NCBI GenBank assembly: GCA_964023275.1
Contig: OZ029929.1
Location: forward strand, 6,717,437 to 6,781,436
Length of the DNA: 64,000 nt
From: Norana najaformis
Lineage: Eukaryota > Annelida > Clitellata > Crassiclitellata > Hormogastridae
Direction: 5' to 3'
This document shows positions 1 to 64,000 of the stretch, one piece after another (the stretch's first letter is position 1; every line of letters begins with the position of its first letter). The translations under genes were made by a program, and so were the position numbers. The notes beneath the pieces were generated by a model. That model had not been told where the DNA came from and did no database searches. It saw only the letters and a list, made by a program, of their open reading frames with translations.

Positions 1-130
1 GCATGTGTATGTATGTATGTATGTATGAATGTATGTATGTATATATGTATGTATGTTTGCACGCGTGTATGTATGCATGCGTATGTATGCATGTGTATGT
101 ATGTACGACTGTATGTACTAAGACATTTAA
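1..130. repeat. TATG/ATGC tetranucleotide microsatellite
   Basis: Imperfect (TATG)n with CATG interruptions. It is non-coding simple sequence, and open frames through it are composition artefacts. Confidence 0.9.
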
Positions 131-136
131 TATGAA

Positions 137-905
137 TGTGACTTGGTGGTGAAGCTCGATGCCTTCCATCACTGGTGTCTGAGGAAAATCCTGCGCATTT
201 CCTGTATGGCATACGTCACCAACGCAGAGGTCTATCGACCCACGATGCAAATTCCTGTGTCTAAGCTCATCCAACCAGCGAGGCTCCGGCTGTTTTGTCA
301 CCACACTACGTGCTGTCATACATGCATGCATACATACATACATACACACATACATACATACATACACACATGCATACATAGAGTACATAGATACATTCAT
401 ACATACATACATACATGCACACATACATACACACATACATACACACATGCATGCATACATACACACATGCATACATACATACACAAATGCATGCATACTT
501 ACATACATACACACATGCATGCATACATACATACATACACACATACATACATACACACATGCATACATAGAGTACATACATACATTCATACATACATACA
601 TACATGCACACATACATACACACATACATACACACATGCATGCATACATACACACATGCATATATACATACCCACATGCATACATACATACACAAATGCA
701 TGCATACTTACATACATACATACATGCATGCATACATACATACATACACACATGCATACATACATACATGATATACGGCCGTCCAAGAGGTTGATAGGGA
801 CCATCTGGATGCCCTCGCCACACAGGGACTAGAGTAGTGGAGTCCGACTTGCGTCCGCTGAATTTCGGTCAACACACGACCTGGAGACGTGCCCAGAATA
901 CAGGC
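137..905 (+). pseudogene. Non-LTR retrotransposon ORF2 C-terminal fragment, split by a microsatellite
   Basis: Positions 143-310 translate to a stretch resembling the region just after the reverse transcriptase domain of RTE/jockey-like LINEs (motifs such as KLDAFHHWCLRKILRIS and YVTNAEVYR). After the microsatellite at 316-770, positions 772-905 resume with GRPRG and TTWRRAQNTGGW-like remnants typical of the extreme C-terminus of such ORFs, but with stops. I infer one decayed copy in which a short tetranucleotide run expanded. The family assignment comes from recalled motif patterns, not a search. Confidence 0.5.
316..770. repeat. ACAT microsatellite with a ~189-bp higher-order unit
   Basis: Dense (ACAT)n/(ACAC)n. 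A marker 'gagtacat' followed by 'acattcat' occurs at 381 and again at 570, and the flanking pattern of ACAC/GCAT interruptions repeats too, so a block of about 189 bp has been duplicated in tandem. The long His/Thr/Tyr-rich frames here are artefacts. Confidence 0.85.
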
Positions 906-1077
906 GGTTGGCTGTGTACTGCGCTGTATTGCATCTACTTTATTGTAATGTATTGTATTTTCTTGCATTGCGCCGATACTGTACCGTATCGCTTGTAGTG
1001 TATTTTACTAATCGTGCTCTGCTGTCCTGTAACTTACTATGTTGCATTGATATTGTGGTTTGTCGTATGTTCGACAG

Positions 1078-1176
1078 AATACGGTGATGATGCCTTTATA
1101 TCGTGTACAAACATTGTCTACTTCGGCCAAGATTACGATCGACCAGAAAAGGCCGACACAACGACATCCATACTAC
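1078..1176 (+). CDS. Calcium-channel gamma / TARP-like subunit, internal exon (first extracellular loop end)
   Basis: This 99-nt exon lies between an acceptor (…gttcgacag, AG at 1076-1077) and a donor (gtaaga at 1177), phase 1 on both sides. It encodes about 33 residues ending TTTSILR. In vertebrate CACNG2-type genes the second coding exon ends just before AVRASS or MIRSAT, at the end of the first extracellular loop. Here the C left over joins GA of the next exon to give Arg, followed by AIRKSAP, so both the boundary and the alignment agree. The upstream exon, with TM1 and the GLW motif, was not found and probably lies left of the window. The call depends on exon-boundary and sequence agreement with gamma-5/7 and is less certain alone than the two exons that follow. 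Confidence 0.68.
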
Positions 1177-2555
1177 GTAAGATTACCCGATCAGATCCGT
1201 ATTTTCGTGATCATCATCATGATCATGATCATGATCATGATACTAATCTACTTCTCTATCTTCTACTTTTATTCTGTCTCATATACATCTGGACTTTTAT
1301 ATAGAGCATTTTAATGTTTAATCACTGGCTCTTGTATGGTAATGCATCATCATCATGCATCATAATTCTCAATGCTACCACCACCACCATCACCACCATC
1401 ACCACCACTACTACTACTACTAATACTACCACTACTATTACTACTACTACCATCACACCACTACTAACACTACCACTACTATATTGTTATGCTTACTACC
1501 TCGGTTATTCCTAATCTTGTGTGTCAAACGCATTGCACATTTGGCCAACGTGACCGAATTTCGAACCAGCATTCGACGAACCGACGGATGCAGGCAGTCG
1601 AATCCTCAGTCATCCGCTTGGAATCGATAGCCTGGCGCCGCCATGACATGCTCAGACTACAAACAGAAACATTTCACGCGCATTTGCCAACCTTCAGCCG
1701 TCCATAAATGAGACTTGAAATTAGCACAGCATCTTTTGAGAATTTCTTATGGACCAAAGCCTCTTGATGATATCAAGAACAAATACGAATTCGGTTACAG
1801 TGACAAAATTTAATTATGCATATATAAATTTCTCACGCCACACTTCAGTGGCGCTATTGTAGATATGAAAGGGAGGTGTCGTATTAAATTATTCATCAAA
1901 AAGATAATGATAAAATGTAAATGTACATGTTTTTCTGTAGCAACGTTACGTGCTCGATCCTGCTCATTTAACAGTATAGTAGAAGAATAGAAAGAAGAAG
2001 CAGAAGAGGAGGAACAGGAGGAAGAGGAAGAATAGGAAGAAGAATAGGAAAAAGAATAGGAAAAAATAAGAAGAGCAGAAAGAAGAAGTAGAAGAAGAAG
2101 AAAATGAATACATAGAAGAGGAACAAGAATATAAAGAAGAATAAGAAAAAGAGGAGGAATAAGAGGAGGACTAAAAGATAGAAAAGAAAAAGAAATGGAA
2201 AAAAGAAAAAGAACAGGAGGAAGAGAAGTAGGAAGAAAGAGAAAGAAGAAAAGAAAGGAACCAAGATAGTGATAATTATGAAGACGATAAAGATAACGAT
2301 AATTATGAAGCCGATAAAGATGATAACGACGACTATGCTTATGCGGACTGCGTTGTCGTCGACGACGATGACAACGACAACAACAACAACAACGATTTAA
2401 CTGATGATGGCGAAGATTGCGAATGAAATGTTGATGAACAGCGTAGGAAAAGCAGTTGACAAAAAGATAAATAGACCAGATTAAAATTTAACAAGAGAAA
2501 GACGAACATAGGCGCAGAAATAAAAGCGTCGGCCATATTTCCTCTTTCTTCGCAG
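1177..2555 (+). other. Intron of the CACNG-like gene
   Basis: The intron runs from donor gtaaga to acceptor cttcgcag at 2555. It contains ACC/ACT trinucleotide repeats (about 1375-1480), a purine-rich tract, and at 1914-1970 a short match (minus sense) to the SINE family described at 41655. I see no coding sequence. Confidence 0.65.
1976..2260. repeat. Purine-rich AGA/AGG tract
   Basis: About 280 nt almost entirely A and G on the + strand (agaagaagg, gaggaggaa patterns). It could form unusual DNA structure, but no more can be said. Confidence 0.85.
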
Positions 2556-2690
2556 GAGCAATCCGGAAGTCAGCGCCAGTCATTGTGGGAAGTCTGCTGG
2601 TTATGTTGACGGCACTGGCCCTCAGCATTCTCGGCAACAACAAGCGAGACGTCCGAACTCTGCTAGCCGCCATCTTGTACATCTGCGCCG
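2556..2690 (+). CDS. Calcium-channel gamma / TARP-like subunit, exon encoding TM2 and start of TM3
   Basis: This 135-nt exon has acceptor ttcttcgcag and donor gtgaga at 2691, phase 1 on both sides. It encodes IRKSAPVIVGSLLVML, a hydrophobic segment through LALSILG, then NNKRDVRTLLAAILYICA. This is the TM2, short loop and TM3 start seen in CACNG/TARP proteins; gamma-5/7 have IRSATPFP…NIGHIRPQRT at the same place. Vertebrate CACNG2 has an exon of nearly identical length with the same end points (AVRASS…FFVSA). The protein would be a four-pass plasma-membrane auxiliary subunit of voltage-gated calcium channels or AMPA-type glutamate receptors. Which partner it serves cannot be told from sequence. 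Confidence 0.85.
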
Positions 2691-2924
2691 GTGAGACAGG
2701 AAACATATCTATACATAGACAAGTAGATGGATAGACAGACAGACAAACAAACAGACAGACCCGACCACGCGCACGTATTCACGTGGCATTCAGTAAGCTG
2801 GAAAGACATCTGTTTTGTTTCGTCTGGAGACTCTTGTCTGTCTTATCTGGTCTGCAAATCTTTCTCTGTATATCACTTTCTGACGGTTGGAGGGCATGCT
2901 TGTCCACGTTGTTTCATGCACACA

Positions 2925-3000
2925 GGTATGTATGTATGCATGTATGTATGTATGTATTCATGATATGTATTATGTATGTATGTATGTATGTATGTATGTA
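2925..3000. repeat. TATG microsatellite
   Basis: (TATG)n, broken once by 'attcatgatatg'. It abuts the LINE-A tail that begins at 3001. Confidence 0.9.
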
Positions 3001-3165
3001 TCGTAATCGTAATATCGAAATTTCTACAGCGCTCAACGAAAGCTAAGTCGCGGGAACCAGCTTATTCACAGGCGCTCAGTCAAAACAAAATCGATAGGCA
3101 AAAGGGTCAAGATCCAGGAGTCAGGCACTCAGACAGTCGGACGGCTACGGTGGATGCTGTTTGAA
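3001..3165 (-). mobile_element. LINE family A, 3' end fragment
   Basis: Read on the minus strand this ends in ...GCGCTGTAGAAATTTCG followed by (ATTACG)n, with the internal motif TTGCCTATCGATTTTGTTT. The same segment recurs nine times in the window, in both orientations: 3001, 7569, 20136, 20965, 39215, 40515, 42248, 50716 and 54935. The best-preserved longer copies have, upstream, remnants resembling the C-terminus of L2/CR1-type ORF2 (…SKLKT). I infer 5'-truncated non-LTR copies with a hexanucleotide tail. Confidence 0.7.
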
Positions 3166-3167
3166 AC

Positions 3168-3355
3168 TGTATGTATGTATGTATGTATGTATGTATGCAT
3201 GCATGCATGTATGTATGTATGCATGCATGCATGTTTGTATGTGTTCACGATGTATTATGTATGCATATATGTATGTATGCATGTATGGATGGATGGATGG
3301 ATTGATGGATGGATTGATGGATGGATGGATGGATGGTTGGATGGATGTACATATG
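3168..3355. repeat. TATG then GGAT tetranucleotide microsatellites
   Basis: (TATG/CATG)n up to about 3240 and (GGAT)n at about 3285-3345. Confidence 0.9.
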
Positions 3356-3548
3356 CATGATTGCAATAAGTATTTCTCGTTTTCTTGTCTCCAGAAGTCA
3401 GTTTTTCTCAGCTCCATCGATAACTTTGTCACTTATCAATCACTCTGAACAGAATCCGGATAATCGCATCAGTAAGCAGGTCTCGGCCCTTAGTCCCTGG
3501 CACGAGTAGAAGCAGTTTTTGGCTGTTTGTAGCAGTCAAAAGGGATAA

Positions 3549-3666
3549 CACTGGCCAACACATAATTTGTTGCCTCAAATGTTAGAACTGTTTCTGGGTA
3601 TATTTGACCTGCTGATTCCAGAAAAGGCACCAGTTTTCTCCCAGCAGGTCTAGTTTTCGAGATATA
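3549..3666. repeat. Left terminal inverted repeat
   Basis: Pairs with 6218-6344. The first 12 nt are identical and the last ~18 nt nearly so; the middle is diverged and carries a poly-A/T length difference. Confidence 0.72.
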
Positions 3667-3864
3667 GAACATTATGCCATATACCAGTCCTTGCCTCTGC
3701 TCGCCCATAAAACATAAGGCTATAGCTATAATTATGTAGTGCTCAATTTATTATGTGATACACTAAATAAACATAATAATACAAATACTTAAAAGAAAAT
3801 GGTAGTACCTGAAACTGTACTTATATGATACCAAACAGAACAAGTTTGTTATAAAAATTTCAAG

Positions 3865-5567
3865 TCATTCGACACCGAAGAAGCTCCTTTTGTACGATTT
3901 CCGAGTGTGGCATCTGCCGGAACAATCGCGCATAATATTCCAGCAATAGTCTGCCATCTTTTGTGCATCCCATCTTCCTTGATATCGATTTTCCATTGTT
4001 TTGATGTCTTGGTGAAATCTTTCACCTTGCTCTTCGCTGAAGTCACCAAGATTCTCTGGAAAGCGATCTAAGTGACTGTGGAGATAATGGACTTTAATGC
4101 TCATGTTGCAGCCAAGCTTGTTGAAATGAAGAAGCATATCCTCTACTAGTTGTGCATAATTGTCTGCCTTCTTGTTGCCAAGAAAATTTTTAGTTACAAG
4201 AACAAAGGAAGACCAGGCACAAGATTCGATTTCATTCATTGATGGTATGAAAAGTGGGTCATTCATAAGTTGCCTGATCTGTGGACCATCGAAGATTCCA
4301 GCCTTCAATTTTTCCATTGTAATTCTTGGTAACTTGTGTACTATGTATTCGAAGCATGAACCTTCTTTATTCAAAGCCCTGACAAATTGTTTCATCAGGC
4401 CTAGCTTTATATGTAGTGGTGGCAGTATGATCCTATCTCGTGCCACCAAAGATTCCTTGATTACATTTTGAGCTCCAACCACCATGTCTTTCCTCGAAGG
4501 CCAATCTTTTCTTGTCCAATGTTCATGCTTGGCTCTACTGTCCCAAAGACACAAAAAGCAGGGATACTTTGTGTAGCCACTTTGTTGACCAAGGAGGAAA
4601 TTTACCATCTTCAAGTCTACACAAATTACCCATTGATGTTCTTTGTATTTTATCTTTTCCAGTACTAAAGAGATGGCATTGTACTCTTCTTTCATCCTGG
4701 TGGAGTGACCGATTGGAATAGAACCAAATTTGTTGCCATTATTTAAAAGCACACATTTCAGACTACGTTTTGAACTGTCGATAAAAGACGCCACTCATCT
4801 GGGCTGTAATCCGACAGACCAATTTTCTTCAATAAGTTGCTGATGTCATTACAGAATACTAGGTTGTTGTCTTCGATAAAGAATGGCAGCAAATCCTTTT
4901 CTCTGTTTCTATAAATTGTAATTCTCGTTCCAGGCTGAAGTGCATTCTTTTCCTTTAGTCTGGACGCAAGCAATTCAGAGGACTCTTTGGAAAGATATAA
5001 GTCCCTGATCAGATCACTCAACTCTTTTTGGTCAAAACGTTCACTGTGTGAAGTTGATTGGAAATCACTGTCACTGCCCCCACTTTCTTCACTTTCGTCA
5101 TCTTGTCCGATATTGGACATGCAAGTCTCATCGTCTGAGAGCTGAGGTAGTTCGCGAAAAGGTGGAACTGGTACAATATCCGAATGCGGAACAGGTCTCC
5201 TGGCTGAAGGTATATCAGGGTAAGACAACTTGTGACGATTATTTCGATTGATGCCTATGATATTAACCATACAAAAGTAACAGTCGTCGAAGTGGTTTAT
5301 CTGTTCCCTCCAAACCATCGGTACACCAAATTTCAGGCAGCTTCTCTTTCCAATTGTCCAGTGGCGCATTTGTTCAATACAAGTTTTGCATACTGTATGA
5401 GGAGCCCATTGCTTATCTTGATCTCCAAGTTTGACACCAAAATAACCTACATATGCTCTTTTTACAAACTCAGAAATCGGTTTCCTGTTTGCTTTTAGTG
5501 TGTATTCCCCACAAATGTAGCAGAATATGTCTGGATGGTTAATGCAGCTCCGTCTGGAAGTAGCCAT
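3865..5567 (-). pseudogene. Uncharacterised transposon-borne protein (cc8L18.2-like family), frameshifted
   Basis: Two minus-strand frames are read in succession: 5567 to about 4790 (N-terminal ~260 aa) and about 4794 to 3865 (C-terminal ~309 aa). The shift falls in a short T run on the coding strand at 4792-4796, consistent with loss of one base (mutation or assembly error). The N-terminal part has several Cys pairs (CYICGEYT, CKTC, CYFC) suggesting zinc binding, then an acidic Ser/Glu linker. The C-terminal part has IDSSKRSLKC, CVDLKMV, a CFLCLWD…HEHW motif and EEQGERFHQD. I recognise a family widespread and intronless in invertebrate genomes, annotated as uncharacterised or 'cc8L18.2-like'. 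Its placement between TIRs suggests a transposase, with conserved Asp/Glu in the C-terminal half as candidate catalytic residues. That function is inference. Confidence 0.7.
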
Positions 5568-6217
5568 AACCTTAAGGATGTTCGCATCTGAGGAATTAAA
5601 TGACTAACCTAAAAAATAGTAAGAACATGTAGTTATTTAATGCTCACATTCACAGATTGTTCTTGCGACCAACTCTTAATATGCCCTAATATGGTTTTTT
5701 GGTTTTTGAAAACTAATACTGTTGTATAAGTTTCATGTGTGATTTGGGAACTATTGTTTTAATTGTTATAAATTCTTATGGGCTCCAAACTTATGAATTG
5801 TCAGTTGATTGCGTTTTGCAGAAAACCTGCATGAACCTTAGAGAGAAAACTTTACATAGTTGAATAATGCGGCTGCTCTAGCTTTCAGGAGGCGGTTTAT
5901 ATAGGCTATAAATGCTGACTTCAGCATAATCTATTTACATAGTTCGAAACCATGAAACGCTGTATAAGCACAAATAAATTCTAAATGAGGCCATGAATTT
6001 AGTGCTGAGTAAGCTGTAGGCTACGGAATAGTTATTTCGTTGAATCAGCAATATCTCAGCACGCGGCAAGATATGCTGATTTTACATTATAAGGATGTAG
6101 GCATTATATGAATCAGCAAGAATTATAATTAGCCATAAATAAAGCTTATTATGACATTTTAGTTTTGCCAAAGACATCGTTTAAAGAGTGGACTGGGTTT
6201 TCTTTACAAAATCGACG
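5568..6217. other. Non-coding 5' part of the transposon
   Basis: AT-rich sequence between the minus-strand gene start and the right TIR. No open frame was recognised. It may hold the promoter of the element's gene. Confidence 0.5.
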
Positions 6218-6344
6218 ATATCTCAGAAACTAGACCTGATGCACTCAATCCAATGACATTTTCTGAATCAGCGCCCAAAATTACCCCAAGAACAGGTCTA
6301 AAACCGAAGCCAACAAGAAAAAAAAAATTTTCTGTTGGCCAGTG
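6218..6344. repeat. Right terminal inverted repeat
   Basis: Reverse complement partner of 3549-3666, ending …GTTGGCCAGTG and followed by TAA. Confidence 0.72.
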
Positions 6345-6639
6345 TAATAGGTCGAGCGCTGAGCCACTAATTGGAAGCATTCACACGAAAACAACCGCTT
6401 TGTCTCGAGCGCCGTAGGAAGGACCAGTTGGAGCAACTACTTTAGGCGACCATTCAACCCTTCTCCATTCTTCCATCATTCCTCCCTCCATTGTGTCTCT
6501 TTTCCAGTTGTCTTCTTTATCCGGCTCGTTGGTCGGTGCTAAATTGCAGCTATAAAAAGACTCATTTGGTAATGGTGATCAACAAGCTCACACGCTATGA
6601 TGCTATGGCTTCACTATGCTAACGACCACACTACGACGA

Positions 6640-6673
<34 letters not shown>

Positions 6674-7490
6674 CTCTCTCTCCATTGGCTTCTATGACTT
6701 TCTCTGTCTGTTTCTATTTTAATGTCTTTCTCTTGCTCTGCCTGTCTCTGTGTTTGTGTCTCTCTGTCTCTGTATCTATCTAGCTATGTCTTTCTCTATC
6801 AGTACACTTTTGCCATTTGCCTGCCCTTGCATGCCTGCCTGCCTACCTGCATGCATGCATGCCTGCATGTCTGCTTGCCTGCCTGCCTGTCTGTCAGTTT
6901 GCTTGTTTGTCTACATGGACAAACGAACGAACAGAAAGATACATTTTTATGAATGCACATACATACATGCATACATACATACATACATGTACAAAACATA
7001 CATATATAAATACGCTCAATCTGTATATAGACTCTATATCCCTACCTATGACTATCTTAGTCAATCTGTTTACATAAATGTCTCACTCACTCATTTACCA
7101 ACTCAGCAACTCACTCAGTCACTCACTCACTGTACATTTTGTCTAACGTGCTAATTATAATTATTATGTCTAGACCAGATCACTGTAACGAACCCGAAAA
7201 TTTATGTAGCTCTTGTTCGAAACAACTCAGAAACTAAATAAAGATTGGAATTTGGACAGAGTACATATACGGCACATAATATAAGGTTAGGCAGGGCGTA
7301 TCCGTGGTTTTTGGTTCATTTTGTACAGTTAGGCGGAACCATCCATCGATCAGTGGTTCTTTAAGTGCATTCAGTAAAGGAGATTGGAGGGAAAGGGAGT
7401 TACAGGGAGCAATATTGGATTTCCCCAGAAGTGACATTTGCCGAACAAGCTCCCAGAGGCTCTGCCCGGAATAGACTAGTATATATATAT
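6345..7490. other. Intronic low-complexity stretch
   Basis: Holds (TC)n at about 6642-6681, TGCC/TGCA-type tetranucleotide repeats at about 6825-6905 and short ACAT runs near 6960-6990. At about 7300-7475 there is a retroelement-like fragment (minus sense SLWELV). No gene seen. Confidence 0.6.
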
Positions 7491-7568
7491 ATCGATGAGT
7501 TTGTATGATATATATATATATATTCTGTATGATATATATAAAAATATATATCATACAAACTCATCGAT
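7491..7568. repeat. Perfect inverted repeat (hairpin), AT-rich loop
   Basis: The arm atcgatgagtttgtatgat at 7491 is repeated as its exact reverse complement ending at 7568; both arms run into (AT)n in the middle. It would extrude a hairpin of about 25 bp. Confidence 0.85.
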
Positions 7569-7872
7569 GCTCCACCGCTTGCAATTTCTGCATCTGCTTT
7601 TCACTCAAAACTGAAAACATTCCTCTTTCAAAGATCCTGTCCTGACACCTCTTCTTCCTCTTATCTCTTTCTCTCTCTCCTCTCCAATCCCAAACACCAC
7701 CCCCTATAGCTGCCACGCTGTCTCTCCGTCTGACTTTTGGATCTTGACCTGGAACCGAACCCTTTTGCCTATCGATTTGTTTTGACTGAGCGCCTGTGAA
7801 TAAGCTGGTCCCCGCGACGTGGCTTTCGTTGGGCGCTGTAGAAATCTCGGAGTAACGATTACGATTATATAT
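7569..7872 (+). mobile_element. LINE family A, 3' end fragment
   Basis: Plus-sense copy with a pyrimidine-rich stretch, TTGCCTATCGATTTGTTT, and the terminal GGGCGCTGTAGAAATCTCGG followed by (ATTACG)n. Confidence 0.7.
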
Positions 7873-8055
7873 TCGTCATATATAAGGCGATTCTGGATTA
7901 TATAAACCGGTTCTTCTTTACCCGTGCTGCGCCCTGATGTAGGTCGAAGCATCTGTTCTTCGTCCTGTCCCTTGTTTCTCAGCAGTCGGAATCAGGTGCT
8001 GCTTCGTTCATTTATAGGATCCTGCAGCAGAATTCTACGCATTCCGCGAACTGCA

Positions 8056-11000
8056 CTATTGCACGGGATGATGGATATATGTCTTTAAAGAGGCTATTGC
8101 ACGGGATGATGGATATCTGTCTTTAAAGAGGCTATTGCACGGGATGATGGATATCTGTCTTTAAAGAGGCTATTGCACGGGATGATGGATATCTGTCTTT
8201 AAAGAGGCTATTGCACGGGATGATGGATATCTGTCTTTAAAGAGGCTATTGCACGGGATGATGGACATCTGTCTTTAAAGAGGCTATTGCACGGGATGAT
8301 GGATATCTGTCTTTAAAGAGGCTATTGCACGGGATGATGGATATATGTCTCTAAAGAGGCTATTGCACGGGATGATGGATATCTGTCTTTAAAGAGGCTA
8401 TTGCACGGGATGATGGATATATGTCTTTAAAGAGGCTATTGCACGGGATGATGGATATATGTCTTTAAAGAGGCTATTGCACGGGATAATGGATATATGT
8501 CTTTAAAGAGGCTATTGCACGGGATGATGGATATCTGTCTTGAAAGAGGCTATTGCACGGGATGATGGACATCTGTCTTTAAAGAGGCTATTGCACGGGA
8601 TGATGGATATCTGTCTTGAAAGAGGCTATTGCACGGGATGATGGATATCTGTCTTTAAAGAGGCTATTGCACGGGATGATGGATATCTGTCTTTAAAGAG
8701 GCTATTGCACGGGATGATGGATATCTGTCTTTAAAGAGGCTATTGCACGGGATGATGGATATCTGTCTTTAAAGAGGCTATTGCACGGGATGATGGATAT
8801 CTGTCTTTAAAGAGGCTATTGCACGGGATGATGGATATATGTCTTTAAAGAGGCTATTGCACGGGATGATGGATATATGTCTTTAAAGAGGCTATTGCAC
8901 GGGATGATGGATATCTGTCTTTAAAGAGGCTATTGCACGGGATGATGGACATCTGTCTTTAAAGAGGCTATTGCACGGGATGATGGACATCTGTCTTTAA
9001 AGAGGCTATTGCACGGGATGATGGATATCTGTCTTTAAAGAGGCTATTGCACGGGATGATGGATACCTGTCTTTAAAGAGGCTATTGCACGGGATGATGG
9101 ATATCTGTCTTTAAAGAGGCTATTGCACGGGATGATGGATATATGTCTTTAAAGAGGCTATTGCACGGGATGATGGATATATGTCTTTAAAGAGGCTATT
9201 GCACGGGATGATGGATACCTGTCTTTAAAGAGGCTATTGCACGGGATGATGGATACCTCTCTTTAAAGAGGCTATTGCACGGGATGATGGATACCTGTCT
9301 TTAAAGAGGCTATTGCACGGGATGATGGATATCTGTCTTTAAAGAGGCTATTGCACGGGATGATGGATATCTGTCTTTAAAGAGGCTATTGCACGGGATG
9401 ATGGATATCTGTCTTTAAAGAGGCTATTGCACGGGATGATGGATATATGTCTTTAAAGAGGCTATTGCACGGGATGATGGATATCTGTCTTTAAAGAGGC
9501 TATTGCACGGGATGATGGATATCTGTCTTTAAAGAGGCTATTGCACGGGATGATGGATATCTGTCTTTAAAGAGGCTATTGCACGGGATGATGGATATCT
9601 GTCTTTAAAGAGGCTATTGCACGGGATGATGGATATCTGTCTTTAAAGAGGCTATTGCACGGGATGATGGATATCTGTCTTTAAAGAGGCTATTGCACGG
9701 GATGATGGATATATGTCTTTAAAGAGGCTATTGCACGGGATGATGGATACCTGTCTTTAAAGAGGCTATTGCAAGGGATGATGGATATCTGTCTTTAAAG
9801 AGGCTATTGCACGGGATGATGGACATCTGTCTTTAAAGAGGCTATTGCACGGGATGATGGATATCTGTCTTTAAAGAGGCTATTGCACGGGATGATGGAT
9901 ATATGTCTTTAAAGAGGCTATTGCACGGGATGATGGACATCTGTCTTTAAAGAGGCTATTGCACGGGATGATGGATATCTGTCTTTAAAGAGGCTATTGC
10001 ACGGGATGATGGACATCTGTCTTTAAAGAGGCTATTGCACGGGATGATGGATATCTGTCTTTAAAGAGGCTATTGCACGGGATGATGGATATCTGTCTTT
10101 AAAGAGGCTATTGCACGGGATGATGGACATCTGTCTTTAAAGAGGCTATTGCACGGGATGATGGACATCTGTCTTTAAAGAGGCTATTGCACGGGATGAT
10201 GGATATCTGTCTTTAAAGAGGCTATTGCACGGGATTATGGATATATGTCTTTAAAGAGGCTATTGCACGGGATGATGGATATCTGTCTTTAAAGAGGCTA
10301 TTGCACGGGATGATGGATACCTGTCTTTAAAGAGGCTATTGCACGGGATGATGGATACCTGTCTTTAAAGAGGCTATTGCACGGGATGATGGATATCTGT
10401 CTTTAAAGAGGCTATTGCACGGGATGATGGATATATGTCTTTAAAGAGGCTATTGCACGGGATGATGGATACCTGTCTTTAAAGAGGCTATTGCACGGGA
10501 TGATGGATACCTGTCTTTAAAGAGGCTATTGCACGGGATGATGGATATCTGTCTTTAAAGAGGCTATTGCACGGGATGATGGATATCTGTCTTTAAAGAG
10601 GCTATTGCACGGGATGATGGATATCTGTCTTTAAAGAGGCTATTGCACGGGATGATGGATATCTGTCTTTAAAGAGGCTATTGCACGGGATGATGGATAT
10701 CTGTCTTTAAAGAGGCTATTGCACGGGATGATGGATATCTGTCTTTAAAGAGGCTATTGCACGGGATGATGGATATCTGTCTTTAAAGAGGCTATTGCAC
10801 GGGATGATGGATATCTGTCTTTAAAGAGGCTATTGCACGGGATGATGGATATCTGTCTTTAAAGAGGCTATTGCACGGGATGATGGATATCTGTCTTTAA
10901 AGAGGCTATTGCACGGGATGATGGATATCTGTCTTTAAAGAGGCTATTGCACGGGATGATGGATATCTGTCTTTAAAGAGGCTATTGCACGGGATGATGG

Positions 11001-13490
11001 ATATCTGTCTTTAAAGAGGCTATTGCACGGGATGATGGACATCTGTCTTTAAAGAGGCTATTGCACGGGATGATGGATATATGTCTTTAAAGAGGCTATT
11101 GCACGGGATGATGGATACCTGTCTTTAAAGAGGCTATTGCACGGGATGATGGATATCTGTCTTTAAAGAGGCTATTGCACGGGATGATGGACATCTGTCT
11201 TTAAAGAGGCTATTGCACGGGATGATGGATATCTGTCTTTAAAGAGGCTATTGCACGGGATGATGGATATATGTCTTTAAAGAGGCTATTGCACGGGATG
11301 ATGGATATCTGTCTTTAAAGAGGCTATTGCACGGGATGATGGATACCTGTCTTTAAAGAGGCTATTGCACGGGATGATGGATACCTGTCTTTAAAGAGGC
11401 TATTGCACGGGATGATGGACATCTGTCTTTAAAGAGGCTATTGCACGGGATGATGGATATATGTCTTTAAAGAGGCTATTGCACGGGATGATGGATATAT
11501 GTCTTTAAAGAGGCTATTGCACGGGATGATGGATATCTGTCTTTAAAGAGGCTATTGCACGGGATGATGGATATCTGTCTTTAAAGAGGCTATTGCACGG
11601 GATGATGGATATCTGTCTTTAAAGAGGCTATTGCACGGGATGATGGATATCTGTCTTTAAAGAGGCTATTGCACGGGATGATGGATATCTGTCTTTAAAG
11701 AGGCTATTGCACGGGATGATGGATATCTGTCTTTAAAGAGGCTATTGCACGGGATGATGGATATATGTCTTTAAAGAGGCTATTGCACGGGATGATGGAT
11801 ACCTGTCTTTAAAGAGGCTATTGCACGGGATGATGGATATCTGTCTTTAAAGAGGCTATTGCACGGGATGATGGACATCTGTCTTTAAAGAGGCTATTGC
11901 ACGGGATGATGGATATCTGTCTTTAAAGAGGCTATTGCACGGGATGATGGATATATGTCTTTAAAGAGGCTATTGCACGGGATGATGGACATCTGTCTTT
12001 AAAGAGGCTATTGCACGGGATGATGGATATCTGTCTTTAAAGAGGCTATTGCACGGGATGATGGATATATGTCTTTAAAGAGGCTATTGCACGGGATGAT
12101 GGACATCTGTCTTTAAAGAGGCTATTGCACGGGATGATGGATATCTGTCTTTAAAGAGGCTATTGCACGGGATGATGGATATCTGTCTTTAAAGAGGCTA
12201 TTGCACGGGATGATGGATATCTGTCTTTAAAGAGGCTCTTGCACGGGATGATGGATACCTGTCTTTAAAGAGGCTATTGCACGGGATGATGGATACCTGT
12301 CTTTAAAGAGGCTATTGCACGGGATGATGGATACCTGTCTTTAAAGAGGCTATTGCACGGGATGATGGATATCTGTCTTTAAAGAGGCTATTGCACGGGA
12401 TGATGGATATATGTCTTTAAAGAGGCTATTGCACGGGATGATGGATACCTGTCTTTAAAGAGGCTATTGCACGGAATGATGGATATCTGTCTTTAAAGAG
12501 GCTATTGCACGGGATGATGGATATCTGTCTTTAAAGAGGCTATTGCACGGGATGATGGATATCTGTCTTTAAAGAGGCTATTGCACGGGATGATGGATAT
12601 CTGTCTTTAAAGAGGCTATTGCACGGGATGATGGATATCTGTCTTTAAAGAGGCTATTGCACGGGATGATGGATATATGTCTTTAAAGAGGCTATTGCAC
12701 GGGATGATGGATATCTGTCTTTAAAGAGGCTATTGCACGGGATGATGGATATCTGTCTTTAAAGAGGCTATTGCACGGGATGATGGATATCTGTCTTTAA
12801 AGAGGCTATTGCACGGGATGATGGATATCTGTCTTTAAAGAGGCTATTGCACGGGATGATGGATATCTGTCTTTAAAGAGGCTATTGCACGGGATGATGG
12901 ATATCTGTCTTTAAAGAGGCTATTGCACGGGATGATGGATATCTGTCTTTAAAGAGGCTATTGCACGGGATGATGGATATCTGTCTTTAAAGAGGCTATT
13001 GCACGGGATGATGGATATCTGTCTTTAAAGAGGCTATTGCACGGGATGATGGATATCTGTCTTTAAAGAGGCTATTGCACGGGATGATGGATATATGTCT
13101 TTAAAGAGGCTATTGCACGGGATGATGGATACCTGTCTTTAAAGAGGCTATTGCACGGGATGATGGATATCTGTCTTTAAAGAGGCTATTGCACGGGATG
13201 ATGGACATCTGTCTTTAAAGAGGCTATTGCACGGGATGATGGATATCTGTCTTTAAAGAGGCTATTGCACGGGATGATGGATATCTGTCTTTAAAGAGGC
13301 TATTGCACGGGATGATGGATATATGTCTTTAAAGAGGCTATTGCACGGGATGATGGATATCTGTCTTTAAAGAGGCTATTGCACGGGATGATGGATACCT
13401 GTCTTTAAAGAGGCTATTGCACGGGATGATGGATACCTGTCTTTAAAGAGGCTATTGCACGGAATGATGGACTTCGTTCTTTAAAGAAGC
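8056..13490. repeat. 38-bp minisatellite, about 143 tandem copies
   Basis: The unit runs ctattgcacgggatgatgg then atatctgtctttaaagagg. Unit starts at 8056 and 13452 are exactly 142 x 38 bp apart and intermediate checkpoints stay in phase, so there is no net indel across 5.4 kb. Most variation is at one site (atatct, atatat, acatct or atacct) plus rare single substitutions. The last copy (13452-13490) is degenerate. It lies in the CACNG intron and has no coding potential. Confidence 0.97.
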
Positions 13491-14290
13491 GTTCGGTCGT
13501 TGGATAGCAGGGTTTGTGGTGATTGCGCATGTGCCTCCCTCCCACATTTCTCAGCGCCGTCAAGGAGAGCATCATAATCACCGGCGCTATATCAAATTAA
13601 ATCCGTGGAAGGTGGAAAGCGATTTTGATGGCTGGCAGTGGTGGTTATATACAAGCTGGTCCAAGATGGAGTGAAACTACTAGAAATTACAAGCGGAGGG
13701 TAGATAGGCCCTAAGAGGAAATCAGGGCTGTTGGCCTGACAGGTCTTCCAGGAGTTGGTTCCAAAGACTTGGGGCAGCACAGATTGCATGATTTGAGAGA
13801 AGACGAGACTGAAAACCGAGATAGAGAAAGGACTGAGGTGGAATCGTAATCGTAAGCATGACGAACGGAAAATTGATTACTATGACGTCATATGTTGGAA
13901 TAGCCAATGGTTTGTGAAAATACACAGTTGTCGCATTGCCCTGCGCATACAACGAACGGAATAACATGTAATTGTAACGTAAGTGTTTAGATTACTAGAC
14001 CGTTACACGCGGAATCCACGGCTCACTCGATAGAACTGGCTTGGCGAATAGGCCTAATTATGCATCGCTGTTTCCAGCTCTTAAGGCAAGGACTGCGAGT
14101 CCGTCCCTTCGAACTCTGGCGTGGCGTTTGAGACGGTATGGGTCTCCGGGGAACCATTGAACAAGCGCTTTCCACACTGTGCAATAAATTTCGCCATGCA
14201 AGAGCCGTCTGCATAAGAGAAGCATACAGCGCTCTCGCCATAGCACTCTCCCTGGGAATTACTCTAAACTAATGCATGCCAGTAGCAGAG
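13491..14290 (-). mobile_element. Non-LTR retrotransposon 3' fragment region
   Basis: The minus strand around 13967-13722 reads FQSRLLSN…AAPSLWNQLLEDL, resembling the C-terminal PxLWNxLP motif of L2/CR1-type ORF2 proteins. The remainder to 14290 is unassigned. Confidence 0.5.
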
Positions 14291-14309
14291 ACTATACTTC
14301 AATGCACGC

Positions 14310-14390
14310 ATCATGTACATGTATGTTTATTTGTATGCATGTATGTAGTCTATGCATATTTGCATGCATGTTTCTATGTATGTATGTATG

Positions 14391-14421
<31 letters not shown>

Positions 14422-14425
14422 CACA
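14310..14425. repeat. TATG microsatellite
   Basis: (TATG)n, cleanest at 14375-14420. Confidence 0.9.
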
Positions 14426-14499
14426 TAACATTATCAAGACTGTGGCTGGGATTAGTTCATTAGTTCACAGATGCAACGATATCCATCCTTCTTAATGAG

Positions 14500-14860
14500 T
14501 TACTGCTACAGGGATAACAAGTCCACTTGGACATACATGCTTTTAGCGTTTGTGAGGTCCTTAAAAGCGCTATATAAATAGCCAGATACATACATACATA
14601 CGTACTGTATATACTTGCGTGCATGCAAATACGAACAAGCATGCCCTCCAACTGTCAGAAAGTGACAGGCAGAGACAGATTTGCAGACCAGATAAGACAG
14701 GCAAAGAGTCTCAAGACAAAACAAAACAAAACATACATACATACCTATATACATACATACATACACACAAATACACACACATACATACACACATACATAC
14801 ATAAATACCTATATACATACATACATACACACATACATGTATACAGTGTATCCTCTTCAG
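14500..14860 (+). repeat. LINE/SINE 3' tail followed by ACAT microsatellite
   Basis: 'gtgaggtccttaaaagcgctatataaata' at about 14549-14580 is a family-C retroelement terminus. It is followed by (ACAT)n, with further ACAT/ACAC runs at 14730-14840. Confidence 0.7.
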
Positions 14861-16444
14861 TGGTTGAGCCATCAACAAGAAATAACTTTCCTGTAGACCA
14901 GCATCTTCATTTTACCACGAAATTCTACGTGCAATTGCAACCAGCATTTGAAAGCTATTGTTTTGCCGTAAAGCAAGACTGAAAGAATTTCTGAGTATAT
15001 AACGTGACAGAGGGCGCTATATAAATGTTCCGAAAATACGAATTAACGACCGAATGAATAGTTAAACAGCAATGGTGCGTTCCGCCAATCAGAATCGGGT
15101 CAGAATACTTGTCCTGCTGCTGCCGGCGGAGTCTGCTAAAAGCTGCCTTATATCGAGTTAGGCTGACGTCAAGGGATGCTCGCGCAGCTGGAGAAGTCAC
15201 CCGCTGGCAGTTTCTCGCAGACACGTACAGAATTATCAACGATCAGTCAACCCAGAAGTCTTTATCATCATAGCCATCCTATTCATCATCGTCGTCGTCG
15301 TGTCATCATCATTATCATCTTCTTCGTCACTTTCATCTTTTTCTTCTTCTTGTTCTTCTTTTTCTTCTGCTTCTTCTTCTTCTTCCTCCTCCTCCTACTC
15401 CTTCTTCTTCTTCTTAATCATCATCATCGTCTTCCTCCTCTTAGACATTTTATACCTAGGCATGTGCAGGGGCTCCGAGTATGCTTATTAAATCCTGTCC
15501 GTTGCTCCACCTGAGCGTCTGATAATTAAATCTCACCAGACATCGGTCAATGAGTTTTCGATGCACTGACTGTCTGCTCGTCATTTCTCCCTTTACACGC
15601 AGCAGCATCAGACGAGCAGACGAACGAACCGAACAGACAGACTGTTGTATGACTTGTCCCTGGCACATGTCTTGCCCTTGGTCGACAGTCATTCGCAGTA
15701 CCTAGTTCCATCATTTGGCAACTCTCTAATCTCTACCTGCTAAATGTCTTGCAACCATTTTGATGCAATGTTATTCGCCTCTTCAGACGATGAAGTCATA
15801 GACGGAAACAGAATAGAGACGAAGTGAAGGACACATATAGCAAAGCAATGAAATGTCAGCGATCTTAGAAAAACGAGAGAGCAACAGAGAGAGAGAGAGA
15901 GAGAGTGAGAGAGAGTGAGAGAGACAGAGAGAAAGAAACAGGGAGAACGAGACAGAGAGAGAGAGAGAAATGAACAGCTAAAGTGTAATATGGTCAGGCA
16001 AACTGGAGACAGACAGAGCAGACTTGCATATGCAGTTATATATATATACATACTTACAGATACAGATATACAGAGAGACTGATATACAGACTTACTAGAT
16101 GTAGACAGACAGAAAGACAGACTGACATAGATACATACAGACATACAGAGAGGAAAACAGCGATACAGATAGACAGACACACAGACAATGAAGTGTACAG
16201 ACAAAATGACAGACAGAGGAAATGAAATAAATAGATAAGCATATTAAGTGGAACCGGGAAAGAAAAAAACTGTTTATGGATGGAACCGAACTATTTTCTA
16301 CACACATTCACTTCTTTTCTTTTCGTGTCTCGCTGAATAAAGCCAGAAATCTAGACAGAGATTTTTACACATACAAGCTCACATAAATATAAACTAGATG
16401 GCTCTATACTTAACATATATGTAAATATGTGTGCTCTGCATCGT
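14860..16444. other. Intronic, no gene recognised
   Basis: Contains another tail-like 'gggcgctatataaat' near 15012-15026, a TTC/CTT pyrimidine tract (15270-15435), a (GA)n tract (15885-15970) and ACAG/ACAT runs (16020-16200). Confidence 0.6.
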
Positions 16445-16932
16445 ATAGACTTACACAGGGCGCTCAACATCATATAGGTCTACACAGGGCGCTCCGCGTC
16501 ATATAGGTCTACACAGGGTGCTCTGCATCGAATAGGTCTACACAGGGTGCTCTGCATCAAACAGATCTACACAGGGTGCTCTGCATCAAATAGGTCTACA
16601 CAGGGTGCTCTGCAGCATATAGGTCCATACAGGACGCTCTGCATCATATAGGTCTACACAGGGTGCTCTGAATAATATAGGTCTACACAGGGTGCTCTGC
16701 ATCATATAGGTCTACACAGGACGCTCTGCATCAAATAGGTCTACACAGAGTGCTTTGAATAATATAAATCTACACAGGGTGCTCTGCATCATATAGGCCC
16801 ACACAGGGTGCTCTGCATCATATAGATCTACACAAGACGCTCTGCGTCATATAGGTCTACACAGGACGCTCTGCATCAAATAGATCTACACAGGGTGCTC
16901 TGCAACATATAGGTCCACACAGGACGCTCGGC
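16445..16932. repeat. 29-bp minisatellite, 17 copies
   Basis: The unit is ataggtctacacagggtgct followed by ctgcatcat. Seventeen diverged copies vary at the gggcgct / gggtgct / ggacgct position. Confidence 0.92.
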
Positions 16933-18456
16933 ACTTCATCTGTATTCAATTAGAAAGCCGACTTTTGAAATATTACATATGCATAAAGACGTATATATGA
17001 AACATATATACCTATATTCACGTATATATAGATTCGTGTACATTTATTCATATATAAATGAATATGTAAATAGCCAATGATGCAGCTTCTGTTCAAATGG
17101 CGCCGACATGGTGATCTCATAAAACAGCGAAATTGGGAGATTTTGTGAGATACAGCCAAAAATGACAAAACTTATCCATAGATTTCACATCCTTATATAT
17201 ATATATATTTACATACGCATATATACATATATAGTATATGCAGTTTCGTAGGACTGGGTACATATAAATATATATTCACATCTTAGTTATGGCCGAAATA
17301 TTCCCAGTGGTCTGGAGCCGCTCTGCTGTTCGCAGACGACTAAACAGCGCGACTGAATTTGTATAGCGCATTTTCCGAAAATGACAAGGCAGGGCCAACA
17401 GAGCAAGTCATAGAACCATGAATCACGCGATTTCCAATTCGAAAATTCCGTCAACAGGTTATCTGTCTTTTCCGATCGATTATATAATTATAGGAAGGCT
17501 GAGTAAGGACTGAAGGAAGAAAAGAAAGAAAGAATGAATAAATAAATGAATAGATGGATGGACAGAAGGAAAGAATGTAGGAAGAAAGGAGGAAGGAAGC
17601 AGGAGGAAGGAAGCAAGAAGGAAAGAAGGAAAGAAAGGGAGAGAATGAATGAATGAATGAATGAAGCGATAAATGGAAAGAGGACTAGAAAGATGGAGGA
17701 AAGATGTGAAGAAAGGAAGAAATAAAAAGAATGGATGCATGAAAGAACGGAAGAAAGGAGGGAGAGAGGATGGCACGGATAGAGGAAAGAAGCAAATAGG
17801 AAAGAAAGGATTGAATGGAGTACTGAAGGAATGAAGCAGATCAAGGAATAAGGTATCACTTTACAAAAATAGAACGAATAAAGCAAGAAATTAAAAGGAA
17901 CAATTTATTAAATGAAATTTGGGTGCAAAGAATCAGAATGCGGAAGAAGGAAAGAATTAGAATAGGAATTGAGGGAAGAATTAGAACAGGGAAGGAGGAA
18001 AGAATTAGAAGATGGAAGTATTATAATATGGAAAGAGGGAAGAATAAGAATAGGGAAGGAGGGGAAGTGTAGCAAGGAATAAAAGAAGTAATGAAACGGG
18101 AACAAATAAGAGTATAAGCTAGAACGGAGGAAACTATGCCACGATTTGAAAAATAGACAAATGGGAATTAACAAAAATTATGGCATAAACTGTTAGATAG
18201 CCATGTTCCAGCGCCACTTGAGAGGTGCACAATAGGCGCAAAATAGATGTCATGATACATACTTGCGTAGTATACATGCATACAAAGGAAGAAGAGAGAG
18301 GAACAACACAACTAAGCGAAAGAGACAAACAGAGACATACAGGGAGATAAAGAGATATAGGAACAGGAAAGGAGTTTATAAGGAGGTGTAAATACGAATC
18401 CCTGCCTTTGATCGCATACTCCTTAACCTGACCTTCTTTATTTCGATGTTGTTCAG
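16933..18456. other. Intronic purine-rich and AT-rich DNA
   Basis: Imperfect GAAAG/GGAAGAA purine tract at about 17500-18110 and AT-rich microsatellite at 17190-17280. No gene. It ends at the acceptor of the last CACNG exon. Confidence 0.6.
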
Positions 18457-18731
18457 CTCTGTCTCTGGCCATCGGGGTGATCTTCTACATCTCGGCGGTC
18501 AACGACGAGGTCTCTCACCGCAAGAAATCGATCACAGCCGAGAGCGAGGGCTTCACCTACCACTACGGCTGGGCCTTCTTCTTCGCCGGGTCGTCCTTCA
18601 TGTGCTCTATGGTCGCCTCCGTCAACAACATCTCTCTCTACCTGAGACGATACCCGAATTCCGACGAACAGGCAACAGTCAAGCCCGAAGCCCTGCCGCC
18701 TAACAACCGTAACATTACAACACCCGTCTAG
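18457..18731 (+). CDS. Calcium-channel gamma / TARP-like subunit, last coding exon (TM3-TM4, PDZ-ligand C-terminus)
   Basis: Acceptor gttgttcag at 18448-18456; the exon enters at phase 1 (G|CT = Ala) and ends at TAG 18729-18731. It encodes LSLAIGVIFYISAVNDEVSHR (TM3 and second loop), a FxYHYGWAFFFAGSSFM…VNNISLYLRRY segment (TM4), then a cytoplasmic tail of only about 30 residues ending NITTPV. The ISxxNDEV and YGWxFxFA motifs are diagnostic of the CACNG/TARP family and closest to gamma-5/7 as I recall them. The terminal TTPV equals the PDZ-binding C-terminus of type I TARPs (gamma-2, -3, -4, -8), which anchors them to PSD-95-type scaffolds. The codon usage is GC-rich, unlike the AT-rich surroundings. 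Confidence 0.93.
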
Positions 18732-18752
18732 ACCCCAACCACGCAGCGGCGG

Positions 18753-18888
18753 TGGAGAGCTTAGGATAATGCCTTTCAGCAAACCACGCTGCTCTTCTGC
18801 GTTCACGAACCAATAGCTCATGCATGGGTCGTCTTTTAGTTACGAAGATCTACATGTTCCAGTATGTCAACCAATCACTCTTTCGCAA
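18753..18888 (+). repeat. First copy of a ~135-bp direct duplication
   Basis: 'tggagagcttaggat' through 'ccaatcactctttcgc' recurs, with a few substitutions, at 19990-20119. It starts 22 nt after the CACNG stop, so the first copy is probably in its 3' UTR. Confidence 0.8.
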
Positions 18889-19451
18889 AATACGAGATTC
18901 CTCGGTCACAGAATCAAAAAGGCCACGCCTACGTCCAAAGTGTACGGTCCAATCAGAAACGACGATGTCCAGTTGAAACATTCGCTAGCCGGTCACGTTT
19001 TCGACAGGCCTGCCTTTGGAATCCGACAAGCAATCGCTTACCGATGTGTAGTGTAATAATCCTTTGAAAGGTTATCTGGGCCAAATCAAGTTTACCAAAA
19101 TGCTTTGTAAAGTATTATCTCGGTTGCAGGTAGTATCAGGGAGACTAACACAATGGTTCTACGGCCACTAAACGACTAAGAATCATTAAGAATTTTAGTC
19201 TACTCCACGCCAACATTTTCTCTCATAAACCAATCGCGTTTTAGTAGGTGCCTAAGCGCCGCCCCTTGACATTTTAGCCAATCGTCAACTGACGAAGTAA
19301 CCAATCAGTAACTTATCTGTATTAACGATTAATGTACTACAATGTACGTTATATAACTGAACATTTTAACAGCGCATCTGTAAGCAGATAATGGTCGCAT
19401 AGCGGAAAACTTCACGACTGAAAGTCTCTCGCGCACACGTATAACCCAATC
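18871..19451. promoter_or_regulatory. Cluster of CCAATC motifs
   Basis: CCAATC occurs at 18871, 18949, 19230, 19278, 19301 and 19446, all on the + strand. NF-Y boxes have this core. Whether this is regulatory or reflects a repeat is unknown. Confidence 0.3.
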
Positions 19452-19989
19452 AATGGAGTCTCATTCACAGTTGACATCATGCTCAGGGTTTCTGGTCCAT
19501 ATTGCATTGAGGCATCACGACAGCCGATTGAAGTGTCCGCGACACACGGTACCCGCTCACCGAATGGCATCCCGGCGATAGAAAAAGTTACGTCCGGATC
19601 TCCCTCATGTCTCAAGGTCTCTGTTGGAAGGACACTTGGTAGTAGCTGTGGCTGGTTGGTCGCACGACCTCTGTGTCTGACGCCACTCCAGACACCATAG
19701 CGCACCACTGTATCACAAAATACGAGATTCCGCGGTCGCAGAAGACATGTGAAAGTCTGGAGCTGAACAGTGGTCCAACTGTTCTTAGGTCCACCAATTC
19801 AAAATGGCGGTCGGCCTGTGGTAACTGGTGTCCGAATAGGCTTACCGTCCTAGAACAGATCTAAGAAATAAATCCCAAACGCTGTCTCAAACTCGGTATG
19901 CTTTCGAATATATGAGAATTTTCAAGCAAGTACTGCAGTGACGAACGTGTGGGCCTATGCTAAAGTATACGAGACACGTCAATTTCCAA

Positions 19990-20119
19990 TGGAGAGCTTA
20001 GGATGATGCCCTTCACCAAACCACACTGCTCTGCGTTCATGAACCAATTGCTCATACATGGGCCGTCTTTTATTTATGAAGGTCTACATGTTCCAATGTG
20101 TCAACCAATCATTCTTTCG
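19990..20119 (+). repeat. Second copy of the ~135-bp direct duplication
   Basis: Partner of 18753-18888, offset 1,237 bp. A shorter sequence 'aaaatacgagattc' is likewise shared between 18887 and 19717. Confidence 0.8.
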
Positions 20120-20135
20120 CGATTTGAATCGTAAA

Positions 20136-20440
20136 TCGTATCGTAATCGTAATCTCTATATTTCTACAGCGCCCAACGAAAGCAAAGTCGCAGTTTATTC
20201 ACAGGCGCTCAATAAAAACAAAATCGATAGGCAAGGTTTCGCTTCAATATCAACATTCAAGAATCAGGCAGGCAGTCAGACGGACATGGTGGGTGGTGTT
20301 TGGAATTGGATCTGCAAGAGATAAGGGGAAGATGAGAAATCAGGATCTGCGGGAGTGTTTTCAGTTTCGAGTGGAAACTCCCAGATATTGCAAGGGGTGA
20401 AGTGATGGCAAATTTGTATACGCCAATACACTCCCACAAG
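20136..20440 (-). mobile_element. LINE family A, 3' fragment
   Basis: Minus-sense copy. The terminus (ATTACG)n with GCGCTGTAGAAAT lies at the left edge, and the SxLKT-type ORF2 end (FHSKLKTLP) can be read on the minus strand near 20380. Confidence 0.7.
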
Positions 20441-22187
20441 AATCCACGCTGAATTCCAAATTAATGTCATACCGACGTATTTTAGACCTATAGAAGATTT
20501 AAGATAAGGCCCCTATTTTGTCACTATATTCTAGTTTCTTTGAAATCTGAAAATAATCATAAACAAATGCCTATTATTTTAGTTTATTCGCATTAGTTAT
20601 TTGCATTGAAATAAGTTGTCTTGTGTCAGCATGATCACCCATCCAATCTTCGCAGTCGAACAGAGGCCTTGCCCCATTTACTGCAACCGAACATGATGCG
20701 AATCGAGATTAACTCATATGAGAGGATATAACTTAAATAGAAACGCAGTCTCTACATAATAGTTTAGCTGTTTCGTGTATAATTTCCAAACCGAGGATGA
20801 CTACTTTATTTTCTGGTATTAACAAGCTTATGCATGCCTGTCTGTCTACATATATGTATGCATGTGCTTCGTAATTGAAAACAATATTACCGTGACCAGA
20901 GTATTTATGCTGTTATAAAGTGACTAGATTTTGTTCGATTCCAACATACACCATAGGCCTACATAGGCCGTCTCTCTGCCTGACTTGGATCTTGACCTGG
21001 AACCGCACCCTTTTGCCTATCGATTTTGTTTTGACTGAGCGCCTGTGAATAAGCTGATCCCTGTGACTTGGCTTTCGTTGGGCACTGTAGAAATCTCGGA
21101 ATTACGATTACTGTTGCATGGTAGCCATCGAGCAACAATGTCTGGCTGTAGGGCCAATACGTCACATTTAACATTCTTGTGTATTTTTGTCAGCCATTGT
21201 ATGTTTATGATCGTTCTGGCCACATTAGTGTCTGGTGTCATCAAAAATTAGTGTTGACATACTGTCTGGTAAAGAACAGTAGGCCTAACGGTCCCCCACA
21301 GTGTTGTGTGCACCGCGGCTATTTACAGTGACCAGGCGATTTTGCGTGACTGTCTGCAACAGTACGATTGAATTTTGATAATTCCCCTTAGAAAATTCGT
21401 AAGTGCACAACGAAGCCTATATAAGAACCACGAACAACAGAATGGAAGAGGTGGTGGGTCTTGAGTTTAGAGCGAAAGATAGTCTCAGTCGCGAACATGT
21501 GGAGGAAACAGTTCCATATGGGTCACCAACTGTAAATAAATGTCAGTCAAAGACAATAAAATAGTGCAACAAGAACAGTATACCCCCGTACAACCTTCCC
21601 AGTAGACGACTGCATTAAAAGAATTACAACAGGGGCTTACGGATGACGCTGTCGACGACGACAAAAGAAGAGATGGGGAGACATGATTCAGTAAGACCTA
21701 GAGCTCCTCAGACTGAAGAAAGACGAGATTAACGATAGAAACAAATGGAAAAGAAGGATTCGCGTGGCTGACCCCTCCCCTAGGAGGGATTAATTCCAGC
21801 CACAAGGAGAGAGAGAGAACTTTCCCAGGAGACGATGATCGAAGAAAAGATCGTCATTTAACAGAACTACAAGGCATAATCAGGGATGATTGGTAGGACT
21901 GCAGATGACTTGCACGTGCTTTGTACATGACGAGTGTCAGCTTGAAGGAGATACCTTCAAACACCGGTAAAGGAAGTCATTGTGGAGGACAAAGAGGGAT
22001 AATATGGTCTTGGTAAGAGAGTTCAAGACACAGCCGTGCTGCCTGATGCATGGCTCTGGGCTCTGGCCATACACAACAATACAACTGTCATCTGATAATG
22101 CCCTCCTGATCAAAGTCACGAAGCACGCTTGACGCATCTATCTTGTCTTCAGTACGGATCTTTACGTCTTCGGCTGTTCCAACTCGG
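20441..22187. other. Intergenic, no gene recognised
   Basis: Contains the LINE-A copy at 20965. Otherwise unique-looking sequence without supported coding potential. Confidence 0.5.
20965..21120 (+). mobile_element. LINE family A, 3' fragment
   Basis: Plus-sense copy with CTTTTGCCTATCGATTTTG and the terminus GGCACTGTAGAAATCTCGG-ATTACGATTAC. Confidence 0.7.
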
Positions 22188-22394
22188 CGCTGACTTCCTC
22201 TGCGAACATCCTCCTTGTTCTCGACTCAGCGTTGACTTCCTCTGCGAACATCCTCCTTGTTCTCGACTCAGCGTTGACTTCCTCTGCGAACATCCTCCTT
22301 GTTCTCGACTCAGCGTTGACTTCCTCTGCGAACATCCTCCTTGTTCTCGACTCAGCGTTGACTTCCTCTGCGAACATCCTCCTTGTTCTCGACG
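22188..22394. repeat. 42-bp minisatellite, 5 copies
   Basis: The unit begins cgttgacttcctctgcgaac and ends ttgttctcgactcag, at 22188, 22230, 22272, 22314 and 22356 (last partial). The period is a multiple of three, so frames stay open on both strands. Confidence 0.95.
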
Positions 22395-22960
22395 ACTTTT
22401 ATCTTCTGAAGACTCCAATGAAATCGATGCTAACTGACTGAACTTGTATTCTCATGTATCACTGTAACTGCCTGTCGAATTTCAAACTTCAGTCCCCTTC
22501 GATCGCTCCTCTTGCGTCACTGGCGGAAATCGTTCACAAGCGTCGAATTCTTCCGTTGATTCTATGTCCACCGATCACTTTGCGAGTCATGGATAGGCAT
22601 ATTCCACGGCGCTGGTCACCAGGTATGTTACGTCGATGTCCTTCAGAAGTTGTCAGTCAATCAGTGAAGCAAATAAGCGACGGAACAAACAAGTCATGAA
22701 ACAAACAATGGAACAAACGTACAACACGCCTCTGCCCTACCTTAGCTAACAACCCTTCAGCAACAGTTTCAAAAGTTCAGCCATGAACAGCACCATCTCT
22801 TAGCTAAAGTTTGCATGTAACAACAGCAGTCAAACAACTGGACAACGTTTAATTAAAGCTGCATTTTCTTAAAACAAACTTAGTCTCATGTGACACATAA
22901 GTTTATGAACAGTAGTTAACATGCCAAAAGCATGCAATGCTACCATTAAAACTCTTTAGC
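22395..22960. other. Flank of the 98-bp satellite, no gene seen
   Basis: Unique-looking AT-rich sequence. Short motifs such as agctaaag and ttaattaa resemble parts of the satellite unit. Confidence 0.5.
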
Positions 22961-25900
22961 TAGGGACTTAGTTACCAAGATGTTTAATCTAGAACCTTTA
23001 AGTACTCACAAAAGCGCTGCCTAAGCTAGCTAAAGCGGTGTTACAGTTAATTAAGAGTTAGGGACTTAGTTACCAAGATGTTTAATCTAGAACCTTTAAG
23101 TACTCACAAAAGCGCTGCCTAAGCTAGCTAAAGCGGTGTTACAGTTAATTAAGAGTTAGGGACTTAGTTACCAAGATGTTTAATCTAGAACCTTTAAGTA
23201 CTCACAAAAGCGCTGCCTAAGCTAGCTAAAGCGGTGTTACAGTTAATTAAGAGTTAGGGACTTAGTTACCAAGATGTTTAATCTAGAACCTTTAAGTACT
23301 CACAAAAGCGCTGCCTAAGCTAGCTAAAGCGGTGTTACAGTTAATTAAGAGTTAGGGACTTAGTTACCAAGATGTTTAATCTAGAACCTTTAAGTACTCA
23401 CAAAAGCGCTGCCTAAGCTAGCTAAAGCGGTGTTACAGTTAATTAAGAGTTAGGGACTTAGTTACCAAGATGTTTAATCTAGAACCTTTAAGTACTCACA
23501 AAAGCGCTGCCTAAGCTAGCTAAAGCGGTGTTACAGTTAATTAAGAGTTAGGGACTTAGTTACCAAGATGTTTAATCTAGAACCTTTAAGTACTCACAAA
23601 AGCGCTGCCTAAGCTAGCTAAAGCGGTGTTACAGTTAATTAAGAGTTAGGGACTTAGTTACCAAGATGTTTAATCTAGAACCTTTAAGTACTCACAAAAG
23701 CGCTGCCTAAGCTAGCTAAAGCGGTGTTACAGTTAATTAAGAGTTAGGGACTTAGTTACCAAGATGTTTAATCTAGAACCTTTAAGTACTCACAAAAGCG
23801 CTGCCTAAGCTAGCTAAAGCGGTGTTACAGTTAATTAAGAGTTAGGGACTTAGTTACCAAGATGTTTAATCTAGAACCTTTAAGTACTCACAAAAGCGCT
23901 GCCTAAGCTAGCTAAAGCGGTGTTACAGTTAATTAAGAGTTAGGGACTTAGTTACCAAGATGTTTAATCTAGAACCTTTAAGTACTCACAAAAGCGCTGC
24001 CTAAGCTAGCTAAAGCGGTGTTACAGTTAATTAAGAGTTAGGGACTTAGTTACCAAGATGTTTAATCTAGAACCTTTAAGTACTCACAAAAGCGCTGCCT
24101 AAGCTAGCTAAAGCGGTGTTACAGTTAATTAAGAGTTAGGGACTTAGTTACCAAGATGTTTAATCTAGAACCTTTAAGTACTCACAAAAGCGCTGCCTAA
24201 GCTAGCTAAAGCGGTGTTACAGTTAATTAAGAGTTAGGGACTTAGTTACCAAGATGTTTAATCTAGAACCTTTAAGTACTCACAAAAGCGCTGCCTAAGC
24301 TAGCTAAAGCGGTGTTACAGTTAATTAAGAGTTAGGGACTTAGTTACCAAGATGTTTAATCTAGAACCTTTAAGTACTCACAAAAGCGCTGCCTAAGCTA
24401 GCTAAAGCGGTGTTACAGTTAATTAAGAGTTAGGGACTTAGTTACCAAGATGTTTAATCTAGAACCTTTAAGTACTCACAAAAGCGCTGCCTAAGCTAGC
24501 TAAAGCGGTGTTACAGTTAATTAAGAGTTAGGGACTTAGTTACCAAGATGTTTAATCTAGAACCTTTAAGTACTCACAAAAGCGCTGCCTAAGCTAGCTA
24601 AAGCGGTGTTACAGTTAATTAAGAGTTAGGGACTTAGTTACCAAGATGTTTAATCTAGAACCTTTAAGTACTCACAAAAGCGCTGCCTAAGCTAGCTAAA
24701 GCGGTGTTACAGTTAATTAAGAGTTAGGGACTTAGTTACCAAGATGTTTAATCTAGAACCTTTAAGTACTCACAAAAGCGCTGCCTAAGCTAGCTAAAGC
24801 GGTGTTACAGTTAATTAAGAGTTAGGGACTTAGTTACCAAGATGTTTAATCTAGAACCTTTAAGTACTCACAAAAGCGCTGCCTAAGCTAGCTAAAGCGG
24901 TGTTACAGTTAATTAAGAGTTAGGGACTTAGTTACCAAGATGTTTAATCTAGAACCTTTAAGTACTCACAAAAGCGCTGCCTAAGCTAGCTAAAGCGGTG
25001 TTACAGTTAATTAAGAGTTAGGGACTTAGTTACCAAGATGTTTAATCTAGAACCTTTAAGTACTCACAAAAGCGCTGCCTAAGCTAGCTAAAGCGGTGTT
25101 ACAGTTAATTAAGAGTTAGGGACTTAGTTACCAAGATGTTTAATCTAGAACCTTTAAGTACTCACAAAAGCGCTGCCTAAGCTAGCTAAAGCGGTGTTAC
25201 AGTTAATTAAGAGTTAGGGACTTAGTTACCAAGATGTTTAATCTAGAACCTTTAAGTACTCACAAAAGCGCTGCCTAAGCTAGCTAAAGCGGTGTTACAG
25301 TTAATTAAGAGTTAGGGACTTAGTTACCAAGATGTTTAATCTAGAACCTTTAAGTACTCACAAAAGCGCTGCCTAAGCTAGCTAAAGCGGTGTTACAGTT
25401 AATTAAGAGTTAGGGACTTAGTTACCAAGATGTTTAATCTAGAACCTTTAAGTACTCACAAAAGCGCTGCCTAAGCTAGCTAAAGCGGTGTTACAGTTAA
25501 TTAAGAGTTAGGGACTTAGTTACCAAGATGTTTAATCTAGAACCTTTAAGTACTCACAAAAGCGCTGCCTAAGCTAGCTAAAGCGGTGTTACAGTTAATT
25601 AAGAGTTAGGGACTTAGTTACCAAGATGTTTAATCTAGAACCTTTAAGTACTCACAAAAGCGCTGCCTAAGCTAGCTAAAGCGGTGTTACAGTTAATTAA
25701 GAGTTAGGGACTTAGTTACCAAGATGTTTAATCTAGAACCTTTAAGTACTCACAAAAGCGCTGCCTAAGCTAGCTAAAGCGGTGTTACAGTTAATTAAGA
25801 GTTAGGGACTTAGTTACCAAGATGTTTAATCTAGAACCTTTAAGTACTCACAAAAGCGCTGCCTAAGCTAGCTAAAGCGGTGTTACAGTTAATTAAGAGT

Positions 25901-26583
25901 TAGGGACTTAGTTACCAAGATGTTTAATCTAGAACCTTTAAGTACTCACAAAAGCGCTGCCTAAGCTAGCTAAAGCGGTGTTACAGTTAATTAAGAGTTA
26001 GGGACTTAGTTACCAAGATGTTTAATCTAGAACCTTTAAGTACTCACAAAAGCGCTGCCTAAGCTAGCTAAAGCGGTGTTACAGTTAATTAAGAGTTAGG
26101 GACTTAGTTACCAAGATGTTTAATCTAGAACCTTTAAGTACTCACAAAAGCGCTGCCTAAGCTAGCTAAAGCGGTGTTACAGTTAATTAAGAGTTAGGGA
26201 CTTAGTTACCAAGATGTTTAATCTAGAACCTTTAAGTACTCACAAAAGCGCTGCCTAAGCTAGCTAAAGCGGTGTTACAGTTAATTAAGAGTTAGGGACT
26301 TAGTTACCAAGTGTTTAATCTAGAACCTTTAAGTACTCACAAAAGCACTGCCTAAGCTAGCTAAAGCGGTGTTACAGTTAATTAAGAGTTAGGGACTTAG
26401 TTACCAAGATGTTTAATCTAGAACCTTTAAGTACTCACAAAAGCGCTGCCTAAGCTAGCTAAAGCGGTGTTACAGTTAATTAAGAGTTAGGGACTTAGTT
26501 ACCAAGATGTTTAATCTAGAACCTTTAAGTACTCACAAAAGCACTGCCTAAGCTAGCTAAAGCGGTGTTACAGTTAATTAAGA
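22961..26583. repeat. 98-bp satellite, 37 tandem copies
   Basis: The unit begins tagggacttagttaccaaga and ends acagttaattaagagt. Starts at 22961, 23059, 23157 … 26293, 26390 and 26488 give 37 copies. They appear identical except near the right end: copy 35 has a 1-nt deletion (97 bp) and a gcgctg-to-gcactg change, copy 37 has the same change, and copy 37 loses its last bases. The unit contains palindromic six-mers (tctaga, agcgct, gctagc, ttaattaa). Confidence 0.97.
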
Positions 26584-29500
26584 ACAAAATGATCAGCAAG
26601 CAAGCAGTGATCAGGTAACCAGACAATTCACCACAGACAGGCCCTACACGCTCTCAGAGTCCAACCTACAGCTTCCCATTCAGGGTTACATTGACTACAT
26701 CATCTTCCACATACATAATCAGTAAACAGTCAAGGGTAAAGTAGCATATAAATCCACCCACATATCAGTTCTCAAGAGGCAGTCTTTGTGAAGTGGGAGG
26801 ATCTTTAGTATGATGTACAAACACTTACAGCACCGATCCAAAAATCAGATCACCTCTGATCGCATGGCTTGATCAGGAATAACCAACTTCACATGACAAA
26901 CCAAAATTTGAACTGTGAGTGAAGAGCAGAAAGGCTGTTACACTTGCAATATTTCACTGTGCCACCCAGTGTTTAGCGACATGTACATCGCACGAATTCC
27001 ACGTTTCCTTTTCACACTAGACATTAATCGTGACAGACCTAATCTAATGAACTCCACTGTACCGTTATCAGCACAAGACATAAAAAAATGGTTGTTTCAT
27101 GCGGAACTCTATTAAAATCTCAATCTGTTGGAGAAACTCAGTCAAAATCAAATAGCTCAGAGAAACGAACAATGAAACAGACAAACAACAGTAAATACTC
27201 GCATCCATTGACAAATCCTGCTAAAACGGATCCACAAGACTCATTTCATAACCAAAATGCAATGATAAAAGTGCAATGCTCAGCACACAGGCAGTACAAG
27301 TGGATCACGGAGGCTGCCTGCCTGGTGATCTGTAGCATGAACTTCTCAGCCTTTCTCCCTCTCTCCTCCGCAAGTGCTTGAAGTCCTACACGTTGTGGGT
27401 CGTCAGGCCGGGAGCACCTCTGATGAGCATACCCTGAAGTGGCACTTTATAAATTTTTTATTACAACTGCAATTACGATTACAACATAACAACGCCATAC
27501 AACAGCAATACTGAATCATAAGACAATGCAGTACCATGTAACAACGTTATACACCACAAAGAGCTGCAGCCTACATGCCATCAAAGCACAATGCCAAATG
27601 CCAAGATGCTGGTGCCTTAACACAAAATTGAAATTCTGGCATGATTTCAACACAAAATGCCACATACGAAAATGACATACAACACCGAAATGTGATATCA
27701 AAATACGACACCATACAAAAGTTCGATATGAAGCCAGATTTTTGCGGAAAAACACCTCAACCCAAGCCACACATGCACTGAATCCTGAGTTTGGGCAGAT
27801 CGCACCTAAAACAACCACAATACATGTTTGGCTGCAAAAGAATAAAAACAACTTCAACAAACACAGAATTTTTAATGTAAACTGAGAAACAAGAGGCAGT
27901 GCACAATTATCAAACGATTAACAGTTACAAAGCGCCTTTGAAAAGTTCTTAAAAGGCTCTACAAAAATGACTTGTTATGTAACAGAGTAGAACCAGGAGA
28001 TTAGTGTTGTGGAAACATAAAACTGGCAAAGGACAACTGTAACAAACAAGCACAACAAACAAGCAAAACAAACAAGCGTAACAAAAATTGATACAAAGAA
28101 CAATTACAGCAACAAATGAGATAGATAATGAGATAGATGGACAAATGGATAAAAAGATAACTGTAACAAAGACAGACATGTATACAATTACTTGTAACAA
28201 AGAGAAAAAAACGAAGACAAAAAGTCGAAGATTAACTGCAATACAGACATTAACAATTCCCTTTGTAATTTATTCAGCTTTAAACTTGTAACATTAATAG
28301 TTATTCAACCACGACTTTATCAGATCTAATACTCATCCAGTTTGCCTGTTTCAATGAATTTCGCTTGATTTCAACCACAGACCTTATCAGTTTTAGTCTG
28401 CAAGCACCACCGAAAGAAGGTTCTACATTAGAAAGTTTTAGTGACAAAATGAAGATTATATAAGGTCTTAATAAAACAAAATATCATGGTTTTGCAACAC
28501 AAGCTAGAATATTGCAATCCAAATGTCAACAAATCAACGGCAACAGTGAACAAATATCCTGAAAACAATGTGTACTGGTCACAATTACAAACAACATCTA
28601 ATACAAAGCTATTCGGACTGTCCGCTAATGGTAACAAAAGTAATAATTACCAAAAACTGTTTGAAAGTTTTTTCACATCCTGAGATACTTTAAACCCTAA
28701 TTGAATAATAAAAATATTACAAAGCAAAAGCTCTTATTACTTCACTCTTTTACAAAGGCCAAAAAACAATGTTATTTATCAAAGAAAAAATCAAGTGTAT
28801 TTGTATATTTTTATCAGCAATTAAAGACATAACAGTAGAGAAGAAATTAACAGTAAGTTTTACTCCACCAAACTGGAAAAAAAACCGCAAACAAAAACTG
28901 AAAAAAATGAAAAAACATGAAAAACTGCAAACATGAAAAACTGCATAGCAGATGAGGCCTGATTTTCTTATGCTCCTTCTATAAGTAGAAACTAAAATTC
29001 TTACAAACACCAATCATAACGATGACAGAAATTTATATTGAACAAACTTCTATTTAAAACAATGACAAAATCATGATGATGATAGTGATGATGATTACAA
29101 TGATACAATAATAATACCACCATTATTATTATCACTATTATTATTATCATTATCAATAGCAGGAATAAGAATGATCATATGTTTAAGGTTAATTTAAAAA
29201 GAAATCTTAAAACAATCACAAACTAACAACAGTACAAAACCTGACACCCACACTTCATAAGTTTCCGGTGAGACAAGGAATTTTTTGTAATTACTAAAGC
29301 TGAGGGCTCTGCATATAACATACACAGTAGAACTGAAAAATAACTGTACAAAGCAGGAAGTTTAAGAACTTCTGTGGTCTAAACCTAATATGGAACAATC
29401 TTAAAAGCTGATGATTAGACATTAAAAACTCCAAATCACTTATGTGTTAAGACTGTCAGCTCCAGAAAATGATTCAAACATAGATAATCAGTTCAACAAA

Positions 29501-29700
29501 TTCTCTTGCAGGCTGCTGTTGCTGTCTTTTGCTGCCAATTCTATGCCAAAAGTTATTCACCTATTAACAAACACACAATACTCACCATGCTACGCTATCG
29601 CACTTGGGAATTCCCCGCTGTTGGGTAAATACCACTGGAGAAACCACTCCTACCCCGCTACCAGTTCTGTCTGCCTCAGGTAAACAGCGGGTTCTTGAGT
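26584..29700. other. Intergenic AT-rich DNA downstream of GTPBP1
   Basis: No conserved coding sequence recognised. The part next to 29700 is probably GTPBP1 3' UTR. GAT/ATT trinucleotide runs occur at 29072-29160. Confidence 0.5.
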
Positions 29701-32700
29701 TCAAGCTTCCTTCTCTGGTACTTTATCCTTGATATCTTTGGCATCCACAGCCTCAGCATGACGATTCCAGTTGTGTCCACGTCGGTTCCGCTTGCTTGGC
29801 TTCTGCGGTTCGTTCTGAGGACGCTGCTGATGACTTCCGTCAGCTGCAGGACCAGTTGTTATGGCCCCAGATGCCAGACCTGCCTTCTTGGACGCACGTG
29901 GCTGGCGGACGTTCTGTGCTGCTGCGCTGATGTATGGGAAAAGTTTGGTGACTGTGCCGACCGCTTTTGTCCGGCCCTCGCGAAATACCATGCGCATGTC
30001 CTCACGAAGGTACTCGGGGTTCTTTATGAATCGAAATCGAACCACAGCCTTATCACCTGTACGCAGGTGTTCTCGCGACATCGATATGATCGTGGCCGTT
30101 TGCCGAACGCTTCCAACGTGAACTGGACAAGTTTTAATTTAACATACACTCCATAAAGTTAAAAATCTTACAACATGCAAAATCTAACATTTATTTCACA
30201 AGTTTTCTGTCCCTACATCAATATTTTCGTCTATATATTCATATATTTTCAACCAAAACTCTGTATTTCAATCAAGCCTAGTATATTTTCTATCACTGCT
30301 CCATATATTTTCAATATAGTATCTGCCACTCTCTGTGCTTTCAATATAACTTAATATTTACACCAAAATCAAACATAATAAAACTTGTAAAAGGTGCTAT
30401 ATAAATGTTCAAAACCATACTATTATATCACAAATAGCAGAAATAATACACAGATTGATAGAAAAACATGTCTTAGCCAACAGTGCCAAAAAACTCACCC
30501 ATCGCCTGATACTTAATGCTGATTGTCGTTGGGTGGTGAAGGACCAGAATCTCACCCTCAAACTCCCAGCATGCCTTGGGCTCAACTGATGGCGACACCA
30601 TAACCATTCCTTTCCTAATCTGAGATCGTTTTAGCTTAAACAAACAATGCCAATTGTTGTTTCAAACTTTCAGTCAGTTGTCAATTATTTTAAACACTTT
30701 TCAAGCACCTCAGCAGGTTACATTTCTAAGTATCTTCAAATTAGCACTATTTCTGAGTCTTCCTGCACTGATTTGCAACATAACTGTTTCCATATTGAAT
30801 TCATGTATTATCAAATGTGATGACTGTTTTCCACCTGACTTCAGGCATTTTTTAAACTTAAAACTCTATTCTACTCTTGCTCCAAGTACAATTAACTATC
30901 TCTCTCTTTCATTAGTGATATGTTACTTCTCATGATTTAGATAAATGAAAAGGAAAGGCATGATCATACAGTGAACTGAAATTTGTTGAATGATTTATTG
31001 ATGTATGACTGATACGTAGATACATGCATGATTCAATATGCAGAAAGCTGTCTGCTTACCTTCTTAAGTGCAAAAGAAGCTGTCTGTCCGCCACGAACTT
31101 CCTTAACTGGCATTCTTTTGCGATGTATGCTTTTGATCAGAATTGGCATGAACTGGCCCGACAGATCTGGCCCCAAGAGCAGAGTGTCACCAAGTTTGAT
31201 GTGGCCCTTAAGGGTTGTTCCAGAGACCACTGTACCAACCCCCTGTAATCAAATCCATGCCTGTTTAGAGACGCTAAATCCTCATAATAGGGGTTAGGTA
31301 ATGGACAAACAAGAAAGTAAAAGGAAAAGAAGATACAAGACAGTTTGCCAAATTTATGAACACAGGGAGAGGAAAGCACAATGGGGAAATCTGTATTGAA
31401 AATGGGAAGTCACTAAGCTGAGGAAGGCAGTGAGGGAAAGACAGTGATACAGAGAAGGATGGTAGAGAAATAATGATGTAGGATGGCTGGGTTAAATGAC
31501 GAGTTACCAGGCAAACAGAGCAAAACTAAAACTGAGAAGCAGAGACAATGACAGGCACAAAGAAATACAAAAAAGCAAACAGGTACACAGACACACTTCT
31601 GATAGGTCCTTTAAATGATGCTTTAGAAAAACATCTTTAACTTATTTAGCGAAATCTTAGACAGCCAAGCTCCACTTCCTTCGTGAGGTTGTTGAGAAGG
31701 TAATACACAAATATTCAAATACACAGATATGTACAAACACATACACACACAGACAGACATGCACAGAAAAATAATAGCACACCGGAACAGCGAATGTCTC
31801 GTCAATCTGGAACTCGGCTGGCGCCATGTAGTTGCAAGGCATCCGCGTCGAAAGAAGGTTCAGAAACATTTTCAGCAGATCAAGATTTTCGCCAGAGACG
31901 TTTGACACTTGAAATATCGGACACATTCTGTGACAAAAAGAAGAACCAATAAAACATAAAACTTGCAAATCTCTAGTTAAGACAACAGTGATATCCCAAC
32001 TGGTTGTCAAGATCATGATTTTGATCGAATTTACCTCGATTTACCATACTAAAGTCACCTAAGATGATCCTGTGGTTCAATACACAACATTAAGTTTACC
32101 CAAACTTCGTTACATTAAAGAACAATTTCAATGTAATGAAAGGTCTTACCTCTCTGAAGTGAAATTGGTTGCAGAAACGACCACATCGTCAAGGCTCTGA
32201 ACAAGTACGGGTATTTTGCGACAGCCTGGTGATTTTAAAATCTTGTGAAGCATCTGCAGCGTCTCCTGGAGGATGTTCGGGGGACACATGTCGATCTTAG
32301 TCACTACGACGAAAACTGGAACTCCAAGTGCCAGTGCCAGACCCAGGTGTTCTTTCGTCATGCCAACGACACCTGCATTTGCCCCGACCTTGAAACAGGT
32401 AAAGTAAGGTAATATAAAGCAGCAGCTCATTTATTTCACACCTTCTTCTTCTTCAGTGTTCTGCTGTTAGGCAGGTTCAAGAGTCCAATGATGCCACTCT
32501 TCTCTGTACTGTGCCCTTTTTAAACTTCTTTGTAGCCCTGTCTTCTTTCTTTATCCATCGTCCAGTCCAAAAGCATTTTTCTTGGTCTTCCTGGAACCTT
32601 CTTTCCTTTAATTCTTGCTTCAATTTCATTTTCTACAGGAGAGAATTTCCACACAGTATGTGACCAATCCAGTTCATATGTCTCCTCCTTATTGTATTGA

Positions 32701-35700
32701 CCAGTGTCCTTTCTTCTTGTACCAAGTGCAACATCTCCTCATTGGTTTTATAATCCTTCCAACTGATTTTGGTCTTCTCCATAGACTGGCCAAAATCAAT
32801 TGGAAAGATTATACCTGCACACACACTTACATATCCATGCATTTCACACTGGTACTACAAACAAATTTAATAAGAGATTTGACGGATTTTATAGTAAATT
32901 TCGAGTAAAAACAACAGAACTCAGGATGTAGAAGTGCAAAGGCCACAATGTCAATTCCACAACAGCAAGAAACTGCTCAAGAAACATTTTCCGCATATCA
33001 GAAGTACATGCTGCAGACTTCATCATCCTTCATCGAACCTCATGCTTGATGTGATTCAATCCAGGAATTGTGAACAACTCTGGATAGGAATCCATTTTTT
33101 GGGCTCTAAGGTTGTGCAGAACCTTGGTAGTAGTGACTTTTCTCAATATCTAAGATACTTTGATTATTTATGTAAGGTATTTTATGTAAGGTACTTAAAA
33201 GGCACCATAATAAGTATTCAGACACATATAATGGACATGTACACACCTACACATATATACAAACCTACATATTCATACATGCCCACACATACATACACAC
33301 CCACACATACATACATACACACCCACACATACATACATACCTACATGCACATACCACTGGTACATGCCTATACAGACCTACACACAAACATACCAAGACA
33401 CATACATACCTGCACACGTACTTACATATGCATACATATTTACACATACATATATACCTACACATAAATACACATGCATCTACACATGCATACATAAGTC
33501 ACACACCTTTTTAGACTGATCAGATAGCAATGTTTCAGTGACTTTGACAGAATCCTAACTGGCACTGCATAAATATCCATATAATACATTTATGTCTTTT
33601 TATAAAAACAGGTGAAGATGGGTTTGTCTTGCATTTACAACAAAAACTGATTAATTCAAACGAACCAGAACCTCAGCATAATGACTAAGTGGTGCGGTTT
33701 TATTGCTAATTTTTTTATTGTTTTATTGCTAAGCATTAGCAATTGTGACTTACCATAAGCATACTGAAGTCTGGGGCATGACCTGTCATGCCAAAAACAG
33801 TTGTCTTCAGATATTTCTCGTGTCCTGCAAGATCTATAAATGTTATCACCTGCAGAAAAGTAAAAATGCAACAGAACAAATGAACTGATTCCTGTAAAAG
33901 AATTTAAGTCCAATCACAATAAAACTGAACTCTAAGCAAGGTAGACAAAAATTTCAATCATATTACGTTACATAATATTACAATTAAGTAATGTTATGCA
34001 ATTGTTTTCAACTGCATAAAAATGACATATCACGACTAATTACAGTATGTGCCAGACATGGTAACATTTTCAAAAAGTCCAAGCTAGTCAAGATTTCCGT
34101 AATGTAATGTCGCTGGACAGTCACACAGCACTTGGTCTGAGGCCCTAATTGATGACAACATTTACATAATATTGCTGAACACGATAAATAGCATATACAT
34201 TACAAAACATTACACACAGTAAATTCTGTAGTTTTAATTTTCAAACAATCATAATCTAGCTGAGGTTCAATAAAGCAATTTACCAGGGTCAAGTCTAATT
34301 TAATAGCGAATTTATATAGCACCCCATCCGTAAATGTGCTCAGATTCACTACACTTTGTAAAGCACTGAATTAACTAATGAAAAAAGAACTTTAATCCAT
34401 ATCTTGATACAGGAGTCACACAGCACAAGTCACCAGTTGATCACAATGATTATTATTATGATGAGCAGTCGTATGTAATCATTCATGCATCTAGATAGTT
34501 ACAGTAACTTTTAAATGTAAATGTACATGGTTTTATATAGCAACTGTATGGCCTCGACCCTGTTCATTTTGGAATGAACTGGTCGGGTGAGATCCTTCAC
34601 TGTGCCCCGTTTGAATGAGCTTCAGTACAGTCAAGGAAAAGCGCCATATAAGTCTGCAATACCCCAGTCTCTACAAGGTGACCATCTTACTGGTAGCGTC
34701 AACCGTCAGTCTAAATTACATGGCAAACATCGACACAACCCATGTCACCAAACTGCACACTGCTATATCAAATTAAACACACGGTTAGTCTGATGCCAAC
34801 CTTAGTTGACTTTTCGCAGATCTTGACCCAGTCGAGGTTTCCGTGCTCTGGTTTGTTGACGATCTTCCCTTGGCTGTCAAAGCCAAGAATGTCGTTGCCA
34901 ACGCTGCTCGTTCGGCCAGATTCCATCTCATGCTTGTGGCGAAAGAGCTTCTGTCGAGCGTATCCACGTCCATTGTCGAGTTCTGTATGAGTAAGCACGC
35001 CCAGTAACGTACTCTTCCCAGCATCTACGTTGCCCACGACTGCCACTCTAACAAACGGCAAAATATAGTAACACTATATAGCCTAATCACAAAGTCAGTC
35101 TGTTATCTGAACATTTACACAGTACCTTATATAGAGCAACGTGCCACTTTATCGTACATGATCAAGTGTGTGTTAATAAAGCTACTGAGAGGTTCTTACA
35201 AGGCACTGCATAAGTTAATATGCATACAGCTAAGAACCTCTTGAAAGCATTGATCACAAGCTAAAGGTTAACGTACCATAACACACTGCTCCTTAGTAAA
35301 GTGCACTTTGCCAAGTATTGTTATACTAAAAGATCAGTCCCTTAAGCTAACCAAGACAAGCAGCTACTGATGTGAATTGTTACCAACTTCATTTTCTAAC
35401 CCTCAGCACATGAGGGCACTTAGCCAGTCCTCTCCCTCACCATGTGATCTTTCTTCTGACAAATAATGGTCAGCCTAATGTAATGTAATGTAACAAGCAT
35501 TTATATAGCGCCATTCAAGAATCTCTCAAAAGCACGTTCACATGGCTATCCAAACGACCTAAACAAGTGCATCTTCAGGTGAACAGAAAATGAATGCCAA
35601 GTTAAACCGAGGTAAAGAGCGAATGTAGTACTAATATGATAGCTGAGTTCACAATAGGGCACAAGTGGGGCAGAAATTTCAAATATCTTTCTGCCCTAGC

Positions 35701-37607
35701 ACGAATTTGAATCAGCAACCTAAGGGTTGTCAATCCAGCATACTAACAAACAGACTACTGGGGACATTTAGAAAGCATTAAGCATAACAGCACAAACCAA
35801 TTGCTACCATGTCATGCTAGAGCGATCATCTTGCCTTAGTTGATACCAATCTCTTTAAAATCCTCTCTACCTCACTTCCATGAAGTCCTTCTCCTCGGCC
35901 CGCACTCGCACCAGAAGCTCAGCAACCGTTCCACTCTCTTCATGATGCCGTCGCAATTCAACGCACTCAGCATTGAGACTTTGCGCCATGCTCTGTAGAG
36001 TAGCAATTGATGCATGGAGATCATCATTGCTTAATCCTGGTGCATCACTCTCTGCACAGGAGAACAAAACAGAGGATAAAGACGATGCACAGTTTGAAAC
36101 AGTCATTGTAATTAACATAATCATCATCGTCATCATCATCATCATCATCATCATCATCGTGACCATTTTATAGCCATAATTGACAATAATCATATAGTCA
36201 TTTGGTATGACTCACACTAAGTATCACTACAATCATCATAAATCTAATTTACTTTGGAAACTGCTATAATGCCATCATTGTAATGCACAAGCCATCATCA
36301 ATGGTCGCTACTAGTCAAGAAGTAAGTATGTATCTGGATATCTATATAGCACCTTTCAAGAACCTCACAAATGAGCTGTAAGGTTCTAAAAGCATTCGAT
36401 TTCGATTCAATACCATCAACATAACATAAAATGTCCATAAAAGTGGCATATTTAAACCGGGTATAATGGATGCAAGTCTCTCCCAGTCTGAGACATTTTG
36501 CCTAATTATTTAATTACATCACCACAGACCAAACTATTCTCTTCACCTGCTCTAACTTCAAATCTTGTTATCTACCAACCTTGACCTGGCAAGGATGGAA
36601 TCCTAAGCAAAGACTAAAACCTTGACTGTCAGAAACCAGCCCTAATCAGCAAATCAGGAATCACCTTCAAGATCAGTGATCAACAGCTCATGAAAAAACT
36701 TACCTCCGATGCCAATAGTGTAGATTGCTTCAGCCTGATTCTCATGCAGCCTCTCACGCAGCCTTGCAAGAAGCGTTTCATACTCTTCATCGGTCGGACT
36801 TACCAGAGCATTCTAGAATTTAAAAACCACCATAATGGAGACAGTTGTAGGCAAGCAGATACAGTAACTGTAAATGTACTCAGTTTTTAACAGTGACCTG
36901 ATGGCCTCAACTCTGGTCATTTTTCAATGAATTAATCGGGTGAGATCCTTCACCACCGCTGTCAGTTTGATTTGGCACTTTATAAATTTCTGTTAAATAC
37001 ACTAGTTCTTGAAATTGCTCCAATATAAATGTCGTTATTTTTCTCTCAGAAGGTAAGTAAACTTAGAACTTAAATGTTTAAACTGTTACATAATATTGCA
37101 TCATTTTTTAAAATAATACTGTTCTTTATTACTGTTTTGTATGCAGTGATCTTTGTAAAGTGTGGATTTGCACTAATAAAGATATACTTGCCTACTTACT
37201 TAAGCAAAACAGGTGTGTGTATGCCAAAACCCAGTCAGTGTGGTTTGAAATACAACTGGGTAATCCACACACACAGGAAAACATCCTATGTCAGAAAATG
37301 CTAGGATAATATTTGTATGCGCATGTGTACTTGCTTGAGCATCACTCACTTATGAACACAGAGGACAGAAAGATCAGAGCTGCTCTCTGGAGAGATTCTA
37401 GCAACAGGCCTCTGTAAACAAATCCTATTTCTTTGCCTACATTGCACTGACCCAGATCTTTGTGCATACCTTGTGATTAACATGGCCCAATTCCATGTCC
37501 TCAATTTCAACATCTTCGTCATCTTCTGTGTTGTCGCCTGGCTCGAAAAGGCTGTTCATTTCTGTTGAAATTCTGGGATCATCCACATCCATTCCTCCAG
37601 TAGCCAT
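29701..37607 (-). CDS. GTPBP1: GTP-binding protein 1 (GTPBP1), complete ten-exon gene
   Basis: Coding exons on the minus strand, in order: 37607-37470, 36812-36704, 36051-35871, 35047-34801, 33849-33754, 32388-32150, 31927-31783, 31242-31060, 30634-30499, 30122-29701. Together they are 1,896 nt, divisible by three, giving 631 aa (human GTPBP1 is about 669). Every junction has GT/AG ends and matching phase. Motifs: acidic N-terminal region; P-loop GNVDAGKS (148-155); DLAGHEK at 231; TKID (287-290); [13 protein letters not shown] starting the EF-Tu-like beta-barrel; [32 protein letters not shown]; a basic C-terminal tail. Family knowledge: an eEF1A-like translational GTPase that delivers aminoacyl-tRNA and influences mRNA decay with the exosome. 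HHPTTI and [10 protein letters not shown] favour GTPBP1 over GTPBP2. The donor after exon 4 (gttggc) is weak. Confidence 0.96.
32440..32842 (-). pseudogene. RTE/jockey-like LINE ORF C-terminal fragment
   Basis: The minus strand reads [18 protein letters not shown], then, after a break, a GRPRKM-type segment and [16 protein letters not shown] end. The same sequence occurs in plus sense at 53148-53405. It lies in the GTPBP1 intron between exons 33754 and 32388. Confidence 0.65.
33225..33495. repeat. ACAT/ACAC microsatellite
   Basis: Follows a retroelement tail 'acttaaaaggcaccataataag' at 33193. Intronic. Confidence 0.85.
34514..34660 (-). mobile_element. SINE family T fragment
   Basis: Minus-sense match to the family described at 41655: gtgaggatctcaccc-type core (here gggtgagatccttcac) and tail TACATTTACATTTA. 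GTPBP1 intron. Confidence 0.65.
35475..35770 (-). mobile_element. tRNA-derived SINE sharing the LINE-C tail, apparently near full length
   Basis: On the minus strand, the head (about 35770-35690) has a tRNA-like A box (TTAGTATGCTGG) and B box (GGTTGCTGATTCAAAT). The body ends GAGATTCTTGAATGGCGCTATATAAAT plus (ACATT)n. That terminus resembles the LINE-C end at 39100-39130. GTPBP1 intron. Confidence 0.6.
36123..36165. repeat. ATC trinucleotide repeat
   Basis: (ATC)n in a GTPBP1 intron. Confidence 0.9.
36856..36992 (-). mobile_element. SINE family T fragment
   Basis: Shares gtaaatgta…tgatggcctcaactctggtcat and atcgggtgagatccttcac with the copy at 34514. Confidence 0.65.
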
Positions 37608-38364
37608 CGCAAATGTTACAGCAAAGATTCTTTTTGCTTTTAAACTTCTTCTTAAATAAAATTTCCCTAATTATTTTCCTTGACTATTCTGTTCGTAACT
37701 GAAAAATTGTTAAACAATGTTGCAAGCATGCCATGATAAAAAATAGTTTCAGCTGGTCATGTTTCCATATGTCCACGTGGCACGATGACGCTAATAGTCT
37801 AAACACCGACCTAGTTTCAAGATTTCACGGTTTTTTAGTACTTGATTACAAAGATAATGTTAATCTCTGATCAAGTGTAGTTTACGAAGACTTTGCGATG
37901 TTTACGCCGATTTTCTCTAGGTTAGTCTAACAGAAGTTTGTTATATTTACGCTGATGTCATCATCTTGCCATACGCCGCCAAGGGTCCGGAATAGCTTAG
38001 CCTGTATTTCGACCTTGTCAACTAGGAGTTAGTCTTATATCTTGCTTCGGCTGATGCAACGGTCTTGGATCACATCGCAAGACGAGGGGTGTCTCGTGTA
38101 AACGAAAGGGGGATGTCAAAATACCCTTCGTGTGTCAAGGATTTTCAAAATATTACACATTATTATGTAATAACTTAAATAAACAGCCGGAAGTAAGTGT
38201 AATAATGGAGACGGCAGTAGACTACATATCAACGCGCTAACATTTTTATGCTAGCAGTAAGACGTGGAGTGCCACCTAGGCAGCTGACTGCTTCATAAGC
38301 TGTTTAACCAAGGGTGCAAGTAGGTAAGTAAGTAAGTAATGCATTTGCTAATACAGGTTTTTAG

Positions 38365-38365
<1 letters not shown>
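37608..38365. other. GTPBP1 upstream region
   Basis: Should contain the GTPBP1 5' UTR and promoter. No TATA box or initiator could be picked out with confidence, and no other gene was seen. Confidence 0.5.
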
Positions 38366-38367
<2 letters not shown>

Positions 38368-38402
<35 letters not shown>

Positions 38403-38582
38403 GACAATTTATATAGCGCCGTAGCACAGCCGAGGCCGAAGAAAAGGGCGCTGTACAAGGGTACAAAAATCAACTGCAGTCATAAGATATCCTAAAAAGA
38501 TGTCTTGAGTCGTGACTTGAATGTGTCCAGGGATGGGGCATTCGTCACATTCTCAGGAAGACTGTTCCACGCAGTGGGTCCT
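38368..38582 (-). mobile_element. LINE family B, 5'-truncated copy with (TTA)n tail
   Basis: Reverse complement of 46250-46440 with only a few differences: one substitution in the ORF, a 2-nt deletion in 'agacacatc', and small changes before the terminus. It ends GGCGCTATATAAATTGTC then (TTA)n (plus-strand aat at 38370-38400). Confidence 0.88.
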
Positions 38583-38739
38583 GCTTTAGGTTTTTATATT
38601 AGGTTTTTAATAACTATAGGCCTACTGCGCATCTGCGGGTGCAGTGCATGAATTATAGGCATCTTAACATTGCACATTAATATATATATCGAAGCCACTC
38701 TCGTCTAGTCGCTAATCTACCGAAATTTTCCCATATATC

Positions 38740-39168
38740 AGTTTATATGAGAGATACTCTGCACTGGCTACCAATTGAAGAAAGAATCAAATTCAAGATC
38801 CTGCTCTTTGGTCGGGCCTCGTTGGCTGGCTACGCTCCTGAATACATACGAGTTGTTCGTGCCGGTCGGTGCGCATCCGGGTCGTCAGTCGCTTCGCTCT
38901 TCATCCCGAGGAGATTTACAGGTTCCTCGCTGCGGTACATCAGCACGACAACACCGTGCATTGTCTTGCATGGCTCCTTCCCTGTGGAATAGTCTTCCTA
39001 TAAACATTCGTTCTATTTCTATGAATTTGTCCCAAGAAACATTCTCTTCGTTAGTCAAGACTTACTTGTTTAAATTAACTGGGCAGCCATGTTCACAGCG
39101 CTTTTGAGAGGTTCTTAAAATGCGCTATATAAAAGATTAGATACATACATACATACATACAAACATAC
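38740..39168 (+). mobile_element. LINE family C, 3' end with ACAT tail
   Basis: Plus-sense remnants RDTLHWLPIEERIKFKI, AGYAPEYI, then (frameshifted) LWNSLPINIRS and SLVKTYLFKL resemble the C-terminal end of L2/CR1-type ORF2. The 3' end is GAGAGGTTCTTAAAATGCGCTATATAAAAG followed by (ACAT)n at 39139-39165. Confidence 0.75.
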
Positions 39169-39214
39169 TGTACAGTGAACATATAGACAACCGCATGTAA
39201 CAAATGACTACCTG

Positions 39215-39350
39215 ACCTCTGGATCTTGACCTGGAACAGAACCCTTTTGCCTATCGATTTTGTTTTGACTGAGCGCCTATGAATAGGCTGGTTTCCGCGA
39301 CTTAGCTTTCGTTGGGCGCTGTAGAAATCTCGAGAATACGATTACGATTA
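39215..39350 (+). mobile_element. LINE family A, 3' fragment
   Basis: Plus-sense copy; ends GGGCGCTGTAGAAATCTCG then (ATTACG)n. Confidence 0.7.
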
Positions 39351-40514
39351 CAAATATTAAACCTGTCATTGTAGAAATTGGAATTATGACGCAACCGCTC
39401 AATCCATTGATATAATCTCGATCCATGTGAGGCTGGGCGAAATGTGTCGGTTACACATTGACTGTCAAACATCCGAATCATGTTACTTCTACATTTGGTC
39501 AGTGGTGTGTCCACAAAAGTGCTCATATGCACGTTTCTTAAGCAGTTTGTGTACAAATTTGCGCGCATAGTACCGCAGCAAACAGCACTGCCTGCAGCCA
39601 CTAGATTTTGCGTTAGACAGAGCCATTTTTGCAATATTAATAACCGTTTTTCGTAACATCAGTACCCGTTTCACACTAAATGAGCTCACCAACACTCGCG
39701 CAGCATGAAGAATTGGCCTCGAGCCACTGCTTACCTTACACTAGGAAGACCCTCTACGCCTCTGTGGCAAAGAAGTACTAATTAATGTGGGCTTTTCCGG
39801 TTATTAGTCGACCGTTTATTTATTTTTCTTTTCTTTTCAGAAACTCGACGCCCAAACGGAACCTGCATACTGAACACGCTGACCGACGCTGCATGTTGTT
39901 AATGGCCTACGTCAATTTGGCCAATTATCGAAAAGCGGACGTAGTAGGGACCTGGTAAGCCTATATAATAAAGTATAACTTGAGTCTAGACCTCATTCCG
40001 ATGAAACACTACCATAAATCGCATCTGCTTATACAAGTTACACTGCTTGTGCGTCTGTTCGCCTTCCCCGTTCACGTAGACAAAATTTGAGCGACGCTTG
40101 CAGGTTTTCAAATAATAGTTCGAGTTACGTTGCGTCGACGATTTCTGCCGGGCGATAATGCAGAATTAATTCACATCGTTCTCTCGATAGGTGGCGTGGC
40201 TCGCAGCCAGGACGAACGATGCAGTTATGCAGATTCCGAAACGTAGAGATTCATGCTGCGCTACTACTAGGGCTGCCACGGACGTCAGGCTCGGCCGGTA
40301 TTCGTGCATCAGAATCGTGATTGAGGATTAAAGACTGTATAAGAAACGGCACAGTCTTTATCGTCGACTTTCATTTACTAGGCAGGAAAGAAGGTAAGTC
40401 TGAAGATAATAATTGTTATATCTAGCGTTAAATACATATAGACCTACAATGCCCTTTAAACTTCCCAACCCTCTTAGATTCGCCAGCTATCACTATCCAA
40501 CCGCCCAGCTCGTA
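39351..40514. other. No gene recognised
   Basis: Unique-looking sequence. Short open frames occur, without family resemblance. Confidence 0.4.
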
Positions 40515-40910
40515 ATCGTTATTCCGAGATTTCTACAGCGCCCAACGAAAGCCACGTGACGGGGACCGGCTTATTCACAGGCACTCAGTCAAAACAAAAT
40601 CGATAGGCAAAAGGGTTCGGTTCCAGGTGAAGATCCAAAAGTCAGGCAGAGAGACAGCGAGCGTGGCAGCTACGGTGGATGGTGTTTGAGATTGGATCTA
40701 CTCGTTCTTCCTCATACCCTTCACTACTTCGGTCTCCAGTCTTCTCCTGTCTCAAATTCTGCAACCGCTCCTTTATCTACACGGTACCAGCTATTCGGAA
40801 AGAAAAACTCCCGAAAACCTTCGCCACTTCGCTCTCGTCTCCCTTTCTCGCCGGTCAATAAGAGAATTCCTCCGCTTAACCTTCCACCTTAAACATTTCA
40901 ATCAAGACGG
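40515..40910 (-). mobile_element. LINE family A fragment joined to another retroelement piece
   Basis: 40515-40690 is a minus-sense LINE-A terminus. The plus strand at about 40700-40900 reads FGLQSSPVSNSA…, resembling the FQSRLLSN end region at 13722, so a second, oppositely oriented fragment may abut it. Confidence 0.5.
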
Positions 40911-40956
40911 AAAACCGAACTTTTCAATCTCTCATGTCCTGCTTCCACCCCTGTAC

Positions 40957-41128
40957 CAGTAGCGGATCCAGGATTGCTTGCGGGGGAAGCAAGGGCATTT
41001 CCAGATGGGCGCCACATTTTGGCAGTCCACCATGCACGAGTCTGGTCAGAGGAACGCCGGCACGTAACCAAGAGGGGCGCGGGGGGCCAGCCGCCCACCG
41101 CGCGCCTATAGGTAAATCCGCCACGGTC
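40957..41128 (+). mobile_element. hAT-type MITE, CAGTGGCGG family (degenerate)
   Basis: Begins CAGTAGCGGATCCAGG and ends near AAATCCGCCACGG, with body motifs ggcgccacattttggcagtc and aaccaagaggggc shared with 43444 and 49112. The flanking 8-mers ccctgtac and tcctatac agree at 6 of 8. Confidence 0.65.
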
Positions 41129-41654
41129 CTATACCACCCCATGATCACCATCATCAACGATTTCCACCGTAGCAGCATTTTATCTCCCCGGCATAATCCC
41201 CCGGATTCTGACATGACACTGAAACTAACCAAACAACCTGACTTGCGGACTTGACTTCATATAGCGCCGGTGCATAATAAGCTGGTTTCTCTGAGGCGGC
41301 TTTTGTGTAGCGCTGATAAATTTCGGAGATTTACGTTACACTACATAGACCTGTAATTCCTATCACCAGTGTAGCCCGTTGTGTTAATTATACTTTACGC
41401 GCAGTTTGCTAACCTAATGGCGGTTACGATGGAGCAGCCATTTTGTAATCACGTCACAGAAATTTGTCCAATTAAAATACATTTAGTGTCGGCAAACAAT
41501 GGCAGACCATTACTGGTAAGGTAAGGTCGACGTCAACGGCCCTGTCAGCCACAAGATGTCGTTACATACTGGATACTAAGGGTGCACCAAATATTCATTT
41601 ATATTTACGAAGATCATTTCAGCACTGACCTACTTAGCAATATATGTGGGCCTA

Positions 41655-41900
41655 AATGCGTGCTCCAAGGAGCCTCTATGTGTGAGAATCCCCGGTTCGC
41701 GTCTCGATCGTGGCTTATTTCAGACATTTAAATCTCGGGCTGGTACATGGGGACCTTAAATGGCGTCGCTCCCATTCAAACAGGCAGCCGTGATGAAGGA
41801 TCTCACTCGATAAATTCATTGCAGAATGCACAGGGTCGAGGTCATACGGTCGCTTTCTAAACTTATACCTTTACATGTACATTTACAGTTAGCAGGAATG
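41655..41900 (+). mobile_element. SINE family T (tRNA-derived), long copy
   Basis: The head contains a B-box-like CCGGTTCGCGTCTCGATC. The body is taaatctcggg…accttaaatggcg…gaaggatctcactcgataaattcattg…gtcgaggtcatacggtcgct, with a tail of TTTACATGTACATTTAC. Other copies are at 34514, 36856, 48555 and 50195, with a short match at 1914. Confidence 0.65.
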
Positions 41901-42247
41901 AATTATAAACGGCAGTTTATGTTCGGCCTTGAGAGTTTCAGGACCGCTCAGTGAGCTAGAGCCTCAGCAGCAGCAGCAGGCATCTTCAAATTCAAAAACG
42001 CGGATCTCATCTTCAGCCAGTTTGCTGGCAAAATAATTACTGCGTATACCCCGTATTAGTGCGTTCCCCATCGGTCCGGAGATAGCGCGTCACGCACCGG
42101 TTGCAATAAACCCGCCATAAAATAATTCTCAGACGCTTACTCCGGGATGCATACGAGAAAGTCAATCGCACTGGGTGCTATAAGTGCACTTTTAATACCC
42201 ATCGCTTTTGATAACATTAGGCGTGTCATTAAAATATATTAAGTCAG
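41901..42247. other. No gene recognised
   Basis: Includes a short CAG run near 41968. Nothing else to report. Confidence 0.4.
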
Positions 42248-42480
42248 GATCGTAATCGTATTCTCGAAAGCTCTACTACGCCCAAAGAAAGCTGTGTTGC
42301 GGGAACCAGCTGATTCAAATGCGGCAAGTCAAAGGCAGACAAGTAAGGTCAGGTTTGGTTGCAGGTCAAAGGTCCAAAGGTCAGGCATTCAGACAATCAG
42401 AAGGCTGGTGTTTAGAATTGGAGCAGCGAGAGAGGGAAGAGGAAGAAGAAGAATCAGGTGGGATTTGTGGAGAAGGAATG
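42248..42480 (-). mobile_element. LINE family A, diverged 3' fragment
   Basis: Minus-sense, with taatcgtattctcgaaagctctactacgcccaaagaaag at the left edge. More diverged than the other copies. Confidence 0.6.
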
Positions 42481-43443
42481 TCTTCAGTATGAACCGAAAA
42501 ATCTGCACAGAGATTGCAAGAAGTGCAGTCTTGGTAAGTTGGTAGGATGGGTAAGGTAGTGGCCGTAACCAGTGGCGGCTCTAGGCTTTCCTAACCGGGG
42601 GAGCCACAGGGAACCAAAGGAACCGAAGGAGACCAGGTGGGTGCTTGGGTTTCCCGAAAACTGAGAATACTTTAAAATGCTTTTGCCTGGAGTCACAAGT
42701 TGAACATAGATCTTATAGGGAGCTGCGTGATTTCTTTATCTACTACCTCAAGTTAAAGCACAAGAATTGAAAACCCAATCACTTTATTTAAAACATATAT
42801 AACACAAACAAAGTCAATGCCTAAACTTAGCCTAATGAAGTGCAAGTTTATGATTGTCGTGCCTCGACGATTCAAACTTGTAGCAAAACGTCCATATTAA
42901 TCGATTCTGCACAAACAAATAAAATTGGTAGTATAGCTTTACTGGTTAACTGAATATTAGGCATAGTGCTTATTAGATACTTATGTTTTAATTCATTTCA
43001 GAGCAGAAAAGCTTCGCTTACAAACCCGATATTACGGGTAATGACTACGATTTACAATGACTACGTTTAATAGTTTGTACATTTCATAAAAAACATTTTT
43101 TTAAAGTTCAAAACAGTAAGCAATGTCTAACATTATAGCCATACTGGTTGCAATAGAACCTGCATAGCCTACTATAACAAACGGCTCACTTTGGAGAATT
43201 TCAAGGCTGGGGTCATCAGGATAACTTTGGTACAAACATGCAAAAGGACTTGAATTTAGTCATCATTTAAGAAAATGTATGTTTCGAAGTCAATGATTGT
43301 ATGCCAATCATAATAACCAGTAGGCATGAATGATCAGATAATTGTCTGTCTACTTCCGAAATGATACAAGCAACAGCCGATTAGCAGCAACATCCTGAGT
43401 ATTTACACCAGCGCCTCTAAACGACCATGAATATTGTGGGAAG
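42481..43443. other. AT-rich, no gene recognised
   Basis: A truncated CAGTGGCGGCTCTAGG start at about 42571 suggests another MITE remnant. Otherwise featureless. Confidence 0.4.
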
Positions 43444-43614
43444 CAGTGGCGGCTCCAGGTTTGCTTTCATGGGGGGGGGGCAAGAGCATTTCCAGAGGGG
43501 CGCCACATTCTGGCAGTCCACCATGCACGGGTCTGGTCTGAGGGGCGCCAGCATATAACCAAGAGGGGTCCGGGGGCCAACCGTCCCTCACGTCCATAAC
43601 TAAATCTGCCACTG
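43444..43614 (+). mobile_element. hAT-type MITE, CAGTGGCGG family
   Basis: Termini CAGTGGCGGCTCCAGG and AAATCTGCCACTG form an imperfect TIR. About 170 bp; the body is shared with the copies at 40957 and 47440. Confidence 0.7.
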
Positions 43615-44149
43615 ATGGAAACCAACTACACGACACACCCACCTAGTGTCACTGAGGAGCTGGGATAATTCACTCTGTGCATCAGCCCATTTCTTATGCA
43701 TAATAACGATCTTGAAGTAAACTATTAAACCTTTCAAGTACTGTAAAAAAACTCTTTTTATTTCTTAAAAAGATTTGCCTGAATCAATCGAAATAAAATT
43801 CAGCTCATATGCAAAACAATGAAAGTAAATGGCTAATGGAGCTGTCTGCCTTACTAGCTGTTGGACATGTTTACATCGCTAGTTACACTTTCACCGTTAT
43901 TAACCTTACCTGATAAACATAAGCTGATGTCTAACCCGTACCACTGCAAGGTGTCTATAATACGCCCTGACAGGAACTGCGCATCCAATTCGTTGCAAGT
44001 TTGAAATCTAGATAGCACTCACTAACTTTGTTGTTGGCAGACATCATATAACAAAACACAGCTGTTCCTAGTGGCTAACATCTTTTGTTTCATCGACAAC
44101 AATAGAAAAAACCAAACATTATTTCTTCACCTCTTCTATTATTGCTCTG

Positions 44150-44521
44150 CCAGTATATCCAGGGCCCTCCTGTCTCTGTAGAGCCGTCACTGGCCGTAAT
44201 ACTGACAATATAAGTCAGGATGCGGTAATACTGGCCAAATCTTTGTGATCTTATTCGGCCTCCACACTCCAGTATCTCATACCGTCCTCTACGTTCTCTA
44301 GGTCGTCTGGATCTATTTGTTCCTCGTGTTAAGTCCTCCCTTGCGCAAAAAGGGCTTTTACTGTTGTTGGCCCATTTCTATAGAATGGACTTCCGCTATC
44401 ATTTCGTGCAAGGGTCACGGTTGGTGATAGAGCTCAGTCAGCTCGTTATTTTAATACATTCTTATTTCCCCAGGGTTCTCATGCTGGAAGCGCCTCTGAG
44501 TAGTTTGTTCTGTAAGAAGTG

Positions 44522-44567
<46 letters not shown>
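44150..44567 (+). mobile_element. LINE 3' fragment ending in a TA microsatellite
   Basis: The plus strand near 44310-44400 reads VPRVKSSLAQKG…, resembling the ORF2 stretch just before GPTLWNSLP. The 3' end 'gtaagaagtgctatata' passes directly into (TA)n at 44522-44567. Confidence 0.55.
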
Positions 44568-44570
<3 letters not shown>

Positions 44571-45284
44571 TCAAATACCATACAATACAATTAAATTGGT
44601 TAGTTTTATGTGCGCATGCGTGTCTCTGTTGCAACCGAAGAACCTCCGTCGTCATCATTTTTTAATTAAATTATCGGGTGATGTTGCCTCACTCCCGGCC
44701 ACTGCCAGTTTTACTGGGTGCCAATCCAGCTTAGGTCACCATGCATAGACCATACCAGCCGGAGATGGAAACCTCTGAAGTATAGCCATGATTGGTATTC
44801 GAATAGGTATTCCTCTTACACAGAGGCGTCTTGCTGTCACCATCGGTGCCAGTTAGTGGTAAGAACTGGAAGCGATTGTATTCATAAACTTCATACCATA
44901 TTGTCCATCCTTCATTTGATGTTAGTATTTATTTTGTGAGTGTTCATGTTTTTCATGGTCTAAAGTCTTTTATGGTTCCGATAAATAATGATTATTGTGC
45001 CGTTTGTGACAGTTATATTGTCCGATAATGTATATACGTACGTTCAAGTAAATCGCTCTACCACGTCGTACTGAATCTTACCGTATCATGTGCGATTTTA
45101 CTGTTTTGGTTAACGGGGCACTGATGAAATCCAGAAGCCAAAGGTGCTTGCGTCATTCACCAGACTCCAGGGTCATTTGGTTAACCCCTAGTTATGATGA
45201 CTCCAGTATCCTACTGTCAGAAGTCATAAATAAATGCGTAAATAAAAATATAGAGCTAGAAAGGTGTCTTACAGATACACGCAT

Positions 45285-45396
45285 ACATGCATGCATGAAT
45301 TCATACATACGTACAAACATACATACACACACGTACGTACATGCATGCTTGAATTCATACATATATATAAACATACATACATACACACATACATAC
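45285..45396. repeat. ACAT/ACGT microsatellite
   Basis: (ACAT)n with CATGCATG interruptions. It ends exactly where the LINE-B reverse transcriptase begins. Confidence 0.85.
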
Positions 45397-46440
45397 ACCT
45401 GTGGCGTTCCACAAGGCTCAGTGTTGGGTCCCCTCCTCTTCTTATTATACACGGCCGATGTGGAGAGAATTATACAAGCGCATGGACTCCTTCACCACTG
45501 CTATGCGGATGATACACAGCTTTACTTCTTCTGTGAGCCATCAGAAACCGCTGAGCTGAAACAGAGAGTGATGCTGTGTATCGAGCGCATTTCAGAGTGG
45601 ATGGCGTCCAACCGCCTCAGACTTAATTCATCAAAGTCTGACTTTCTATGGTGCACCACCCTCCGACGTCGCCATCTACTCGACGACAGTACCTTTGCCC
45701 TCGGTGATGCCGAAGTTCGACCAGCTGACACCATTCGCAACCTTGGGGTCCGCTTTGACAGCTGCATGACCATGTCGGCCCATGTGAATCAACTTGTACG
45801 AGGTTGCTTCTATCAGTTGCGTCGCATCAAATCGATCCGCAGATTCATTCCCACCTCAACCGCTGTCACTCTGGTCAACAGTTTCATCGTCTCCAGGGTT
45901 GATTACTGCAATAGCCTGCTGGCAGGTCTGCCGACTTGTCAGCTAGAGCGGATACAGTCAGTGCTAAACTCTGCTGCCCGCCTCATCTATGGTCGGACAC
46001 CATTCAATCACGTCACTGATCTGCTGCGCGACAACCTGCACTGGTTGCGTATTCCTCAGCGGATCACCTACAAACTGTGCCTAATTACATACAAGGCTCT
46101 TAATGGTCTTCTACCAGACTATATATCCGACTTCTGTATTCGAACAGCCGACAATCAGAACACATATCAGCTACGGTCCTCATCGAGGAATCAACTGCAT
46201 GTCCCGCTTTCTTCCACGAAGTTCGGCGAACGTTCCTTCACTGTCGCCGGACCCACTGCGTGGAACAGTCTTCCTGAGAATGTGACGAATGCCCCATCGC
46301 TGGACACATTCAAGTCACGACTCAAGACACATCTTTTTAGGATATCTTATGACTGCAGTTGATTTTGAACCCTTGTACAGCGCCCTTTTCTTCGGCCTCG
46401 GCTGTGCTACGGCGCTATATAAATTGTCTTATTATTATTA
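45397..46440 (+). pseudogene. LINE family B reverse transcriptase, 5'-truncated
   Basis: About 320 codons remain open (stop at 46360-46362), from CGVPQGSVLGPLLF (RT block 4) through the catalytic YADD in CYADDTQLYF, the thumb region, HWLRIPQRITYK and GPTAWNSLPENV to FKSRLKTHLF. This order is typical of L2/CR1-like ORF2. The endonuclease and RT blocks 1-3, including the first catalytic Asp, are missing, so it is dead. The frame runs on upstream through the microsatellite only by chance. The 3' end is GGCGCTATATAAATTGTC then (TTA)n. The near-identical copy at 38368 implies recent activity of the family. Confidence 0.9.
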
Positions 46441-46500
46441 TTATTATTATACATACATATACACACGTACATACACGCAAGTATGCATGCATAAATAAAT
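46428..46500. repeat. TTA tail followed by ACAT microsatellite
   Basis: (TTA)n of the LINE-B tail, then (ACAT)n. Confidence 0.85.
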
Positions 46501-46782
46501 AAAACAAGTGAATTATTGCACCTGCTTGTTTCTTGAGACGCCATAGAAGTTAGTACATTACGATCATTGGTCATCCCCGACCGACGACTTGATCAAATAT
46601 GCGCCTGCATGGGATATCCGGTCGGTGAGCATATAATCTTGTGTTGCAAGCGCTTCATTCGGTTCAACATTATTCTCCCTCCTGAGGCGATAATCTGCAT
46701 CAGTGGCGTGTATCCCTTCTGAACACCAGAGGGTATATATCATCTTCTGAAAACCTGTGGAGCTTATTTATTTATAATCGAA

Positions 46783-46851
46783 GTCATCAACGATCAAAGT
46801 CGTCATCCGAAGTCCTGTCGACTTCGGATGACGACTTTTATCGCTGATGAC
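46783..46851. repeat. Near-perfect hairpin, 32-nt arms and 5-nt loop
   Basis: The inner 19 nt (aaagtcgtcatccgaagtc) pair perfectly across the loop ctgtc, and the outer 13 nt pair with two or three mismatches. Confidence 0.88.
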
Positions 46852-47439
46852 ATTTGCGTGTTTGTTGTCTATGTCATTAAATTTTGGATGATTTTTTCAG
46901 TCTTCTGGACTTGGGGCCAATTCTTTGATCTCTTTTCTTCGCAATTTCGAATGATCTTTCTTGGTCAAAATGCAGCATCGTTGACGATCTTTTCCCCGTC
47001 ATCTGCTACGCATTTACACTTCGTCGATAGTATTGTTGCTGTTTTATTTAGCGACATAGCTAATTTAAATTTGAAAACATTCTCAAATATTGGGAAAACA
47101 TTACCATGGATGTCCTCGCCATAAATATTGGGGACATATCCGTCTGCCTCACAGGGATCGAAGTCTAAATGTTGTTTATCAACTGTCCATCGCGGTTGAG
47201 CTTAAACTGGCCAGTCTCCTAGGCGTCTCCCTCAGAGAGTACAATGAAAACTGATCATTCTTTTAGAACTTGAACAGCGTCTTTCAGAGGTACTTGAGGA
47301 TGCTATGGAACTCCTCAAACAAGACATATGTATACATGTATAATTATAATCTACATCTAAATTCAAGGAAATATACAACTAAAATCTCTATTTAAACGAA
47401 AAACGACCGACTCTACTACAGCAATTGTAAAGCAACCTC

Positions 47440-47577
47440 CTCTTCGCCCACCGGTGCTCCTGTTGGTTATATGCCGGCGCCCCTCAGACCTGACCTGTGA
47501 ATGGTGGACTGCCAGAATGTGGCGCCCCTCTAGAAATGCTCTCTCCCCTGTACGCAAGCAACGCTGGATCCGCCACT
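47440..47577 (-). mobile_element. hAT-type MITE, CAGTGGCGG family (truncated)
   Basis: Minus-sense copy beginning CAGTGGCGGATCCAGC at 47577, with body match gtggcgcccctctagaaatg. The distal TIR is not visible. Confidence 0.65.
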
Positions 47578-48554
47578 GTTCCTGATCGTCCTTCTGGTCT
47601 CTCATGCTAGTCTTCGCCTAGGCGTCGTTGTCGTCATCGTCGTTATATCCGTCATCGACTTCTTCATTATTCCTTCATCACGTTTATCATCGCTACCTCG
47701 TGATTATTATAATGCTAATACATTAATAATTGACGCCGGATGTCTTAAGCTGACGGATGATTTAAAAGTTTAATAGGCCAATAACATTGATTAGTCAGAC
47801 TAATAGCCATTTCCAAGTCCTTGTGATAAACCGCATCAAGTCGTGTCTTCTCATACATCGGACTAGCGGCGTAGCTGGCAGAGGGTCCTGGTTTCTGGCC
47901 ACCCTACGAGGCCGAGGCCACCGCTCGTGGGGTTCCTGTGGACTCGATGACGAGTTTATTCATTTGATCAGCACATCTGTTCTTTTAGGCGTACCCCACT
48001 CAGATCGGTGGCTCTGCACAGTAGACGGATGCACCAAGGCCCCCGTAGGGGAGCTTACGACGTTCCTCAGATCCCCTTCTCGTTAGGGACTTCACTCCTT
48101 AGCTCCCCCTAAATTATCACCCAGTTTCTGTACCCCATTATACAAATCGCCTCAGGCGCTGCATCGGACCATCTCCTGTAGCAATTTTCCACCCAATTAC
48201 ACCGTATTATATGCGTTGTGCCTCAGCTCATTGTGTTGTTTCTTTTCAATTGTAGCCGCTTCTATTAGATAGCCATACACGCAATGTTGTTGAGGGCTTC
48301 ATGAAAGACCAATACAACTGTCCTCATATGTGCATCTAGATGAGTATTTGTACGTGTTTTATTTTTAAAATACATGATTTGTATGCATGTATAATTTGTG
48401 TGTGAATGTTGTCGTTTACTGTACACAACGAATTGTCGGTACACGTGTCCCGCATAACAAATAAGATCTTGTCCACGACCTTGGGCTTCGTCCATTGCCG
48501 GCTCAAGAGCAGAAACGCAGGCTGGAAATGAGCACATCTGCTACGTTTCACTAT

Positions 48555-48712
48555 GGGAGTCCGAACACGGGAACCTTAAATGGCGTGGCGCCCCAAACGG
48601 GCAGCGATGGTGAAGGATCTCACCCGACGAATTCATTGAAAAATGAGCAAGGTCGAGACCATAAGGTCGCTATGGAAAAACTATACATTTACATTTACGG
48701 GACAATGGAGAG
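48555..48712 (+). mobile_element. SINE family T fragment
   Basis: cacgggaaccttaaatggcg … gaaggatctcacccgac … ggtcgctatgg, with tail TACATTTACATTTAC. Confidence 0.7.
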
Positions 48713-49111
48713 TTACTTTACCGTGTTTATGTAAAAATCATGGGAAGTGATGTAACTTTCCACTGAAGGGCAGGCGTCAGCAGCAGCAGCCGAAGAGCTG
48801 GACAAACTTCCATCGCGAGTCTCATGGCTTGACAACCAGTGATTGTCAATTTCACATGTCAAACCGAAATTTGAATCCTTATAAGTTTCTGTTTAGACCA
48901 AATGCAGTAATTATATGACACATATGACTGCGTTCCTATTGTATCCTGTTAGTTGAATCAGAGGTGAGCTTGCAGCTGTATTGTTCAGCATCTGCATATA
49001 GATACACATATTCTGTTTTATTACATATGTATATACCATATACATACATACCTATACATATGTATATGCTATATACATACATATCTATTACATATGTATA
49101 TACTATATACG

Positions 49112-49230
49112 CAGTGGCGGATCCAGGAGTGCTTGCGTGGGGGACAAGGGCATTTCTAAAGGGGTGACACATTGTGGCAGTCAACAAGGGTTGGGTCTGA
49201 GGGTCATATAATCATATAAATCAGCCACTG
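49112..49230 (+). mobile_element. hAT-type MITE with perfect 8-bp target duplication
   Basis: Termini CAGTGGCGGATCCAGG and AAATCAGCCACTG. The 8 nt before it (tatatacg, 49104-49111) are repeated exactly after it (49231-49238). An 8-bp TSD with a CAGTG-type end is characteristic of hAT transposons. At 119 bp it is non-coding, hence non-autonomous. Confidence 0.85.
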
Positions 49231-49561
49231 TATATACGTATATCTTTGTTATATTTCATGCATTGTTACATGAATGAACCCAGATGTAGTGTGATTTTAA
49301 CCCGAGCGTGACATGAAGAGTGACTGGTTGAACAATCATCTTGCAACGTGAACTGTAAGATCGCCTCTGCACGTGTATGAGGTATTGCAAAGGCGCTATA
49401 TTAATTGTCTAGATAACTAACTTACCGCACGTTATTAACGTTGAACAAGTCCTCACAGCATATGTGTCTGCGCCATCGATTGATGCTTGGTCAGTATACG
49501 GAGGTGCAATATAAATCTCACATAATAACAACTTATTTTTATAATGAACGGGAGCTTTTTA

Positions 49562-49985
49562 TAGTCTAGTGGTTGGCGGGCGGGACCGTCAGCACAAATG
49601 TCACGGGTGCAAATCCACTAGGACATGAAGAAACTTCAAAAACATTTGTTCCATTAGCGCCCACTGGCGACCTCAGTTATAAATGAGGACACCCACTGGG
49701 AGATCGAGCAGCAAGGAAGAGGACTAGCCTTGTGCCATCATATGCCGAGGTTAAGAAAGAAAGGTCGTTAGCACTTCATGCTTATGGCTGCCTCACAAAG
49801 TTAGCTTCAGGAAATGCTCTTCTCCTATAAGTGAAAACGGTGTAAATGTATTAGAGTAATGTAATTTGCTGCAGTGTAATGTAAGAAGCTTCTCAAAATC
49901 GGTTATGTAAATGCTTACATAAATGCTTACGCCAGTGGGCGCTAATGGAACAAATTTTTTTGAAGTTTCTTCATGTCCTAGTCTA
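49562..49985. mobile_element. Foldback element, 53-bp inverted arms
   Basis: The arm at 49617-49669 and its reverse complement at 49930-49982 match at 52 of 53 positions. The left flank (49562-49616) has A-box-like tagtggttggcg and B-box-like gggtgcaaatcc, suggesting a SINE head. The interior 49680-49870 recurs at 51390-51570. Confidence 0.75.
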
Positions 49986-50194
49986 TGTTAAAAGGTATGC
50001 GATGCTCAAATCCCTGCACTTACAGATACGTCGGCATGGAAGCCAGTGGAGAGTTCAGAAAAAAACTAGGACGAATATTTGGATAAGGGTTTCGGAAATA
50101 GAGCTCAGACCTCATATTCATAAACGCTGAAGAGACTGCAATCAAAATACGTCATTAGATACAGTAGTATATCTACTCTATTGCGTGTGAGGAT

Positions 50195-50480
50195 GCCGGT
50201 TCGCATACCGACAGTGGCTATATTTCAAAGATTTTAATCTCGGACTAGCTCGGTCCGTACACGGGAACCTTAAATACTTCATGAAATATGCCAATCTATA
50301 AACAACCATTATATGAGTATCAATATGCATGTGTGTTTATGTAATGTATACTATATATTAATAATAGTGTAATATATTTAATGGCGTGGCGTCCATTCAG
50401 AGGGGCAGCGGTGTTGACGTCTCTCGCCCGATTAATTCACTGAAAAATGAGCCACACGGTCGCTATAGAGAAACTTGTAA
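50195..50480 (+). mobile_element. SINE family T, interrupted by an insertion
   Basis: The head has ccggttcgcataccgac. The body breaks after gggaaccttaaat (50275) and resumes at aatggcgtggcg (about 50381); about 105 nt is inserted. Confidence 0.65.
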
Positions 50481-50609
50481 TAAAATATACTACTACTAAA
50501 TATTATTAATATTATTAATTATTAATACATAAATTACTTCATACTCATGTATTCATGCCAAGTGATAAGAATTTGGTGGTTCTTTATAGATTGGCATATT
50601 TCATGAAGC
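50276..50609. repeat. 33-bp inverted repeat, ~268-nt spacer
   Basis: acttcatgaaatatgccaat … at 50276-50308 is the reverse complement of 50577-50609, with about one internal mismatch. The spacer contains the second half of the SINE-T copy. Confidence 0.85.
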
Positions 50610-50715
50610 AAAATGAAATATTGTACATGCAGAAGTCTACCATAACATGAGAATTATTGTACGTAAGACGTTATAAATAATTACTTTATAACTTACTGTT
50701 AAAACATATAATTAT

Positions 50716-51250
50716 ATCGTAATCTAAACTCGAGATATATACAGCACCCAAAGAAAGCTAACTCGTGGGAACCAGCTCATTCACAGGCACTCAGTCAAAA
50801 CAAAATCGATAGGCAGGAAGGGTCAGACAAAGTTTTTGAAGTTTCTCTTGGGATGTCCGTAAGAAAGTTGTTTGGTTTGGGTCAAAGTCAGACAGGCAGA
50901 CAGGCAGACAGGCAGACAGGCAGACAGGCAGACAGGCAGTCAGACGGCTACGGTGGATGTTGAAAATTGGAGCGGTAAGATAGATACAGAGAAGAGGAGG
51001 AATCAGGATAGGATTCGTGGAAGAGGAGTGTTTTCAATTTTGAGAGAAAGACCTACGCAGAGATTGCAAGGGGTTAAGTGTTGATGATTCACATAAATAT
51101 CGTAAATCTAGTGGGAGTTTATTCCAGAGGCGGTGGAGCAGCCATGTTTATGGAGCGATTTCCATATTTTAAGGAAGAAATGTCGGAAGGGTGGAGAAGT
51201 GTTAGGGCGAAAAGGAGCCGGTTGAGTGGAGTGGTTGGGCTGTAAACAAC
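50716..51250 (-). mobile_element. LINE family A, longest 3' fragment
   Basis: Minus-sense terminus at the left edge. It contains an 8-bp (cagacagg)n expansion at 50889-50940 and then ORF2-derived sequence to about 51250. Confidence 0.65.
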
Positions 51251-51389
51251 TGACGAAGATAGGGGGCGGGCGGGAAGATTGAAGTGTGTTGCAGGTAAAT
51301 TATAGGAATTTGTACTCTATTCGTTCAGGTATATTAAGCCAGGAACATAGAACACAGCTACATAGGTAGGCCATGTGTTTAGACACACA

Positions 51390-51570
51390 CTGATAGATTG
51401 AGCAGCAAAGCAATGTGTCATCATATGCCGAGGCTAAGAAAGAAATGTCGCTAGCACTTCATGCTCATGCTGCCTCACAAAGGTAACTTCAGGAAATGCT
51501 CTTCTTCGTCTATAAGTGAAAACGGTGTAAAATATTTTAGCGTAATGTAACTTAATGCAGTGTTAATACA
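51390..51570 (+). repeat. Second copy of a dispersed ~190-bp repeat
   Basis: Matches 49700-49870 (tcatcatatgccgaggctaa … cttcaggaaatgctcttct … aagtgaaaacggtgtaaa). The inverted arms of the first copy are absent. Confidence 0.8.
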
Positions 51571-52945
51571 CACACATGTAATAAGATAAGACCTGCATAT
51601 ATGAGATATTATGTGGATAAATCCAATGTTCACCTCCTTTCTGTTTATGTCCGAAGCTTTTATTTCTTCATCATACAACACGAAACTCATCTGAAGACAA
51701 CACATCAACAGCACATCAACCACGCATCATCTGAAGACAACACAATCGTGGTGCGCAGAGGGACCCATAATAATAAGGGAAAGATAAAATGATGGGCTGG
51801 GGAAAGGCGAGCCATGGTTTCAGACGAAGAGGCCTGTAGAGGAATATAGGAACTAAGGCCTGCAAAACAGAAACACAGCGAGACAAACAGACAGATAGAC
51901 AGACAAACAAGCAGACACAGACAGACAGATAGACAGACACAGATACACACAGACAGAGGGAAGAGAATGATAGATGGTTGGATGCCTGCATGCATAGATG
52001 CAAAGGATGCATGGATGTGCGAATGGGTGGGGATGGGTAGATGGGTGGTTGGATGGATGGATGGATGGATGGATGGAGGGATGGATGGATGAATGGATGA
52101 ATGGATGGATGGATAGAAGGGTGGGTGGGTGGGAGGGTGGATGGATGAATGGATGGATGGATGGATGGACGGATGGACGGATGGATGGGTGGGTGGGTGG
52201 AGGCATGCATGCTTACGTGCATGGACATACGGACTACAGATTGAGAGATATGAGAGACATACACAGGCAGATGTGTGTATATGTACATATATATATATAT
52301 ACATATATATATAGACAGGGAGAAAGAGAGTGAAAGGGGCAAATCGTAGACATGCATGTATAGATATATATGTATATATATATATAGGTCAATTAACTGT
52401 TGGCACAGACTTAAATGTGTTTGGGCCGTTGAAGTTAATTGAGGCCGCTTGGTGCGCGCGTATCGCCCATGCAATGCATGTGCTGCTGTAATGTTGGAGC
52501 CTGGATGGTATGATGGTGATGCTAGGAGCGAAGACCGGGCGCCAATGCACATGCAATGTGCGAGGCCCAATGCGGAAGACGTACACCAGGCTCTGTTTGG
52601 GGCTGATGCTGGTGAGGTTGGATGCTATGGCGGCAGCGCTTGACGGATGCCACGGACAGACATCCTTAGAGGAAATGGATACAAGTGATCTCAGGTGAAG
52701 CTTTGGTCATCGGTTAGGTCCTCTCGCTTGGTGCGTTATAAGTACATCGTTTGATATGTAATATAATATATACGCTTAAACTCAGTAAGAGACTGTCTTA
52801 GTAAGAGACTGATCGATAGACAGACGGACAGACGAGTAGACAGGCAGGCAGGCAGACAGACCGACAGAGACACAAACAAACAACCACAAAGGAATAGACC
52901 GAGAGACAAAGCAAGAGAGACACGGACTATTTACTGTATAAAAAC
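51571..52945. other. Microsatellite-rich, no gene recognised
   Basis: (ACAG)n at 51878-51960, (GGAT)n at about 52030-52205, TA/TATG runs at 52275-52390 and (ACAG)n at 52810-52870. A GC-richer stretch at 52430-52700 has no recognised product. Confidence 0.6.
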
Positions 52946-52949
52946 TTAA

Positions 52950-52998
52950 TAATGATAATGATGATGATGATAATAATAATAACAACAACAACAACAAC

Positions 52999-53054
<56 letters not shown>

Positions 53055-53110
53055 TATATAGAGAGCAGGATAACGGCTGAGGCCGAAAAAAGGCCGCTGT
53101 ACATGTACAG
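52950..53110 (-). mobile_element. LINE-B-like tail with AAT repeat
   Basis: (AAT)n at 52975-53050, then gagcaggataacggctgagg…ggccgctgtacatgtac, a diverged minus-sense version of the LINE-B terminus. Confidence 0.55.
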
Positions 53111-53147
53111 TTATATACTCTACATATAGAAAAGTATACTCGAGGCA

Positions 53148-53405
53148 TTTGAAATGCGGAGGAGACAAATGAACTGGATTGGACACATACTGCGTGGAAA
53201 TTCTCGCCTGAAGACAGTGATTAACGGAAGAATTGAGGGAAATAAAGCTCCAGAAAGACCAAGGAATCTGCTGTTGGACTTGAACGATGGATAAAGAAAG
53301 AAGACGAGACTACACAGAAGTTAAGGAAAGGGCACAGAACAGAGAAGAGTGGCGTCGTTGGATTCTTGGACCTGCCTAAAGGCAGAACACAGAAGAAGAA
53401 AAGCA
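53148..53405 (+). pseudogene. RTE/jockey-like LINE ORF C-terminal fragment
   Basis: [20 protein letters not shown]…INGRIEG…PERPRNLL, followed after a stop by a WRRWILGPA end. Same family as 32440-32842. Confidence 0.7.
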
Positions 53406-54582
53406 GGCAGGCAGAGAGACAGAAGCAAAATAGAAGAGATAGAGATTGTGATAGACACGGATGTAGAGATAGAGACAGAGACATAGAGACAGAGACACAC
53501 AGAAAGAGAAAGAGTAAAGCATGTTATGAGTGTGAAGAGATAGAGGAAGCGTTTATAAGTCACCCGTAGTAAGAAAACGAATAAATGCACAAAGATCGTC
53601 TAAACACAGTACAACTGACGTCTCAGAACTGCGCAGAATTGTAAAACTAAACAGGCCAAAGGGTAGAATTTCCTAGGAAAGTCTGTAAGAAAAACCGGTA
53701 AGTCACTACTGCCTCGCAGTTGTACTCGTTTGCAGAGAAAAAACGATTGGCTTTTGTCGAGAAAGCCGCAGTAATGAATAACGAAGAACGACAGACGGGT
53801 CTGAGTGATTGAGCGACTGACTGAATCAACTGAATCTTTGGCTGGCTCAATGCTCACTGAAAGCCATCAGTCTGTTTTTTGGTTTCCCAGAATGGGAAAT
53901 AAGGAAACAGGTTACTCGAATTACTTGCCCTTAATTAGCCGTTAGATTTGATTGGACTGGACTGGCTGATTGATTTCTATTGTTTTCCGGGTAATTTGTC
54001 ACTTAGTTTCTCTTCATTTGTTCTTTATTTTCTCTTAACTTTCTTCAACATCAGTGATTTTCTCTATTGCTTCTTCCTCTGTCTTGCGTTCGTGGTCTGT
54101 CTGTTTGTCTGGGTGTCTTCTCTTAATTTTCTCCACTCTGTATCTCTTTCTCTTGTCTCTTTCCTACTTGTCTGTCGGCTTGTCTGTCTGCTTGTTTGTC
54201 TGTGTGTATCCCACTTTCTGTAAATTTATCTCTGTATCTCTTTCTCTTCCCTCTTACCTACTTGTCTGTCTGCTTGTTTGTCTCTCTGCTGGTCTGTGTT
54301 GTCTGTCTTAGTGCCTGTCGGTCTTTCCTTCTCTGATTCTCTCTTCACCTTAGCTCTATCTTTCATTCTCTGCCCTCTCGTCTGTCTGTGTGCCTCTCTG
54401 TCTTTCTTTCTCTCTTTTTCTCTGTCTCTCTTTGTCTGTCTGTCTTTGTCTCTATCTCTCTGATTTATTTCGCTGACTTTATGTCACCTATATCTCTTTT
54501 TCTTTCTTCTCGCCTCTAATCTGTGTCTGTGTCGGCCTGTCTGTTTGTCTGCCTTTTAATCTGTGTCTTCCTTTAGTCGACT

Positions 54583-54636
<54 letters not shown>

Positions 54637-54934
54637 GCTTTGTATGCGTTGTTCAGATTCTTTAAAATATTCCATTTGCACTATCTGTCCTTTGAGACCC
54701 GGATTAGATCTAATTAGCGATTAAACAGCGAGGTTAAATCGATGGGATATCTGCTATAAGCCAAGAATACAATGGAGGAAACCTCAAGGGAGATATCGTA
54801 CACTCTTTATCACAGACACAAGAAAGCAAGCGCCGGAGAGCCGCTCTGGTAGTCAGTAATGTCTCTAATTCCGTTTCCTGTACTACGCGAATAGCTACAC
54901 CTCACTTGTTGTTCTCAATTCATATCTGCCTCAC
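53406..54934. other. Low-complexity, no gene recognised
   Basis: GACAGA-type repeats around 53400-53520, a pyrimidine-rich stretch at 54000-54590 (TCTGTCTGT patterns) and perfect (TC)n at 54586-54632. Confidence 0.6.
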
Positions 54935-55035
54935 CGGATTTGTGTTTGTCTAAGTCCCTGTGAATAAGCTGGTGGAACGACTCAGCTTTATTGGACGCTA
55001 AAAAATCTGGAGATTATGATTACGATTATTTTTCT
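54935..55035 (+). mobile_element. LINE family A, 3' tail
   Basis: Diverged copy, 'gtgaataagctggtggaacg … ttggacgctaaaaaatctgg' then (ATTACG)n. Confidence 0.6.
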
Positions 55036-55077
55036 GTTTTTTTAAATCTATATTGATGTTGATCTTGAGTCTTCTTG

Positions 55078-55192
55078 CCAGTTCATCTTACCTGTTCATC
55101 TCACCTATTCACTTCACCTGTTCATTTCACCTGTTCATTTCACCTGTTCATCTCACCTGTTCATCTCACCTGTTCATCTCACTATTAAGTTT
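55078..55192. repeat. 13-bp minisatellite, about 8-9 copies
   Basis: Unit acctgttcatctc with C/T variants. Confidence 0.88.
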
Positions 55193-55979
55193 ACTTGTTG
55201 ATTTTAGCTGAATGTCTTATCGGTTCGTCTTACCTGCATATCTTACATGTGTCCGATTGCTGGAAACCGTTTCAACCTGCGTACCTTCCAATCTCAGAAC
55301 CAAGGTACTATACTGCATGTGTTTTTCAGTGCGTGTATTAGATGAACCGTAACCTTTTCTTACACAAGCACCACATGTGCCTTTTGCTAGTCTAACACAT
55401 CTCTCATAGTTTCCTTCCCAATTGCTTGCATGTAGCCTAAATGTCTTCATACATACATGAATACATACATATATAAGTGCTTTCCCGGGTTTTCATGACA
55501 TCTACTGTATTTGCCACTCATTGAAGTAAAATCGGAAGTTTATTGGGGTGGAAATCGAAAACTCTCCCCCAATCAATTACGACTTTGCTTGTACTTTGGC
55601 AGACTCTCAAATACTTATCATGGGACGTTTTTTCCACAACATCCATGACAGAAAGGATGCGAGCCTGCAGGTGAAAACTACTTGCAGTACAAGAACGCTG
55701 TCAAACGCATGACACAAATTACCTGGAACGCATTTCGTAGAAAAGACAACATTCCAGTCTCCTGAAATCCATTCGTCCTTCAAGATTTGATGGCAGTTGT
55801 GGCTTACGTAAACACTCTTGTAAGAGTGAACGCTAGATAACAAAGGTTCAGAATCTTTGCAACTATTCAAAGATAGACTACTAAGTATATCTGGGATGAA
55901 AATACAGTTGACCGATTATAGTGTTTCAAGATCTATATTCATAGACAAAAAACATTGAGCAAATATATGTCAACTTCTG

Positions 55980-56290
55980 TGTTGAATGGATTCCCACGTA
56001 AGATTCAACTGATAGGCACTTGATGGAGTATATAACAGAACATCTTCCACGGAATTCCAGACAACTCAAGCATCAAGCACTTTACAGGAATTGCGAGTTT
56101 AAAAAATCTAAAGAAGAATGTCCAAAGGTAAGCTAAAGAAAATGCTGCCGTCATCGCTGTCGAGTAGATTTCTACGTAAAATATTCAACTGTCAAACTAT
56201 GGATATCGGGAATAGATAGTAGAATATCTTACTCGTAATTACAGACAGTTCAGTTACATCAAACGCTTTACAGAAATCACGAAATAAACT
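55980..56290 (+). repeat. Diverged tandem duplication upstream of the guanylate cyclase exon
   Basis: About 130 nt from 55980 (gaatggattcccacgtaagattcaactg) recurs in diverged form from about 56162 (gagtagatttctacgtaaaatattcaactg), both running to a 'cactttacag/cgctttacag…gaaat' block. Confidence 0.55.
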
Positions 56291-56351
56291 CTTCTTGTTC
56301 AGAATCTCCGGCATCGTGTATCTTTAGCCGATCGGACCTGACTAAAGAACG

Positions 56352-56753
56352 ATGTTGGGCCAAATCCTTATTAGGTCGTTGCTCCTGTTTCTCTGTTTTC
56401 TTCTGGGACCAGCGAACTTCGCCCAAATGTTCTCGCATTCACGGACCCAGAGATCTTCGACAGCCACGAGGATCAATCTCACCCTGGGATTCCTACCTTC
56501 TCTGACTAACAAAGGCTACAGCAAATACTTCGTCGGTGCCTTCAAGTATGCACTGGACCATATCAACGAGCAGCAGCGCTACCCGTTCCGCCTCAACTAC
56601 CACCTACACGACAGCAGGGCCGACTCAGCCGAGTCGATACGTGGAATGACGAACCAGTACTTCAACGGAACCGTGGCCTTCATCGGACCGCAGGATGCTT
56701 GCGCTATAGAAGCCCGGATAGCAGCAGCCTGGAATCTGCCGATGATTGCGTTT
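56352..56753 (+). CDS. Receptor-type guanylate cyclase, first coding exon
   Basis: ATG at 56352 and donor gtatgt at 56754 (phase 0) give 134 residues. Residues 1-25 (MLGQILIRSLLLFLCFLLGP…) are a signal peptide. From about residue 40, INLTLGFLPSL…GAFKYALDHINE, LNYHLHDSRADSAESIRGM, VAFIGPQDACAIEA and AAAWNLPMIAF match the start of the ANF-receptor ligand-binding domain of membrane guanylate cyclases such as Drosophila Gyc76C. The full protein would also need the rest of the ectodomain, a TM segment, a kinase-homology domain and the cyclase domain, all on later exons that I did not find before 64000. Known function: peptide-regulated cGMP synthesis at the plasma membrane. A related ANF-receptor-fold protein without cyclase domain cannot be excluded from this exon alone. 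Confidence 0.85.
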
Positions 56754-57089
56754 GTATGTTTTTATTGTATACTTCTTAGAGGCTGTATATAAATGTTTGG
56801 ATTAATGGATGCATGAATACATATTATGCATACATACGTACATACATGCATTCATACCATACTTGCATACCTACATAGCTACAAACCTACATACACACAT
56901 ATATACATACATAAACACGGTCGACGGTCTTTTGAAGTATCAATCAATCGGGCTTTGAACCGTCGACTTGCCCGATTCGTACCGTAGCGTTAACTAGAGC
57001 GAAGACACAAAGTCTTTGATTTTTGTAATTATATTTAAACGAACGGTTCAATCACAACTTGAATTGTCAGTTTCTAAACACACGATTCA

Positions 57090-57260
57090 GCCAACAATGC
57101 ATGTGGGCTTATAACGGGGAGATTATGGGTTCGAGCCTCCCCTGAGGCGGTGTCTGTATGGGCACCTTGAGCAAGTCATTCACTCACTACTGCTCAGCGC
57201 CATCGATTGATGCTCAGTCATTAGATAGTGGCGCTTAATAAATGCAGAAATATTGATCAT
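57090..57260 (+). mobile_element. tRNA-derived SINE
   Basis: B box GGGTTCGAGCCTCCC at about 57129, then gggcaccttgagcaagtcat (a core seen in several animal SINE families), and a LINE-like end gtggcgcttaataaatg. Confidence 0.65.
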
Positions 57261-59235
57261 GCATGCATTTACAAATATTCAATGATGTCACTGTCAGTGT
57301 TTATGTATTGATAATAGAGACAGACAGGCAGGGATAGAAGTAGAAGTAGGCAAAGATTGGGAAAATGAGACAGGGAGGGATGAAGAAGGAGACAACGGAA
57401 GAGAAGAGGACAAATACGTCAAAATTACAGGAGAATCAGATTGATTCTGTGATCTCCTTGCCGTATAATCCTGAAAGCCTCGTGTTTTCCAGGTTGTTAG
57501 GCTAAGGTTTCGAATGTCGGATAAAGTACCGGCAAATTGAAGTGTCTCCTCCCTGACCTAGATCCACATCGGAAGAACACGGCAACAGAACAGAGACGAG
57601 AGACAGAGACAGAGAGACAAAGGCAGACTGAGACAAGACAAGACGGGCATTGGGTTCGAATCCAGCATCCGCTGTAATCCGCGACTTAACCAGACTTACA
57701 GGGGAATGAAATCTGAATTTCCGTCGTCTGCGATTATGTTGTCGATCAATGTCGTTTCCAATGAAGACATTTGCGGTCTTTGTCGGCTTCCGCTCTTTAT
57801 GACGGCGAGTGTTTATGATCCAATCTAGATATTTCAATGTGATGTTGTTACAGTGCGCTATATATCAGTTGCATATTCAAACCTTAATAAGGCCTACTGT
57901 CTGTATAGCAGTGTATGCGCTTAAAATTTAGATCAAAGAGGATCTTTTTAGAAACAGACTTACCCTGCATTTACCTAATGCTGCTTTTGATCCTGTTTAT
58001 CGTGCAATTTCACTTATCTTGTCACATCTACTTAGATAATTGGATAGCCAAGTGTGCAGAGTTTCTGAGAGTCCGTGAAAGGCGCTATGTTAAGTGCCTA
58101 GATGCGCATCTGTAGCTAGACCGACAGGCAGCATAAAGCTGATAAGCAATACGGACAAGAGAAAATTTGCTCTTGATCACCAAGCAGTATGATTTGGTAC
58201 CGGCTAACTGGGAAGTAAAACGACAAATCGTGGGATGCATTGACCCGTGTCCATCCAGGACCTTGGATTTCATTCACTACTGGCCCAAGGGCAGAACAGC
58301 GGGAAAGGAGCGCCTTTCCAACGTTCCATTATGAAATCCTGGAGCTTCACTTTAGTTGAACGTGAGAACCCTTGACTTTTATTCAGAAGCGAGAATTCAG
58401 TTTTCGAATAGTTCGGAGGAAACTTAATGAATTCCAATCAGGACTACACGTCTAGAAAACCCATGCAAACAGTTGTATGGCGGGAACCGAAATGAAACTG
58501 TCGAACGATAGATAAGGTTTATCAGCATACAGATAGTATAGTCAAGTGAGCAATCAGCAAGCATGCATCAAGTAGATTCGTACACACTGCAGAGGGAAGT
58601 GGTACATTGGAGCTCAGGACAGCCGATGCTGAAGTGAGGTCGTTGGATGGTGACGAGAGGATATCGCTGGAGTTGAAGAGATGAAGAGGCAGCCGGGGAG
58701 CGTTTGCGCCGCGGGAAATGAAGAGGAGTCATGTGTACATAGGCGTTAGCAAAACATGATCTTCATCGTCAACTTCGCCTCTTTCAACATAGCATCTGGC
58801 TTATTGGCGTTGAAATTTACATCCCCGTTGTCGTAGTTGTCGTCAGCATCATGAGGCGACCTTAACCATCATCGTTGTGGCCGTCTTCATCATCGTATTC
58901 GTCGTCACCATTGCTGTCGTCATCAAGAAAAAAGACAAGAACATCATCATCATCATCAACAACATCATCATCATCAACAACAACAATAACAACAACAACA
59001 TCCTTTGCATCTTCGTCTTCATAATGATTGACCCAGTGATTCCAAATTCTTTGTCTCTTTGTCCTAAAAGAGGGGGAGGCAGCACATTTGTTTACACCCA
59101 TCTGTACAAACCATTCATGAGAAGCGCGAGGTCTGAAGGATCTCTCGGCTGAAGCACAGATCCACAACAATCCTTCAGCTTGACATCTTTTCAGTCTTGT
59201 AACTTGTTTCGGCACTCGTGTACAGACTCCGAAAT

Positions 59236-59450
59236 GGATGGAAGGCTGAGTTGATCTGGATTATTGGTATTCTGTTGGAAGGATGGAGGGCTGAGTTGAT
59301 CTAGTTTATTGGTATTCCAATGAAAAGATGGAGGGCTGAGTTGATCTAGCTTATTGGTATTCTATTGTTGATCTAGTTGATCTAGATAATTGGTATTCCA
59401 CTGGAAGGATGGAGGGCTGGGTTGATCTAAATGACTGGTTTTCCACTGAT
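59236..59450. repeat. 45-bp minisatellite, about 4.5 copies
   Basis: Unit ggatggagggctgagttgat … ttattggtattcc, starting at 59236, 59281, 59326 and 59407; one partial unit lies between the last two. Confidence 0.88.
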
Positions 59451-59994
59451 GGTCACTAATCCATGTAAACTTATTAAATGGGCTCGTTTTTGCTTATTGA
59501 CTGAATTGTGCTTGACAGCGCTGTATCCATAGCAACAAGCTTCAATACATGCACCTCTATGTCTGCTTCTGTCTGTCTCTTCGTGTCTTACTCTTTAGGT
59601 CTTTCTCCCTGTTCTTTCACTCTGTCTCCCTGTCTGTCTCTGTTCTTTCTATGTATGTCCCGTCTCCCTCTATTCGTTCGGTCGGCTTATCTCCATCGCT
59701 AGCCGAGGTTAGTGCTCGAGGCAATTAAAGTCCGAATTATCTTTTCAGGCGCACCCACAACTAAACATCGACTTTAAACAATAAGTGCAAACACCCAAAT
59801 TAACTACGGTTTTGTAACTTCATATGCAATGTATATAAGAACAATTATATATACGCCACCCACAATGAATAGCCTACATATGCGCATAACATTATATATA
59901 AACCCCTAGCTAATGAAATTGACAGATAACACAGTTCCTTGCTTTAATGAACACATAAATTATTTTATATCCGGTTAAACTGTCAGGCTGACAT

Positions 59995-60017
59995 ACATAC
60001 ACATGTATGTATGTATG

Positions 60018-60110
<93 letters not shown>
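59995..60110. repeat. TATG then long TA microsatellite
   Basis: (TATG)n followed by about 43 TA dinucleotides. Confidence 0.95.
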
Positions 60111-60114
<4 letters not shown>

Positions 60115-60136
60115 CTAATATATATATGTATATGAG

Positions 60137-60405
60137 GGAATATAATCTTCAGTATATTATATCGGTCGCTGGACCTGGATTTTGGAACTCCCTGCTCTCT
60201 TCTGTGCGTTCTGCTGAGTTCCTTTTACCATTTCGGTCTCAATCTCAACTTAAAACTCACCTCTTTATTCACCACAGGCTGCCTCTTGGTCTCAGTGCTC
60301 ACCTTCTGGGTATTGACTGATTATGGGTTGGTTTTGGGGCGTCATCAGTTGATGCCTTGAGCATTAGGCACCGACAGTATAGAAACGCTAATTAATAATA
60401 ATAAT
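60137..60405 (+). mobile_element. LINE 3' end fragment
   Basis: [18 protein letters not shown] … SQLKTHLFIHH is the C-terminal GPxxWNSLP…LKTHLF pattern of L2/CR1-type ORF2. It is followed by a 3' tail that runs into (AAT)n. Confidence 0.7.
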
Positions 60406-60501
60406 AATAATTTTTATTATTATTATTATTATGATGATGATGATGATGATGATGACGAAGACGATGTTGTTGTTGATGTTGATGATGATGATGATGATGA
60501 C

Positions 60502-60578
<77 letters not shown>

Positions 60579-60580
60579 CG
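60400..60580. repeat. AAT/TTA and GAT trinucleotide repeats
   Basis: (AAT)n and (TTA)n, then long (GAT)n to 60578. The poly-Met frame through it is an artefact. Confidence 0.95.
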
Positions 60581-61465
60581 ATTTATATGTGGTTTACAAA
60601 TCGTAGTATATTTCCATTAAAGCACAAAAGATGAATGTGTATGATTATAAATAGGAAGTTCAAAGTGTTTTTATATATTTCTGCATCCACTAATGCATGT
60701 AAGTGCCTTATACACTTATACGAAACATCATGCATGAGCGTAACAATATATATATACACACATGTTTATAATTATACTATTTTTAGGACCCAAGAGGCAA
60801 ATTATTGACGCAGCTTAATTAGCCTAACTGCTAAGTCAACATTATGTTTACACTATACATTGATTTAAAGAAAAGGGACTATTTTTGTCGCGCAGCAATC
60901 CGACAAAGCCGACCAAGTGAAAGGGCTACGGTTATTCGCTTGCGTGGCGCCAAGCGAATGTTTGGCACTAATTCTGGCACTAATGAGTATTCGTGCAGAG
61001 CCAGCAACCTGCTGAACGGCTGGAACATTTACTCAAGCTGACTCACACATAGGCATCCACTTATACACCATGGTCGAAAAAAGAGAATAGTTGATTCTTT
61101 GGAATTAACGTGCTATTATAATTTCCGCTTTCGCACTCAACGACAACATGTCTACGTCTTAGTTTTGAACTATGAATGACGTAACTATTGTTTATTTATA
61201 AATAACTGCACTCACAACTGTCGGCTGATCAGATGCCCTCAGATTCTCGTTGCCTCGTGACTTTATAAGTGTTACAAATTCTTTTTAAAGTATAAATGAT
61301 AATTATAGCAATAATAATAATATTATGTAATCACATTAATAATAATATTATGTAATATAATAATAATAGTAGATTTTTTATACTTGTTGCTTTGTCATTG
61401 TTGACATACGCTGTAACCTAACGGACGGCCCGAAGCATTTGGACCTTTGGGCCGTTTTCAGTATG

Positions 61466-61833
61466 GCTTACGAATCCTATGAGAAAAACAGGGCATTGTG
61501 TATGTCGATCATTCTGAGAATAATAAATAAATGAATCAGTTCTAGCCATCCCAGAATTTGTTCAGTCTCCGGAGAATTTTTAATTCCTGAGGGATCATAT
61601 TTACCTTTGGTAAAAATAATAGTAGTTGTAATAGCAGCATCAGCAGTAGTAGTAGTATAAGTTACTGTATAACCCAGTCCAATTTTATTACTCCACTGCA
61701 TATTTTATTTGTACACGTACATTACTGTATAACTGATCTTTTTATTAGTAATCATCTAATTGATTCGTTTATTTATTATTCTCAGAATGATCGGTATACA
61801 CAATGCCCTGTTTTTCTCGTGGGATTCGTAAGG
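61466..61833. mobile_element. Foldback/MITE-like element with ~72-bp inverted arms
   Basis: 61466-61538 (gcttacgaatcc … gagaaaaacagggcattgtg … gatcattctgagaataataa) is the reverse complement of 61760-61833 with a handful of mismatches, over a ~220-nt spacer. No open frame. Confidence 0.8.
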
Positions 61834-63599
61834 CAGACAGTTTATATGGCTGGGTGTTACATAGCAGCTGAGGAAAACAGACCGCAGCTGTAAATTTCCC
61901 TCACTTTTTCTTCTCTACTTCCGTACATAGATCTGTAGGTCTTAGTCCTGACTGGCCAGCTGCAGTCCTGTTCCCCTTTGTAGGCGAACCATTCCAAACA
62001 CAGAAGGTCATGATGACCTGCAACAAAAAACGTCAGAAATGAGATATCCCCGTTTTGGAAGCGAAATATAATTCCAACACGAAGACTCGCCAACAGTAAA
62101 AGTCCAAACTGCCAGAATGATGAAGCAACTTCACGTTTAGATAATATAATCCGTCAAAATGATATGAAGGAAGCCGACGACCGACATGGACTGGGTTATA
62201 AGGCGGGAGCAGATTGCTCCCCGTTCCTCCCCGTTGCCAGACTGGATTTTTTTCGTCTTGCAAAACATTATCTTTTTCATCCGTACTGTTATTCTTCGAA
62301 ACACCAAACCAAAACTAAACTATCGGTTTTGTTTTCACCGAACGTTTGCAGTTTTCCGTATCTGACAATTTCTAAGAGCTGACGCATGTGCTGCAATTTG
62401 AGCAGTTTCCTCATTGGTCTCTCTGCCGTTGCTGAATTTCTAAACCCACCACAGCACACCAGCCTTTATTCTGCGAGGATGACACGGAACTGCTGTCGTC
62501 ATTCATTTAGCGCCAGTTTGTCTGTCGACCTTTGCAATTCGTGTTATTCTTTATACGAAGTGAAGCTCGTATCTGCAAATGCTCTTTCATATTAAGCCGC
62601 AGTGCTGTATAAATTGATTAGATTAGATTGTATCACGCAGTTTGATTACTGCAGTAGATTCGAGGCAAAGTATTGTAACGTGACGTGACGAGATGTGATG
62701 CAATGTAGCCTAATTTAAAGAAATGCAATGTTATGTAGTGTAATGTTGGAATAGGTTATGTATAGCACGTTGAAAATACTAAAGCTAACTTATTGATGTA
62801 ATTTATATAAGTAAGTAAGCAAGTATATTCTTTATTAACCAAAAGCTAATCGCACATCGGTTTACAAATATTTAAGAACACAAGAAAAACTTAATATGCT
62901 TACAACATCCTAATAAGAAAACGTTTACGTGTTAAATTACCAGCGGAAGGAATAATACGATTATGGGTGTGGGGCCGTAGGGAATAACTGAGGGTTTTAA
63001 CTGGCGAGAGTAGCTGTTGTAAGACATGGTTTGGGATGTTCAAGCGTTGTTCATAAACGTATTTGTGCGTTTCCTATATTTTTATGAAGTCACCATCTGA
63101 CCACAAGACATCAGTTGGTGATGCTAAGCAATTGTGGATAGGACTTAGGCACTGCTCCACCTGACTCGCTCAAGAAACATTTGCAACTTATCTTAAGATC
63201 CACTTTCCTATACCTGTTAGATGGCTATTTTCCTAAAAGGCACTACATAAATAATCAGGTATACGTATACATATAGGGCCTATACATAAATATATACATA
63301 CATACAGACATACATAAATGCATTCAAGTCATACGTACGTACATACGTATGCACAGTGACGGTGTTAGAAGAGACTCACAGGAACATAATCAAAAGACAA
63401 GCTCTCGGCCAGTTTGTTATCCCTCGTGGCATAGTGTGAGGTCCCCAAAATGCGCTAAATAAATAGACAAATATTGTAAAAACGTGCATATGACATGAGC
63501 ATTATCTGTGGTCTGCTTTTCTCTGGAGTGTTGCCGTTTCCACTACGAGCAAACAGCGGTCTCCACTCTGATCTCGTCTCCATCTCGTCTCCATGTCGT

Positions 63600-63800
63600 A
63601 TGTAACCTAAAGTTCAGTGGACGCAAGTCAGCCTCCATCGTTCTTTTTCATGTGTGGCGAGGTCGTCCGACAGGTCTCTTTCAACCTCTTGGGGGCTGGA
63701 AATCATCGCTTGCAAGGCCTGGCATGGTCCTGGTCGCCTTCGCAGCGCGTGATGTGTCCATAAAGTGGCCAGGGTTTGGAAGATACACCTATGACACGCT
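63600..63800. repeat. Possible retroelement-derived segment
   Basis: The plus-strand conceptual stretch FHVWRGRPTGLFQPLGGWKSS resembles a sequence I have seen repeatedly predicted from dispersed repeats in marine animal genomes. Recognition is weak. Confidence 0.3.
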
Positions 63801-64000
63801 ATGTTTAATTGCGATGTAATGTTTGGCAGAGCAACATGCGAGAAATGACTTACTGAATGATTGCGTCCGTCTTCGGCTACGTTCACACCTCTGTCCATTT
63901 ACACCCGGAATAGTAAGCTCACCAATTTGTACCCATTTTCGGCCTTTGCACTTATGCTCGTTTATCTTACTTATTTCGGTCGTCTGTGCGGGTGTCTTTT

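What the first reader, a model, noticed from the sequence alone, without database searches (positions are those of the whole stretch)
3549..6344. A complete TIR-bounded DNA transposon built around an uncharacterised invertebrate gene family
Seen: identical CACTGGCCAACA ends in inverted orientation, similarity extending about 120 nt inward on both sides, TAA directly outside both ends, and only one gene inside. Known: proteins of this 'cc8L18.2-like' type are scattered, intronless and multicopy in invertebrates without an agreed function. Inference: the protein is the transposase of a distinct DNA-transposon group with long imperfect TIRs and a 3-bp TWA-like duplication.
Basis: partly seen in the sequence, partly recalled or inferred. 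Interest (0 to 1): 0.78.

Follow-up and report, generated by a model that had tools for sequence, protein, structure and literature searches.

The report
Young transposon with RAG1-like transposase
This is a copy of a recently active animal jumping gene whose enzyme, so far unnamed in protein databases, is predicted to be built like the RAG1 enzyme that rearranges antibody genes, so it adds an abundant, testable relative to that enzyme group.

The parts
3549..6344 (-). Whole transposon copy, 2796 bp, gene on the minus strand
   Evidence: About 97-99.8% identical to 36 other copies over its aligned blocks
3546..3548 (.). Target-site duplication, left copy (TAA)
   Evidence: 35 of 37 copies have identical 3-bp flanks
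6345..6347 (.). Target-site duplication, right copy (TAA)
3549..3674 (+). Left terminal inverted repeat: 12 identical nt, then imperfect to about 125 nt
   Evidence: measured in sister copy L044 and carried over
6215..6344 (-). Right terminal inverted repeat, imperfect, about 130 nt
   Evidence: measured in sister copy L044 and carried over
4758..5567 (-). N-terminal part of the transposase gene (two CxxC pairs weakly like zf-AD, acidic linker, up to just before the first catalytic Asp)
   Evidence: Pfam zf-AD below its cut-off, E 0.006 in P0003, 18 of 40 members at E<=1
3865..4794 (-). C-terminal part of the transposase gene (catalytic core), in another frame because of a one-base frameshift
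   Evidence: uninterrupted 567-aa ORF in 15 of 37 copies
4777..4779 (-). Codon of first catalytic Asp (D264 of P0003)
   Evidence: 155 of 155 homologues; role inferred
4615..4617 (-). Codon of second catalytic Asp (D318)
   Evidence: 155 of 155; role inferred
4549..4560 (-). C337-x2-C340, predicted zinc ligands
   Evidence: 155 of 155; spacing from D318 as in RAG1 D708-C727-C730
4072..4089 (-). H494-x4-H499, predicted zinc ligands
   Evidence: 154 and 155 of 155; RAG1 H937-x4-H942
4021..4023 (-). Codon of probable catalytic Glu (E516)
   Evidence: 154 of 155; matches the SEExxE pattern of HzTransib; assignment inferred, E513 is the alternative (155 of 155)
5690..5867 (.). 178 nt present only in this copy in place of about 6 nt
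   Evidence: origin unknown

Best explanation
The feature is one damaged copy of a young, high-copy, cut-and-paste DNA transposon. Intact copies encode a 567-aa transposase: an N-terminal zinc module, an acidic linker and a RAG1/Transib-type DDE domain with a C2H2 zinc site inserted between the second Asp and the Glu. The enzyme most likely binds the CAC-beginning inverted ends as a dimer, excises the element, and inserts it into ATWAT sites with staggered cuts that leave a 3-bp duplication. Shown: ends, copies, duplications, target preference, unoccupied paralogous sites for one insertion, conserved residues, predicted fold. Inferred: catalysis, which Glu is used, zinc binding, dimerisation, and hairpin formation on the flanking DNA as in RAG1 and Transib. 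It fits the CMCT clade by fold, motifs, ends and duplication length; its rank inside that clade is unresolved.
Confidence: 0.9

Rival explanations
1. It is simply a divergent animal branch of the CACTA/EnSpm superfamily, perhaps already filed in Repbase as EnSpm, that only lacks a Pfam model. It would work in the same way.
For: CAC..GTG ends and 3-bp duplications are what PMC12730594 called consistent with filing fungal families as EnSpm. C(2)C and H(4)H motifs fit. That paper reports only weak sequence similarity between some of its families and EnSpm.
Against: No Transposase_21 (PF02992) match in 40 members at E<=1, though a strongly diverged one would be missed. The described animal CACTA relatives (TRC) have CCC ends, 2-bp duplications and a Transposase_21 domain, unlike this one.
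Confidence: 0.5
2. A PIF/Harbinger-type element, suggested by the TWA duplication.
For: TAA/TTA duplications; canonical Harbinger gives 3-bp duplications.
Against: The best fold matches by a wide margin are RAG1 chains; no DDE family of Pfam matches 40 members at E<=1; in the three intact copies searched on both strands the 567-aa gene is the only ATG-started ORF of 80 aa or more, so no second Myb-like gene was seen.
Confidence: 0.02
3. A domesticated host gene or tandem gene family that happens to lie between inverted repeats.
For: The protein family is strongly conserved across animals.
Against: Over a thousand copies of the ends, per-site 3-bp duplications, unoccupied sites and near-identical copies in mostly unrelated flanks.
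Confidence: 0.01
4. The element is a passenger: its ends are moved by some other transposase, and the protein inside has another role.
For: The window copy's own gene is frameshifted, and no binding of the ends by the protein has been shown.
Against: 15 of 37 copies encode the full-length protein between the same ends and its predicted fold is that of a transposase. The window copy alone may well now depend on proteins from other copies.
Confidence: 0.07

Closest known systems
Transib transposons and RAG1 (HzTransib, BbRAGL, vertebrate RAG1)
   Same: Predicted fold over about 350-370 residues, D/D/E with a C2H2 zinc site at the same D-C-C and H-H spacings as RAG1; ends beginning CAC as in the RAG signal and Transib (recalled)
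   Different: 3-bp A/T-rich duplication instead of Transib's 5 bp (5 bp is recalled); no sequence-level similarity found; ends continue CACTGGCC rather than the Transib/RSS heptamer (recalled)
CACTA/EnSpm
   Same: CAC..GTG ends (CACTG here), 3-bp duplication, C(2)C and H(3-4)H motifs
   Different: No Transposase_21 domain detected; a single gene in one frame with no other ORF of 80 aa or more in the three intact copies checked on both strands
SmTRC1 / TRC animal CACTA-related elements
   Same: Animal elements related to CACTA
   Different: TRC has CCC ends, 2-bp duplication, Transposase_21 (abstract and section 6 of PMC1636069)
Plavaka, ESTA, Lanisha, Chapaev, Mirage
   Same: Members of the same CMCT clade by motif definition (passages of PMC12730594)
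   Different: Plavaka ends TGT or CATCA, ESTA TA duplications; Chapaev 4 bp and Mirage 2 bp duplications (recalled); Lanisha not compared

Membership tests
CMCT clade (EnSpm-Mirage-Chapaev-Transib and kin) | DDE core with C(2)C and H(3-4)H between second D and E | tested here: met
   D264, D318, C337xxC340, H494x4H499, E516 in 154-155 of 155 proteins; criterion from passages
CMCT clade (EnSpm-Mirage-Chapaev-Transib and kin) | CA..TG termini (in most cases) and 2-5 bp duplication | tested here: met
   CAC..GTG, 3 bp in 35 of 37
CMCT clade (EnSpm-Mirage-Chapaev-Transib and kin) | RAG1/Transib-type fold | tested here: met
CMCT clade (EnSpm-Mirage-Chapaev-Transib and kin) | Detectable sequence homology to a member | tested here: inconclusive
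   hhalign with single RAG1/Transib fragments found nothing; no CMCT alignment could be obtained because the genome search did not complete
CACTA/EnSpm | CACTA-like ends and 3-bp duplication | tested here: met
   CACTG ends, 3 bp
CACTA/EnSpm | Transposase_21 domain (PF02992) recognisable by Pfam scan | tested here: not met
   No match at E<=1 in 40 members; this is Pfam's sensitivity only
CACTA/EnSpm | Position inside EnSpm in a CMCT tree | not tested
   No EnSpm sequences were obtained
Transib | 5-bp duplication (recalled) | tested here: not met
   3 bp; 0 of 37 with even 4 identical bp
TRC | CCC ends and 2-bp duplication | tested here: not met
   CAC ends, 3 bp
PIF/Harbinger | 3-bp TWA duplication | tested here: met
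   TAA/TTA in 23 of 34 independent sites; that TWA is typical of Harbinger is recalled
PIF/Harbinger | Harbinger-type DDE nuclease domain | tested here: inconclusive
   No Pfam DDE family matches 40 members at E<=1; no direct comparison with a Harbinger transposase was made

The most novel reading that the evidence does not exclude
The family is a separate, superfamily-level lineage of RAG1-like transposons, widespread across animals (cnidarian, beetles, lizard, frog, bat and the window species), with TWA targeting and its own N-terminal zinc module, spread partly by horizontal transfer and still active, that sequence-based classification has missed because the core cannot be linked to RAG1 or CACTA by sequence.
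Probability: 0.4. Interest if true: 0.78.

Novelty: new variant of a known kind. Interest (0 to 1): 0.62.

Why it matters
About two thousand 90%-identity protein clusters answered each of two searches (2101 and 1982, overlapping); the 120 best listed in each carry no Pfam domain and no functional name. Identifying them as RAG1/Transib-fold transposases would let genomes be annotated correctly. It also gives a compact, apparently recently active RAG1-like enzyme whose element carries no second gene in the copies checked, useful for asking how such enzymes evolved their target choice and duplication length. The near-identical intact copies make a direct transposition test feasible.

Tried and rejected
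Rejected: host gene family, PIF/Harbinger, chance inverted repeat (see rivals).

Led nowhere: viral-contig scans with P0003, A1 and P0122 and genome-contig scans with A1 and P0100 confirmed no encoding locus (29, 76), so ends in other species could not be checked. Paper searches for the gene name, the end sequence and the family showed no title or abstract opening that describes this element; most listed papers were not opened, long lists were shown in part (20 of 731, 25 of 49, 20 of 43), only open-licence papers are held, and Repbase is not. PHROGs and NCBIfam gave nothing. Rfam found nothing at gathering threshold in the window. Sequence profiles do not reach RAG1 or Transib. No Harbinger- or CACTA-labelled chain appears among the rows shown by the fold searches, which excludes nothing. 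Whole-genome searches beyond did not complete, so total full-length copies, short derivatives, the source of the 178-nt segment, more empty sites and a comparison with the genome's own Transposase_21 elements were not obtained. Of 26 unpaired 12-mer hits in the list, 19 were probed at the hit and in a 181-base stretch about 2.6 kb away: 3 of 19 had a recognisable far end, 2 of those 3 with matching TAA; the other 16 may be truncated, internally deleted or, where the end does not continue past the 12-mer (three rows), chance matches; the script's TSD flags on two low-scoring rows are noise. The other 7 hits (three in L045, two in L046, L047, L048) were aligned to the element: L046, L047 and L048 are nearly complete with one damaged end, those in L045 belong to partial copies. 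One exact pair in the list, near C1:4027286, was cut off by the fetched stretch and not examined.

Full report
The window lies in a 608-Mb genome of 17 contigs (G000:C17:6717437-6781436).

Observation. The two ends, the TAA flanks and the extended end similarity are present as described. The exact 12-mer appears nowhere else in the window, but 1561 times forward and 1295 times reverse in the genome, against 13 and 12 for the pattern read backwards. Of the 100 places listed (my count; all on contig C1), 74 form 37 facing pairs; I read 36 of these pairs with 500-base flanks, plus the window copy. The usual length is about 2625 bp; two of the 36 are shorter (2321 and 1884 bp). 35 of 37 have identical 3-bp flanks (chance 0.017 per site); the two exceptions are L010 (CTA/TTA) and L016 (TTA/TAA). 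After leaving out one duplicated locus (L022), the 34 sites with matching flanks read TAA 13, TTA 10, others 11; the five-base context is ATAAT 11 and ATTAT 10; no copy of 37 shows a 4-bp match. The selection favoured copies with two perfect ends, so these rates describe well-preserved copies. Of 26 unpaired hits, 19 were probed and 3 of these had a recognisable far end at the expected distance; the rest are described under Tried and rejected.

Age and autonomy. The 34 copies of near-standard length differ from one another by 0.9% on average, 1.6% at most, gaps not counted. 15 of 37 have an uninterrupted 567-codon gene; 18 of 37 have an ORF over 500 aa. Of the 15, 12 keep all nine motif residues checked, two have D264E and one C337Y, so full length is not the same as function. 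The window copy's gene is split by a one-base frameshift just before the first catalytic Asp, and 178 nt replace about 6 nt at 5690-5867. Uninterrupted copies exist elsewhere in the genome.

Empty sites. The insertion in L021 (and its duplicate L022) sits in a dispersed repeat that also occurs in the window. With the element and one TTT removed, the joined L021 flanks align continuously over the junction at window 48566-48698, 41742-41881, 36864-36961 and 34512-34620, 73-77% identical. These are paralogous, not allelic, empty sites, and the target letters themselves vary among them. A fifth match (50377-50450) reaches only seven bases to the left of the junction. This is one insertion event; flanks of the other 35 copies gave no junction-spanning match in the sequence held.

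The protein. A search with the 567-aa protein of L044 gave 2101 proteins at E<=0.001, of which the best 120 are listed; these 120 have no Pfam domain, and names, where given, are 'hypothetical', 'uncharacterized' or 'unnamed'. A second search from a distant member (P0122) gave 1982, again with no Pfam domain among the 120 listed. Named sources include Hydra, the beetles Pyrocoelia, Callosobruchus and Onthophagus, the lizard Rhineura, the frog Ranitomeya and the bat Saccopteryx. In a tree of 40 of the proteins, the lizard and Hydra proteins are sisters (support 100/97, 77% identical) and two firefly proteins fall in separate branches. That suggests several lineages per genome and possible horizontal transfer, but contamination and host-gene controls were not tested.

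Active site. Across 155 proteins, D264, D318, C337, C340, H499, E513 and H519 are invariant, and H494 and E516 are conserved in 154. These proteins are the best hits of two searches, so the sample is narrow. Mouse RAG1 has D600, D708, E962 and a zinc site of C727, C730, H937, H942 (passages of PMC4914335; both segments checked against PDB chains). The spacings D-19-C, C-3-C and H-5-H are the same in both proteins; the spacing from the second His to the Glu is 20 in RAG1 and 17 here, and the longer loops differ. HzTransib reads SEEASEARNKDF where this protein reads SEEQGERFHQDI, which points to E516 as the catalytic Glu; this is inference. Against this, hhalign and hmmsearch find no sequence-level similarity, with shallow profiles (Neff about 2.3) and single-sequence targets.

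Comparison. Passages of PMC12730594 describe a CMCT clade (EnSpm/CACTA, Mirage, Chapaev, Transib, Plavaka, ESTA, Lanisha, with RAG1) by C(2)C and H(3-4)H motifs, mostly CA..TG ends and 2-5 bp duplications. All are met here. EnSpm is suggested by CAC..GTG and 3 bp, but no Transposase_21 match was found. The animal TRC elements differ in ends and duplication (abstract and section 6 of PMC1636069; passages of PMC4298943). Transib, Chapaev and Mirage differ in duplication length (recalled values). I therefore file it as a new variant of a known kind: a CMCT-clade transposon family of unresolved rank. The paper searches made showed no description of it in their listings, most of which I did not open; Repbase may list it under EnSpm.

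Noticed in passing
L045 (G000:C1:4019700-4029699): Several partial copies of the element (about 660 bases of one end, others longer) repeat in one orientation about every 2.3-2.4 kb; three of them share a flank with the complete copy in L017, so a locus holding a copy was probably amplified in tandem.
   Followed up: partly
L046, bases 515-560: One copy sits directly at the TAA inside the terminal repeat of another copy (the older end is cut at CATAA), apparently a self-insertion; its far end has lost 13 bases.
   Followed up: partly
L021 and L022 (G000:C1:7783317-7786945 and 7808104-7811732): Two copies about 25 kb apart share flanks at 99% and 95% identity, so the insertion probably predates a segmental duplication.
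   Followed up: no
window 34512-34620, 36864-36961, 41742-41881, 48566-48698, 50377-50450: Dispersed repeat family in the window that serves as unoccupied target sites for L021/L022; identity of the repeat unknown.
   Followed up: no
window 45088-46362 (+): 424-aa ORF whose later part looks like a non-LTR retrotransposon reverse transcriptase fragment (GVPQGSVLGPLLF..YADDTQ, judged by eye), with a TACA-type repeat stretch near its start.
   Followed up: no
window 5690-5867: 178 nt found in none of the 36 other copies read, in place of about 6 nt; no other match in the window and loci held then.
   Followed up: partly
P0147 (Saccopteryx leptura) and P0151 (Ranitomeya imitator): Vertebrate members of the family; the bat protein carries an extra C-terminal tail of about 100 residues and could be a captured or domesticated copy.
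   Followed up: no
L009, L012 and L036: Full-length ORFs with a changed motif residue (D264E in L009 and L012, C337Y in L036), so some uninterrupted copies may be inactive.
   Followed up: no
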